A program made the translations under genes and the position numbers. Below the pieces are notes generated by a model. That model saw only the letters and a list, made by a program, of their open reading frames with translations, did not search any database and was not told the DNA's origin. From Sarcomyxa edulis (Eukaryota; Basidiomycota; Agaricomycetes; Agaricales; Mycenaceae), in contig QUOL01000008.1 of assembly GCA_009761415.1 (NCBI GenBank), forward strand, positions 1,550,001 to 1,614,000: a DNA stretch of 64,000 nt, written 5' to 3'. This document shows, one piece after another, positions 1 through 64,000 of the stretch (within the stretch, counting starts at the first letter, position 1; each line of letters begins with the position of its first letter).

Positions 1-233
1 CCTAAAACAGGGTTTATGACGGTGTACGTGTCCTTGGTGGGAACACGCTCAGGCTCGTCGTCCACCGGGGGAAGCGGTGCATAGGAATACGGCGAGCCAG
101 TATAATGGAGAGGGGGAGGTGTTGAGGGCCCAGGTGAGGGCGAGAGAGTCAAGTTCGAGAATGTGGGAGATGGTCTCGAAGGAGGGGAGAAGGCTTGGTT
201 GCGCTCAGAAAATCGAACGTGCTTGCCGGGCAT
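1..233 (-). CDS. DUF6699-domain protein, N-terminal part (3' end off window)
   Basis: Reading right to left from the ATG at 231-233, the frame stays open to the window edge (77 codons). It begins MPGKHVRFSERN and continues into a Pro/Ser-rich, disordered linker, then reaches INPVL, which resembles the opening of the DUF6699 domain. This layout (short start, Pro/Ser-rich linker, C-terminal DUF6699) matches the other family members at 16.5-24 kb. The function of DUF6699 is unknown; it is common in Agaricomycetes. The plus-strand ORFs over this stretch are antisense shadows. The family call rests on the N-terminal style and the first few domain residues, because the domain body lies outside the window. 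Confidence 0.6.
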   Translation of the reverse strand, partial: MPGKHVRFSERNQAFSPPSRPSPTFSNLTLSPSPGPSTPPPLHYTGSPYSYAPLPPVDDEPERVPTKDTYTVINPVL

Positions 234-3200
234 CGTTGCTGTCGACGTGCCAGGTATACCGAGTATAGGTACGTCCGCAGAAACGATGTCGAAGACGATC
301 CAAGGGAGAGCGAAATCGATAAGATGGGTTTCTAGTGAAACTAGAGGCAGAATATATAGAGGAACGGATTTTGGAGAAGGGAGACTTTGGGAGATCTGGG
401 CATCGTCAAACGAGGTATATATGGATGGCGGGCTCAGCCTTGCGCAGCCGCAAGACAGCTTCGAAATCCTAGGACAACCTTCGTCGGCATGACTCACAAT
501 GTGCAAGCACGCGCCCCAGTGGTGGGGATAGGAGAGGTGTTGTCTACCGAATCGGGTATTTGAGCGCTCAAGATCAACGTGTCATATGGGTTTTTGAATG
601 CTGATATTGATCGAACTCTATCAAGTGACGTCTTTCTGAGCTTTCCTGTGTCTTATTGGGATGCAATGTTTTGATTTAACCACGGTCCTAGTGATGTATC
701 AGCTCAGTACACTACGCCCATTCTCAAGTCTCAAATCCAGAACGTTAGAATCCTAGGTACGCATTACATTGTGGGCAGTACGCTGATCTCGTTTAACTGA
801 ATACGGGAACGCACAGCAATATGCAGACTCTACATTCATAGCCCCGGACACTGCAGTGATTGGCGCCGGCGCTAAGGGCGCTAAGGGAAACCTTATGTGG
901 AATCTATAGCGCAGCCTCCTATCCAACAAAGTCACTTCCCTTCCAGGTGTCAGCTCCACTTATCGACCGCGCCGGGAGCAATACGGCTTGATATCATGCC
1001 CTGGTTCCAACTTTCCAGAACATCGGGGGCTGCGCTATAGACACTATAGTGGCAACGGGTCAAACTTTGATTTTCTGCTCCCATCTCTTCGGTCGTCAGT
1101 AGGCCGAGGGCGAAGGAAGCCGTTCTGCTCCATCGCGCTCCTACAAAGCTCCCATCCCTTTCCGAAAATATGGCGGATTGCCTATACAAAACATCAAGAA
1201 CCCCTCTCGGTGCTTAGGTCTATATTGGCCTGTCTTACAGTTGTGGCTATCGGCATGGATGAACTCTCTTTTGGTACGATGTCTCCGCGATTATGACTGT
1301 AAAAGCGGTATTTGTGATTCGTTTGACTTACATTGAGAATATAGCTGACCATGCGGCGTCAGCAGATATGGCGGCGCCGCTGCGAACGTTTATAACTCTG
1401 ACAGTCACAGTCTATCCAACTGGGCTAACTATGGCTATATCTCTCAGGAAATCTTAAGCTATATTCCGACCTACGATATCATGCCTAGGCCCCCAGATTC
1501 TGCTACGGAGTTACGCCCCGATGTCTGCTATGAATACTATACACCTTCATCACCTTTATCCACCGAGGTGGCACCAAGGGACCTTCCGATCGACTTGTAG
1601 AACCAAGATGAACCTTGGACCTCTCTCGCCGTGAAAGCCGTGCGATATCCTTCGTACATCGAAGGAAGTGGTCGTCATCAGCTATACCCCGACCATTGTG
1701 GCATACCGCGATTTTTCTGTATCTGATCGACCTATACATATCGAGAGCCCATTTTGGGCTTTAACCAGTCTTTCTTGAGTAGCATTTCCCGAACAAACAA
1801 GACAGGTCTGCCACCATATCGTAATCCATCGATCACCGCTAACCACAATGTCATGCTGAGATGTCACTCGCCGCTTTCTCATTCGCCTCAAAACCCAGGA
1901 CTTCCTGAACGACGGAAACGGAAAACATCGGCACAGCTTGCTTCGTCATACTTTTATGTTGGGGCTTACCTAGCTTCTACCTCCCCGAAGGACTCGGGAC
2001 ATGCTTTGACCGAGGGGACAATCAAATATAGTGTCCTGAACCTGATATAGATGCTTCTGTACGGCCAGCGCCTCCCGGATTTATGATGAATCCGGATGAA
2101 GAAGGTCCGTCTTCTATGTCTAATCTATCATTGCTGTAGAGCTGAAGGCACCTTCGGGTTGTCTTAGTCTTTGGTCTGTGTCGGAACGTGATAGGTACGC
2201 CCAAGCTCCGCAAACCCGAGAGATCTATTCTTGCGCAATGGCATCGGGCCTTATCTTTCGTGAGTTCCCATCCATGTGCTGCAACGTTTCTACATCGGCA
2301 TCTACGATTCTGTCCTATGGTTTGCCACAATATAGACCAAGGTCGTTCCCCCCACTTTCTTGCCATTAAAGAGTCGTTACAGAGGAAATGAGCATAGGGG
2401 TTTCTCTGGCTGGATGTCTGCCGTGTAAATGATCTCCTACCTCTATTGACAGCCTTGCCAAATTTCTGAACTCAGCTACCCCGATTCTCGAGCTCTGGAG
2501 TTTCAGTCTACTACATCTGACCGACAAATCCATCCGACCCCGACGCTTCTCCCTGCCATCTAATCGCCACAGAGTCTGCTTCGCACTTCCTACCCCAAGT
2601 CTACCGTCAAATACAGGCTATATTTATTGAAGGAATGTATCGTCCGCTCGTTACGGGTTGTAGATGCTTCCTATTCCAATGTGTCCATGAATATGTCGAT
2701 TTGGCGTCTAAGTCCAAATTTAATCCTTGGACCTCAGCGCTTGTTCCTGACGTTGGCTCATTGCATTGTCATTCATCTAGAACCCCTTCCATTGCACCCC
2801 ATAGTTGTTCTACTCATGCATACCTTTGTTCCGTCCGTGATTAACGCCGCCGCAACTTTGCCGTGACCGTCCACTCTGTTTGTCCGAGCCTGTGCTCGTT
2901 ATTCGCATTTGAAGTGGATCTCTCGAAGCTTTAGCACAAGATGATCGTGTATCTGCATTTACCGTAGAATCGGTCGCGCTACTCACGAAATCTTACAGAA
3001 TTCTTCATGACCTAGACGTGTGGCCAATACTCAGTGCTAGTATGTTGCAACGCGATGTCATCAAGGCAGGACCGTTAATCGAGTTGTCCTCATTCACGCT
3101 ACTGATACATCTCTTGTGCGAGGCATACCTCCCTTTCTGAATACTTCAGGTTGTATTGCTTCAAATGCGTCGAGATTACCAGGGGAAGATGATCGCGTGC

Positions 3201-3597
3201 GGTTGTTTGTTCTCCAGGTTCTCGACCAAACCGAATATCCCACGGCAATATCCGACGCATCCTCACCAGAACTTATAAGTAGGCGTTTTGCAAAGGTCTT
3301 GACAGCCATACCCGGCTAGTTGTCCTCTCTCTGAAATTGCCTACAAGCCATAAGTGCTAGAGAAAGGTATGTGTCCGGTCACGATTATTCAGCTTGCGTA
3401 TGTATTTTCACACGACTTTTTGAGAAAAGGCTTCTGAGAGATTTGTAGAGTGGACTCTTGTTAAACTCATTTGGTTTAGGCCTGCATGGGCCAATTCATC
3501 AGTATACCAATACTGAATTTCATCGAGATTTGGTGCCCAACATGATTAGGAACGTGGCAACATGCATCAATCATACACATACACATACACTGCGGAA
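234..3597. other. Intergenic, no supported gene
   Basis: Only short ORFs (up to about 114 codons) in conflicting frames, with no recognisable domain or consistent exon chain. The stretch may hold decayed coding sequence, but I cannot assign it to a family. Confidence 0.5.
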
Positions 3598-4910
3598 CTA
3601 GGCAGCAGTTTCTTGAGGCCTCAGAATGATCTTCTCGCCGCTAATCTTTCCGGAGCGATGCAAGTCGTAAGCCTCCTCCCATGCGCGTAGCCCTCCACTC
3701 AGAACGTGGGTTTTATTGGGTCTGAAGACCCCGCGTTCAAGATATCCTGATAGAGCTGCCCAGAATCCTTTACTGTAATGTTGTAAATCGATCAGCAGCT
3801 ATTCGTGATACATACAGTAAAGAATAGAACGAACAAGAACTCTGGCCACCTATACGAGATACCAAGTATCACAACTACCTTGATATCCCTCTTTTCGGCG
3901 TCCGCGAAGACCTTGTCTTTTGGAGGATATACCAATATCAGTATTCCTTTAGGTGCAAGAATATCTAGAGCCAGAGCTTCGGTGTCTGGCTGCGAGATCG
4001 CATCGACAACGTAAGATACCTTGCCTCCTGCCGCAGTGACGATATCGGATGCAAGGGTTTCTGATGAACGGTCGATGACGATAGTAGCACCAAGAGATTT
4101 GACATAGGCAAAGTGTTTTGAAGAGCAAGTGGTTATGATTTTCAAGCCAGAGAGAGCGGCGAATTGGGTAGCTAATGATAAGATATCAGACGTGACGGAC
4201 ACCCAAGGGGATACCTGTCGAAGGCTTACTGTAGGTTCCCACTGACGAGCTCCCCCCGAGAATGACAATAGTTCGACCCTTGTATAAGCTCTCAGCATTA
4301 TTCCAGGGAGCTGTAAGACCGATTCCGAGATCATACAAGGCTGCAGCAGCCGCGGTAGCAGCGACAGGGATAGAAGAAGCTGCATCGTAATCGATACTAT
4401 CAGGGACCTGCGCTATTTGTCAGATCTGATATACAGACAGATGCTGTTCTCCCACTCACCTTTGCTACTAGATCAGCATTGAGGGTAGCGTACTGCTGGA
4501 AACTGGCCTTGTCGCTGTCACCTCCATTTCCTTGGAAGAAGATTCGATCACCGAGTTTCAATCTAGTGACTCCAGGACACTTTCGTGACTTCCCCTGCTC
4601 CATCCGTACCGAGGATGTTTGGAAATGTAGTAACGATGACGCCGTAATCAAAAATCTGGGCAAGAGTTGAGTTGGTTCAGTCGTAGATGTATTGAGAGAT
4701 ATACCTTATAATCGACTGGGTTAACAGCAGCGGCATAGATCTTGACTTGAACCTCTCCGCTCGACGGCTCTGGAATAGGAACTGATTTGATGGTCTGAAC
4801 AGCATTCGGAATTGGAGCTTCAAGGATGAAGACATCAGTTGATGTGAGCTGTTACTGATAGGGGAGTGCGCACATTCATAAACCAAAGCTAGTTGAGACG
4901 ATCGGGACAT
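3598..4910 (-). pseudogene. Zinc-type MDR oxidoreductase paralog with a frameshift
   Basis: First (leftmost) of three tandem minus-strand medium-chain dehydrogenase/reductase genes (GroES-like ADH_N plus ADH_zinc_N Rossmann fold, quinone-oxidoreductase/enoyl-reductase-like). Deduced exons are 4874-4910, 4705-4817, 4460-4655, 4230-4407, 3835-4171 and 3598-3772, at the same positions as in the two neighbours. The cofactor motif ILGGSSSVGTY and the ending RPQETAA are present. Exon 3 is 196 nt against 198 nt in both paralogs. Near 4578-4581 the paralogs read GTCGGTCCTGGAG where this copy reads GTGTCCTGGAG, a 2-bp deletion that runs into TAG a few codons later. The other five exons are open with compatible phases, so inactivation looks recent. 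A sequencing error is the main alternative. Confidence 0.75.
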
Positions 4911-5260
4911 GTATGAATCGCAGGTTCTAAGATTGAATGTTGTATGTGGGGCTTTTTCATCAAGGGGTCTTCGACGAAGAAGTCATCAGGACGTTGATGT
5001 TGCGTTCTTAAAGCGCACAATGCTAATAAGGACTTATCGGGATATCCATGGCGATTGCTCATGCTTATCTCCGATACGACGGGAAATTAGTAAAGAGTAC
5101 CGGTGTCATGTAGAGTTCGAGGAAGATCGCCGGTCATGATTTTCTGGTTTTCTGAGTACTCGACTTGACATCAACTATTGAGGTACAGATTCATTCCTGC
5201 CATGCTGATGTTAAATCTGTAGAACATCAGAAAGTATGAAACGAACATTGAGATTACAAT

Positions 5261-6559
5261 CTACGCAGTAGTCTCCTGTGGCCTTACGATGATTTTCTCA
5301 CCACTGACCTTTCCCGTTCGATGCAGAGTGAAAGCCTCTTCCCACGCACGCAGTCCTCCGCTCAATACATGGGTCCTATTGGGTTTGAGAACTCCGCGTT
5401 CGAGGTACCCCCCAAGGGCGGCCCAGTATCCTCCACTGTAGGAAGATTCTTGTCAGAAACAACCATGAACATCGAAGTGAAAGTCACAAACTAGAAGTCC
5501 GGATCAGCGTATGAGACACCCCGAACGGTGACTACTTTGATATCCTTTGCTTCGGCATCGGTAAGAGTCTTGGTGTTCGCAGCTAGCACTAACGAGAGTT
5601 TCCCCTTGTTTGACAAGATCTCCAGGGCTTGAGCTTGAGTATCGGGTAACGAGATTGCATCGACAACGTAGGCCACTTGGCCTCCCGCAGCGGCGATTAT
5701 TTCAGATGCGACGTTCGAGGAGGAACGGTCAATGACGGTGCTGGCACCGAGGGAGTAAAGATAAGTCGAGTGTTTCAATGAGGAAGTGGTTATGACTTTG
5801 AAGCCAGAGAGAACGGCTAATTGAATAGCTGAGATGGAACATAAGAAACGCACACATTATGAGAGTGTGTTTTCTGTGATCCTTACCGTAACTTCCCACT
5901 GACGAGCTTCCACCTAGAACGACTAGAGTTTGGCCTTTGTACAAACCTTCAGCATTCTTCCAAGGTGCCGTTAGGCCAAGGCCGAGATCATATAAGGATG
6001 CGACAGCTGCAATACTGGCGACGGAGATACCAGAAGCTGCATCGTAATCGATATCATCAGGAATCTTCGGCGTGTATCTCAGAGCAGCTTGAAATAAGAC
6101 AAGTATTGAAGACTCACCTTCGCCGCTAAATTGGCGTCAAGTGTAGCATACTGTTTGAAAGTGGCTTTGTCGCTATCGCCGTTCCATCCCTGGAAGGTGA
6201 TCCGGTCCCCGAGCTTGAATCGGGTCACTCCAGGACCGACTTTCGTGACCTCTCCTGCTCCGTCTGTGCCAAGGATCGTAGGGAATTTGGTGATGAACAG
6301 GCCGTAATCGTAGATCTGGAATACTTGGCTAGGTATACCCGTGATGATATGGGTAACTTAACTTACCTTGTAATCGACCGGATTGACAGCAGCGGCATGA
6401 AGCTTGACCTGAACTTGACCCGCTACTGGTTCCGGAATGGGCCACGATTCAATCGTATGAGAAGCGTTTGGGATTGGAGCTAGGATGATATTAGCACGTA
6501 GAACGAGGTTTTGAACGCGAAAGGAGCTTACATCCATATACCAGAGCTAGTTGAGACAT
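5261..6559 (-). CDS. Zinc-type MDR oxidoreductase (quinone/enoyl reductase-like)
   Basis: Intact middle copy of the tandem triplet. Six exons (6532-6559, 6367-6479, 6118-6315, 5887-6064, 5492-5828, 5261-5435) sum to 1029 nt, or 342 residues. It starts MSQLALVYG, conserved with the right-hand copy, and ends VRPQETTA. An N-terminal GroES-like fold (NPVDYK, KLGDRITFQGW) is followed by the nucleotide-binding VLGGSSSVGSYG. The family uses NAD(P)H to reduce quinones or enoyl/enal groups, usually in the cytosol; I see no signal peptide and do not claim a substrate. Intron 5 uses a GTTTGT donor, and without splicing there the frame hits TAG at once. About 350-bp spacers separate the copies, so each probably has its own promoter. 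Confidence 0.85.
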
Positions 6560-6983
6560 GGGTGGAGTGTTTATCGCAAGCAGACCGGAAGAACGACTCT
6601 TTATAGCCTGTGAGCGAGAGGTCTGAGATGAATAAGCGAGCAATATGTCTTATGATGCAATGCTGTTGCAATGTCAACCCACGAGCCCGGTATGTGATTA
6701 CGCACTCGGGGGAAGCTACATGGAGCATGGGAATGGAGGGTGTCGAGATTGGAGAAGGGGCGTAGAAATTCGATGAAGGTTGACAAGATCAGATAAGGAT
6801 TGGCTGTTCTTGGATATCAGCGTCTCACGATCCGCGGTCATCCCGGCCGAGCCACAATCGATACTTACGATTTGATGTCTGACGAGTTTCTAGATTCTAG
6901 ATTATAGGGATACAATACAGTGCCTGATACAGCTATGAGTAAGTCGAAAGAACACTTGCAGATATAAAACCGACATACTTTAT

Positions 6984-8356
6984 CTATGCAGTAGTCTCCT
7001 GTGGTCGCAGTACGATCTTCTCGCCACTGATTTTGCCAGATCGATGCAGGGTGAAGGCCTCTTCCCAACCCCTTAATCCTCCACCGATGACGTGTGGTCG
7101 ATTCGGTTTGAGGACTCCGCGTTCGAGATATCCTGGCAAAGCCGCCCAGAAGCCTTTGCTGCAGATATGATTTAGTCAAATTCTGGTTGAGAAAAGAACG
7201 AAATGACGTACAAGAACTCTGGATACGCATATGAAAGACCATAAATAACGAACACCTTGATACCGGTCTTCTCAGCTTCCACCGTTTTCTCATTCTTCTG
7301 TAGGAACAACGCGAGTTTACCGTCCGTGGTCAATACATCGAGAGCTTGGGCCTGGGTTTCTGGCAACGAAACCGCATCGACGACGTAGGTTACTTTGCCG
7401 CCGGCGGCAGCGATGATATCGGCTACGATGGTTTCTGAGGAACGGTCGATGACGGTTGTAGCGCCGAGGGATTTGACGTAGTCGAAGTGTTTTGGGGAAC
7501 AGGTGGTTATGACTTTGAAGCCTGATAGAGCGGCGAATTGGATGGCTGGTGAAGGGAAAGGGAAAGGGGAAATATTAGATTAAATGGGATGGAGGGAAAG
7601 AGAAAGAGAAAAGGGAGTATCGGTGTGATGCGTACTGTAGCTTCCCACTGACGAGCTTCCTCCGAGAACGACGAGACTTTGACCTGTGTAGTGACCTTCA
7701 GCGTTATTCCAGGGAGCTGTGAGGCCCATGCAGACGTCGTAAAGAGCTGCAGTGGCTGCGACACTGGCTACCGAGACCGTAGATGCCGAATCAAAGTCGA
7801 CGCTATCAGGGATCTTTGAACGCGTTACTTGATAAGTAGACATCCATCATGGCACGATCAAAAGGGTGCTAACTCACCTTTGCGACAAAATCCGCGTCGA
7901 CTGTAGCGTACTGCTGGAAACTAGCCTTGGTGCTATCACCATAACTCCCCTGGAAAATAACACGATCGCCGAGTTTGAATTTGGTGACCTCGGACCCGAC
8001 CTTGCTGACTTCGCCCGCTGCGTCCGAGCCTAGGACGTTTGGGAATTTGGTGATGAAGACGCCGTAATCGAAGATCTGTATGAGGAATGATGATTAGATT
8101 TTTGCGAAGAGAGACTGTAGTTGGGTTTGTGAGCAGAAAGTCGCGTTACCTTGTAATCGACAGGGTTGACAGCGGTAGCTTGGATTTTGACTTGGATTTG
8201 ACCGGCAGAGGGTTCGGGGATGGGGAATGATTTTACCGTTTGTGCGGCGTTGGGTACCGGGGCTGTAAAGATAGAAAGACATATATCAGTTGACAATTCA
8301 CTACTCCTCCCTAGGAAAGAAGGCTCACATTCGTATACTAGAGCTAGTTGAGACAT
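6984..8356 (-). CDS. Zinc-type MDR oxidoreductase (quinone/enoyl reductase-like)
   Basis: Intact right-hand copy of the triplet. Exons 8329-8356, 8150-8262, 7878-8075, 7636-7813, 7212-7545 and 6984-7158 sum to 1026 nt (341 residues). I chose the ATG at 8356 (MSQLALVYE) because it is conserved with the neighbours; an in-frame ATG at 8395 would add 13 residues. Motifs are NPVDYK in the GroES-like domain, VVLGGSSSVGSY at the dinucleotide-binding fold, and the ending LRPQETTA. The near-identical exon lengths in all three genes show recent tandem duplication. It is presumably a cytosolic NAD(P)H-dependent oxidoreductase; the substrate is unknown. Confidence 0.85.
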
Positions 8357-10344
8357 TAGGAGTTCTTCGGTCGGGGCAGTTCTTGATAAAAACAAGAATA
8401 TAAGCGGGGGAAAATGAAAACAATCAACGGGAACGCGTGCCTTTATGTAGAAAAGACTGTGTGTTTGTGGGAAAGGAGGCTGAACACGCAGTCGGGAAAA
8501 TAAAGGAGATTTGGAAGCATTTTAGGGGAATTGGAAATTGCCGGTAATGACAGTGGCCGGAGTGTGGCCGGTCGGTGGGCTTGAAGCCTATAAGCCTGGG
8601 GACCTAACACAGGACAATAGTATCACGTGAGTTCGTCGTACTTAAACAGAACTCGAAAAACAGACATGTTGCGGACATGCATGCACGTTCGACGAATCGA
8701 CATCCTCGGAGTTTGCAGGTCCTGCTCCTAAAACCATTCCATGGGCGTTACCCATCAACCACATCGTCATATCATCCCATGCCGCCAACTCCCTGAGTCT
8801 TGTATCGTTCCCAAGCTCGACAGTATTCCTTGCGATAACCATATCCATATCGTGAATTCAGAATATTTGAGATGATGTGCTGCAAGCCGATTATTACCCA
8901 CCGAGTGAAGTTGACGTAGATATTCCCAGCTGCGTATAGTTTTATCTTGGCGTCGGGGGCACCTGAGAGTATATGCCGCTAATAGGGCCGAGATTGGGAT
9001 TGGAGGACCAGCCAGTGGGTGGGTGGGTAGGTGGGTTTCTTCGGGGTGGATACGTATTTGAGAGCCTGCGTTAAGGCAGCCTATACCTGTAGTTGTTCAA
9101 TTTCCTCCATCTACGATGCTAGCAACTACAAGCGCGTATTTACCAATTGAATCCCCGTTCCTTTGCGGTCTGTGGTCGTATAGCCGTGTTGCAGGGCCAG
9201 AAAGTGATATCGATCCGTTCGGTGTATAGGGAGAGCGTTCACGGGAACGGGAAACAATGTCCGACGATCTTTTTCTATTCGGGACCGAGGAAAGGTTGGA
9301 GTACGATTTTGCTTTCATCGAGGAAGGTATCGAAGCGAGCCTAGAGTGCGTCTGAGTATCGCGAGAACGGTCAATTGTCGGCGATGATTCCGAGTCCTGC
9401 ATTTTCGAGCGGGACAATTTCATCAGGGAAGAGACGACATCTGTCGTTGTCGTTGGAAGGAAGGAAAAATTGACAGAGGCAGAGTCTGAAGACAAGCACC
9501 ATTAATATTAGTGTTGGTTTCGTGCGTACCGTGTAATAATAACACTCCGTTCACTTTCGTATGGAATCCAAGTAGTTCAATGGATATCCCAATCTCATGA
9601 CCACGACGTCAATATCGAACCAACCACGGCCACGGCTGCTACTTCCTCACCTAACCCGATCTGAGGACGGGCAGCAGCGCCGTCCTGGGGCTTATTGCGC
9701 GACTCTGGCTTTTTGCCAGCGTCGGAGCCCTTCTTCGAAGTCGTGTCAGAGCCTGATTTGAAGGAACCCACCCACCCAGACAGACAGACAAGCGGCAAGT
9801 CCACGAAATCCCTCGTATTTTTCCCATTTCCGTTTACGTTGAGTCGGAGATGGAGATAGACTTGGGGTGAGTTGGATACATGAATTCGGCTCGCTAGAGT
9901 TATGCAAGGCTTTCTTCCTCGGATAGGAAGAGCCCGAGGAAAGACCCGGAGGCGAGTGCGACTCGGAGGGCTTGTTCGGTGTGGTGTAATGTAGGTTGTA
10001 TCGCAATCGATACGCGTCGTGATCCAAGTAAGCGACTTTGTTGTCGTTGTCGATGAGCCGTACACGTATTTCATGAATATATATATTGGGTTTCACCTCC
10101 CTCGATGTGTTTATGTTGGTAGGACGCCCAGCGCTACCGGGGCATGGACATTGACATGTTATGAGGTATCGGTATCGGGGGAACCTGAGACTTTTGTTGC
10201 GTGTCGGTCATGAGTCAGTACAGCGTAAGTAACCGTTTGCAGACGATGACGGCCGATAGCGATGAGGACCCACAGTTATGACTGGGATACGAGTTGACGA
10301 CGAGGACTCGAGGAGTACGTATGTGAAACATTTTGACTTTGGGG
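8357..10344. other. Intergenic, no supported gene
   Basis: Holds the upstream region of the MDR gene ending at 8356, then short minus-strand ORFs (8642-8848, 9097-9495, 9595-10074) rich in Ser/Thr or Arg with no recognisable domain. A T/G-rich GGTGGGT run lies near 9015. Some of this could be 3' exons of the tentative gene to the right, but no consistent chain was found. Confidence 0.45.
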
Positions 10345-11006
10345 CTATAGGGCATGAGATAAAATCGACTTCATTGGTAAACGGTGAGATGAGTAGGTTC
10401 TTCGAGAGTGATTGATACTTTGGCCTGTGAATCTGACGACTCCGTGCTGGTAGGTAGGTGATGTTGGAGACGTATCGTGCTTCTTGTCTCGTCCACTTGT
10501 AGCTTGTAGCTTGTCGGCAATGTGCCCGTCTTCGTTGAACGCGCGGATGTAGATTGCGTTTGCGTAGCGGTTGGAGATGTAGCTCAAGCCTCAAGGCTGA
10601 TTGATGTATCGTTCATCATGCATCAGGGTTCGGTAAATCAACGGAATGATGCTGAGGAGACATACCCCAGTAAGTGTACGATCCCCATGGAAGAATAGGA
10701 TGTCCTGACTACCGACTTCACTCGTATCTCCTAGATTGTCAAAGACGTACTTGGTGTCGGGAGGTGATTGATCGACGGGCATATTCGTAATTTTGAAAGG
10801 TATACGTAGATCGAGGGTGGGTTCTCGTGGCTGGGTCGTTCGCTAGTATGATCTTGAGTGAAGTCTGACTTTTTAGGAATCACAGTTTGTGGCTGGTGAT
10901 ACAGTACGTACCTTGACCATACTAGTTGTTGTTGATTCCCTGCAATGCCGTTGATCACAAATAGTGGTTTGTCCAAGACGAAATCATGCGAGTTCTGGAA
11001 AGCCAT
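10345..11006 (-). CDS. Uncharacterised protein (tentative three-exon model)
   Basis: I do not recognise this gene. A phase-consistent model on the minus strand is 10923-11006, 10680-10830 and 10345-10589 (480 nt, 159 residues). It starts MAFQNSHDFVLDKPLFVI and runs through a conserved-looking core (NMPVDQSPPDTKYVFDN, then NRYANAIYIRAFNEDG). The first junction (GTATGG...CCCAG) is convincing because it joins two open frames in phase. The second (GTACAC donor) is weak, and the C-terminal frame is ambiguous because another frame is also open there. It has no signal peptide and no membrane segment. It could be a decayed gene. Confidence 0.3.
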
Positions 11007-11360
11007 ATCAGTATGTATGATGAGCCTGGAATGAGCGTGTCAGACTGTGTCAGTTGGTCAGTCGACAAGAGAGACGTGAACTCGAAGCATACCCCGTCGG
11101 TCGAAACTAAATCTTCGTCAAGTCTAGAGACACCCGCTTCAATAGATGAAACAAGAGAGCGTCTCAATAGACGCCAGCGATGTCAGGGTGGGTAGAATCA
11201 ACACATTTGTGCCAAAATTATACTTGATTGTCGAATTCGAAGAGACGCGCTAGCGCTGGTCCCTGGACCTTGTCGGAATCCAGAATCATTTCCTAGGGAG
11301 ACATGTAATCCACGACAAGACGGCGTAGAGAGTGCCTGTGTCATTCGTCCCCGACCTGGA
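11007..11360. other. Divergent intergenic stretch
   Basis: Separates the tentative minus-strand gene from the plus-strand glucanase gene. It contains only short overlapping ORFs and presumably both promoters. No clear TATA box was seen. Confidence 0.4.
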
Positions 11361-13700
11361 GTGCCAGTGGAAGACCGGGGCAGCGTGCTCAAGCAACTTG
11401 AGTTTCGGACTCGGACCGATGTGACCGTTGCCAAACCACGATCATCCTCTTCGCCATCCTCTCCATCGTCCATGCATCGTCTTGGTCAGAAAGTAGCAGA
11501 TGCATTCCACAACCAGTCTCACTCTCACTCTACACCTAGCCCTTCGAATTCCGATCTGACTAGTACATGGGAACGTGATCAATATCGTTATCGAAAACAT
11601 CGAGGCGTAAACTTGGGTTAGTCCAATATCAATCAACGTCCAGTCCAGTCTTCCATCCATCCATCCAACAACATCGGCCCATCCATCCACCCAACTGAGA
11701 TACTCACGGCGTGACTATCCTAGGATCCTGGTTCGTCCTCGAACGATGGATCTCACCCAGCCCATTCCGCTGTGCACAGGCCCCAGCGCAAAGTGACCTC
11801 GACGTCGCTCGCGGTGCACAAGCCAAGGAGATCTTGGAATCTCATTGGGATACGTGGATGACTGAAGAGGATTGGGGGTGGATTGCGGAGAGGGGGATTA
11901 ATGCTGTTAGGATACCGGTGCGTGCAGCTGCAGGCTTTAGGGTACAGTATATTTGACCTTAGGGTTATAAATGTAAGATAGGATATTATCATCTATGCGG
12001 ACTCGACCCGTCCGTTATCCACGGGACGGATTTCGAGGGACTGGGATATGTATTCGGTGGTGCGTGGAGGAGGATTTGCGATGCCATTGCGACTGCACGC
12101 CGGTATGGTATTGGTGTCCTCATAGGTGCGTATGTCTCCCTCCCTCAATTCATCTATATGTCACTGATACACGTATCGAGAAAGACCTACACGCAGCCCC
12201 AGGAAAACAAAACCCCGACTCTCACTCCGGCACGTCCAACCCACCTACATTCTTCACCGATGGACGCAACAAATCACATACCATCGAGATTCTCCGAATA
12301 CTCGTCCGCGCCCTCTCCCAATCCCAGTCCCAATCCCAGTCCCAGTCTCAATCTCCCTCCACTTCCCCTACCTTCCCAAACATCATAGGCATCGAACTCC
12401 TCAACGAACCGCACCCCCCCAACGCCAACGACGATGCCCTCAAACAATGGTACACCGTGACAATCAACGCTCTCCGACGCGTCGATGCCTCCATCCCGAT
12501 TTATATCGGCGATTGTTGGCGGATGGAGGGGTATGCTGAGTATGTCAAGTCGCTCTCTTCTTCCTCTGAGGCGATCTCTTCTTCCTCTGAGGTGATAAAG
12601 GATGAGGAGGAGGAGGAGGAGGAGGGGATGATAATCCTAGACCACCACTTATACCGCTGTTTCACACCCTCCGACATCTCCACATCCGCATCCGCACACT
12701 CCCAGTCTCTGTGTGATCGAAACGCGGACACGCCGAAGATGTTCGCGAGGGTGTCTGAGAAGTTGGGTGGGGCGTGTGTGGGTGGGGGAGGGGGAGGGGG
12801 GTTGGTGGTGGGTGAATGGTCTGGTGCGCTTAACCCTGGGTCCTTAACACAATCGGGAAACGGTGGATGTGTTGGAGTGGAGGGGCAAGTGAGGGAGTGG
12901 ATTGAGGCACAGATGGGGTTATTTGAGAGGTGTTGTTCGGGGTGGTTTTTTTGGACGTATAAAAAGGAGAAGGAATGTGGTAATAACGGAAAGGATAAGG
13001 ATGTGGATATGGGGTGGTGTCTGAGAGACGCGGTTGATGGGGGTGTGTTTCCTGATTGGGTTGGGTTGAGGGCTACTACTACTAAGAAGTTGGATCCTGA
13101 TTGCGAGAGAGTAAGGAGGGACTGTTCTAGGGAAGCTTGCAAAGAAAAAGCGCTAGGTATAGATTTACTCCTCAATTTGATTCTGGTTTGTTTTACTCAT
13201 CTACGCGCATAGGTGCCCACATATCCTACTGGTCGCGCTACCCCGGGACGTACCACCACCAGCGATTCGGGGATGGGTTTGCGATGGGGTGGGATGATGC
13301 GTGGCGGTTCTTCCTATCTGGCTCGGGGACGCATGATAATGTACCTCCGGAGCTGGGGATCGGAAAGACAACTTCGGAGTGGGGTTTGGGAACTCATGAT
13401 AAGGGGACTGGTAAGGCAATCCCTGAATTGGGATTCAGAGGTGCTTGGATCAGACGGAGGATTAGGACACAAGATCGTATGGAGGGGACGGGGTTTTGGG
13501 AGTTTGGTGAGTTTCTGTTTCTGTATTTCGTGTCCGTGTTCTAGGTGTAGTGTGGTGTGATGAGAGGGGAGGAAGGTGAGAGAGAAAGAACGGAAGGAAG
13601 ATGCTGATGTGCTTGTTTTATGGATGCAGAACATGGGTTTAACCAAGGCGTTGATGCTGCGAGGGGGGATTTCGAGAGGGTGTATTGCCAGTGTGGTTGA
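11361..13700 (+). CDS. GH5 exo-beta-1,3-glucanase-like protein (Exg3-type)
   Basis: Glycoside hydrolase family 5, acting on beta-1,3-glucan of the fungal wall by family analogy. Exon 1 (11361-11616) ends YRKHRGVNLG and splices to SWFVLERWISPSPFR at 11724. Further exons carry YYHLCGLDPS, DLHAAPGKQNPDSHSG, the acid/base glutamate in ELLNEPHPP and the nucleophile glutamate in VVGEWSGALNP. The last exon ends FNQGVDAARGDFERVYCQCG, stopping at 13698-13700. No signal peptide is seen, as in the cytosolic Exg3 group. The start is uncertain: an in-frame ATG at 11472 is an alternative. Odd features are a Ser-Gln run near 12310-12350, a Ser/Glu-rich insertion near 12545-12625 and a poly-Gly stretch near 12780, which make the protein longer than usual. 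Donor choice for the second intron (11918 or 11922) is unsettled. Confidence 0.85.
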
Positions 13701-14630
13701 TTTTGGTTGGTTGGTTTGTCGTGGATATGGTCATTGGGTGGGAGAAAGCGAGGATGGGTGAGTAGGGGATGAGGAATGTACAGTGTAGGTAAGCCAATCG
13801 GTGAACTTGTCTCGCTATGAGAACTGATGTTGTGTGTATAAGGTCAGATATATATGATTCCACCGTGTACTTAGTTACTTCCGTTAATGCAAGGCAATCT
13901 CGAATTCGAAACAGACTTCACGAAGCCTGGCCGTCCCGGGCCTCTGGAGTGACGCGACGCGACTCTAAAGCCTTTGCACATATATCGTCCTCGATATATC
14001 TCCACTTACCCGACCCGAATTGAACTAGAGTGCGTCCGGTCTTGGTCTTGGAGATGCCCTCGCACCCTGGCTCCCTGGTAGCGTCTCAGGCGCCATCGGA
14101 AGATAGTATGATAATATCCCGATACGGTACGGTACGGTAAACTCGCGTATGGAGCTAACAAGAACCACGCCTTTGAACTGTCGTTGTCAGTGAAACTTGA
14201 AGCTAATGAAATTCCTTTTTTTCTGCCACTGCCAGTGGTTTATCTGGTGGTTAATGCTGATGCATAAATCCAGTCAAGTTCGTAGCATTTAGAGGAACAG
14301 ATTATTCAAATTGTGTACTTGATTACAAAATGGAGAGCAAAATGTACTACTTACTTAGACTAAGGACTTAAAGGAGGAGGACCAAGGAGGACCGAGACTT
14401 CCTTCATGTGGCTGTGCATGTTGATAGTGATGGACCTACAACTTGAAAAATCAAAAAATAGTACTTCTTGGACCTCTCCTCCCCGATTTCAGACGTTTTA
14501 CTTGGATTCAAACACATTTTTGGGTCAACTCTTGACTAACTATCTCAGTCATACCTCCCCATCCTTCGTATTCGACTCCGAAGCTCTTTAGGCCGCCAGT
14601 CCTACCGCGTTCATCGACACTCGCTGGCAG
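13701..14630. other. Intergenic, no gene seen
   Basis: 3' flank of the glucanase gene and upstream region of the F-box gene. A short TACGG triple repeat lies near 14125. No supported ORF. Confidence 0.6.
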
Positions 14631-15992
14631 ATGGAAGGGCTATGTCTCGAAAGGGCTTCCTACGCACAAGAAAATCGCATACCAGGTCCTTCTATCGATA
14701 CATCTACCTCCTCTGAGTCCACTTCCATCTTGCGCGACCCCTTTGAGACCTTGCCCATCGACATCATCATCGAAACTGTCTCCCTCTTGAACTATCCTAA
14801 TAGAAAACAGCACATCGCTCTCAGGCTATCTCATGTTTCAAAGTCATGGCGAACCATCATTCATTCGATACCTACACTGTGGAACGACATCACCGTTGAC
14901 TTGTCGACATCTCTGGATTATCTCGCTGCCTGCCTCGCTCTATCCGCAGATTGTCACCTTAATGTCAAATGCATATTTCAGAAAACGCCTTCTTTCGACT
15001 CGGATGCTGATCGATATCTGGCGGGAGAAATTTTGAATTTGATCGTTCAACACTCCACTCGATGGCGGCGATTTCTGTTTCGCAGTAGCGATCACAGAGT
15101 CTTGGAGAAACTCTTATCTTGCTTGGAAGTGATAGACACACCCCAGTTGGAATTTTTGGGTCTTGTAGACCATAAAACTTGGGAGAATCGACAACCCGGC
15201 GATTTCCGTCATTTTTCCCTTCCCATTCCTTGTCCGAAATTGACGACTCTTGAACTTCGCGTCCTCTCTGATTTATCCAGGATCATACCCATCCATCTCA
15301 AAGCTCTCGTTCTGTCGTCGCCAAATCTCGCGAACCTCACGATTCACGGAATGGCCATAGATCTATCTCAGTCTGATGCCCACGAAAGTATCAGTATCCC
15401 TTCTCTACGCTTTCTCGCAATAGGACAGTTTCCCAGCGATGGAGTGTACATGGGCTCCTTGCTCAACCTGCTCGCGGTCCCCTCTGTCGAGATCTTACAA
15501 CTGTGGGGTCATGGATCTAGACCTGAAACAACGGCGATAGTCCAAACGATCGGCCCACAGAGTTTTCCTTCCCTCCGATCCCTCAGTCTATTTCATATCG
15601 AACTCTATGATGATTTTCCCCCTTGGATCGCTAGGACGTTCCCAGATCTAACGGACATAGCTTTTATTGAGAAGCGGTTATCGTTTGTACACCAGTTTCT
15701 TCGTTGGCTCGCGAATAATCCGGAGAGAGCTAGTGAGCCTAGAGAGCCGTTACCCTTCCTTCGAAGGATCAAGTTTCCCCTAGCGGACCCGCTTCTTCTT
15801 ACGAAGGCTGTCTCCGCGCGACCTCGTATTTCCCGGATTTGCGTGAGCAAGCCTTTCCTAGCCCCGCAGGCTCGCCGCTTGCCTACGACGGACGTGGTTG
15901 AACGGCTGCAATTCGAGGGTTTCGATAGTCTGGATGCTACCGATGAATATCGGGATCAGATATACGAACCGGAGTCGTTTTATGGGATTTGA
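14631..15992 (+). CDS. F-box-like protein with LRR-like C-terminus
   Basis: Single-exon ORF of 453 residues, starting MEGLCLERASYAQ. Residues about 37-88 form an F-box-like motif (PFETLPIDIIIETVSLL, then LRLSHVSKSWRTIIHSIP and LWNDITVD). It is followed by irregular leucine-rich repeats such as CPKLTTLELRVL and FPSLRSLSLFHIEL. F-box proteins of this form are greatly expanded in Agaricomycetes and are expected to act as substrate adaptors of SCF ubiquitin ligases, binding Skp1 through the F-box. The target is unknown. The frame is intact from start to stop. Confidence 0.85.
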   Translation: MEGLCLERASYAQENRIPGPSIDTSTSSESTSILRDPFETLPIDIIIETVSLLNYPNRKQHIALRLSHVSKSWRTIIHSIPTLWNDITVDLSTSLDYLAACLALSADCHLNVKCIFQKTPSFDSDADRYLAGEILNLIVQHSTRWRRFLFRSSDHRVLEKLLSCLEVIDTPQLEFLGLVDHKTWENRQPGDFRHFSLPIPCPKLTTLELRVLSDLSRIIPIHLKALVLSSPNLANLTIHGMAIDLSQSDAHESISIPSLRFLAIGQFPSDGVYMGSLLNLLAVPSVEILQLWGHGSRPETTAIVQTIGPQSFPSLRSLSLFHIELYDDFPPWIARTFPDLTDIAFIEKRLSFVHQFLRWLANNPERASEPREPLPFLRRIKFPLADPLLLTKAVSARPRISRICVSKPFLAPQARRLPTTDVVERLQFEGFDSLDATDEYRDQIYEPESFYGI

Positions 15993-16585
15993 AGGTGAGG
16001 GGATGTTTGCTCTCATGCCTTGATAATTAACAGAAATGTCCAGCTCACGATCTACAGCCTGAGACGCCTCATGAATTGGCAGGCTTCTCTCCGTCGAAGG
16101 GCCTATCACATCGAATGATCTCGATGTTCCCACAGCGAGCGCCAAATTCATCAGCGTCAATCCAGCGAATAGTTGTGTGTGAAGTTTAGCATCCGTACAG
16201 CCACCGAGGTTCCTCTCGTGCCTCGACAACATCGATGTCAATCCTTGTTCTTCCTGAACACCGCCATGCGATTCATATCGGCCTCGGGATTCAAAATTCG
16301 ACATCAGGTTCATTCGAGTCTGTTGTTCTTTACAATGGCGAGTTTCTTGAACACGTTCTTTATCCCCGCCACGTTGTCATGGACCATCTGCGGCGCATCG
16401 TTCGTGCGTACCAGTCTTCTTTGATGCCACAATAGCCATAATGCGCCGTTAAATACCGGTTTACACCACGCTTGACGCTCCCTTACTCGTCTTTCCCCTC
16501 TGGTCTCATACAACAAAATCTTGTCATCGATAAGAACACGTGGACCACTTTAATCGCATCATCACCCATAAGCATCCTGCCTCTC
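15993..16585. other. Intergenic
   Basis: Short ORFs on both strands without domains. The in-frame extension of the next gene up to an ATG at 16472 may be untranslated leader or N-terminus. Confidence 0.4.
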
Positions 16586-17446
16586 ATGGCCACCCCCCAT
16601 ACGTGCTACTCAAATGTCTGTTGTGGCTTTGCTGCCGCTGCTAATCCGCTGCCAACCCCCAATCGACCTCGTGGCCACCGTCGTCGTCAGCCTCCACAAA
16701 CTCCAGGAACTTCCATTATATATCCACAGAATCTGGCCTCTGCGGGGAACATGCCTGCGTTTACCGGCTCCTCGCCCGTCGTGTATCAGACTCGCACAAT
16801 GGCAGATGGGTCGATCATGACTTGGTACACACCTACAGGCGTAAACTGGAATTCTAATTGGAACTCTACAGATCAGTGGACACCAGGGACGTTCCCTCCA
16901 CAACCCTTTGGAACGCCCGTACCCATACAGCTCCACCCTCATCTCATTCCCAACCCGAATAATGTATATTTCCGGCAGGTTGATTGGGATATAGCGCGTA
17001 TGCCATCGACGGCGAGACGAACGACAGGTCGAGGGCTTACAGTACCTCTGGACCTTGACCAAATAGCTGTTTCTCCGAAGGCAACACACATCCATCTTCT
17101 GAGCTCATTCGAGACTCTTCAAGGCTGGATGCAGCGATGGGGTCCGATCATCATACTGAAGAACGAAATCACGATCAGAGATATCTTCGAGGCCATCTAT
17201 ACGTACTTCCAAGTACCGTTGACTGAGGATGAGGTGGCGGGGGCGTGTCGTAATGATGATGATGAGGCGAGGTTGACCCATGCTGCGTACATGAGGATCC
17301 AGAGTGGGGATCAGATACATGCTGTTGAGGTACAGAATGGTTTTCGGAGAGTGGATGTTGTTGGGACTCATAGAATGTTTGCGGGGATCATACCGTTGGT
17401 TTATAGTGATGGGACGTGGAAAGCGTTTTTGCAACTGCAGCGGTGA
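16586..17446 (+). CDS. DUF6699-domain protein
   Basis: Single-exon ORF. I prefer the ATG at 16586 (MATPHTCYSN, 286 residues) over the in-frame ATG at 16472, because family members usually begin close to the Pro-rich linker; the longer form of 324 residues cannot be excluded. After a Pro/Thr-rich N-terminal half comes the DUF6699 domain: VQLHPHLIP-like entry, YFRQVDWDIARMPS, LTVPLDLDQIAVSP, then ITIRDIFEAIYTYFQVPLT and a C-terminal segment ending in a strand-rich motif (FRRVDVVGTHRMFAGII). Function is unknown. It is the first of four family members within 8 kb. Confidence 0.75.
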   Translation: MATPHTCYSNVCCGFAAAANPLPTPNRPRGHRRRQPPQTPGTSIIYPQNLASAGNMPAFTGSSPVVYQTRTMADGSIMTWYTPTGVNWNSNWNSTDQWTPGTFPPQPFGTPVPIQLHPHLIPNPNNVYFRQVDWDIARMPSTARRTTGRGLTVPLDLDQIAVSPKATHIHLLSSFETLQGWMQRWGPIIILKNEITIRDIFEAIYTYFQVPLTEDEVAGACRNDDDEARLTHAAYMRIQSGDQIHAVEVQNGFRRVDVVGTHRMFAGIIPLVYSDGTWKAFLQLQR

Positions 17447-18869
17447 CGAGATGACATGTATTCGACCTCACCTTAGATGTCTTCTACTATTGACCTGTAT
17501 AATCGCAATGTAAAACCACTGGAGTCTATAGAATCTTGACTGTAGTTGTCGATCAAAAATGAACCTTATAGAATCACGATTCAGGTTTTCGACGTCGCGT
17601 CGGTCAACTTCTTACTGAAGGATGCTATCGTTCTCGAATGACCTACGACCACCACCCACGATTCGAGGATTTCTCAAGGCATCTAGATTAGCGTTGAGGT
17701 GGTTCCAAGTTGGCGAGGAGAGAGATTCATAGGATGGGCACGAATTCCGACAGGTGAGTTCGATCATTTTTCTTGATGTCTCTTTCGTTCTCTTTGACTA
17801 TGTATCAATCTCAAAGCTTTCTTGAACGATGCGATTCACTGGCAACCCCTCTGGCAGAGTCAATCTCCATATGGGAGCTCATCTTCCGCTTCAGGTTTTC
17901 CAAAGCGGCGTCCCACAACAAAAGACCTGTTGGCTTTCTTCCCCTGGCCGGTCTCGAGTTTGTTTCTTGTCGTATATCTGAAGGGCAGAAGTTGCCTCAG
18001 GTTGTCGCTAGTAGTAAGTCTAACATCCATTGATGACATTGGACATGAAGCAGGTATTTTCGTAACATGTTCTTGTCAAGGCCGTTTGCGATTTCTACCC
18101 CCTCTCTCAGATGTTATTGTTATCTAGATAATGGCTCTTGCACAGCGCCTTCCATTGTGTTCAGCAGGAAAATGCTGTGGCCAACCGTCTCCGACAAAAA
18201 GGTCTTCTCGGGCTTCTCAAGATTTTCCGTGTTCTGATCAATAGAAGTTGACCTTCAACCCTCCTTTGTCTACTTCTTGCCGTCGCGCACCTAGGTCAAA
18301 CAAGAATACCTCGAGGCACGAGTTCTCAAGGGATTGTTTACTCTGCCTTGGGAAGACTAACCTAGCGCCCAGCTCTTGTTCTGGCAATCTCCGTGGCCAG
18401 CGCTCGCATCACCATGTCTTCATACTTCCAAACTCGCACAAAAACCCTTTCTTCAATGCACTATTGTCGCGTCTTGTTACGAGCGGCATACAATTCGGTT
18501 GAAGAGGACACAACGCACAGCAGTTCCTGGTCTCGACACTTATAATCAATTTACAAAGCGAATTCCACACAACTGACCTGATTCTCCCTCCCGCTTTATT
18601 TCATTACCATGGCCGTCCTGCAGCCCTTTACACCAAATCTCTCGTACTGCTTGTGGAAATATGGATTAGTTGACAACATAACATCATATGTAAATCCTGG
18701 GGTCAAGATACCCACAACAATTGAGCATCATCTCCGTGCGCAAACTTTGTCAAGTGATTTGAAAGCTTCTTGCTGATGCTCCTGTTTACTCTGTCCAGCT
18801 CACAACACTACCGTTTTACAACCGCAGCACGATGATTTGCTTCGTTATCTCCAGGTGCAGCAGGGTTAT
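17447..18869. other. Intergenic, no supported gene
   Basis: Short ORFs only. A good-context ATG at 18609 (ATTACCATGGCC) looked like an upstream exon of the next gene, but no GT donor in its frame joins in phase to the acceptor at 18797-18798. It may be unrelated or a 5' leader. Confidence 0.4.
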
Positions 18870-20333
18870 ATGGGACAATACCTCAATACGATCTCGCAAC
18901 AGTTATATCAGCTACAGCAGCAACTCCAAATTCAGCAGCAGACAGAGCAGCCACAGCAAGCACCACCGCAACATCATCACCATCACCGACAGCCTGAGCA
19001 GCAGTCACAGCCGGCGTTGCCAATTCCGCTTGAGCCGCTCCCACGGCGCGCATCACCACGCTCGTCGTTGCCGCTGCCTCAGCAACAGCAACAGCAATTC
19101 CAACCTCAGGCCGACGAGCAGGCAGGACCTCGAGATCGAAACGAAAGAGGAATGGAAGAAGATCATGAAGATCTGCCCACCCAAGGAAAGAAGCTGAACT
19201 GTGTTCTCGAACACGTACCTCGAGACCGTCTTTTCTACGATCCCGTCATATGGCATGTCAAAGTACCGTATGCTCAAGGCAATGTCCGACACCACACCTT
19301 CCCATACGACGAGCCAGCCTTTTGGCCGTCGGGCTTGCTGTTCTGCATCGAAATTGATGTTGAGACAATTTTCGATCGCCCGCCTTTGCACACAATGGAC
19401 GCTCTGAACGGGCCTTGGGACTTTATTTGGGTTTATGGTCGAAATGCTCTGTACGTTACTGTTGCAGATGTATTCGACGCACTACAAAGATATTTCCAAA
19501 AACCCGTGAGGCTCAGGACCGGGCTCGCCGCCCATCGTCACGATTTCTGTCGTCTCGGTCAGGAATGGTTTGGTGGGTTGGAGATGACCAAAGGCGGTGA
19601 TACGTTTCGATTGCGCCTGAAGTCCTTTGACTCTCTTCTGCCCCGCATGGATGGAGCACAACCTGCTACTGGACCATCAGATAATCCTCACCCACCGGTA
19701 CCACATCCACCACGTTCACCACGTTCCCCTCCTGGAATTCTGACACCTGCGGCCCATCTACCAACGCTTGAAAATGCAAGCCGACAAGCGGAATCCCTTG
19801 CGCCTGTAGGACGGACTGCTGAATACGGATTCACGGCGGTGCTTCAGTATCCGATCTCCCGCTTACGTTGGTCTATCAACCAGATGCCAGAGCCACAGGG
19901 AATCACCCGGCATGAATCAGAGTTGTCAGCTTGGGATGATCCGGCTGTACCAACAAACCTCGATCTCATGGTGTTTACTATACGCCTACCAACTGGGATT
20001 GCCCTCCCAGACGAGGAGAAACAGCTTTGGGGAGCCATTCGTGTCGAGGCAGCGGGCCACTATATCACAGTTGGCGAAGTACTGCTTGCTATATACCACT
20101 TTTTCCAAATACCTCTTACCCACCGGGAAATATCGAAAGTGTCGGAGGATACCTGGGATAGCGAGATTATGCCATACATCCGGAGTAGAGAGGCTCGTTC
20201 TCATGAGCCTGTACGTGCTGATTTGTTCAAGGGGGCCACAATATTTTTGGGACTCGCGCGTTTCGATGAAAGCACCTCGCATCTTGGGTTAGAGGCATCT
20301 CTCCAAGTTCACACCTCGATACCGTTGCCTTGA
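18870..20333 (+). CDS. Two-domain DUF6699 protein, Gln-rich N-terminus
   Basis: Long open frame; first in-frame ATG at 18870 (MGQYLNTISQQLYQLQQQ), 487 residues. The frame is open upstream to 18777 behind a plausible acceptor (TCTGTCCAG), so an upstream coding exon is possible. The N-terminus is a Gln/His/Pro-rich low-complexity tract. Two successive DUF6699-like units follow: unit 1 has VWHVKV-like entry, then LYVTVADVFDALQRYFQKP; unit 2 has LQYPISRLRWSINQMPEP, then ITVGEVLLAIYHFFQIPLT. A Pro-rich linker (near 19680-19760) separates them. The family's function is unknown; a tandem domain pair suggests an internal duplication. Confidence 0.7.
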   Translation: MGQYLNTISQQLYQLQQQLQIQQQTEQPQQAPPQHHHHHRQPEQQSQPALPIPLEPLPRRASPRSSLPLPQQQQQQFQPQADEQAGPRDRNERGMEEDHEDLPTQGKKLNCVLEHVPRDRLFYDPVIWHVKVPYAQGNVRHHTFPYDEPAFWPSGLLFCIEIDVETIFDRPPLHTMDALNGPWDFIWVYGRNALYVTVADVFDALQRYFQKPVRLRTGLAAHRHDFCRLGQEWFGGLEMTKGGDTFRLRLKSFDSLLPRMDGAQPATGPSDNPHPPVPHPPRSPRSPPGILTPAAHLPTLENASRQAESLAPVGRTAEYGFTAVLQYPISRLRWSINQMPEPQGITRHESELSAWDDPAVPTNLDLMVFTIRLPTGIALPDEEKQLWGAIRVEAAGHYITVGEVLLAIYHFFQIPLTHREISKVSEDTWDSEIMPYIRSREARSHEPVRADLFKGATIFLGLARFDESTSHLGLEASLQVHTSIPLP

Positions 20334-20849
20334 ACGTAACGAGATTCCCCTGTTCCCTCCATACACCCGTTCCTTTGCATGTTCGACTTCTATGTATCAT
20401 AATGATCTACCGCATCCTTGCTTTTTACATGGAATAATGTCCCTTTCCCAAACTGTACGAATCTGTGTCGATGTTATGACCTGAAGGCCACTCTGAACTA
20501 ACACACATGTACCACCTTGCGTCCGTTTGCCCTCAATATGTTCTGTCCTGGTTCTCGAGGCCAACTATTGGTTCTTGACTAATCGGGACAGATTTGTTTT
20601 TCTTAACCCCATCTGAGTCTCGTAACTTGCTCGTAACAACACTTTTTATCCAACTTATTGTGTACAGAAACCAATTGTTGTTCTACTCATTTGTTGTTTT
20701 CGCCTTTTTGTGCCCTGCCATGTCGTCAAACCCAAGCAACAGCACTATACTTCGGTGTTATAATACAACGTGTAACCCATGCGTTTTTCCTTCCAGAAAT
20801 CAACATCCGTCGTACCCAACCCACAAGGTGGCAAGATATCCAATTCTAC
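20334..20849. other. Intergenic
   Basis: Space between two same-strand DUF6699 genes. The ATG at 20718 opens a short frame that cannot be spliced in phase to the next gene without a stop. Confidence 0.5.
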
Positions 20850-22566
20850 ATGTATAGTACTGCTCGAACGCGACGAAGGAGTGCTCGAAAGGTGACTCTT
20901 GCCTCCCTTCTTGGTCGTCCACGACATATTCCTCCGCCGGTCTTTCGAGGCGGTATCAATTATGGAGTATTCTGTCCCGAGGAGGACTCGGATGACAGTG
21001 ACACCCGTACGTTTTCAAAGCCAACACCAAGGTTATAGTTTATGAATCTGATACTGATGATTTATGTGAAAAGCTCCAGCTAGTCCGACTCGGCCTTTTG
21101 TCGATGTTGGCAACACGATCCATCGCGATCGACTTCTTTCTGTCATGGGACAGCCAGTTGCAGCACCTCCCCTTCCAACTCCCAATGCGCAATTCCCTGG
21201 ATGGCCTCGAACTCTTGTCGACAACACGATCCATCGCGATCGACTTCTCTCTGTCATGGGCCAGCCAGTTGCAGCACCTCCCCTTCCAACTCCCAATGCG
21301 CAACTCCCTGGATGGCCAGTAGGATGGAATCATGGACTAGGGATGAACAATGTTGGAAGTATTCCCAATGTTCCATTTGTACCTCCGCCTGGACCACCAG
21401 GAATACCACCCTTTGGTACACCAGCGCATCTATTCCCTCATAATGTACAGCCTCCTGCACCGTTCCTGGGAGCACCCAACGTCCCATTTGTACCTCCATC
21501 TGGACCACCTGCTGGACCACCACCCTTTGGTACGCCAGCGCATTCACTTCCTCAGAATGTACAGCCTCCTGCCCCGTTTATGGGGGCACCTGCGCATGTA
21601 CCACCTGCACCTCAATTTTACGGACAGTGTGTCCCCCCATCTCCAGCTTCGCCTGCGCCTCAAAGCCCGGACGTACCTCCTGTCCAAATTCCATATAGAG
21701 CTCCTGCACCTCCTCATGCACCCGTACATCCGCCGCTAATTAGACCATCACCTCAAAGACCTCCTATACCTATAATTCAACCAAGAAATCCAAATTCACG
21801 ATCCCCACCGCCCCGTCCATCTCATCCTCTTAATGATGTACATGCTCCAGCGGCAAGATTGCCGCCCTCAAGAGATCGTCCAGCTCCTCCTCGAGGGATT
21901 CTACGTGATGGAGCTAGACCAAACCCGCCCCCGAATAATCCTCACCCACGAGATGCTGCACCTTCACCGGCAAGATCACTGGAGCCTATCCCTGTCGTTA
22001 TCGACCCACGGACCAATTCTCCCCAAGCGGGGCCCCCCGTGTTCAGCCAAGTTCTACAACATGGCTTTACTCAGCTATATTGGGATATATGCGATGGAAT
22101 CAATCAAGAACTCCTACACTTGTATGGAGCGTTGTCACCTAGCTGGGATGAACTAGCTATACCTACGCGCCCTCATTGCCGAAGGCTTACCATAAACCTT
22201 GAACAATTCGTGGCCTGGAATGTCGTGCCGGCTGTGATCGTCAGGTCTTGGGGGGATATCCGTATCGAGGCATCGGAGGAATCTGGTGTCATTACGAACG
22301 GTGATGTCCTGTCTGGCATCCGGCATTTCTTCAACAGGGTTGTCACTGCGGAGGAAATGTACCAAGTGCCGATTGATAGTGCTTACTACAGAGAAATAGT
22401 GATTGGTGCGAGGCTTAGACATGAGCACAATGCGGATACTATCTTTCGCAGTGATATGCTGCGCAGAATGACAGTGTTCAGGGGGTTGATTTTGCTTGGT
22501 GCCAGAGGAAATCAGGAGTACTTGTCTGCAACCCTCATGCTCTCTGATCATTATATCCACGACTAG
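20850..22566 (+). CDS. DUF6699-domain protein, Pro-rich
   Basis: Two exons, 20850-21006 and 21074-22566, joined in phase 1 through a GTACGT...AAAAG intron (1650 nt, 549 residues). It starts MYSTARTRRRSARKVTL. A very long proline-rich region (residues about 60-330) contains repeated FVPPSGPP-like and FGTPAHSLPQNVQPPAPF-like blocks. The C-terminal DUF6699 domain has YWDICDGINQELLHLYG, LTINLEQFVAWNVVP and ITNGDVLSGIRHFFNRVVT. A 37-codon unit near the N-terminus is duplicated in tandem (separate entry). Nothing in the sequence points to secretion or membrane insertion; the function is unknown. Confidence 0.75.
21111..21317 (+). repeat. Tandem duplication, 111-bp period
   Basis: Two adjacent copies, beginning CAACACGATCCATCGCGATC at 21111 and 21222 and ending at 21206 and 21317 (CCCTGGATGGCC). 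They differ at only a few bases over about 96 bp. The period is 37 codons, so the reading frame is kept and the protein gains a second TIHRDRLLSVMGQPVAAP block. Confidence 0.9.
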
Positions 22567-22935
22567 GTATAATCTAGAGTTCGTCCTTCCTCTTATGACT
22601 GTCTTCAGTATTATTTGTCCATGCCCACAAAGATAATTGATGGAACTCATCTCGATGATGGTACCCAACCAAAGCCCCAAGCATTCAATTAAAAATAAAA
22701 ACGAGAATTCGACGGTGGTTACATGCAGTGTGTACAGACGGAACTCCAAAGGATGACCCTACAGTAATTGAAATAAGTTATTGGTATCGGTAAGTTTGGA
22801 TCCAACGGAACACTGATCATAAAGGTATAAATAAGCGTGTCCCGGCCATCATGTGAGAAAACGAAACCAATAAGGACCATAGCAGAAAAGACTCCCTCAC
22901 CGCATGAAACAAATATCCTCCATCTTGTTCCCAGT
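22567..22935. other. Convergent intergenic stretch
   Basis: Lies between the 3' ends of the plus-strand and minus-strand DUF6699 genes. Presumably the two 3' UTRs; no ORF supported. Confidence 0.5.
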
Positions 22936-23943
22936 CTATCCAGTGATTAGTTTCATAGTATCCCACCCTTCCCCGGAGGCTCTAATAAGCCCTTTAAACC
23001 AAACCCTATCCAACAGAAAATCAACCCTCTTCACGCCCTGACTCCTCTCCATCATCTCCCCACTCCCCATACTCCTGCATCTCCTCGTATAAGATCTAGC
23101 CACAGCCAACTCCTCCGTTTGCGACAACCGAGCCCAATCGATATGTGAGATCCGCTGATGAAGTGAGCGATGAAGAGCGACGAGGATGTCACTGAGGGTT
23201 ATCGGAGGGACGGATTGGATTGGTATAGCGAGGAGTGATGGATTGGATTGGTAAGGGTTGTATTCGAGATTGATAGGCCATTGAGGAATCATGTCGCATA
23301 TGATCTGTAATCGTGTGATAGGAGGGTGGGTGGCAGGTTGCATTAGGTCTTCTTGGGAGAGGTAGGCGGTTTGTCCGGGTCCGACGAGACGGAGCGGTGA
23401 GAAGGTTGAGGAGGAGAGATCGAAGATAAAGTCGGGTCGGGGAGATTCGCCGTTGAGCCACGGGTGGATTTGAGGTTGATTGGACCAGGGAGACAGTAGT
23501 CCGCGACCGTTGTTATTGTATGGTCCCCATTGCATCTGTGGGAATTGGAACGGTGCGACGCCAGTACCAGCACCAAAAGAATGCCGCCGATTGAAGTAAC
23601 TCGGGCCAGTGGGTTGGAGGAAGGGAGATTGTAGGGGGACGTTTATGTTGCCACTGCTACCTCCTCCATGCCAAGACGGACGGCGTTCTCGAAGAGGAGG
23701 GGTCCATACTCCATAGTTATAGTCAAAATTGTCGCCCTCAAAGCGAACTCTTCGAGGAGTGTTGGGAGTGCCAGGGGGATCGAGGTAGGGCAAATTAGCG
23801 GTGGTGGGCGCTGTGTAGGGAGAAGGAGGGTAAAGAGTTGCGTCTGGGATAAAAGGAGACGACTGAGGGGTTTGAAAGAAATTACCCGTGTAAGGATTCG
23901 GTTGATACGTCGAGTGCGGTGTATAAACGTAGGGAGAAGACAT
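22936..23943 (-). CDS. DUF6699-domain protein
   Basis: Single-exon gene of 335 residues from the ATG at 23943 (MSSPYVYTPHSTYQPNP); an ATG three codons upstream is the alternative. The N-terminal half is Pro/Ser/Tyr-rich with one RRVRFEG motif of the kind found near the start of family members. The C-terminal half is the most canonical DUF6699 in the window: HPWLNGESPRPDFIFDLSSS, LQIICDMIPQWPINLEY, ITLSDILVALHRSLHQRIS and VKRVDFLLDRVWFKGL. Function is unknown. It is oriented tail-to-tail with its neighbour, so the cluster is not a simple head-to-tail array. Confidence 0.8.
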   Translation of the reverse strand: MSSPYVYTPHSTYQPNPYTGNFFQTPQSSPFIPDATLYPPSPYTAPTTANLPYLDPPGTPNTPRRVRFEGDNFDYNYGVWTPPLRERRPSWHGGGSSGNINVPLQSPFLQPTGPSYFNRRHSFGAGTGVAPFQFPQMQWGPYNNNGRGLLSPWSNQPQIHPWLNGESPRPDFIFDLSSSTFSPLRLVGPGQTAYLSQEDLMQPATHPPITRLQIICDMIPQWPINLEYNPYQSNPSLLAIPIQSVPPITLSDILVALHRSLHQRISHIDWARLSQTEELAVARSYTRRCRSMGSGEMMERSQGVKRVDFLLDRVWFKGLIRASGEGWDTMKLITG

Positions 23944-26195
23944 GATGATCAAGTTCGTTCGAGGAGTTGATGGGTGTAGAAGTCAGAGAACGAAGGAAGC
24001 TTGCGTGTGTACGCTTTTACTTTTTGTGCTGCGCGTCCAAATAAAAGATTGACTCTCGATGAGTCGAGCGAGGTCAAAGGCGCCCAATTCGAGACGCGTG
24101 TGCCCCAGTGCCGGACGGCAGCGACTCTGGGCCCAAAACAAGAGTATAGACGGCGATGAGACTACCAAGACCTCCAGCAGAGTTATATGAGCGATCTGTT
24201 ATGGTTTCGGGGAAACTTTGATGTGAGGCTATCCTTGGATCGACCAAGACGCGACGAACAGCCACGTACTGTAGGTTTGGCCTGATTCCTGTCAGCGCAT
24301 AGGATCTCCAAGGTGTATCTAGACAGCGTTTCGATGATCCTCTGTTCTTTGTCGTGCAAGTTGGCAACAAAGAATCGTTCCTATGAGAACCTCCGTCGTT
24401 TGTCTTGAAGCTTCCACGATGGGCGCGATTTTTAGTCGCTGGGCTGACAGCTGGGCGCTATTCGAATTGATGGTCGTATCCTATACGCAGCAATAGTCCA
24501 CAGGACCTAGAAATATCGAGAATCGTCGAAGGAACGCCAAAGTTAGTCACAAGATACAGATTTTGTACAATGTTGGTGAAATGTGGAATAAGTGATTATG
24601 GAGATCGGCAGCTTGCTGGGTGCCGAGTGGCAGTGCTGTCTGTTTGGCTACACCCCCAGAAAATGTTTTATTTTCCGATTTCCGATGAGACTCATGGCTT
24701 CAAGTTGATCTCCCTACCGCTCCTTGGATCCTTGGTGCTCGATTTCGATGAACATCTCGAGCTGTTTCTCAGCTACTTTGATCGGCGATTCCTCGTCTAT
24801 GCTCCCGCTGATCCATCGAACTTGAGCTGGACAACCAAACGACCATCGAACATCTACACACGACGCGTCTTAGGATGCTCTGGATCCACGATGCAAGTTT
24901 TAAGCCCGGATCAGGACCAGGACTACCAGCGTCGTACTCGATTGGACGTGCTTTCCTCGGAGCCACTGTCAATGGGTCTGTCTGTTTCATGTACCCGCGT
25001 CTAACGGCGAACTGCTAGACTGGTGATCACGGAGCAGACCTGGACGACACCGTGCATCAAGATGTTTTGAAGCGCTAGACTCATTGGTAGCGCTTCAAGC
25101 TCTCTTGAAACCGATCTCCTCCGGCTTGATGCCCGACAACTACAGCACTTCCAATGGTCTGTCATTTTTGTTGCTCGTGCGCACTGCTGTATGCCTCAAC
25201 TCATTCCTATCTTGTGCGTTGCCGTATTCAGTCTTGCGTAAGTCGCAACCAATATTGTACCCTACAAAACGCACCCACCATTCGAGCGCACATCACATGG
25301 CTCCTGGTTATTATCGGATTCCTTATCATCAAGGAAGCCGAGCTACATGTATGGAGGCAGTGGCGTAACATCTCATCGTTGGCTATAAACTTTGGAACCA
25401 ATAGCGAAAACATTAAGTAAGAGAAATATATCTCGCCCTTATCTTTCGGGACCTATATCTCAAGTGTTCCTAGTCAGGACTTGTTATTCATACTACACGC
25501 TCCTCGTCTCCTCCCTTCTTCAAGATTGCAACGCCGCGTTGCTTCGGCGTCGGCGGTTCATTGTCGGAACAGGGACCGAAAATCACAACAGGGACAACGG
25601 GGAACGGCTATTGGCTCATTAAATCCATCATGCCATTGACGACTCCGCGAACGTCAAGACAGGTCTGTTCCTTGACAGAGGTGTGTGCGTTATCTCCTGA
25701 TGCCCCTGGTTGGGCACAGTACACTTTGTGCTGACCTCTGCTTTCAGTCCTACCATGATACACTACTTAGACTTCTGAATATACGTTTCTCTTCGCTTCC
25801 GTCAATCTCCGCTTCCCGTATCGAAAAACTATGAGCTTTTCTGAGAGACTTATGCTGCTCCACGAAAACATGAGGCCGACTTTCGACCAACACTCGGAAT
25901 GGAAGGCACTCAAAGCATCCAAAGGACAATGATGCGGACAACGTCACCATGGGCCTGGAGGTACGTAGTCGGTGCTCAAAACAGTCATTTCAAGTCAGGT
26001 CATAGCTGTCAATTCGCTTTTAGTGAGCTTTGCAAGTACAAACGCGGCCTTCGATCACCTATGTGAAGATCTATGTATGAAGATTTCAAATTATAGCCCA
26101 CGGCTATTCCCTAATTTCCGCGGCAGCATATAAAGCTCACATCCTCCGTGAAATGTTGGTGCCAGACTCCACCACCTTCGTTGTTGGTCTCCTCG
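23944..26195. other. Intergenic, no supported gene
   Basis: Contains a 144-codon plus-strand ORF (24570-25004) and several ORFs under 100 codons, none with a recognisable domain or splice partner. The right end holds the promoter of the FAD oxidase gene. Confidence 0.45.
26129..26134 (+). promoter_or_regulatory. TATA box of the FAD-linked oxidase gene
   Basis: CATATAAAG lies about 65 bp before the ATG at 26196. It also argues against the upstream in-frame ATG at 26148, which would leave almost no leader. Confidence 0.6.
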
Positions 26196-28258
26196 ATGTC
26201 TTTTAAACGTTCTCTATGTGCTCTTGCAGCAGCCGCCTCGGTGGTGCTCGTCACGGCCACTACTCAAGATCCTATCTGTGTCCAGATCGCCGGAAACGTA
26301 TCCTCATCCACTGATGTCTACTACGCTGGTACGTTCTGTCATTCGAAAGCATATCAATGCCAAGTAAACCTTTCTTTTGAAAGGTGACCCAGCGGGGGAG
26401 TATATCAAGGGAATGTATCACTGGATGCTCTCGAGCACGCAAACGCCCACTTGCGTCGTAGAGCCAGGCACGGCCGCCGATGTTGGAACCATCGTAAGTC
26501 CCATTGACTGCAATACAGCGCTCATGCTCGTGCAGGTCAAGTGAACTAACCTTCGTGTTTTGTAGCTTCAAATTCTTGGCGCCACCAATACCTCTTTTGC
26601 CGTACGTCTGTTCTATTCATATCCACCTCTCTCGGTTACTAAATGTACATGTATCTCACAGGTGAAAGGTGGAGGGCATGCTTCAAATCCAGGCTTCTCG
26701 TCTACGACTGGTGTCCAAATTGCAATGTACAGGTTTTCTGAAGTCACGTACGATGCGGCTTCTTCGACCGCTGTTATTGGTGCGGGATTGATCTGGGATG
26801 ATGTGTATACTGCTTTGGCACCATTTGGGGTTACTGTGGTTGGAGGGAGAGTGACGGGCGTCGGTGTGGCTGGGTTTACCCTGGGTGGAGGTTCGTCTCG
26901 TGTCACTTTGACTGGAGCATCTAATCTTACCCTGTTGTTGGTCGCGTATGAAGGTTATTCGTGGTACACGAACCAGTACGGCTTGACGATCGATACTGTT
27001 ACAGCTTTCGAATTAGTGTTGCCCAACGGAACGGTCACGACTGTGACTTCGACCTCGAATTCTGATTTGTTCTTTGCGTTAAAGGTGAGCACATCGTGAA
27101 TCTCATTCTTGTTCATGCACTAATGATACTTTACATGTGACAGGGCGGCTTCAACAACTTCGTACGTCCCAAACTGGTTGATTGAATGATCACGTTGTAA
27201 TGAAATTGGATACATACAGGGAATTGTCACCAAGTTTACCCTTAAAACGTTCCCGCAAGGACAAGTCTGGGTACGAGCTTGATTCACTGAAGCTAGCTGC
27301 TTGCTGATTGCGTCCCCTCTATCTGAATTAGGGCGGATTGCTGACATATACTCAGGATCAACTGGATGCTGTCAACGCTGCTGTCTACGACTTCACCGCT
27401 ACGGTTACAGATCCCAAAGCCGGCATCATCTCTGCGTACAACTTCGTACTTGGAGCGGCAAGTCCCATCCCTCCCGTTCTATCTCTGGCTCCAAACTCAT
27501 GTCATCCTTCATATAGCCCGGCGTCTCTCAGATTCTGTTTTATGACGGCCCTACCCCTCCTCCAGGGATTTTCGATACTTTCCTAGCTATCACATCATTA
27601 TCGAAAGATATCAGTACGAGAGATTTTGTGTCTCTCGTACAAGCGTCTCCATCCAATGCCACAGCCAATTTACGGTAAACACATCATATCTTCCCCTATC
27701 GAGTCATGTCCTGACTCGCTCTGACAATCGACAGTGGGATCTTCAACACCGTATCCCTTACCAGCTACACGCCTGCTCTCCTTGAGGCTATTGTAAACGA
27801 AACTCAGGTATGTATTTTTGTCGATCTGTCAGTTGAGACGCTCTAAAAGAGAGTTCCAACAGTATTGGGGCCCTATTCTTAGCGTCCAATCGGGCATCTT
27901 CTTGTCCTACGACGTCGAACCCTTCCTCTCCACTATCTTCACACACGGAAACGACTCCGCTTATCCACCAAGTCGTACTCAGGGCCTTCTTCCTCTCAAC
28001 CTCTACTTCGCATGGTCAGACATCGGTCAAGATGATACATTCCAAGACGCCGTTCGTCAGAGCGCGGCTTACATCAGACAATTAGCTGCTGAAGAAGGAG
28101 AAGCGTTCGTTGTTGATGCGGCCCTCTACGGAAACTATGCCATCTTTGACACTCCGGCGTCATCCGTATATGGTGAGAACATGGCTAGGCTGCAAGCGAT
28201 CAAGGCCACGGTCGATCCCACCAATGTTATGGCTCTCGCGGGAGGTTTCAAGGTCTGA
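26196..28258 (+). CDS. Secreted FAD-linked oxidase (FAD_binding_4/BBE family)
   Basis: Multi-exon gene with about ten short introns; all exon phases I checked are consistent. It starts MSFKRSLCALAAAASVVL, a signal peptide ending near VTATTQ. The FAD-binding PCMH domain shows VVEPGTAADVGTI, VKGGGHASNPGFSSTTGV with the GGH histidine that can carry covalent FAD, and GVAGFTLGGGYSWYTNQYG across an intron. GGFNNFGIVTKFTLKTFP and the C-terminal BBE-like segment (LAGGFKV end) follow. The family oxidises sugars, alcohols or specialised metabolites with release of hydrogen peroxide. The CxxxC-type second flavin attachment of bicovalent berberine-bridge enzymes was not seen. Extracellular peroxide supply would fit the neighbouring laccases, but this is inference. 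Confidence 0.85.
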
Positions 28259-28540
28259 GGGAAAGACTGGATGATAGCTAGAGGGACTTTTGCTACAACA
28301 TGTACATCTATGGCATCGTATTGTATCTATATTTCCTGAGATAAACTACTTGGTATAAGTGTCTCTCTAAATGAGGTTTGAACGTTTTTTTGACCTCATC
28401 CGGACGTCGACGCGATTTGATCGACACAAAGAGCCTTTGTAACTTGTTCACACGCCTCTTGGCCAGTTTCTTCAACTCAGCTGCGACAAACGCAGACTCT
28501 TTCCAGCCGTGACTCATCGACATCTCGAAGTACCTTTAAT

Positions 28541-29456
28541 ATGAATATTCGCCTGGCCAGGGTGCGTCCCGGTGCTAATCTTGTTGAAATTTCTACATAC
28601 TGAGACCACCCGACAGGTCAGTTCCTTTACTCTGAATTCTCCGCAAGGGATGGCCTAGATGACTTATCTTCCAGTATAGGTGGAGGACATGATGGGGATG
28701 CAGGCTTGCAATCTGCAAAATCTACGTGAGTCGTAATCTGTCTCTACCGAGTATATTTTGGATTCATTGACGTGCGTCTTCCGGACAGCTGAGAATTATG
28801 TTTCGAAGTTCTGTATGTCAATCCAGACTTGCTCATCAACAGTCAAACTCACCTAGTCGTGGATGCGAAGGGATATACCATTCAATGACTTGGCCTCAAA
28901 TATCATTCGTAGCGGAGGATCACAAAGGCCGTATAGTCGGATACGTTTTAGCCAAAATGTGAGTCTCAATGCTTATGCGCGTCTAGTATCAATCTGATTC
29001 GTCCTGAACATCAGAGAAGATGATCCGGCGGAAGACGCTGCTGAGACCCATGGCCATGTCAACTCAATTTCAGTTCTACGGTCCTATAGACGGCTGGGGC
29101 TGGCCAAAAAACTCATGATCCTTTCCCGTGAGCATTTCGTCTTCTATGATTGTATGGCGAGTGAATCCTTGTAAATTCCAACAGAAGACGCAATGGCAAC
29201 GGTATACAAAGCATCATACGTGTCTTTACACGTCCGAAAATCGAACAAAGCTGCTATTGGTCTGTACAGAGACACGCTTGGGTTTGAGGTGGCGTCAGTC
29301 GAAAAGAAGTATTGTGAGTCACAATATCTGGCATGATACTCTACTACTGGTATCCTTGAGGTATCGTGTGCTGACTAACTCTCTCGACTTCGTTTAGATG
29401 GAGACAAGGAAGATGCACTATGCATGCGTCTTTCTCTAAAACACCTACAAAACTAG
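28541..29456 (+). CDS. NAA10: N-terminal acetyltransferase NatA catalytic subunit
   Basis: Seven short exons, starting MNIRLAR (28541-28561) and joined to [37 protein letters not shown], then [27 protein letters not shown] and the ending RLSLKHLQN (stop 29454-29456). This is the GNAT-fold ARD1/NAA10 protein; [10 protein letters not shown] is the acetyl-CoA-binding loop. With NAA15 on ribosomes it acetylates exposed N-terminal Ser, Ala, Thr, Gly and Val residues of nascent proteins. It is a conserved housekeeping gene about 280 bp downstream of the FAD oxidase on the same strand, with no functional link implied. The exon 3/4 junction (acceptor GCGAAG) is my choice by homology. Confidence 0.9.
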
Positions 29457-30088
29457 ACTAAAACGAATTTACATTTTTTTCGTCTACTCGAGCTTGGCTT
29501 CTTCGCGGCCGGCGTCAAGTCTTCCTACACACAGTCAAGGAGCATATCATAATATCTCATAGGCCCCTCTGTCATGTACAATCACCGCTTCGAGTGAATT
29601 TGCTTGGCCTTGATATCGAATCGGCGATCTCGTTGAAAGAACCTATGTGAATTCAAAGTCGTATTGATGCATGTAAATCCTTGTGCCCGTAACCCTTACA
29701 GACAGTAACCTCCTTCCCACAGAGTAATCTGGATTTATGGTCACCGTTCCCTGCCAAACGACATCGAGCGCGTTTCAATCTTCGCGACAAACTTCTCTCC
29801 ATCTTTCACAAGTGAAAGATGGACACGACTAAAGCCGGCGCCTCTCACATGAGACTGGTAGTATACCGATTGTCTGAACCGTAAAGCAAGTAGCCCAAAA
29901 ATGCATCGATTTCATTTTTATAACAGGAGCGGTGGTTTTTCTACTGTCGCAAACGATGTCCCTAATAACCCTCGAACAAACGAACGGAAGGAAAGGAATG
30001 ACGAGGCAAAGAAACCCATAAATATAGTTATTGAAGAATAATATTTATATATTTGGCGAGTCCGCGAACTTCAGACTTCGTTTTCCCC
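29457..30088. other. Convergent intergenic stretch
   Basis: Between the 3' ends of NAA10 and laccase 1. AT-rich towards 30050; no ORF supported. Confidence 0.6.
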
Positions 30089-32611
30089 TCAGAGATCGGA
30101 CGGGTCCAAGGCATTGTAGATGGGGCACAAGTTGCTCCATGCATCTGGAGGAATTGTCAGGATATCTCAAATGAACGCTAAGTGAAGGGGCGGTACGCAC
30201 CGGGAACAGGGTTCGCGGTAGCCCAATCATCAGTGTCCTCAGCGAAGACAACGGCGAATCCAGCTTCCAAATGCCAGTCAATGTGGCTAAATAAGAGTAG
30301 GAGATCAGTGAGAGATCCGCTTTCAGGACTTTTGCGAAAGACGTACCAGTGGAGGAACCACGGGCCAGGGTTGTCAGTTTTCCACCTGATGGTCACGTTG
30401 TCGGTGGTGTCGGTTCCAATGTTGACGACATCGCGACGGACGGGGTTGACGTAGTTGTAGGCGGTGCTTTGAGCGCTACGGACAACGCTGAAGGCGTGCT
30501 GGAGGGGTCTCGAGTCAGGAAATTGGGAGGAAACGAGTACATGAAGATCAAACTTACACCGTGGAGATGGATAGGGTGCTATGAAGGAAATATATAACAT
30601 GAATAAGACGAAAAGACGGGGGATTTAAAGGAGAACTTACACCACCGGCTACAACACCACCTGGGATCGACAGTTCGATGACACTGTTAGCGGGGAGGGT
30701 GTACACAGATCCGCTGGGGAGCAGGGAGGCCGCAGACTGGGCTCCACTGAGGAGTTGCAACAGAACGGGGACGGTGGGAGGGACGAATGTCACGCCGTTG
30801 ACGGTGAAAGTGAATGAAGCATCCTGACGAGAAGTCAAGTGTTAGGAAAATTTGCATGGAGACAAGCCGTTAGACATACAAAGGCAACATCCAAACTGAG
30901 GTTGACATCAGCCTTTCCAACTCCAGCAGTTCCGGGCTAAATGAGATAGTTAGTGAGCAAGATATGCATAGAGAATGGATTGGTCTGCACGTACTGCTGC
31001 AGCATTAGTCAAGGGCTTTACAACGAAGAAATAGTCAGTCTAGACATATCAACGCGTGGACCTAACGAGGACTCACGTGGAGGTTGGTCTCAACCATGGG
31101 GTTTGTGCTGGTATCCGCGGTGGTAGAAGGATCCTCGATGGTAGCACCGACGTAACGAAGGATAGCAGAGTTGAGGCCACCGTCGAAAGTAGAAACACCA
31201 TTGTTGGGTTGGGCACGGACCCCTAGAAATGAGATGAACATCTGACTAAGAAGCGCGTAGGCTGCACGTACAGTAGTTGCCAACAGCCTGGTCTGCAGTC
31301 AGCTGTTGCCGGATACATGAGTTAGTAATCATCGATAGAAAGAACACCGAAACAACCACTCACGATGAAGGAGTAACGTTGACCAGCGTAGATCTGGATG
31401 GAGTCGACAACCAATTTCTGCGTGTTGACACCATCAACCTCGATGATGGTCAACGACGTGTGACCATCAATCGAGAATACGTAGTTGGGATCGCAAGAAA
31501 TAGAGACCAAACGGAAACGGTATCTGACAATGGAATCAGTCAACTAGAAGACAAGGAAGGCAAATAGAGACTCACCGCTTGCCAGACACAACGGAGATAA
31601 CAGACAGGTTGGTGGAAGGTCCTCCAGTGTACCTCCCAACACCGTTGATGAGTGTGGCATCAGCAGTAGGGAAAGGGCCGTTGGATTTTGCGGGAATGTG
31701 GTACTGCAAAAGAATGTCGGTCAGCCGTCTTCCTCAGATGTTCCGAAAATGAACTTTACCCAGTCAGCGAGCGTAATGACAGTTGTCTCGTCGTCGACAT
31801 CGTACGAAGAAAGGTAGGGATCATTGGGATCATACACAACGAGGGGGCCTGTTTAGTAAGCATGTTAAGTTGGATAAGGCTCTGAAACGCTCGAGTTCAA
31901 CATACCGCGAAGTCCATCACAATACTGCGTGGACAGATGCGAGTGGTACCAGAAAGTACCAGCCTGACCGACTGCCGTGAAATCATACAAGAACGTATTG
32001 CCCTTGGCGATAGGACTGTACAATAAAATGGTCAAACAGAGAGTCAAAAATACGAATCTGTCATACTCACCATTGGTTAATCTACAATTTTGGATAGAAG
32101 CAAGTCACAAGGTGTAAAAGATGAACGAGATTTGAAAAGACTAACAAAACTGGGTCCATCAGCCCAGTTAGTCCCGGCCTGGAAGAAACCGTGCCAATGC
32201 TAGTAAAACGTCATTAGTACCACATCAAAGCAGATCATGTAAGAAGTGTCCTACAATCGAAGTACTCTGGAGCCTGTGAGTTAACAGCGGTCAGCTGACG
32301 GTATAATGGGGGTAAGATAAACACAAGGCCCGTACATAGTGTTGTCATTCAAATTGTTGACGACATTGATCTGGAAATTGTCGCCAGTATTTCCAGTGAT
32401 GAGGGAACCAGTGATAGCACCTCCAGCCACTACGGCCCTGCAGAGAAGACATCAGCAAGACAACGCCACAAGATGTAGAGCATACTTACGAGCGAGTGAA
32501 ACCGTCTGGGGAGACGTCGACGTTGGAGATGACGAGGTCAGCGACGGGGCCTATGGCCGCCAACGCAGGTGTCAAGGACAACGCAAGGGTGAAAAGAGTC
32601 GGCAACGACAT
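30089..32611 (-). CDS. Laccase 1 (multicopper oxidase, Phe axial ligand)
   Basis: Multi-intron laccase read right to left, from [18 protein letters not shown] (signal peptide) to NALDPSDL and TGA at 30089-30091. The three cupredoxin domains carry the copper-binding signatures: [17 protein letters not shown] (L1), [16 protein letters not shown] (L2), HPIHLHGHAF (L3) and [16 protein letters not shown] (L4). The residue after the last Gly of L4 is Phe, the axial position of the type 1 copper, as in high-potential laccases. It is secreted and oxidises phenols with four-electron reduction of oxygen to water. It is the most diverged of the three tandem laccases. Confidence 0.92.
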
Positions 32612-34332
32612 TGCGAACAAAGAGGAGGAGGCGAAATAGAAAGGAGATCCCCACAAAGGCTTGGAAAGAACCCTTGAGTGTATGAAAAATGGGACGAGAC
32701 ATTTGTGCTGCCTTTATAGTCGTCGGTTCGCTAAGATCTTGCTGATTACACGTCGGTCTGGATTTCCGTCGGTTCATTGTACGGGGATAGCGTTACGATT
32801 CGAGTAAAGGTTTCGTCCAGGAACAGGATGAGCTTCTTTTCGGAGGCATATTGAGCTGAAGTCAAGAACGTACGCCGAGGATCGCAGTGGCCAGGTACTG
32901 CATAACATAGCGTACCTTACTCACCTCCGGGACCCGAATCTCGGTTGGTACATTGCAGAAGAGCAAAGTAGCTGATCCGTGCGGCAAGACAGTCGTACTT
33001 CACGCGATCGCCGCATCAAAGGAGTAGGTTCACCGCCGCCGTTTGTAGTGTAAAGTGGATAGGCATCAGCTTGCTTATGGTGTACAGCTTATACCATCCG
33101 AGGACCTGCCAAGCCCTGGGTTAACGTTAAACGTCTGAACTGCAGAAGAGATGAGCTTCAGAAGATTTCCAGAGAAAGAAGGCTCTCACTAATCCAATGG
33201 TAGAACATCGATCACGGTTCGATCAACGGTCAAATTCAGGTTCAGAGCATAGAATGTGTGCATGATGGAAAGGTCGTTGACTCGACTTTGGCAAGGATAC
33301 TGATAGGGTGTGATTAAACGCTGAATAGCTTCCGCGAAGCGCTCGCCGTTGATTGGGTCCATCGTGGAAGAAATTGAAATTTTATGAGATTTGACATAAG
33401 TATCTGAGTTGAATCTGAGTTTGAAAATGTCCCGGCTTGGCTTACGCAAGCCCGCGTTTACGAAAACATTGAATCTTGATTCTTGGATGACAAGTCTCGC
33501 CATACTGCTTGGTATATTCGTCTGATGACTCTGATCTGGTAGGCCCAGGTGTGAGAGAGCTCATCGTTGGATCGCGATTCGTCGCTCTCGGAGGACTCGA
33601 AGCCAGCCCGCTTCTCTGCGCAAGGTTTCAAGGAGAACATAGACAAGGCAAACCAACGCGTCGATCAAGTAGCGCCCGTTACTTATCTTGGCTTCAACTT
33701 CAAATCTAATCTAATCTAATCTAAAGAGCTTTGAATAACGCATGGAACGTAGCATGCACATGGATACACCCGATCTTCTTTCTCCCTATCAAGTTCGAGG
33801 TGTTACAAGGTGTTTCATCTTGGTCTGGAATAGATCTGGGGCGCAACTACTGATTCCCGGATTCCCTTTACAAGTGACTTCGTACTTGCACCGGCGAGAC
33901 ATCTCAACTAGACGCAGTATTCGTTTCGTGTATTTTGATTCCGCAGTGATATCGCCGAAGTGACAGTCGCGATGAACCACTATTACTATCAGGAATATCG
34001 GTAGGGATTACCAATGGATACCGTCCTTTCACATGATGAGATGAGACGCCAAGGGCCCGCAACCAACGGTACCGAACATGTTTGGTTTTGGTCTTGAAGT
34101 CAAACACAAGCGCTCTACGAATCGAATCAAACCAGTTGCCGAGGAATTCGCCGGAGTCGAACAACTTCGAACCGTCTCTAAGATGTTCAGTACAATGTCC
34201 ACGCACAAATTCACTTTACATTATTTAGCAAGTACCGAGACACGAAGAAAAGGAGAATAAGGCGAGTGTCTAAATTTCAATAAAGACGCCGCAGATACTC
34301 GCAGGAAGATGAGGGCCGAGCAGCGTTTCCCT
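32612..34332. other. Intergenic between laccase 1 and laccase 2
   Basis: Holds the laccase 1 promoter. A 104-codon minus-strand ORF (33189-33503) has no recognisable domain. A CTAAT pentanucleotide repeat lies near 33705-33725. Confidence 0.5.
32713..32718 (-). promoter_or_regulatory. TATA box of laccase 1
   Basis: TATAAA on the minus strand (within CTATAAAGG), about 102 bp upstream of the ATG at 32611. Confidence 0.5.
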
Positions 34333-37042
34333 TCAAAGTTGAGAGGGGTCCAAGGCGTCATAGATGGGGCAGAGCTGATCCCAAGCGGCTAGAAGGGTGA
34401 GAGCATTGCTAAGTCTCTGGTACAACATATTGGACAGGAGAACTACTCACCAGTGGGATCGTTGACAGACGCAGTATCACCGGTGTCTTCGGCCATGACA
34501 ACAGCAAGGCCACTTTGAAAGCGTTAGTACAGGAGGATTACCGATAAGTATCTATGAGAGACATACATCTGGAGATGCCAATCAATGTGGCTATGAAGCG
34601 AATGACATAAGTGAGTTGTATGTATCGTTGTCAGAGTAAGCCAACTCACCAGTGCAAGAACCAAGCTGACAAGAGACATAACGCGATCAGTTTACGGCTC
34701 AGCGAAGGTTCAAGGCTATGGGATACATACGACCAGCATTATCTGAATAAGCGCGATGAGCTACTTGATTCGAAGGTATGACATTGATTGGATTACATAC
34801 CAGTGAAGAATCGGAAGGTAACATTGTCGCCTACCCCTCCGGTAGATACAACGTCGCGACTGATAGGGTCAACATAGTTGTAAGAGGAGTTACCAGCGCT
34901 ACGGACGACGTAGAACGTGTGCTACAAGACCACCAAAACAAGTTTAGAATGGATAACACCGGATTGACGAAGGATGGACTGACTCCGTGCAAATGGAAAG
35001 GATGCTGCAAGCCGAATAACGCGTAAGTTCAAAGCGGACACAACCAACAACGAACATGCTTACCGGGAAACCAGCTGCGGTGCCACCAGGAATGGAGATT
35101 TCAATGGTCTTATTCGGAGGCAATACGTATACACTGCCCGACGGAAGCAAGTCTTGAGCAGTCTGCGCGCCACTGAGAATCTGCAACAACACCGGAACAG
35201 TAGGTGGCACGAAGGACACCCCATTGACAGTGAAATCCAGATTTGTGACGTCGAACAAAAGGTCAAGGTTGATGGTGACATCAGCACCTCCGGGTTCGGG
35301 CGTTCCGGGAACAACGGTCGGCGCGAGGTTGTGTAGGTTGGTTTCTACAAGCGGTGCAACGCTGGTCGAATTGGTTGTTGGATCCGCGATGGCAGCGCCG
35401 CTGTAACGAAGGATGGCAGAGTTGAGACCTCCATCGAAGCCGACTGTACCTACGTTGGGGTTTGCGCGAATCCAGTAGTTGTCGACTGGCTGACTAGCAT
35501 CAAGAACGAAAGAGTAGCGTTGGCCCACAAAGATCTGGATACTGTCGACAACGAGTGGTTGCGACTGGAGAAGGACATGAGCATGCAGCATCGGAGACTA
35601 CGAATTTCTGAATACTCACGTTGACACCATCGACTTCAATAATCGTCAAAGAGTCTACGAGGCAGTGGGCAGTTAGAATGAGAGCGGGTGGCGTATAGAA
35701 ATAGGGGACTGACGGCCATCAATCGAGAATACGAAGTTGGGATCGCAGGAGATAGAGACGAGACGGAAACGGTATCGGGTGCCCTGTACGACATTGATCA
35801 CAGCCAGCGGAGATGTGGGTCCGCCATTGTAACGGCCCTAGTCATATCATGACTATGTTAGCAATCCTGTGGCGTTTCTAGCTAGAAAATAGACTCACCA
35901 AGCCGTTGATCAAAGTCGCGTCTAATCACAAAAATACACGTCAGTCCTCGGTACCGGTGAGAGATGATGGGGAACTCACCAGATGTGGGTACCAAGCCTG
36001 CAGAGGGCGCTGGAGTGTGGTACCAATCGGCAAGCACGATGACAGTAGATTCTGTTATAACAATAGTACTGAGCGAGCCGCCTTTCGAGATGCACGTGAC
36101 AACAAATATCACAAACCATCATCAACGTCGTAGAGAGATGCATGAGGATCAGCCGCTGGAGGAAGGATTATCGTCAATGACCGAAAGCTTCGAGTCTAGG
36201 AGAGCACGTACGATCGTAGACCACCAATGCGCCTCTTAGACCATCACAATATTGTGTAGCCAGATGCGAATGATACCAAAACGTCCCCGCTTGGTCGGGT
36301 ACGGCAAATTCGTAAAGGAATGAGTTGTTCGCAGCAATCGGACTGGAAAGAAAAGAGACGTGGGTTCCTGAGGAATCATGTCATTCAGAGAGAAAACTAA
36401 CCATTGAGTGACAAATGCAGGTCCGTCAGCGTAGTTTGTAGTATGCTGGAACAAGCCGTGCCTGTACAATGATTTCAATCAACTACATAGACCGAAGACT
36501 ATGGGATAGGCGCGTACCAGTGCTAGAATCATTCGAATTGTGTGAGAAAGAGAGGGATCATTTCCGCGTGTAAAGGAGATAACTAATTGAAACTGACAAT
36601 AGTCGTGCTTCGAAGCCTGAAAATAGAACAAGGTAAAGATCGAGGTCCCGAAGTCGTAAAAATACAATGGCTTACATCGTATTATCGGTCAAAGAGTTGA
36701 CCACATTGAGACTGAAAGTATCTCCCTGTGGCGAAAGCGTCAAAATCGTCCAAGGGCGTCTGAATTCCGAACTGTAATGAAACCTACTTTATTTCCTACC
36801 ACAAGGGGACCAGGAAAAGTGCCACCTGTGGCGGAAGTACCAGCTAATACGGTCCTAGAATGCGTGTAAATACACAAATTACGGAATGCGCAATGAAGTA
36901 CTTACGAGCGATTGAAACCATCTGGTGCGATTATCTTGTTAACGACAAGAAAATCTCCAGTGGGACCAAGGGAAGCGTATGCTGGGGAGACCAACACTTG
37001 CGCAAGGGCAAGGAATGCTGATAGACGACTCATGCTAAGCAT
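34333..37042 (-). CDS. Laccase 2 (multicopper oxidase, Leu axial ligand)
   Basis: Second tandem laccase, from [18 protein letters not shown] (signal peptide, ATG at 37042) to YDALDPSQL and TGA at 34333-34335. A chain of many small introns reproduces the family frame, for example [18 protein letters not shown], then MLRSTTIHWHG. L2 ([13 protein letters not shown]), L3 and L4 ([19 protein letters not shown], across an intron) are present. The type 1 axial position is Leu rather than the Phe of laccase 1, which suggests a lower redox potential by family rules. Sequence and intron positions are closest to laccase 3, so these two probably arose by a later duplication. No frame break was found in the exons checked. 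Confidence 0.88.
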
Positions 37043-37122
37043 GGCAGAATAACGAATGGGTTGTTTAAAGTGGGGAATCGCTCACTGAGTGCGCTGGAAC
37101 AATGCTGCTGGACTCACCAGTC

Positions 37123-37130
37123 TTTAAATA
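37123..37130 (-). promoter_or_regulatory. TATA-like box of laccase 2
   Basis: TATTTAAA on the minus strand, about 81 bp upstream of the ATG at 37042. Confidence 0.5.
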
Positions 37131-37952
37131 CTCTCAACAAGACGCCTTCTACGCCTTCTTCTTCCTGCCGTTTGAGGAACTTGACAGATACCAGAGTTCC
37201 GGCGATGCCTGGGTGAAACGCACACGACGGCATTCAAAGACTTTCTCAGCAATCATGTATTCTTTTCTCCATTGCACTGGTAGGCCGTCCGATACCATGG
37301 AAAACCCAGCGCATCCTGGGAAGCTGTACCTTGAATGAGTGGGCGTGAATGAGTGATGATAGACGCTGGTCATTGGATAGGAAGGCGTAAAGACAAGGTA
37401 AATAGACAGAAGGAGTAACTCACTCATCATGCATGACTGACACCCCATCAGACGTCGACGATGGTATTATTATTAGTGTTTAGAGCCTTTGAAAGAAGAC
37501 GGGAAGTCAGTGAAGAGCCATGCTGATACTAGCTGTGCTCTCACCATCATCTAGGCACAAATGGCGCAAAGTCAAACCAAGCTAACTTGCATCAGTTTGG
37601 TTTCGAGTTCGCGAAGGTCATTCGGATCTGCAAGTTGATCGAAGGAGCGAAGATCGGAGGAGGTGAAAGAAGTTTCCCCCGATGCTCGCACAAATGGCTC
37701 ACACGAGGATCACAAACGGAAGCTAGGGTTGATAAAGGTAATAATTGTACCCCATACGCGCAAGGCACCACCAAAGATCCTTGGGAATGGCTTAGGAATC
37801 CCAAAGAAACGCGTCTAAAAGCTCATCTTCATTGTGAGCTGATTGTGCCGTGCTGCGGCCGCCGCTGGCGCTGCGTCAGTCCTCTGACAAGTCAGAACAT
37901 TTACTCAAATTGCCCATTTCCGACGAAACGCACCTCATTCGCTCTTTCCAGA

Positions 37953-37958
37953 TATAAA
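37953..37958 (+). promoter_or_regulatory. TATA box of the small secreted-protein gene
   Basis: GATATAAAG, about 65 bp before the ATG at 38022, followed by CT-rich sequence directly before the start. Confidence 0.6.
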
Positions 37959-38021
37959 GTTGCTTCAGAGGTAACGAAATCAGCCCACGAATCACCCAGA
38001 ATCGCACTACTCGCTCTCACC

Positions 38022-38293
38022 ATGTTCAACAAGTTCACTCTCCTTCTGTGCACTCTTGGCCTCGCCATCGCTGGCGTTTCTGCAGCTCCCCCGCATGCTG
38101 CTTCTGTCAGTAGTATAGCACTCTTTCTTTCGCAACTTCTTCTAACGCGTTCGTTATGCAGAGTGACGCACCTGTCTTCACCGCAACGAGGGTGTACCAC
38201 AGCATCGTCAACCACGCGCCGTACTTAATCGACGCGACCACGACCGTTGTCTGGACTGAAAGTCCTAGCGCGAGTGCAACTACTTCGGCTTAG
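38022..38293 (+). CDS. Small secreted protein, 71 residues, unknown function
   Basis: Two exons, 38022-38105 and 38162-38293, split by a 56-bp intron in phase 0 (216 nt). It starts MFNKFTLLLCTLGLAIAG, a clear signal peptide with likely cleavage after GVSAAP or nearby. The mature part of about 50 residues has no cysteine; it reads DAPVFTATRVYHSIVNHAP, then LIDATTTVVWTESPS and a Ser/Ala/Thr tail. I do not recognise a family. A TATA box, a strong signal sequence and open frames across the splice support a real gene. It lies between laccases 2 and 3 on the opposite strand and could be co-expressed with them, which is not shown. Confidence 0.7.
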
Positions 38294-40181
38294 GCAAGCT
38301 CGCTATGCTACTGCTTGGTGAGTCAGATCCCTTCCATCGACGTTGATATCGCAGGATAGTTGGCTGATGACAACCCTCGTAGATGCTCTGAAGATGACTG
38401 AGATCGTTGAGGATTAGGGACATTTGTAATTGAATTTATGGGTTGAACGCATTTTTGCACTATAAATCATGGCAGAGACTTTAGACTGATGAAACAAGAT
38501 GAAGACTGATAACCACGCACCGAAAGACGAATCCCCGTCAATCACGTTGCGTGCTCTTCACGCACCTCTGAAAGATGCCTCGAGAAGTTCGAAGTGATAC
38601 ACCTTGCCGTTTACCGCGCCATAGCGTCCAGCTCGGGCCCAAGTCAGAAAAACAGAAATGATTGTCTCTATTGCATGCCTGTATCGTATCCTAAGTGTAT
38701 GTAGCTGTCAAATGTGCAGATGCAGATCAGGATGGATGAGATCGGACTCTGGACAGTGGATTGCGAGGAAATTGACATACCAGAAAATACGACTGATGAA
38801 CATGGGCGTATCTCCGCATGGCAGTTGACGTAAGTTGATGTCGATAGAGCTTGAGAAAGGCTTGCTGTTATCGATGTCGGTCCTCCTTGGGTCCTCGTCG
38901 CTCGGAGTTTTGGACGTCGGAGTGACGGAGTCCGGACGATGTTGGATTGGATGCTACTACAAGTCACGTGCATTGCCGCTTTGGTCTCACCACGACTCTT
39001 ACAAGTTGCTTGCACGACTCTCAGCTGGATCGATTCCGGGGATGCCAGTGCTTTGAACGCGCAGATCCTGAAACTGTCCTGGAGATTGCGCTAGATGATG
39101 GATGCTTCGACTGCTGATCCCAAGTCGACGTGATCTTTTTTTCACTTCTTCGAATTCTGTCAGTTCAATATCACCTCTCTAATCCAGACGCACCGCCTTT
39201 AGATCAGTTTTCTATCCTCCCGGAGCGCACAAACGGCGCCTTTGATATCATTTCCGTGCAGGTCCAAAGTCAACGCGAAGGAGCACCACATTCAATACCG
39301 ATCGACCTAAACGAGCTGACGAGTAGCGACTTCCCGACACTACATGTTATAATGTTCGCCGAGCTTTAATCCTTAGGCCTTACTGGGTCGGTCGCGTTAC
39401 TCTCTACAAGCTCGGCATGATGCCCTGATGTGTTATCCAAATGGCAGGTCAATGACATGGCTTGAACTAGGACTCGGCGAAACGAAGTATGTCATTCAAT
39501 TTTTGTCTTCGGGTTTTCCATCCGACATGCAAATGGGACTTGACCAGTGCAAGCTGGATCGCGTCATCGTCTGGGCACAGCGCCAAAATGAATCAAGCTA
39601 CGATGGACACGTGAGATCCCACTCTATCCCACTGGACTCAAGCTTTATAGTCCGTGCATTCTCCCACTCTACATGCATGTATCCAGTCGCGGCGCAGACT
39701 GGAGCAAAGCGATTCCACGCTTCCTTTTCGTCTCTGCGACCACCACTTTTGACCGTCTCGTAGAAGCTCGAAACACGTCCATGACAATCGATTTCGGCTT
39801 CCCTCCCTTTTGCTCCGAAAATCCAAAGAAGCGCACCTGGCGGGGCTATATAGGAAAAGAAGCCGGGTGTTTATTTGATTTTTGACCTAGTTGTAACATC
39901 GGTGCTGCCAAGCATTCCTTTTCGCTGCAAGTTGGTGCCGGACGGGCTGGCTGTTTGGTTATGGCCTCCGTACCAAACAGGGATGCGGACAAAAACATGC
40001 CTCCGTCAAACTTGTCGATCTCGGTCACAGTACTTGAGTCTAGCGTGATCAGTTTAGAGGGAGAGATTTTTACAGCAGGAGTCTCTTATTATTATGCTTC
40101 AACGTATGTATACATGACAAAATGGATTACTGGCAAAATGGACCCGAAGGATTATTGGGAAGTCAGAAGACTGGAAAAGGG
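38294..40181. other. Intergenic, no supported gene
   Basis: Contains a 3' flank for the small secreted gene and plus-strand ORFs at 39130-39369, 39428-39763 and 39955-40326, none with domains or clear splice partners. Confidence 0.45.
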
Positions 40182-42957
40182 TTATAATTGTGAGGTATCC
40201 AAGGCATCGTATGTGGGGCAGAGGTTATCCCAAGCAGCTGATACGAGTACAATGAGGTTAGTCACGTGCGTATGTATGAGCGTAGGAAGTCACATACTAG
40301 TGGGATGGACGAGAGCTGGAGTGTGACCGGGGTCTTCGGCCATGACTACAGCAAGGCCGCTGTGAAGAACGAAATCAATCAAAGGTGTTGCTCCACTACT
40401 CTTGAGGGATACGTACATTTCAAGATGCCAGTCGATGTGGCTGAAAAGATATGAGGTCAGCAAACGGAGTTTTAGATGCACGGATTGATCTCACCAATGC
40501 AAGAACCAAGCTACGAGAATGAAAATGACTGTAAGTGTTACGAAAAACTGCGATTCAAATCCAAAATACGTACGTCCAGCATTGTCTAGAAGTTTGATGG
40601 GGTTAAGGATTATCCACATAACGACGTAGATAGACCACGTACCGGTAAAAAACCTAAATGTAACATTGTCACCGAGGGCACCGGTGGAAACCACGTCGCG
40701 GCTGATAGGATCGTCATAATTGTAAGAGGAATTACCAGCGCTACGGACAACATAAAACGTGTGCTGCAATATTCCCCGAGTGTGTCAATACATAAATCGT
40801 GAACATACGAAAGATCAGGACTGACTCCGTGTAAATGGAAGGGATGCTACAGAACAGTGAGTCTCACATACGCGATACAATGTTCATATTCAGGTGCTCA
40901 CCGGTCCACCAACAGCAGTCCCTCCGGGAATCGAGATCTCGATACTCTTATTCGGAGGCAACGTATACACACTACCTGCCGGAAGCAAATCCTGAGCAGT
41001 CTGTGCACCGCTCAAAATCTGCAACAAAACAGGAGCGGTGGGAGGGACAAACGACACTCCGTTGACAGTGAACCTCAGCGCGGTAAAGTCAAATAAAAGA
41101 TCGAGATTGAGATTGACGTCAGCGCCACCGGGGACGTGGGTTCCGGGTACGACGCTTGGTACGAAGTTGTGGAGGTTGGTCTCGACTAAAGGAGAGACGC
41201 TGGTGGTTTGGCTAGAGGTGGGATCTGCATGGGGAGCACCGAGGTAGCGGAGGATTGCAGAGTTGAGACCTCCATCGAAGCCGGTGGTACCAGAGTTGGG
41301 GTCAGCGCGAATCCAGTAGTTGGCAACAGGTTGGTTCGCATGCAGGATGATCGAGTAACGTTGACCGACAAATATTTGGATGCTGTCCACGACCAAAGGT
41401 TTGGACTGTGCATGTATGTCAGAAGATGTAACTCGAGGTGAAAGATCGGAAGTTGAACTCACATTGACACCATCAACTTCAATGATGGTCAAATCATCTA
41501 TCAAGAAGAGTTGTCAGAAAGGAATCACTGGAAAACTTGAAACAAAACTTTGAAACTCACGGCCGTCAATTGAGAAGACGAAATTCGGGTCACAAGAGAT
41601 GGAGACGAGACGTATACGGTATCGCAATCCCTTGATGACATTGACGACGGCCAACGGGGATGTCGGACCACCAGCAAATCTTCCCTACATATAGTTTTCA
41701 TGTTAGACACCAGGCTCGTGAGATGCAATCAAAGAACTCACCAAGCCGTTGATGAGAGTGGCGTCTAAAAGATGAACAACATCAGCTGAAGATGTCTAGT
41801 TGGGTACTTACAATGATAACGCACCAGAAGTTGGCACCAATCCCGCAGAAGGTGCCGGTACGTGGTACCAATCAGCGAGAGTGATGACGGTGGACTCTAA
41901 AAGATGGGATTGATTCAGAGACCTCCAAATAAATGAATGGACGGCTTATCACAGACCGTCATCAATATCATAGAGCAGCCTATGCGGATCAACCGCTAGC
42001 ATGGGAAACAAACAGTGATTAGGAGATGTACATGCGTGGGGGAACAAGATGACGGTTCTTACGATCATACACGACGAGAGCACCTCGAAGACCATCGCAG
42101 TATTGCGTGGATAGATGTGAGTGATACCAGAAAGTACCTGCCTATAAAATGCCACCCATTTAATATTAGAAAAACGCCAAAAGAAGGTTCATACCTGATC
42201 GGGGACATGGAAATCGTAGAGGAACGAGTGGTTAGCGGCGATGGGGCTTCAAAACGTGGAGACGTAAGCGCGGTTTCTTGCGGAGTTCTGGAATTTACTA
42301 AACTCACCATTGCGTGACAAAAGCAGGTCCATCCGCGTAATTCGTCGTTTTCTGGAATAAGCCATGCCTTTTGGAAATGAGTTCTAAGCGCACAAACCAT
42401 CGTACGAAAGCGCTCATACCAGTGCTAGAATGATGATTTATGAAATGCGCCGAAAGTGAGTCACTCCTGTGTAAGCACCAAGAAGATAATATGAAAGGCT
42501 AACAATAGTAGTGCTCCTCAGCCTGTGAAGATAGGAGGAGGGTTAGTAGCTATGTCTGGCGGGCATGTAAAACGCGCAGAGCTTACATTGTATCGTCTGT
42601 AAGGGAGTCTATAACATTGAGGAGGAATCGGCTTCCCTATTTGATTAACTTGTCAGGGTCCCGATAGACATGCTTTCAAACGCAAAGAAACTTACTTTGA
42701 ACCCGGTTATGAGAGGTCCAGGGAATGTACCGCCGTGTACTACATCGCCAGCCAATACGGTTCTGGGACCACAAATGAATCGAATTAGAGAATGTAGGTA
42801 GAGGATCGATGCATGCGTACGAGCGATTGAATCCATCTGGTGCAATTATCCTGTTGACTACATGTACGTCGGCAACAGGACCAATTGCAGCATATGCGGG
42901 ATATGCCACTGTCTGCAGAAGGACGAGAAATGCTGAGAGACGATTTCGACTGAGCAT
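40182..42957 (-). CDS. Laccase 3 (multicopper oxidase, Leu axial ligand)
   Basis: Third tandem laccase, from [18 protein letters not shown] (signal peptide, ATG at 42957) to [10 protein letters not shown] and TAA at 40182-40184. Reassembled exons show [38 protein letters not shown] (L1), [16 protein letters not shown] (L2), HPFHLHGHTFYVV (L3) and [17 protein letters not shown] (L4). The axial residue at the type 1 copper is Leu, as in laccase 2. The last intron separates VHPT from AWDNLCP. Compared with laccase 2, the downstream Asp-Thr-Gly after AED is changed to PGH, near the C-terminal exon. It is secreted; substrates are phenols such as lignin units or pigments. No frame break was seen. 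Confidence 0.87.
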
Positions 42958-43033
42958 ATTGGGATCAAGGAGTGTAGATCAGAGGACAAGTCGCACCGTG
43001 AATGCGATGCATCCAACAATCTTCCCGAAGTTC

Positions 43034-43041
43034 TTTATATA
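43034..43041 (-). promoter_or_regulatory. TATA box of laccase 3
   Basis: TATATAAA on the minus strand, about 77 bp upstream of the ATG at 42957. Confidence 0.6.
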
Positions 43042-43657
43042 TCCTCTCGAGGGACATCTAGGTCTACATTCCCCTGTAATAGCTTGACAGAGGCCTCGGT
43101 CAACAGAGGGGAAGTATGTTCGTTCCTGCGCCAATATTGCATATAGACTGTCGTAGCTGTCAGAGACTTCATACCTTTGTGCCATTATTCCGGACCCCTA
43201 TCGAATATGTTTGTCTTGAGAGCCCAAGACAAAGGTACAGCGTTCAACAGCGCGTTCTGGATGGCGTTTCTGGTACATCAGTGACCCCAAGGTCCAAGGA
43301 GGGGCTCATCATCAAAGATGGCGTGAGGATGGCTCTGGTGGATGGATTGATCACGGATGTGGCTGATTAGCGCCCATCAGCGCATCAGCTGTCGAAATAT
43401 CAAAATAAGACCTAAAGTGCATCTTAACAGATTAAAGATCATGGAACATAAAAGCGTGACGTCGCTCCTCGGCCACCATCATTCCATCCATCACTGGCAG
43501 CGGCAGAAATGGCGCAGCTTAGTTACGTCCTTTGAGATATCGTTTCGAGCTAGTTTCCCCCGATGCTTCGCAGAAATACTTCAAAGTGACAGAAATCAAC
43601 TCAAGAGAGCGAATAGGTCCCGAGAGATGACCGGGTGGGGCGATTACGTGGATGTTC

Positions 43658-44091
43658 CAGCAAATTTCAGAACGATAGACGTGCTCCGTTCTCCTGTATT
43701 TGTACATCTTGTTTGTTCGTATCTAGATTTGAAACAGCCGAGTTCCCATTTGGGTGAGCGATCGGGTCACTGATGATTATGGAGGGTACATACGCGAGAT
43801 ATCGTCCTCTCACTGACCCCCCGGTGTACCTCCGAATGTCTGAGAATTTGAGCTCATTGATAGTTGCCATCCGTAGGACAGTTTGTTTGACTTCCAATGC
43901 TATATGACGGCGCGTGACCACAGACAGGGATTTTGAATGTTCAGAGGAGATACACACACTGTAGCAACTTGACAATTCGGCAGGACTCGACCCAGCGATT
44001 GCCGGCTGAAATCTGCTGAAATCTAGATACGAACAAACAAAATGTACAAATACAGGAGAACGGAACACGTCTATCGTTCTGAAATTTGCTG
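43658..44091. mobile_element. Foldback/MITE-like element with 73-bp inverted arms
   Basis: The left arm 43658-43730 and the reverse complement of the right arm 44019-44091 match at 71 of 73 positions. Both start CAGCAAATTTCAGAACGATA and end TCTAGATTT. The 288-bp middle codes for nothing recognised. Size (434 bp) and long arms fit a non-autonomous DNA transposon. I see no clear target-site duplication, so the outer limits may be slightly off. The minus-strand ORF spanning it is just the translated hairpin. Confidence 0.75.
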
Positions 44092-47000
44092 TCAATGGGT
44101 TAAGATGGCCGAATTGTCAGGTCCATAGGGAGGTGCCTTAGTCTCTAGCCTCAAACCCTCTAAACATCTAGTAGTAAGAATGACTCCTGAGTGACAAAGG
44201 CGTATTGCATGCTTACCTTTACAGAATGACCAGTGGCGCATGGAAGTCTTGCCGGCCGTTTTCGTCACCAGACAGGCGATCCTATTTACGGTTCGTTCGC
44301 GATTATCTCGAAATGAGACGCCCAACTTCACCGTACATGTCAATCTCGATCTACAAGGGATTGGTATGAGAGATTCGTGTGCGTGCATACCCTGCAGCTC
44401 ATGTTCACGTTCACGCATTGCATTGATTTTGCTCACCTATTTTGCGTCGATCTTCACTGTTATTTCGATGTTCTCATCCGCAGTTGCAAAAACTGGATGT
44501 TCCGAAGTCCAATATAGAACTGGGAAGAGATCATGAGCGGTCTAGTGTAATAGGTTTTCTGATGGTACAGTTCAGGCGCAGTTCGAGACGAAGCAAGCTC
44601 GAGCCTACATAAGAGCCAGAGGCTGCGATTTCGAAGTTGGCCATGGGAATCATTGGGAAAGATGGAGATCCACGTGGTCGTAGCGTGGAGGAGGTTGTTT
44701 AGTCATGTATGGCGGCACGGTCTGCGACGGAGAGAGACGGCGACATTCTCAAGTCCCACCTCGCGTTTGCCATTGACAGTCCTTGATTGTGCCTCAGCTT
44801 GGCCATTCGACTTCAACTCCTTATCTACACTTTCAAGATCATCTACTTGTGAGCGATCAGTAAATTCTCGATGTGACCCACAGCACGGACGATGTCTCTC
44901 GTTATGATGCGAGACACAAGTGGTCGGGATGAAGCTCGCCTTTGCCGCCCATGGAACGAGCAAATCTCTGTAAGCCCTTGGCAAATCGATGTCATGAGGT
45001 GTGTCAAACATTCCAGAAGCTCTCAGATCTCATTACTCTCTTTGAATCAGACTCTTACCGCTTTCCATGCCTGGGCCTCTTGACGAATCCGTTCAGGACG
45101 TCCTGAGCAATGAGTATGTGGGATCTCAGGCGGGAATCGCGCGAAAGCATCCCTCAAAATCTGGATGTCTTTGACTCCAAGTCTTGGGATACGTTTCAGA
45201 TGTTGTAGTCTTCATATTGAGGCCAAAATAGCTCTTCGGCGGTCTAAAGCCATCTCTCATCTTCCCGCTCTTCCACATTCATCAAACCCGAATCTCGTGT
45301 CCGCTGGGGAGTCTCGCGTGGATGTGATCATCACCAAGGATCTAATCAGAAATCTAATCATTTGATCTAAGCGATCTAACATCGCTCAAATGCACATTTT
45401 ACATGTATTTGCTTTTATTTTATCGCATCCCTTTCACCTTTGTGAAACCGAGTCTTTTTTGCTTTTCTTGGCAGGCTTAGCTTTACCACGCTTCCCAATT
45501 TGATTTCTGGTCACAGGAGCTTTCACGATTCCGAGGGTTGGTGGAATGAAATTGGAAAGGATCCACTGATTAGCCCATTCTTCCGAGACGATGCCACAAA
45601 ACAAACGATTCGGACTTTGACAGAGTGGTGACAAAAGATGCTTTGATGATGATCCCGGGCCGTTCGGCGACAGCTTGGCCGATGTTCCAGACGTTCGAAA
45701 GCTCTCACAAGCTCTCACAAGCTCTCACCAGAATCTCCTCATCATCGGGCCATCGTAATTCAACCTCTGTGTGCTACTTCCATTTCCATTTTGTCGCCCT
45801 GGCATCTGATCCCCGTACCTCCCTCTCTCTCACACATGTGCTTATTTCTTCGTCGGACCGTCGACTCGATAGTGTTCTTGCGCCGGCACGCTTGATTCTA
45901 ATCCTGCTTTGGTAAATCCCGATGAGAGTCCGCAAAACTCTGAAGAACTCTCTCATGCTCATGGATGGGAACGCCGTTCATCTTGAGTGTCGCTTCAGTG
46001 CTCACGTATTGAATTGCCGCCAGACATCTGGGGTACTTAGTCTTGACTTCGACGATGGAAGACTCGACTTTGTCGAGGCTGGACTCTGGAATTCCACGAT
46101 ACAGCGGCACTCAGAGCGCACCGATACAAGGGCTGAACCGACCGATGGACTGACTGTGAGAGATTATTCGTGTCCCAATATGTATCCTACTCACGTTTAT
46201 TTCTTTTATTTATAGTTGGACATTAAGCTGATTGGTTCCAATCATGCAATCTCGGTGATGAACAATCGTTCCCATCCATCATCTTTTCCGCCATCTAATG
46301 CCTTTGGAATGTCCATGGAGTGGGCTGATATTCCTCCGCGGTGAGTCAAGTACGCCTTTTAAGAGCGTTGCCGGCTTTGAGATGACGTCTAGGGTATCTT
46401 CCATGGTCGGATCTTGGCGAAGGTGAAGAAGGCCTGGAGTCTCCAACATCTTCAGCATCGCGACAAGCAGCATCCCTTAGAGCGGTCTATCTGTTAGGAA
46501 TACGCGTTTCTCTCGGTTTGCCTCCCACTTGTCACTCATGCGTCTCTTCAGGCCCTGACTTTGGAGTCGGAATCGGGCTATGATGTTCCTCCCTGGTGTG
46601 TGTCTTCATCCTGTCATGTCTCTCTTTATTATCGTCTACATCCCACGGTGCGATGAAAATTGGACTAAAACCTTACAATGAGCGGACTGAAACGCTTCTT
46701 GCCAGTACCATCTCTTGGTCTCTGGTATACTGATGAGAGCTGCCTTCACGTTACAACCCTTGTCTACGACTCGCCACCAATCAATCATCTCTCGGTCGCC
46801 GTCACGAGAGAGGGGGCCGAAACACCGCTACACGCTCACTTCAATCCTGCGTCGTGTTCAGTACTTTCGGTCGAAATTCCAGGTGCGATACCTTGGATCG
46901 AAACTCATCAGCCTCCTGTGTATTTTGCGTCCGAGTTCCCGGAAGCATTTCCGCTTCCGTGGAGACTTTAGACAAGCAAGGGACAACAACCGCCTGCGAT

Positions 47001-47263
47001 GACACGTGGCTTCAATTTTGCTTCAGTGCGTCTTTTTCTTCTTGCTGTTAGTACATGATGATCTTGCTCTGTGTCTTGAGACTCAGAGCTGTAGGCGTGA
47101 TACTTTGATCGTCTGAATACTTGTTTATTCACTCTGGTGTTCCCCACTGCCGTCTGTACCGAGTGCCTCACCATTCAGAGTCAGAAAATGTATGTGATAC
47201 ACATTGGAGTCTCGACAAAGTACGACGACGTCGTGATATACATCTAAACAACGACCTTTGATA

Positions 47264-48225
47264 TCAAGACAGTAAGGAATCCGGCTCAGAGGCTCTATGC
47301 GCTCTAAGAAGCTCAGAAACATCCCCCCATGAGCCACGAGAGCGAGTCTGTAAGGAGAAAAAGACATTGAAATCCTCGAGCCTTGTAAACATCTTCGAAA
47401 GACACAAAAAAGCACCGTAAGAGTCCCTGATGACTGCCATCGGTGAAGTGATCTCGAGGAGTTCGGTATTCGGGGAAAAGCTCTCGGAGGAGATCCAATC
47501 AGTGTCGCATGCGTCGATACTGACTGTCAAAGTCGAGAGAGAACGGCAGTGGATGATGAGGGGAAGGAGGCCTCGAAGAGTGATGTTAGGTCTGGTGGAA
47601 ATTTTCCATACATTTGATGCGATGGTCAAGCTTTGAAGGTTTGGCCATGCTTGAGCGGCGTTGTTTATCCAGGCGTCATCCAGGTCGTGAAAATCGCTGT
47701 GGCAGTTTATGTCGATGGCATGTAAGTTGCTGAATTCGAATAGAGGCGTCAGGGAGCTGGATAACATGAGACGATCGTGGGTTGTGTAGTAGGAAGACAG
47801 AGACTGATCCCGAAGAGAAATCGCCACTAGAGAGCCACGATGACGAGTGGCATGGAGGGAGCGGAGAAACTCTGAAAGGTTCTCCAGAGGCTCGGAGCTT
47901 TCGGGGGTGTCTTGCACCGATATCTGCAGAGATTTGAGGGGGGATCGAATGACCTCAAGCCACGGGATTCCCAGACTCCAGTTCTGCGTTGTTAGCGTAA
48001 AATTCGTAAGAGCGGGAAAAGAGACGTGTGAATCTGGGACTACACAGAGAAAGTCCAACGGGGCGGCGTGATAAACCTCGAGGGATCTTAATTCAGGAAG
48101 AGTGGCGAGATGACAAAGGGCATCCTTGGACAGAGACCATGGACAAGAGAAACTCTCCAAATTGTCCATCTGCACGACTAGTCGTGATACGGAATCTCCT
48201 AGATCCAGGGATTCCGGGATTCCGA
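47264..48225 (-). pseudogene. F-box/LRR-like gene, 5'-truncated by retroelement insertion
   Basis: The open frame runs from the retroelement boundary at 48225 down to a stop at 47264-47266 (about 320 residues). It shows LRR-like segments typical of basidiomycete F-box proteins: SRLVVQMDNLESFSCPWSLS, LATLPELRSLEVYHAAP and WPNLQSLTIASN. No F-box or natural start is present. Upstream the frame runs straight into the 106-bp retroelement repeat. The missing N-terminal half should lie beyond the retroelement, outside the window. The in-frame ATG at 48175 would give a 303-residue protein without an F-box, unlikely to be functional. Confidence 0.7.
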
Positions 48226-48331
48226 TCCAGCCTCGACTATCGCGATTGCAGAGATGGTAGACACGAGCTAGGAGGTTGGGTGGAACCCGAGCGTTAGCTC
48301 GGATTGGAACGCGGAGCAGTGACGAGCCGCT
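48226..48331 (-). repeat. 106-bp direct repeat, distal copy (B2)
   Basis: Identical at all 106 positions to 48691-48796, same orientation, 465 bp start to start. It marks the 3' terminus of the retroelement next to the F-box-like gene. Confidence 0.9.
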
Positions 48332-48638
48332 GGGCGGGCGGGAAACTTGCTTCGCGAGATTTAACTCGTATCGACCAAGTGCAACCAGAATGTAAAGCCT
48401 TATATTATAAGAAATAACAATCTACGAGTAGTAAGTAAGATTGAGGGTGTAAGCAAAATCAATGAGTGTAAGGTAATTGAAGAATGACATGGGATGAGGA
48501 GGGTGGGAGGAAGAAATGGTAATAGCGAAGAATCGAGGATGGTAGACGAGTATTTGAGCGGTACTTTAGATGATGAATACGAAGGTAAGAGAGGAAAGAA
48601 AAATTGATGAGCTGGCGCTACCCGCTCGGCCGGACGCC

Positions 48639-48680
48639 GGTGCAGGCCTTCTCCCGGCAGGCGAGGGATCGGCCTGCACC
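48639..48680. other. Stem-loop in the retroelement A2 segment
   Basis: GGTGCAGGCC (48639-48648) and GGCCTGCACC (48671-48680) form a perfect 10-bp stem around a 22-nt GC-rich loop, close to the junction with the proximal 106-bp repeat. A role in reverse transcription or circular-intermediate formation is only a guess. Confidence 0.6.
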
Positions 48681-48690
48681 TGGGCTAAAT

Positions 48691-48796
48691 TCCAGCCTCG
48701 ACTATCGCGATTGCAGAGATGGTAGACACGAGCTAGGAGGTTGGGTGGAACCCGAGCGTTAGCTCGGATTGGAACGCGGAGCAGTGACGAGCCGCT
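48691..48796 (-). repeat. 106-bp direct repeat, proximal copy (B1)
   Basis: Identical to 48226-48331. It lies 69 bp past the recombinase stop codon, the place expected for B1 of a split direct repeat. Confidence 0.9.
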
Positions 48797-48865
48797 TACC
48801 CAAAAAGGCCGACGAACTAAGACCGCGGCGAGGTATGCGACGCTCACCCAACCCCAGTGAGACGG

Positions 48866-49509
48866 CTAACCTGCTAGGCCACTCATGTGGCGTGAAGCTA
48901 CCTGTTCAAAGGCCCGAATGTAGGCTTCGTATGCTAGTGATTTCCAGCGACCAGCGAGACGAACAATTTCGGGATCTACTTTTTGGGCCAAGTAGAACGA
49001 AGCACCTCCGATACGAAAGGAGTGACCGAAAGTTGTCCCCCAACCCCATGCTCGGAGAATTGTGTTGATACGGTTGATAGCCTTAGATTTCACCATAGGG
49101 CGAATACATCCTTTGTTGTCTCTCCATGAAAACAAAGGGTCCGTAGGACCAGCAGGTACAACTTGAGCCAGGTTCTCCAAAGCTTTCAAAGGACAGAGGT
49201 CACCTTGTTTCGTAAGAAAAATGGATTGGGTCTCCCCATTTGTCGCAGTTTTGGCAGAAGGGAGGTCAAGTCGTGCGTAAGGTTTGCCGTCGAGGTCCGA
49301 ACCGAAGAGAACATCCTTACGCTTGAGGTGTAAGGAACCGTCAAAGGAACTACGGGTCTTGACAGTAGCTTCGCCGAATCGCATCATACCCCAAAAAGCG
49401 CAGGTTGATATTGCCCAGACGCAAGCATCGAATGGTTCTGACAATTCGAGAGTTACTTTTAATGCTCGAAGCATGTTTAGGGTGATGGGTGGGCGGACCG
49501 GACGGGTGC
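48866..49509 (-). pseudogene. Tyrosine recombinase, C-terminal catalytic part (split gene)
   Basis: Frame open from the transposon edge to TGA at 48866-48868. It carries the catalytic core: first arginine in FWGMMRFGEATV, box II HSFRIGGASFYLAQ (His-x-x-Arg), tryptophan in GRWKS at the His/Trp position, and nucleophile Tyr in YEAYIRAFEQ. This is the recombinase that integrates DIRS/Ngaro-type cDNA circles. The N-terminal half lies at 62425-62963. Joining the halves across one copy of GTGC restores a single frame of 393 codons including the stop, so the gene was intact when the Plavaka element landed. Confidence 0.85.
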
Positions 49510-49519
49510 ATCAGCAAAC
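49506..49519 (+). repeat. Left target duplication and terminal inverted repeat
   Basis: GTGC (49506-49509) is the duplicated target. ATCAGCAAAC (49510-49519) is the left end of the element and the perfect reverse complement of 62415-62424. Confidence 0.8.
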
Positions 49520-49800
49520 TGGGTCGTTGCTACGCAGACCTGCATAGACTTGCATAGAGAGCCGTAGAGCCAAAGATGTTGTAGAAAGGGTCCCAACCTG
49601 TGTAAATCTACATAGTGTAGCATGGCATCTTCGTAATTCTACAGAGTTTTCCGTAGCCTCAACTGTCATCTACAAGGCTCTACATAGCCTTGTAGCCTCT
49701 CTATGTAGTTTTGCACAGTGTTGTGCTGTATCTATGAAGTACTACATAGCACCGTATTCTAACTATGTATCCCCCCTGTAGATTGGTGATTATTGGAGAG
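49520..49800. repeat. Left subterminal repeat region of the transposon
   Basis: Repeated CTACATAG/CTATGTAG octamers at 49608, 49680, 49701 and 49742, with many variants (TGTAGAAAG, TTCTACAGA, CATCTACAAGG) in both orientations. The same motif family recurs near the right end. Confidence 0.75.
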
Positions 49801-49968
49801 TATTAGCTTGTTCACCAACATGATTTTGTGTATATTGCTCCATACTATGGGACAGATTTGGAGAAAATGTAGGTCAACCAAAAGGACTCAATTCAACAAT
49901 TAAACAGCTTTAAAAGGAGCTACGATGCTACGGTGGTAGTGAATATGAACATCTGGAATAGAAAAACC

Positions 49969-52900
49969 TTAGTCAAGATCCACAGAGAGACCGTAATCCT
50001 CTGGATTGTCATCGTCCTGTAATCCAGAGCGAGAACTAAAAAAGTTAACATGTTAGAACAAATATTGAATCAGTTCTCATGAACGCACCCTCCGCTCCAT
50101 GCCCACTCTTGCAACAATGCCTCTAATTTATCCGAATGATAGTCGTTATCTTCGATCTTGTTGAGAAGTGCCCCGATAGCTTTGTATATCTTTCCATACT
50201 TCGCACCGTTGAATCGTTCCATTATCCGAGTACCGGTGCTCCACTCTTCGAGGCAATGCCGAATCTGGATATGATACGATGAGCACATTAAGGTTGTACG
50301 AGATATGGAAAACATACACAAGTAGCCGCGAGACAGAGGGCTTCACGTGGAAGAGGATTGAATTCGTCCGGAAACAGAGCAGCAAGGCCCTCACCGCGGT
50401 TGTAGAAGAACTCGATGCAGAGCTCACGTAGAGCGTCATGCGCAAAATTGTTTGTTTTATTCTAGAATAATAGATTATGTCAGTTACGAGGGGAATATCC
50501 ATACAAAATACTCACATTCTCGTCTTTACCCTTCTTGTGGAACTCATCCGGGCCATTGGATAAGAGGTTCTTGATTCTGTTGGCAGTATATTGTTTGTAT
50601 TTTGTATGGCTTAAACCTGGTGTGGTCGAGAAGAGCTGGTAGTGTGCTGTTACAATCTTCATGGCGAGTTCTTTCATGCGACCGCGGAATGTGGAACCTT
50701 CTTGGTATATCTGGAGGCGACCGTGAGTAAAAGCAAGGTTGGATAAGATGCTCCATACCAAGGTGGTCATGTCTTGTTCGTGATCCTCAAAATAGTCTAT
50801 ATCAAGGCACTACAGGTAAGTATAGATATTTCACGGCGTTCGATGGAAATTCTTACCTGGTTCGACCATACCACCATCGTTTTCGTGCGCAGCAATGGCC
50901 TCCATCAGACAGAAAGTAGCCTGTTGCCGGTCCTGCTTGCGGTGGGGAAACGCGTTCACTGTTGCAAGATATAAACGGTATCTCTGTTTGGCATTTTCCA
51001 AGACGTCCGACCATTGGCTTGGGTAGAACTGAAGCTGGGTAGGTGCACCAGTTTCTGACCGAGATGTCTTTGAATGTCTTTTTGCCCGCTTCTTGACAGG
51101 TTGGGACTTGTCGCTATCATTGTTGTCATTGGAATCCTCGCCGTCAGTGATGTTGTTGCCCACAGAGGTTTTGTTAGTTGTAGCATTGGCGGAGCCATTT
51201 GACCCTTGGAGTCGCAAATGAGTGGCAGCGGATTCTTGAAGGCGTTGCGGATTGGGAGGACGAGGGCCTTTGTTACGTTTACGGTGCTCTCGGAGAACAT
51301 TGATGTCATCATCAATATCCATATCTTCATCGGAATCGTCGTTGTGTTGCTTTGATCAAATAATCAGAAGGATGGAGTTGAATGAACGAGATCAAAGCAC
51401 TAACCTTCCTAATATGATTCCTCTTCGAACCTAGAAGTAGAAAAAAAAGTCAGTGATGAGCAGTGGAACGATCAAGATAACTTACGTTTGCGTTTCTGCC
51501 TGGGGGTACTCTCGTCATCAGAGGAAACATCTAGGGAACCAGGAAAGTGATGTTGAACTTGAGGAAGATAATGCTACAAAAGAAACGCACCTGTAGGAAT
51601 GTGCTTGCCTTTACGACGAGCACTCACATTCATGTCCAAGTCGTCGTCTCCGTTTTCTTCTTCGTCTGTGTCTGTGTCTGTGTCTCCGTCTGCCTTGCCC
51701 TCCACCTGTCCATCCGCCTCGTCATTCACCTGTCCCTCCACCTCACCATCCACCTGTCCCTCTACCTCGCCATCCACCTGTCCCTCTACCTCACCGTCTA
51801 CCTGACCGTTCAACTCTCTTTCCAATTCCCTATACAATTCTCTGTCCATCTCTTCATCTAGATGTTTCGGTTTTGGAGGGTACGTGCCATCACCATAATG
51901 CCAATCCTCTTGATCGGAAAAAAAATTCCTCCCCTCAAACTCGACAGTCGGATCAATGGAGTTTGGCCTTGTCGGTGGGTATTGATCGTCCGATGAAGCC
52001 GTATCAGCAGAGTGACTCCGCTCAGGCTGGTCCTGGTCATCTTGAGGAAGCTCCTTTCGTGTCAGAAGCTGAGAGGGAGGAGGAGCATGGCTTCGGTGTT
52101 GTGAATTGACCGCCAATGACTGTTGTCGGGACTGAAGGTCTGGACGTTGAGGGGGGGTTTGACGGGGTGCTGAGCAAGACTGGAGATTGCCTTGATTTGG
52201 CCTACCCGAAACAGAGTGTTGTCGAGCCAAAGAGTTTGAACCAGACTCGGCGTCTCGACGGCTGCCAGCTTGATTTCCTGAAGTGACAACTCTAAATGGG
52301 GATGGTTTAGACGGTTTCGAACGCGTGGCATTTGGACTGGGACGTGGAAGATCCAGGGTCGGGTCAACGACGGGGGCACGATTACCGCTGGCTTGACCTT
52401 TGGGGGCAGTGACTGCTGCCGAGGATGGCTTGGTAGAAGTCGAGGACGAAGGAGTGGTTTTGCCGGTTGCAAGATTGCGAAAGGGTGGTGGAGCAAAAGA
52501 ACGGATGTCGCCAGTCTGTAGCCCAAACCGGCCACCATTTGCAAGCTGAAACCTTGGACTCCGAGGACCATTGAGACTAGGTTCAGTTCCAGGTGGAACC
52601 ATAAAGGTTTGACTCGGGGCAGCTGGGACCTGCGTTGAGGGAGAGTTTGAATCTGATGGTCCAGAATTTGCTACAGTCTGTGACAGTCAGTACTATCATG
52701 GGTGCTAATGTGATGAACATACCTTCTTGACGCGACGAGGTTTGACAGCAGCCGGAGGTGCCAATGGATTGACAGGAACACTTTTGGGAATAGTTTCGAG
52801 ACCAGACGTCTTTTTGGAACGTTGAGGGCGAGTTATCTTCTCTGAGATACTTTCCAATCGTGCCAGTCTTCCTCCAGTTCCACGGTTAGCGCGCCGAGGC

Positions 52901-53020
52901 CTATCATTGGAAGCTGTTTGCGTATCATCTGTATGGAGGCTCTGAGATCAATTTGCAGAGAAGTGTATTCGAAGTTTGATACTCACCTGGCGGTGGATCA
53001 TCGGCCTTTTTCCGAGCCAT
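49969..53020 (-). CDS. DUF6532-domain protein, transposon-borne
   Basis: Multi-exon gene from ATG at 53020 (MARKKADDPPP, spliced in phase to DDTQTASNDRPRRANRG) to TAA at 49969-49971. The long N-terminal half is basic, Ser/Pro-rich and disordered, with an acidic repeat of about eight residues (GQVDGEVE) at 51703-51810 and a run MDIDDDINV. The C-terminal half is DUF6532: FYPSQWSDVLENAKQRYRLY, TFCLMEAIAAHE, FRGRMKELAMKIVTAHYQL, HDALRELCIEFFY and IYKAIGALLNKIE. DUF6532 has no known biochemical role and is abundant in Agaricomycetes. Sitting in the element and transcribed away from the transposase, it is probably an accessory protein of transposition; that is inference. Exon limits in the middle are approximate. 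Confidence 0.8.
51703..51810 (-). repeat. 24-bp minisatellite coding an acidic octapeptide repeat
   Basis: A CACCTGTCCCTC... unit recurs every 24 bp (for example 51727, 51751, 51775) inside the DUF6532 gene and encodes GQVDGEVE-like octapeptides, preserving frame. Confidence 0.85.
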
Positions 53021-53173
53021 GGTGTGGCACGACAGACCACACCAAAAACAGACGGAGACTCGAAGTTGGAACAAGCAGATGGTCCTAGAATGACGGAAAG
53101 TGCGGTGAACAAGCTCAGAGGCCTGAGCGCTGAGAGGTAGCGCCCAGTTTTGCTTGCTTCAGGGTCAAGTTTT

Positions 53174-53215
53174 CCACGGGGTAAATCCACCGCCAGCGGT
53201 AGATTTACCCCGTGG
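53174..53215. other. 42-bp near-perfect palindrome
   Basis: CCACGGGGTAAATC (53174-53187) and its reverse complement (53202-53215) flank ACCGC-CA-GCGGT, so only one position pair is mismatched. It lies about 155 bp upstream of the DUF6532 start inside the transposon. It could be a protein-binding operator, a hairpin, or a scar where two inverted ends met. Confidence 0.8.
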
Positions 53216-54079
53216 GACTTCTCCAACCCGCGGCGGACTTTGGCCTCTGTTTGGTCTCATCGATCACGCGATCACGATCGAGCAGAATATCTGATATTCT
53301 TCAATTCCCACAGTGTCTCTGTCGTCTTTTTCTTCATGGTTGCTTCAAGAATTCCCAAAATCAGTAACCAGAATCTTTACAAGTAACGTTCTAACCAACC
53401 CTCGTATACATCTGGTCCACCGATGACTGCGTCTTCGGTACGACCGATGATTTTTCGTGGTATTGTGAAAATAATAATTTGTCTAGACAAGGTCGGATGG
53501 CTTATTGTCACTCTTCGAGGAGAAAACTCTGACGATATAGCTTTCACACAGTAGCGTTCTGGTTGCTTGCAATCACTCTTCGGCTTGCTCTGGGGATTAG
53601 GCGCAATGGCTCGTATCTGGCGGGGTCGAATTTGTCGGGCGCTGGTCTCCATATCGAGGATCGTTGGACGTTACTTTGTCGAAAATCAGCAGCATGGATG
53701 ATGGGGAATTGGTCAAAGTAGGCGAGGATTGGCTTGGAAAGGGGACACCTTCATTGACAATACACTCGACACTGGACTTGGCTTTATCGCTAAGTTGCTC
53801 GAAGACTGTGACATCAGGAACGCAAGAAAACATATGTCTTCGATGCCATCAAGATCATCCACACCTCTTCATCCGCGACACACCCAACTCGTCGTCAATA
53901 TCGTCGTCATCGTCGAGCTCATGCATTCCTTGGAACGCAGGAGCTCGACTTCTCGTCGTCCTCATCATCTTTGCCTGTCCCATCTGATCACTCTATCACT
54001 GTGCCTACCCCGATGCGCTGTATCTTCGTCTTGAGTCTCAACGCATATTTTCCAGCTCATCGTCCATCCTCAAATTCAG
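53216..54079. other. Unassigned stretch left of the RPB1 fragment
   Basis: Short ORFs on both strands without domains. Its right end (CAAATTCAG at 54071-54079) looks like the end of an RPB1 intron, so part of this stretch could be captured intron or 5' sequence. Confidence 0.4.
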
Positions 54080-57000
54080 TGTACCTCAAAGCGAAGAAAC
54101 TCGCGCTGAGTTGAGTCAAATCGCCTGGGTACCTCGTCAAGTAAGTACAACCTGTCTTTTCTAGTCTCGTCTCGAAATCTCATCATTGCCCTATTCAGAT
54201 CATCTCTCCACAAGCGAACAAGCCCGTTATGGGTATCGTGCAAGACACACTTATTCCCGCGAACGTGAAGCCGAAACCGCTATGGACCGGGAAGCAAATA
54301 CTCAGTCTCACCATTCCTCGAGGTATCAACATTCAACGCTCTTCCGAACTAAAATCGTCCAATCCAGTCTTCGACGACGGGATGCTGATCGAGAACGGAG
54401 AGTTCATCTATGGTATCGTCGAGAAAAAGACGGTCGGTGCTTCGCAGGGCGGTCTCGTCCACGTCGTTTTCCGTGAAAAGGGACCCGAGGCAACTCGTCA
54501 GCTGTTCACCGGTTTGCAGATGGTCGTCAACTTCTGGTTGTTCCATAACGGATTCAGTATCGGTATTGGCAATACCATTGCCGATGCTGGAACCATGTCA
54601 TACATCACGAAGACGATTGCGGACAGGAAGGCGGACGTCACCCGAATTATCGATGACGCTACCCACGATCGACTGAAAGCTGCTCCCGGTATGACCATTC
54701 GTGAATCGTTCGAGAGTTTGGTGGAACGGCAACTCAATTTGGCCCGTGATACGTCTGGTCAATTTGCGCAGAAGAATTTGAAGGAAGACAATAATGTCAA
54801 GCAGATGGTGGTGGCTGGTTCAAAGGGTTCCTTCATTAACATCTCGCAGATGTCTGTGTGTGTAGGGCAGCAGAGTGTGGAAGGTCGTCGTATTCCCTTC
54901 GGTTTCCGTCACCGAACGCTCCCTCATTTTACCAAGGATGACTTCAGCCCCGAAGCTCGCGGTTTCGTAGAAAACTCGTACCTGCGTGGATTAACACCCC
55001 AGGAATTCTTCTTCCACGCCATGGCTGGTCGAGAAGGTTTGATCGATACCGCTGTCAAGACTGCCAAGACCGGTTACATCCAACGTCGTCTGGTTAAGGC
55101 CCTCGAAGATGTAATGGTATGTTATGATGGAACTGTTCGAAATTCCCTCGGCGATCTGATTCAGTTCGTGTACGGCGAGGACGGTATGGATGGTGCGTTT
55201 ATCGAGAAGCAGAACATCGACACGTTCGGCTTGAACGACAAGGAGTTCGAGCACAATTACCGTGTTGATGTGACGGATCCAGAGGGTGGTTTCGTTGGCG
55301 GAGTGCTACAGGTCGGACTCGATGACAGTTCTGTGGAGCTGCAAGAGAAGCTGGATGAAGAGTACAACCAACTCGTCGAAGATCGAAGACTCCTCCGCGA
55401 ATTTGTTTTCCCTCGATCTGATACCAGCTCTCCTCATTATCTCCCAGTCAATCTTCAACGTATAGTCCAGAATGCTATGCAAATCTTCCATATCGATCGT
55501 CGAAAACCCAGTGATCTCGAGCCAGCGTATATCGTCGACGCCGTCAAGGAATTAGGACAACGTCTAATTGTTGTTCGAGGAGACGATCCTCTGAGTCGAG
55601 AAGCTCAGGAGAACTCAACGTTGACATTCCGTATGCACCTTCGCGCCACTTTTGCATCTCGCCGCGTACTGGAAAAATTCCATCTCAACCGAGAGGCGTT
55701 CGATTGGGTGCTGGGAGAAGTAGAGGCTAAATTCAATCAATCACTGGCAAACCCTGGTGAAATGTGTGGGACCCTTGCCGCTCAATCTATTGGTGAACCT
55801 GCTACGCAGATGACGCTGAACACTTTCCATTACGCTGGTGTATCAAATAAAAACGTCACTCTTGGTGTCCCTCGTTTGAAAGAAATCATCAACGTCGCCA
55901 CGAACATCAAGACTCCGTCACTCTCCGTTTACCTAGAGCCCGATATCGCTAGCGACAAGTTCTTAGCGAAGAACGTGCAGCAGGAACTTGCCTACACGTC
56001 TCTACGGACTGTCACAGCGGCTGTAGAGATTTGGTACGATCCAGACCCTACTTCAACCATCATCGAGGAAGACGCGGTCTTCGTAGAGTCCTTCTTTGCC
56101 ATTCCCGATGAAGACGTCGAGGCCAAATTGCACCTCCAGTCTCCGTGGCTTCTTCGCTTGGAACTCGATCGAGCCAAGATGATTGATCGTAAGCTCACCA
56201 TGGCTTATGTTGCAGGTCGGATCGCCGAGAGTTTCAAGACTGATCTGTTCGTCATCTGGAGTGAAGACAACTCCGAGAAACTGATTCATTCGTTGCCGAG
56301 TATTGGGAGGTGCGGACAAGGATGAGGACGGGATGGGTGCCATTGAAGAAGACATCTTCCTCCGGCAGCTAGAGAACACCATGCTCAACTCCGTTAGTCT
56401 ACGGGGTGTCAAGCACATCAACCGTGTGTTCCTTCTCGAGCATGACAAGGTAGTCATCAATAACGAGGGTACAATTGAGACTCGAAAGCAGAAGGAATGG
56501 GTATTGGAAACCGACGGTGTCAACTTGAAGACTGTCATGTGCATTGACGGGGTCGACTTTAAACGGACGTATTCCAACAGTTGCGTGGAGATCTTCAATG
56601 TTCTGGGTATCGAGGCGGCTCGAGGTGCGATATTGAAGGAACTGCGTGGAGTCATCGAATTCGATGGATCTTATGTCAACTACCGACATCTTGCCCTCCT
56701 CTGCGATCTTATGACCCATCGCGGTACTCTTATGGCAATCACGCGACACGGTATCAATCGTGCAGATACTGGAGCTTTAATGAGGTGTTCGTTCGAGGAG
56801 ACGGTCGAAATCCTTATGGAAGCGGCGGCTGTAGGTGAAAAAGACGACTGTCACGGTGTTGCTGAGAACGTCATGTTCGGTCAAATGGCTCCTATGGGCA
56901 CGGGCTCCTTCGATGTTGCTCTCGATATCGATATGTTGAAGGACGCCATCGTTGATCACCGACTCCCTGTTGGCGGCGCAAGCTGATGGAGGAATGACTC

Positions 57001-57954
57001 AAGGTCAAGTAGCGATGACACCTGATGATAGCAATTCTCCAGTCTGGCAAGACGGAATCTTCAAAGGGGATCAAGCTTCGTTCTCGCCTCTCGCTATCAA
57101 TGGCGGAGAAGATGCAGCAACGTTCCCGTGGTTGGGCTTTGGTCAGAGTCCTATGGGTACCGGTGGCATGTCCCCAGCAGGCCCTGGCTACAGTCCTAGC
57201 TCGCCAAATGCATGTTCTCCCACTACACCCGGGTTTCTTCCCCAATCTCCCTTCAGTGGGGCTACATTTCCTTTCTGTAATTCACCCTATGCCACGTCTC
57301 CATTCTACGACCGCAGCGGACGAGGCAACCTCCCCTACGTATCCGCCAACGTCTCCCGCTCTCAATCTCTCATCTCCAGGATACTCACCTATCAGTCCGC
57401 GTTACTCGCCGACACTATCTTCATCATCGTACCCTCCATCATTCATTGCATTCGTACCACCAGCAGCCTGTGCGGCCAGTGCAGCAGCATGTGCAGCAGC
57501 TCCACAACTTGATTATTATATCTTCGGAAGAGCCTTGCACTGAGGTGAGCCCATAAGAACATCTTAGATTGAGGCTGAGGGGATTGTGATGTTGCTGACT
57601 CTGTTTTTTGCTGTTTTGACAGATGTTCATCCTTGACAGGTGAAGGTTCACGGGAATTCGTGTCGCGTTTACGGTGATTCACACCTCCCGTGGTTGGGCT
57701 TTGGTCCTATGGGTGCCGGTGGCATGGCTCCAGCAGGCCCTGGCTACAGTCCTAGCTCGCCAAATGCCTATTCTCCCAGTTCACCCGGGTTCATTCCCCA
57801 ATCTCCCTTCGGTGGGGCTACACCTCCTTTCGGTATTTCGCCCTATGCCACGTCTCCATTCTACGACCGCAGCGAACGAGGGGCGACCTCCCCTACATAT
57901 TCGACTTCCGCGCTCAATCTCTCATCTTCGGGTTACTCACCTACTAGTTTATAG
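54080..57954 (+). pseudogene. RPB1: Captured, truncated RNA polymerase II largest subunit (RPB1)
   Basis: Similarity starts abruptly at an exon edge with VPQSEETRAELSQIAWVPRQ, the segment that follows the NADFDGDEMN catalytic aspartates, which are absent. One intron is kept (54141-54198). A 2.1-kb frame then holds [12 protein letters not shown], a jump to [15 protein letters not shown] (in-frame loss of roughly 35-40 codons relative to normal RPB1), the bridge helix ([20 protein letters not shown]), the trigger-loop region ([20 protein letters not shown]) and on to 56289. There an extra T shifts the frame; the correct frame resumes as [17 protein letters not shown]. Further shifts lie near 56971 and 57325, in and after the linker to a degenerate C-terminal repeat region. 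No clamp domain or start. It is a host gene fragment carried by the transposon; the real RPB1 must be elsewhere. Confidence 0.9.
57122..57930 (+). repeat. Tandem duplication of the RPB1 C-terminal linker/CTD segment
   Basis: The block from about 57122 (CCCGTGGTTGGGCTTTGG) through the degenerate YSPSSPNA heptads to TCTACGACCGCAGCG recurs from about 57685, with roughly 90% identity by eye over about 230 bp. The second copy ends in a stop at 57954. Confidence 0.85.
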
Positions 57955-58102
57955 TCTTCAGTGATACCCTTCATATTTCCTTATACTTGTAATTGTAAAT
58001 TTATGTCTTATCTTGTATATTCCTCCGAGTTTTCCCAATACACGCCTAGTACGAAATATGATCCATGATTTGTAGTACAAGACCATTACAAGAGGCAGCC
58101 CC

Positions 58103-58605
58103 CTAATCCAACTTGACAGCAAGAGTCTTTCCATCAATTTTGACATAGTAGTTTTCTACGTTCAATCCACACATGTTTAGTATATTCGAAAGCATTGCAA
58201 AGCAAGAGGCTGGCGTACCTTTATACTGGTGGACTCGAGTATGGACAGAGTTATTGGAGCGCTTTAGTACAGCGGAGTGCCTGCTCTTTCTCACTGAATA
58301 ACGAACACGTCCAACATCTCGATTAGCTTTGTTAAGCCGTTCCTGAGCCTGTTCCAATTGCATGCTGTAGAGTTGTGCTTGGAGAATCGCCTCCTTCATT
58401 CGACATTCAGCGAGTAACTTCTCAGCATGGCATGTCTCTCGCTTTGCATCTGCCATATCGAGGGCGTGTTGAGCTTCTTGCACAGTACCAATAGAAGGAC
58501 TCTGTAGATAGGTAAGTGTCATACTATGAGCCTCGAAAGGATAGTGAATGGAGGACAAACGTCTAGACGCCCGGCATCGAGTTGTGATTCCAACACAGTC
58601 GACAT
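58103..58605 (-). CDS. Small coiled-coil protein, transposon-borne
   Basis: Three exons by phase-consistent splicing: 58561-58605 (MSTVLESQLDAGRLD), a middle exon starting at 58501 (SPSIGTVQEAQHALDM) and a last exon ending KIDGKTLAVKLD with TAG at 58103-58105. The middle part is a heptad-rich, Ala/Glu/Lys/Gln-rich helix (ALDMADAKRETCHAEKLLAE, then KEAILQAQLYSMQLEQAQER), likely a coiled coil; an Arg/Lys-rich patch follows (VGRVRYSVRKSRHS). I do not recognise a named family. It is divergent from the transposase with about 195 bp between the start codons, so the two could share a promoter. Total length is about 135 residues. Confidence 0.6.
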
Positions 58606-58801
58606 TCTACATGATAGCCATTGAGTATAGACCTGGAAAATATAGACAGTAATGCGCACCTATCAGTGTCAATACTGAAAAGCTGGATGTACACGTTGTG
58701 GGCGAAGATGAGAACGAAGGCCAAGTCAATTTGAAACTCCGCCAACACCTCTGAGCATTGTCGACAGCGACCACGACATCGATAATCACAATTCTCCCAC
58801 A

Positions 58802-61800
58802 ATGTCTCGCTGTCCTCGCTGTAAAAAGAAATTCAAAGACACCTCTCGTGTTCTCAACCATATGAATCAGCCTATGGGATCATGCCACTCTCTCCCAAGA
58901 AAACTGACTCGAATTTCTGACAAACTTCGTCACCGTCTTCGCCAGCAGCCACAGCATGCTATCCCAGGTACTACAGCCCCTGGATACCCTATGGGGGGTG
59001 ACGATAACGATGAGGACCTCATGGATGCCATTGATGATGATTTTTCGGATCCCCAGGTTCCATCTCAGCATGATACGGATCCTGTCGTCGAGGCCTACCC
59101 TGGTGCTTCGAAAATCTATGGAACAGGTCCCACCTTCATGCAGTCCTTCAATGAGGATATGTACGCTAAAGAACGCGAACAAAACCTCTACTATCCATTT
59201 GCATCAAAAGATGAGTGGGAAGTCGCCTCCTTCCTCACACAATCAACTCTCAGTATGTCTGCTATCGACAAATTCTTGTCTCTCAATCTTGTGAGTGTAT
59301 ACGACTGTTGCTAGCTATCACTTGCTAACTTATTCTAGGTCCGTAAACTACATCTATCTTTCAACACTGCCAAGGACCTCCGAGCGCGTGTCGAAATTCT
59401 GCCTAAGACTCCCGAGTGGAAATGTAAGATTTTGGACACCGTGTATCCCACCAAACACCCAGTTCGGTTGTTCTATCGCGATCCACTGGAGTGTATCCAG
59501 TCCCTTCTCGAAAGTCCTCTAGTATCGGACCATATCCATTTCACGCCTCTTCGACTCTTTGAGACTGCTGAGAAGCTTGTGCGGGTTTACAGTGATTGGC
59601 TTACTGGGGATGTTGCATGGCGAATACAGGTCAGTATATTTGATCCGCTATCAATGATATATAGGACTCACACCTTGTTGCAGAGTAAATTACCTCCAGG
59701 CGCTACCTTACTTGGGACTATCATTTCGTCAGACAAAACAAATATATCCGCGATGACTGGCAACCGTATTGCCCATCCCCTCCTCATCAGTCTTGCTAAC
59801 TTCGATATGGAGTTTCTCATGAAAGCTTTACACCACGCATTCGCTTTACTAGCACTTCTGCCTATTCCTCAATTTCTTCACCGTAGAAAAGATGTCTGCA
59901 GTCTTCTAGAGGCTCGACTGACGCACCAGTGCTTCGATTATATTTTTGAACCATTGAAGGTCGCTGCACGAATCGGAATCATGATGTCCGACGCCTTGGG
60001 TTGGAGCCGTCATTGCTTCACCCCGCTTGCATCTTGCATCATCGACACTCCTGAATCTGCTCTATATGCCGGCGTTGCTGGTAAAACCTCATCTGTCACC
60101 ACCGCAAGCTACAAAGAATTCGGTGATAATTTTCGTCATCCTCCTCGGACAGGGGCGTACACTTTGAAAAAGCTCCGTAAGCTTCGTCGCAGAGTTCACC
60201 CATGGGATATCGTCAATTATCTAGCTGCAGCAAAGAAGCTTCGTCTAAACGGTGTTCACCTACCGTTTTGGCGAAATTGGCCGGGTACAGAGGTGCCGGA
60301 GATCTACACACCAGAAGCTCTGCATCACTGGCACAAAGAGTTTTGGGACCATGATGCGAAGTGGTGCATTCGCATTCTCGGTGGTGCGGAGATTGATTTT
60401 CGTTTTTCCATTCTCCATCCACATACGGGCTTCCGTCATTTCAAAGAAGGCATATCGAAGCTCAAGCAGGTCACCGGCCGTGAGCACCGTGACATCCAGC
60501 GCTACATTGTTCCTATCATCGCAGGAGCTGCTCCGAAGGATTTTGTTATTGCGATACGTTCGTTGATGGATTTTCGATATCGTTCCCAGGCTCCAGAGCA
60601 TAACGATCTTGCTCTCGAACGTATCACAAAGGCCTTGGAGGAGTTTCATGACCATAAGGAGGTTATTCTTACTTCGGGAGCTCGCGTTGGAAAAGGCAAT
60701 CGACCAATCAACAACTGGTATATTCCCAAGCTCGAATTCATGCAGAGTGTCGTCTCTAACATACGAGCAAATGGATCACCACTCAAATTCTCTGCGGATC
60801 GCACAGAAAACGCTCACATCACGGAAATCAAGGATCCTGCAAGAGCGGGCAATAATCAGAACTACGAGGATCAGATCTGCCGTTTTCTCGACCGCCGTGA
60901 AAAATGTCGAGGATTTGATCTCGCTACATCTATTGCTGAAGCGGGGGTTGATTTTGGTGAGGCGTTACAAGACCACGAACCTGGCGATCAGCAGGTTGAG
61001 CCAGATAATCAATCTGACTCTTCTGACATGGATATCGACGCAGACGGATCTGACATGGACGACACACCAGAGAACAATAACCGTATCACATCCACTTCTG
61101 ATCTCCTCCACCAGATACATCCTGTCTCAAACCTGGGCAGCTCCCAAAGGACCAAATCAGATTATTTTGACACCGCGAACAAACTTCAGAGTGGTAAATA
61201 CCCTCGCGCCCCTCAACCATTCCGAACTTTCACCGATCCCACCGCATGTGCAGCGTTTCAGCTAAACCGTCATGCAAGCTTCAAAATCATGCAAGTGGAC
61301 AAAGCAGCGGAACTATACGAGATTCCTGATCTGCGTCCGGCACTGGCTGATTTCATGCAGCGTCTTAGATCTGGTGTAACAACCCATAACGTTGCAGGCC
61401 GCAGAACATCTGCTCAGAACGCATATCTTCCTTTCGATAGTCTTCAGATATGGACCAGTTTCCGCATCCAGTCCAAATCATATTACAGGCCTCACGCTCC
61501 CCTTCCACCTCGAACTATCAATGCATCTCCTCCATCTAACAAAACTGCATGGACGTTTGGGCGTTATGATCCAGTGGTACTGAATGTAGATCCTGGTCTG
61601 CAATGGCCGAAATGTGGTCTGACAGGTATGCATTTGTTTTTTTGATTTGCGGTCAGAATTTCTGCTTATGGCTCGCTCGTGGTTCAGGCCATGTCATTGT
61701 TCAAGTCTGTTTAGTCTTTCGTATAGTCGCACGTCGTGGCTACAATTCCGCCCCGGGTACAGACCAGTTTCTCTCTTACGTTCGGCGCTTTGAGATCGTT

Positions 61801-62082
61801 CCACAGCTCAATCCACGGCTCTCGTCTTCCCCTACTATAAAAGGACCATACCCCGATCCCGTCACCTCATTATATATTGTGAAGCGCAGCCATCGAAGCA
61901 ATGGGGCATCTATGGGTGACATTGTCCCCTTGCATCAAATACGTGCAGGTGTGGAGCTGACACCGTGTCATGGAGGTAAAGCCAACGTGCAATTGGTGAA
62001 GGAAACGAGTCTCCATCACCATGAGCAGTTCTATTTAGACAAGTATTTCGAGAAAGAATTGTTCTACGCTCTTGATGTATAG
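58802..62082 (+). CDS. Plavaka-type transposase
   Basis: Four exons: 58802-59290, 59339 to about 59628, then one long exon to 61625 and a last one from about 61687 to 62082. The start MSRCPRCKKKFKDTSRVLNH gives a C2H2-like zinc finger (Cys-x2-Cys ... His/Cys). The body shows the Plavaka family signature segments: PTKHPVRLFYRDPLECIQSL, VYSDWLTGDVAWRIQ, GTIISSDKTNISAMTGNR, HPLLISLANFD, ARIGIMMSDALG and DRTENAHITEIKDPAR, with the ending FYLDKYFEKELFYAL. The Asp in SSDKT and that in MSDALG are candidates for the metal-binding acidic residues. It is expected to cut and paste its element at the terminal repeats. No stop or frameshift was found, so it is probably functional. Confidence 0.9.
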
Positions 62083-62149
62083 GCTGAAGTAACAAATATA
62101 TCAAGTTCCGAATACTGTTCAATGATCAATCATTGCAAGTTTCTGTAGC

Positions 62150-62400
62150 TTCAAGTATGATATCAGTTATCTCTATCTTCATCAGGTCTACGCAACCCTT
62201 CCTAGACACCCTACCAGTCTTTGTAACTCTTCATAGAGCCCTCATCTATTTATGAAGTTCTACATAGAAATCGCACTTCTATGTGGATGTCCAGAGAGGT
62301 TTGGGAGAGCTACAAAAAAACTTCGGATTCTACATTGTCTACAATAATTCTACAGAATATCTACAAGTGCTATACATTCTATAGACACTATGCTCTTCTA
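62150..62400. repeat. Right subterminal repeat region of the transposon
   Basis: Dense TTCTACATAG (62258-62267), TTCTATGTGG, TTCTACA and CTACAAG motifs in both orientations, the same motif family as at the left end. Confidence 0.7.
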
Positions 62401-62414
62401 CGCCAGAAAGTCCG

Positions 62415-62428
62415 GTTTGCTGATGTGC
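62415..62428 (+). repeat. Right terminal inverted repeat and target duplication
   Basis: GTTTGCTGAT (62415-62424) is the right end; GTGC (62425-62428) is the second copy of the target site. Confidence 0.8.
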
Positions 62429-62963
62429 GATTGCCTTGCAGGTTCCGGAGGCCTCGTAGTGACCAATTGATGCGAGAATGGTCCTCGTCGGAGAGCGGTT
62501 CTGGCCATCCTTGTGCGATATGCCATGCGCGGACGGCTGAAAGGTATTTTCGAGCCACCGGGACAGAAATAGGCTCGAAAGGTGTGCCCTGAGCCAATGA
62601 AGGGTCGAGAGAGTCTGGGTCGGTTGTTGCCCATAAAGCGAAAGAGTGCAGTAAAGGAAAGGATGCTGGTAGTCTGTCGTGTTCGGGGATGGAAAATATG
62701 TCGCAGAAAAGGTGGAACTTACGCAAACCAGAACCGTAGCTTTCGGTGTCTCTGAGAGACGACCTGGATGCCACTTCAGCGAGGAGACGTATGACAGGAT
62801 GATCAATTGTGGATGGTGGCGGAGAATTGACACCTCTCCAGAGGAAAATACGCTCGTCCGCTCTACAATTGGGTCGAAGGGATGACGGGTTCAGTTGTAG
62901 TCGTCCTGAGACCGAGCGTGTTGTTGGAAGCGAGGGAGTGGAAGGTGACTGGAAAACTGGCAT
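62425..62963 (-). pseudogene. Tyrosine recombinase, N-terminal part (split gene)
   Basis: Starts with ATG at 62961-62963 (MPVFQSPSTPSLPTTRSV). Its A overlaps the stop codon of the upstream RT-RNase H frame (TGATG). A Ser/Pro-rich lead is followed by the SAM-like DNA-binding core (ESYGSGLRKFHLFCDIF, LPASFPLLHSFALWA, VARKYLSAVRAWH) and the frame ends at LRGLRNLQGNRT at the GTGC target site. The catalytic half is at 48866-49509. Beyond the insertion point the frame reads only a few transposon codons before a stop, so any product would lack the catalytic domain. Confidence 0.85.
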
Positions 62964-64000
62964 CACCAAGGTATAAGCTTGTCGGCTAAATGAGGAGGAA
63001 GCGAGACTGAAGTTCTGGTGGTAGATTTCGGAAAGCCAAGTAGAAAACCTGCTATGTCCCCTCGCGAGAGAGCATCGGCAATATTCTCTCGACTGGGGAC
63101 GTGTACGGCTTTCAGGCGGAGCCGATTCTGTGCTTGTAAAAGATAAACGTGTTTGAGGATTCGGTTGGTCTGTGCGCTTCGTGACCGACCCTTGTTCAGG
63201 ACTGTTACTACGCCGGAATTGTCGGAGCGTACCAGGAATTTGTACCCTGATAGAAGCTTGCGGTCGATAGCGAGACGGAGGCCAAGTTCCACAGCTACAG
63301 CCTCTGCCCATCCAATGTCGAACTCCTGTTTGGGACCAACCTTGAAGCCTGGGGCCCATCGCCACACTGCCCAAAATGTTCCAATAACAACGCCAATTCC
63401 AAATGACGTGCTGGCATCTCCCCACCAGTCTAAGTCTATTGGGTCGGAAGCATGAAGGGGGAGATCGTTGGGTAAGTGATGGAGTAAAAAGTGAACCCAC
63501 GATAGGTCTGCTATCAGCGATGATGGAGGGTTGAGCTTCGCTCTGGGTGATTTGAATTCCTTGGAGAAATGTGTTATCGAACGGAGAAAGGGACGGATGA
63601 GGGGAAAGATACAAGAAATGTGTACGAGTTTGCCATGAAGGCTTGCTGCCTCGTGCGCCGAGTACTTCTGATTCGGTTTGAGCCAACTGGAAAGGAGGTG
63701 TTGAAGCGACGAAAGTTTCTCGGGTGGGATAGCGACCGATTTTGTTGTGAGATTCCAATCGAAACCTATGTACCGTTGGATGGGTGAGAAACGTCGCAGC
63801 TTCTCGAGGCTCCACGGAACACCCATGTAAGAGGTGAGGTCCATGAACTCTTCCTCCGTCCAAGTTTGATGTGGGAGGCGTATGGCAAAGAAGTCGTCGA
63901 CCCATTTCTGGATGACTCCAAAACCGGCCTTCCGATAGATAGCTAGCAGCATGTCGGCGATTCCTCCGAATACGCCTGCACTGGAGGCTAGGCCAAACAT
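62963..64000 (-). CDS. Reverse transcriptase-RNase H of the Ngaro-like element (5' end off window)
   Basis: Open from the window edge to TGA at 62963-62965. It begins within the RT palm: FGLASSAGVFGG, then KWVDDFFAIR with the catalytic VDD pair, and YIGFDWNLTTKSVAIP in the thumb/connection region. The RNase H domain follows with acidic residues in WWGDAST, IGWAEAVAVELG, RSDNSGVVT and ENIADALSRGD. RT with RNase H upstream of a tyrosine recombinase and no integrase is the arrangement of DIRS/Ngaro elements. No break is seen in the visible part. The A of its stop codon is shared with the recombinase start (TGATG), so downstream translation may rely on reinitiation. Confidence 0.88.
   Translation of the reverse strand: MFGLASSAGVFGGIADMLLAIYRKAGFGVIQKWVDDFFAIRLPHQTWTEEEFMDLTSYMGVPWSLEKLRRFSPIQRYIGFDWNLTTKSVAIPPEKLSSLQHLLSSWLKPNQKYSAHEAASLHGKLVHISCIFPLIRPFLRSITHFSKEFKSPRAKLNPPSSLIADLSWVHFLLHHLPNDLPLHASDPIDLDWWGDASTSFGIGVVIGTFWAVWRWAPGFKVGPKQEFDIGWAEAVAVELGLRLAIDRKLLSGYKFLVRSDNSGVVTVLNKGRSRSAQTNRILKHVYLLQAQNRLRLKAVHVPSRENIADALSRGDIAGFLLGFPKSTTRTSVSLPPHLADKLIPW

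Follow-up and report, generated by a model that had tools for sequence, protein, structure and literature searches.

Fragments of host genes, among them part of RPB1, in an internal slot of a Plavaka transposon of Sarcomyxa edulis

A PlavakaB-like transposon of autonomous appearance in Sarcomyxa edulis has probably collected DNA-level copies of host gene fragments in one intergenic slot, with a piece of RPB1, the gene for the largest subunit of RNA polymerase II, as a passenger. The element lies in a 64,000-nt stretch of the genome (the window, to which all coordinates without a contig name refer), and its captured mosaic, at 53373-57948, comprises eight pieces matching six host loci, between the accessory gene and the transposase side. 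A preliminary description of this DNA had placed a fragment of RPB1 between the accessory genes and the transposase, and was right about that position. It had presented the insert as a captured fragment of RPB1; capture with introns was confirmed, but RPB1 proved to be only the largest of the eight pieces. A fungal DNA transposon that bears its own transposase has here captured fragments of several genes, all within one defined internal slot.

The complete transposon spans 49509-62425 (12,917 bp), opening with CATCAGCAAACTGG at 49509 and closing with CCGGTTTGCTGATG, the inverted CATCAGCAAACCGG ending at 62425. Its termini, CATCAG..CTGATG, follow the rule given for PlavakaB in the available text of PMC12730594, which names 5'-CATCA..TGATG-3' ends, a target-site duplication of 2 or 3 bp and the motifs C(2)C, H(3-4)H and a catalytic D/D/E. 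The transposase gene model (58802-62081, plus strand) has three predicted GT-AG introns and encodes 1038 aa with no internal stop, including the domain PF18759 (E=2e-84 and above cut-off, Pfam), in line with the earlier assignment to Plavaka. As judged from the sequence, the element looks autonomous because this model is open over its 1038 aa. An accessory gene region on the minus strand (50480-53040), homologous to that of the sister copy on C39, includes a DUF6532 match (Pfam; E=8.6e-6 for 50480-50809, with a weak match over 50831-51355) and more open frames at 51574-53040, and a small minus-strand gene of the element (58103-58606) is present too in the C9, C10, C3 and sister copies.

The element is bounded by TG on the left (49507-49508) and on the right (62426-62427) and splits a tyrosine-recombinase gene that we take to be DIRS-like. 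The C-terminal part of this gene is at 48866-49508 and the N-terminal side of the same frame, used for the frame test, at 62428-63200, both on the minus strand. When the element is removed together with one TG, the recombinase frame becomes continuous. Of the 31 further genomic matches to this recombinase, five were compared; each agrees with both sides in the restored frame, and one spans the joint. A Pfam search of the split recombinase stretches returned no match. In the five elements for which both flanks were read (those in the window and on C9, C10, C25 and C40), the 2-bp duplications match in all except the C10 element. A 4-bp duplication, GTGC, was considered and dropped, as a 2-bp TG with an element starting with C suits four of the five and restores the host frame. 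Two short elements bounded by terminal inverted repeats (TIRs), at C25:87323-88373 and C40:951157-954111, are probably non-autonomous members of the same family, and the 2.95-kb C40 element matches sequence at C22, C38 and C39. Outside the window element, 48227-48708 is 99% identical to C25:49198-49678, and its sub-part 48508-48691 is 100% identical to C39:1631098-1631281.

Donors of the mosaic were sought in the 35.6-Mb genome (40 contigs, C1-C40). Leftmost is a plus-strand piece (53373-53586) with 74% identity to C34:1161247-1161430, a donor assignment that is uncertain, as C34:1157820 matches too and the C34 stretch has no gene name. It is followed by a cytochrome P450 piece (53580-53670, minus strand; 87% to C2:233927-234016), two joined MCM2 pieces (53672-53952, minus strand; C23:1323349-1323422 and 1323616-1323888), the RPB1 piece (54033-57414, plus strand; 98% over its main part to the host gene on C1), a TAF4 piece (57413-57500, minus strand; 94% to C12:340325-340412), a piece of an RNA-dependent RNA polymerase (RdRP) gene (57526-57685, minus strand; 91% to C1:256538-256698) and a second piece of the RPB1 CTD (57686-57948, plus strand; 88% to C1 RPB1). 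The preliminary description had put RPB1 at 54080-57954; RPB1 is indeed found there, but the copy starts slightly earlier and ends at 57414, and CTD sequence appears again at 57686-57948. Pfam matches identified the donors as P450 (E=5.7e-6), MCM2 (MCM2_N, E=4.5e-28; MCM, E=2.8e-102) and TAF4 (E=3.9e-27). The RdRP donor exon itself fell below the family cut-off (20.5 versus 23.8 bits), and strong RdRP matches (137 bits) lie just downstream on the same strand. A retained intron in the C1:256538 piece was considered and dropped, the stretch being an open minus-strand frame of the RdRP gene.

Between neighbouring pieces there is either an overlap of 0-7 aligned nt or a gap of 1, 25 or 80 nt. The P450, MCM2, TAF4 and RdRP pieces are antisense to RPB1, and a bias towards sense orientation was rejected, both orientations being present. 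Four stretches of the slot yielded no donor in the genome (53221-53372, 53953-54032, 57501-57525 and 57949-58096), the first and last of which may be the element's own sequence. The captured block was present once in a whole-genome DNA search.

The host RPB1 gene is located at about C1:3517500-3523500, where exons with Rpb1 domains 1, 2 and 3 precede a 1180-codon open frame; it is known from these domain-bearing exons and the open frame. The exons for domains 1-3 are upstream of the captured part. With the host gene on contig 1, the alternative that the window locus is itself the real RPB1, which had been named at the outset, fails. A distant Plavaka transposase is encoded at C1:3501495-3502318, roughly 15.5 kb upstream of RPB1, with about 30% identity. 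Belonging to a distant subfamily, it was rejected as the capturing element.

The RPB1 copy runs from part of one intron through an exon, a whole intron (about 54141-54198) and the core to the start of the CTD. It begins inside the intron that follows the exon encoding ADFDGDEMN, presumably the RPB1 catalytic motif, and this exon is absent. A 726-codon frame at 54145-56325 contains Pfam Rpb1 domains 3-7 and aligns to residues 513-535 and 569-1240 of S. pombe Rpb1, results that confirm the earlier reading of RPB1 sequence at this place; the captured core includes the bridge helix and trigger loop. Among the indels are a 99-nt in-frame exon deletion at 54251/54252, a 1-nt insertion at about 56284 that shifts the frame, an 11-nt deletion at ~56967 and a 2-nt deletion at ~57323. 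The 99-nt gap was also considered as an intron, which was rejected as the missing stretch is exon sequence. The bridge-helix and trigger-loop sequence is kept, with E>K and S>N changes, and a D>N change is found elsewhere; at each of these three positions the homologues compared, 60 of 120 listed matches, agree without exception (60 of 60). At 17 of the 20 changed codons C1 has the commonest residue of these homologues, and the other three cannot be assigned to the copy because C1 itself is without the commonest residue there. The RPB1 piece is a passenger and cannot work as a polymerase subunit.

The retained introns indicate that mature mRNA was not the template, so the copy differs from a retroposed processed pseudogene, from which introns are removed, and the earlier argument from a retained intron against retroposition stands. 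Reverse copying of transcripts into the element would agree with the origin of most pieces in coding regions, and unspliced RNA would still be compatible with the introns, one of which is kept in part, but the pieces lie in both orientations and we regard RNA-mediated capture as very improbable. That the assembly fused RPB1 reads to a transposon is harder still to credit. The mosaic junctions are known from the assembly; relative to RPB1 the copy has 68 changed coding positions in addition to the indels, the RPB1 piece adjoins pieces matching five other loci, and an independent insert occupies the same slot of a sister element.

Alignment to the RPB1 of the same genome, as had been proposed, gave breakpoints, indels and a core dN/dS of 0.06. 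The core has 25 synonymous changes in 493 sites and 5 nonsynonymous in 1649 before the frameshift, and 8 in 154 and 2 in 527 after it (33/647 and 7/2176 for the two segments summed). Nonsynonymous changes make up 7 of the 40 in the core, compared with ~63% expected for a neutral copy of an unchanging local donor (p=6e-9). This low ratio, the 726-codon open frame and the frame-preserving 99-nt deletion would be in keeping with a core held by selection, the element making a truncated RPB1-like protein that would serve as a transcriptional or silencing decoy. The stretch past the frameshift is, however, equally conserved (nonsynonymous changes at 2/527 versus 5/1649 sites, Fisher p=0.68), and D>N, E>K and S>N strike the invariant residues noted above, which leaves such a decoy distinctly unlikely. 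The frame of about 700 codons reported earlier is real, at 726 codons, but is not evidence of function, as divergence is alike on both sides of the frameshift. Because conservation is no lower in the frameshifted stretch than in the open one, the pattern points to a donor allele of RPB1 that had already diverged, which would explain the low core dN/dS better than selection within the element. Selection that acted before a very recent frameshift would leave a similar pattern.

Divergence is uneven along the mosaic. The linker and CTD differ from C1 RPB1 at 15 of 114 synonymous and 13 of 330 nonsynonymous sites, more than the core (p=0.003 and p=9e-8, respectively), so this part may be older than the core or may have been captured separately. 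The second CTD copy (B) differs at 12/69 synonymous and 8/186 nonsynonymous sites. Six differences from C1 are common to CTD copies A and B, which fits either one diverged source for both or B having been copied from A. Divergence is higher in the RPB1 introns (5/46 and 4/55, with small indels besides), and C>T and G>A account for 38 of 77 substitutions, although changes run both ways. Pooled, the five small coding pieces have 17/134 synonymous and 27/463 nonsynonymous changes (ratio 0.46) and jointly look like older neutral copies; TAF4 alone (4 synonymous, 1 nonsynonymous) and MCM2a alone (2 and 1) lack this neutral pattern.

The closest copy in the genome, a sister Plavaka element at C39:660859-669886 (L019, L032, L033), holds different captures in the same slot. 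Homology between the two breaks at window position 53220 and picks up again at 58097, leaving a slot of 4.9 kb in the window and 1.24 kb in the sister, with no mutual match. The sister slot contains five pieces of a PHD-finger gene (19 to 312 nt, 77-100% identity), whose donor has a Pfam PHD-finger match (E=4.4e-10) with the finger itself in the uncaptured part, and 115 nt (82%) from the 5' coding region of RPB1, which fall at roughly residues 38-76 in solved Rpb1 chains. Together with the window piece, this 5' piece indicates uptake of RPB1 by both sister elements, each from a different end of the gene. A search for the window fragment in other element copies, suggested earlier, found the block nowhere else, but a different set of captures in the sister, including RPB1. 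The left end of the sister reads GATCAG (CATCAG in the window element); its right end was looked for and not found. No host gene was found in the slots of the three further copies examined (C9, C10 and C3), and a 741-nt stretch of the C10 slot matches only C3 (84%), C9 (73%) and a short native piece of the window element.

The different insert in the sister's slot also bears on whether the RPB1 block is a separate element, nested here between ends of its own, a possibility raised at the start. Within the window the Plavaka end motif is confined to the outer termini of the element, which likewise argues against nesting, and none of the repeat pairs listed (25 of 239) stood out as a frame around the block, although short ends could be missed in such a set. 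Another model has elements flanking donor genes co-mobilised by mis-excision, the block being built up in this way. Mis-excision has been described for Pack-TYPE elements and proposed for plant Pack-CACTA in the portions of PMC8903248 and PMC13317346 available to us, and the Plavaka transposase ~15.5 kb from RPB1 would suit it. Against this, that transposase is of a distant subfamily, the donors are spread over five contigs, the smallest pieces measure just 72-91 nt, end motifs in the window are confined to the outer termini, and both sister elements hold captures at the same internal place. We therefore consider mis-excision unlikely.

Instead, we favour the collection of DNA-level copies during repair within the slot, a mechanism inferred from the sequence. 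Breaks would arise in the slot after excision or at a 47-nt near-perfect palindrome (53171-53217) that marks the left slot edge and is common to the sister copy; repair would then copy unrelated templates, with template switching, and finish by end-joining. This route fits pieces from many donors, in both orientations and with introns, scant junction homology, filler and the use of one internal slot. The uneven divergence of the pieces counts for the same explanation, under which capture would have happened in several rounds and the RPB1 piece would derive from an allele that differed beforehand from the genome's own. The palindrome recurs at loci on C38, C2, C29 and C4. Four such loci were examined (L043, L044, L045 and L047) and had no element gene within 3 kb, as was seen for the loci read on C38, C2 and C29.

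RPB1 is present in both sister elements, an observation that would be unexpected with random donors and counts against the favoured explanation. Five of the six identified donors act on DNA, RNA or chromatin (RPB1, TAF4, MCM2, RdRP and the PHD-finger gene; the other is the P450), a tally that covers 53580-57948 and C39:664841-666082. From the two RPB1 captures and from TAF4, MCM2, RdRP and the PHD-finger gene, one could imagine that this Plavaka lineage repeatedly takes up host genes for transcription, replication and silencing, several of them antisense, so that small RNAs directed at the element would also strike essential genes and the RNAi polymerase, shielding the element, and that an early RPB1 piece may seed the uptake of more RPB1. 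We hold this shield to be quite improbable. With RPB1 as a donor in two sister elements, whether repair is random or certain genes are favoured can be asked by sequence alone, as can whether such cargo helps the element to evade silencing.

Host-gene capture by fungal DNA transposons is already known, as are Plavaka elements with TET/JBP genes, within the text available from the sources cited here. The window element resembles PlavakaB of Agaricomycotina (CMCT group, PMC12730594) in its transposase domain, CATCA..TGATG ends and 2-bp duplication, but the cargo described in the accessible part of that source consists of TET/JBP dioxygenase genes, whereas here it is a patchwork of broken host fragments (TET/JBP in the window element being covered by the Pfam scan alone). 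As in fungal hAT elements with histone H3 (PMC6710886, PMC3538342), a housekeeping gene has been transduplicated by a DNA transposon; the available accounts of hAT describe one small gene in many copies, whereas here fragments of at least five identified genes occur once. Also comparable are the fungal Helitrons that have captured genes (PMC4289320), basidiomycete transposons with gene cargo beside a mobility gene, but they are rolling-circle elements, and Pleurotus Helitrons are reported, in the text available, to lack host gene fragments.

The preliminary description had proposed a new type of Pack-type transposon, which does not hold in the strict sense, with a transposase open over 1038 aa and the fragment in one element only. 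Host coding fragments do lie between the TIRs of a DNA transposon, as in plant Pack-TYPE and Pack-CACTA elements (PMC8903248). Pack-TYPE elements are, however, described in the available text of that source as non-autonomous, and the window element carries a transposase gene of its own, with a block found once in the whole-genome DNA search; more than one copy is a filter of the packFinder pipeline that drops singletons, not a definition (PMC8903248, same text). Because it has its own transposase, the element is a fungal transduplication, with the donor RPB1 on C1 and the copy inside 49509-62425, and not Pack-TYPE in the strict sense. We encountered no description of captured RPB1 or of Plavaka host-fragment mosaics in the literature searched, most subscription journals lying outside it and some sources being available in part.

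RPB1 serves as a phylogenetic marker, and a pseudo-copy 98% identical to it over the main part could be amplified by mistake.

When 61 domain matches are grouped, this genome has at least 20 places with a Plavaka transposase. A tree was built from 17 chosen rows (the window, five genome copies and 11 of 120 listed database matches); in it the window transposase groups with an unnamed database protein, P0001 (89%), then with the sister (79%) and then with P0002, and the C9 and C10 copies form a separate group; the rows for C3 (20%) and C12 (48%) are poorly filled and their placement is unreliable. The named transposase matches are from mushrooms, for example Flammula, Mycena and Hypsizygus, among the 120 listed of 1265.
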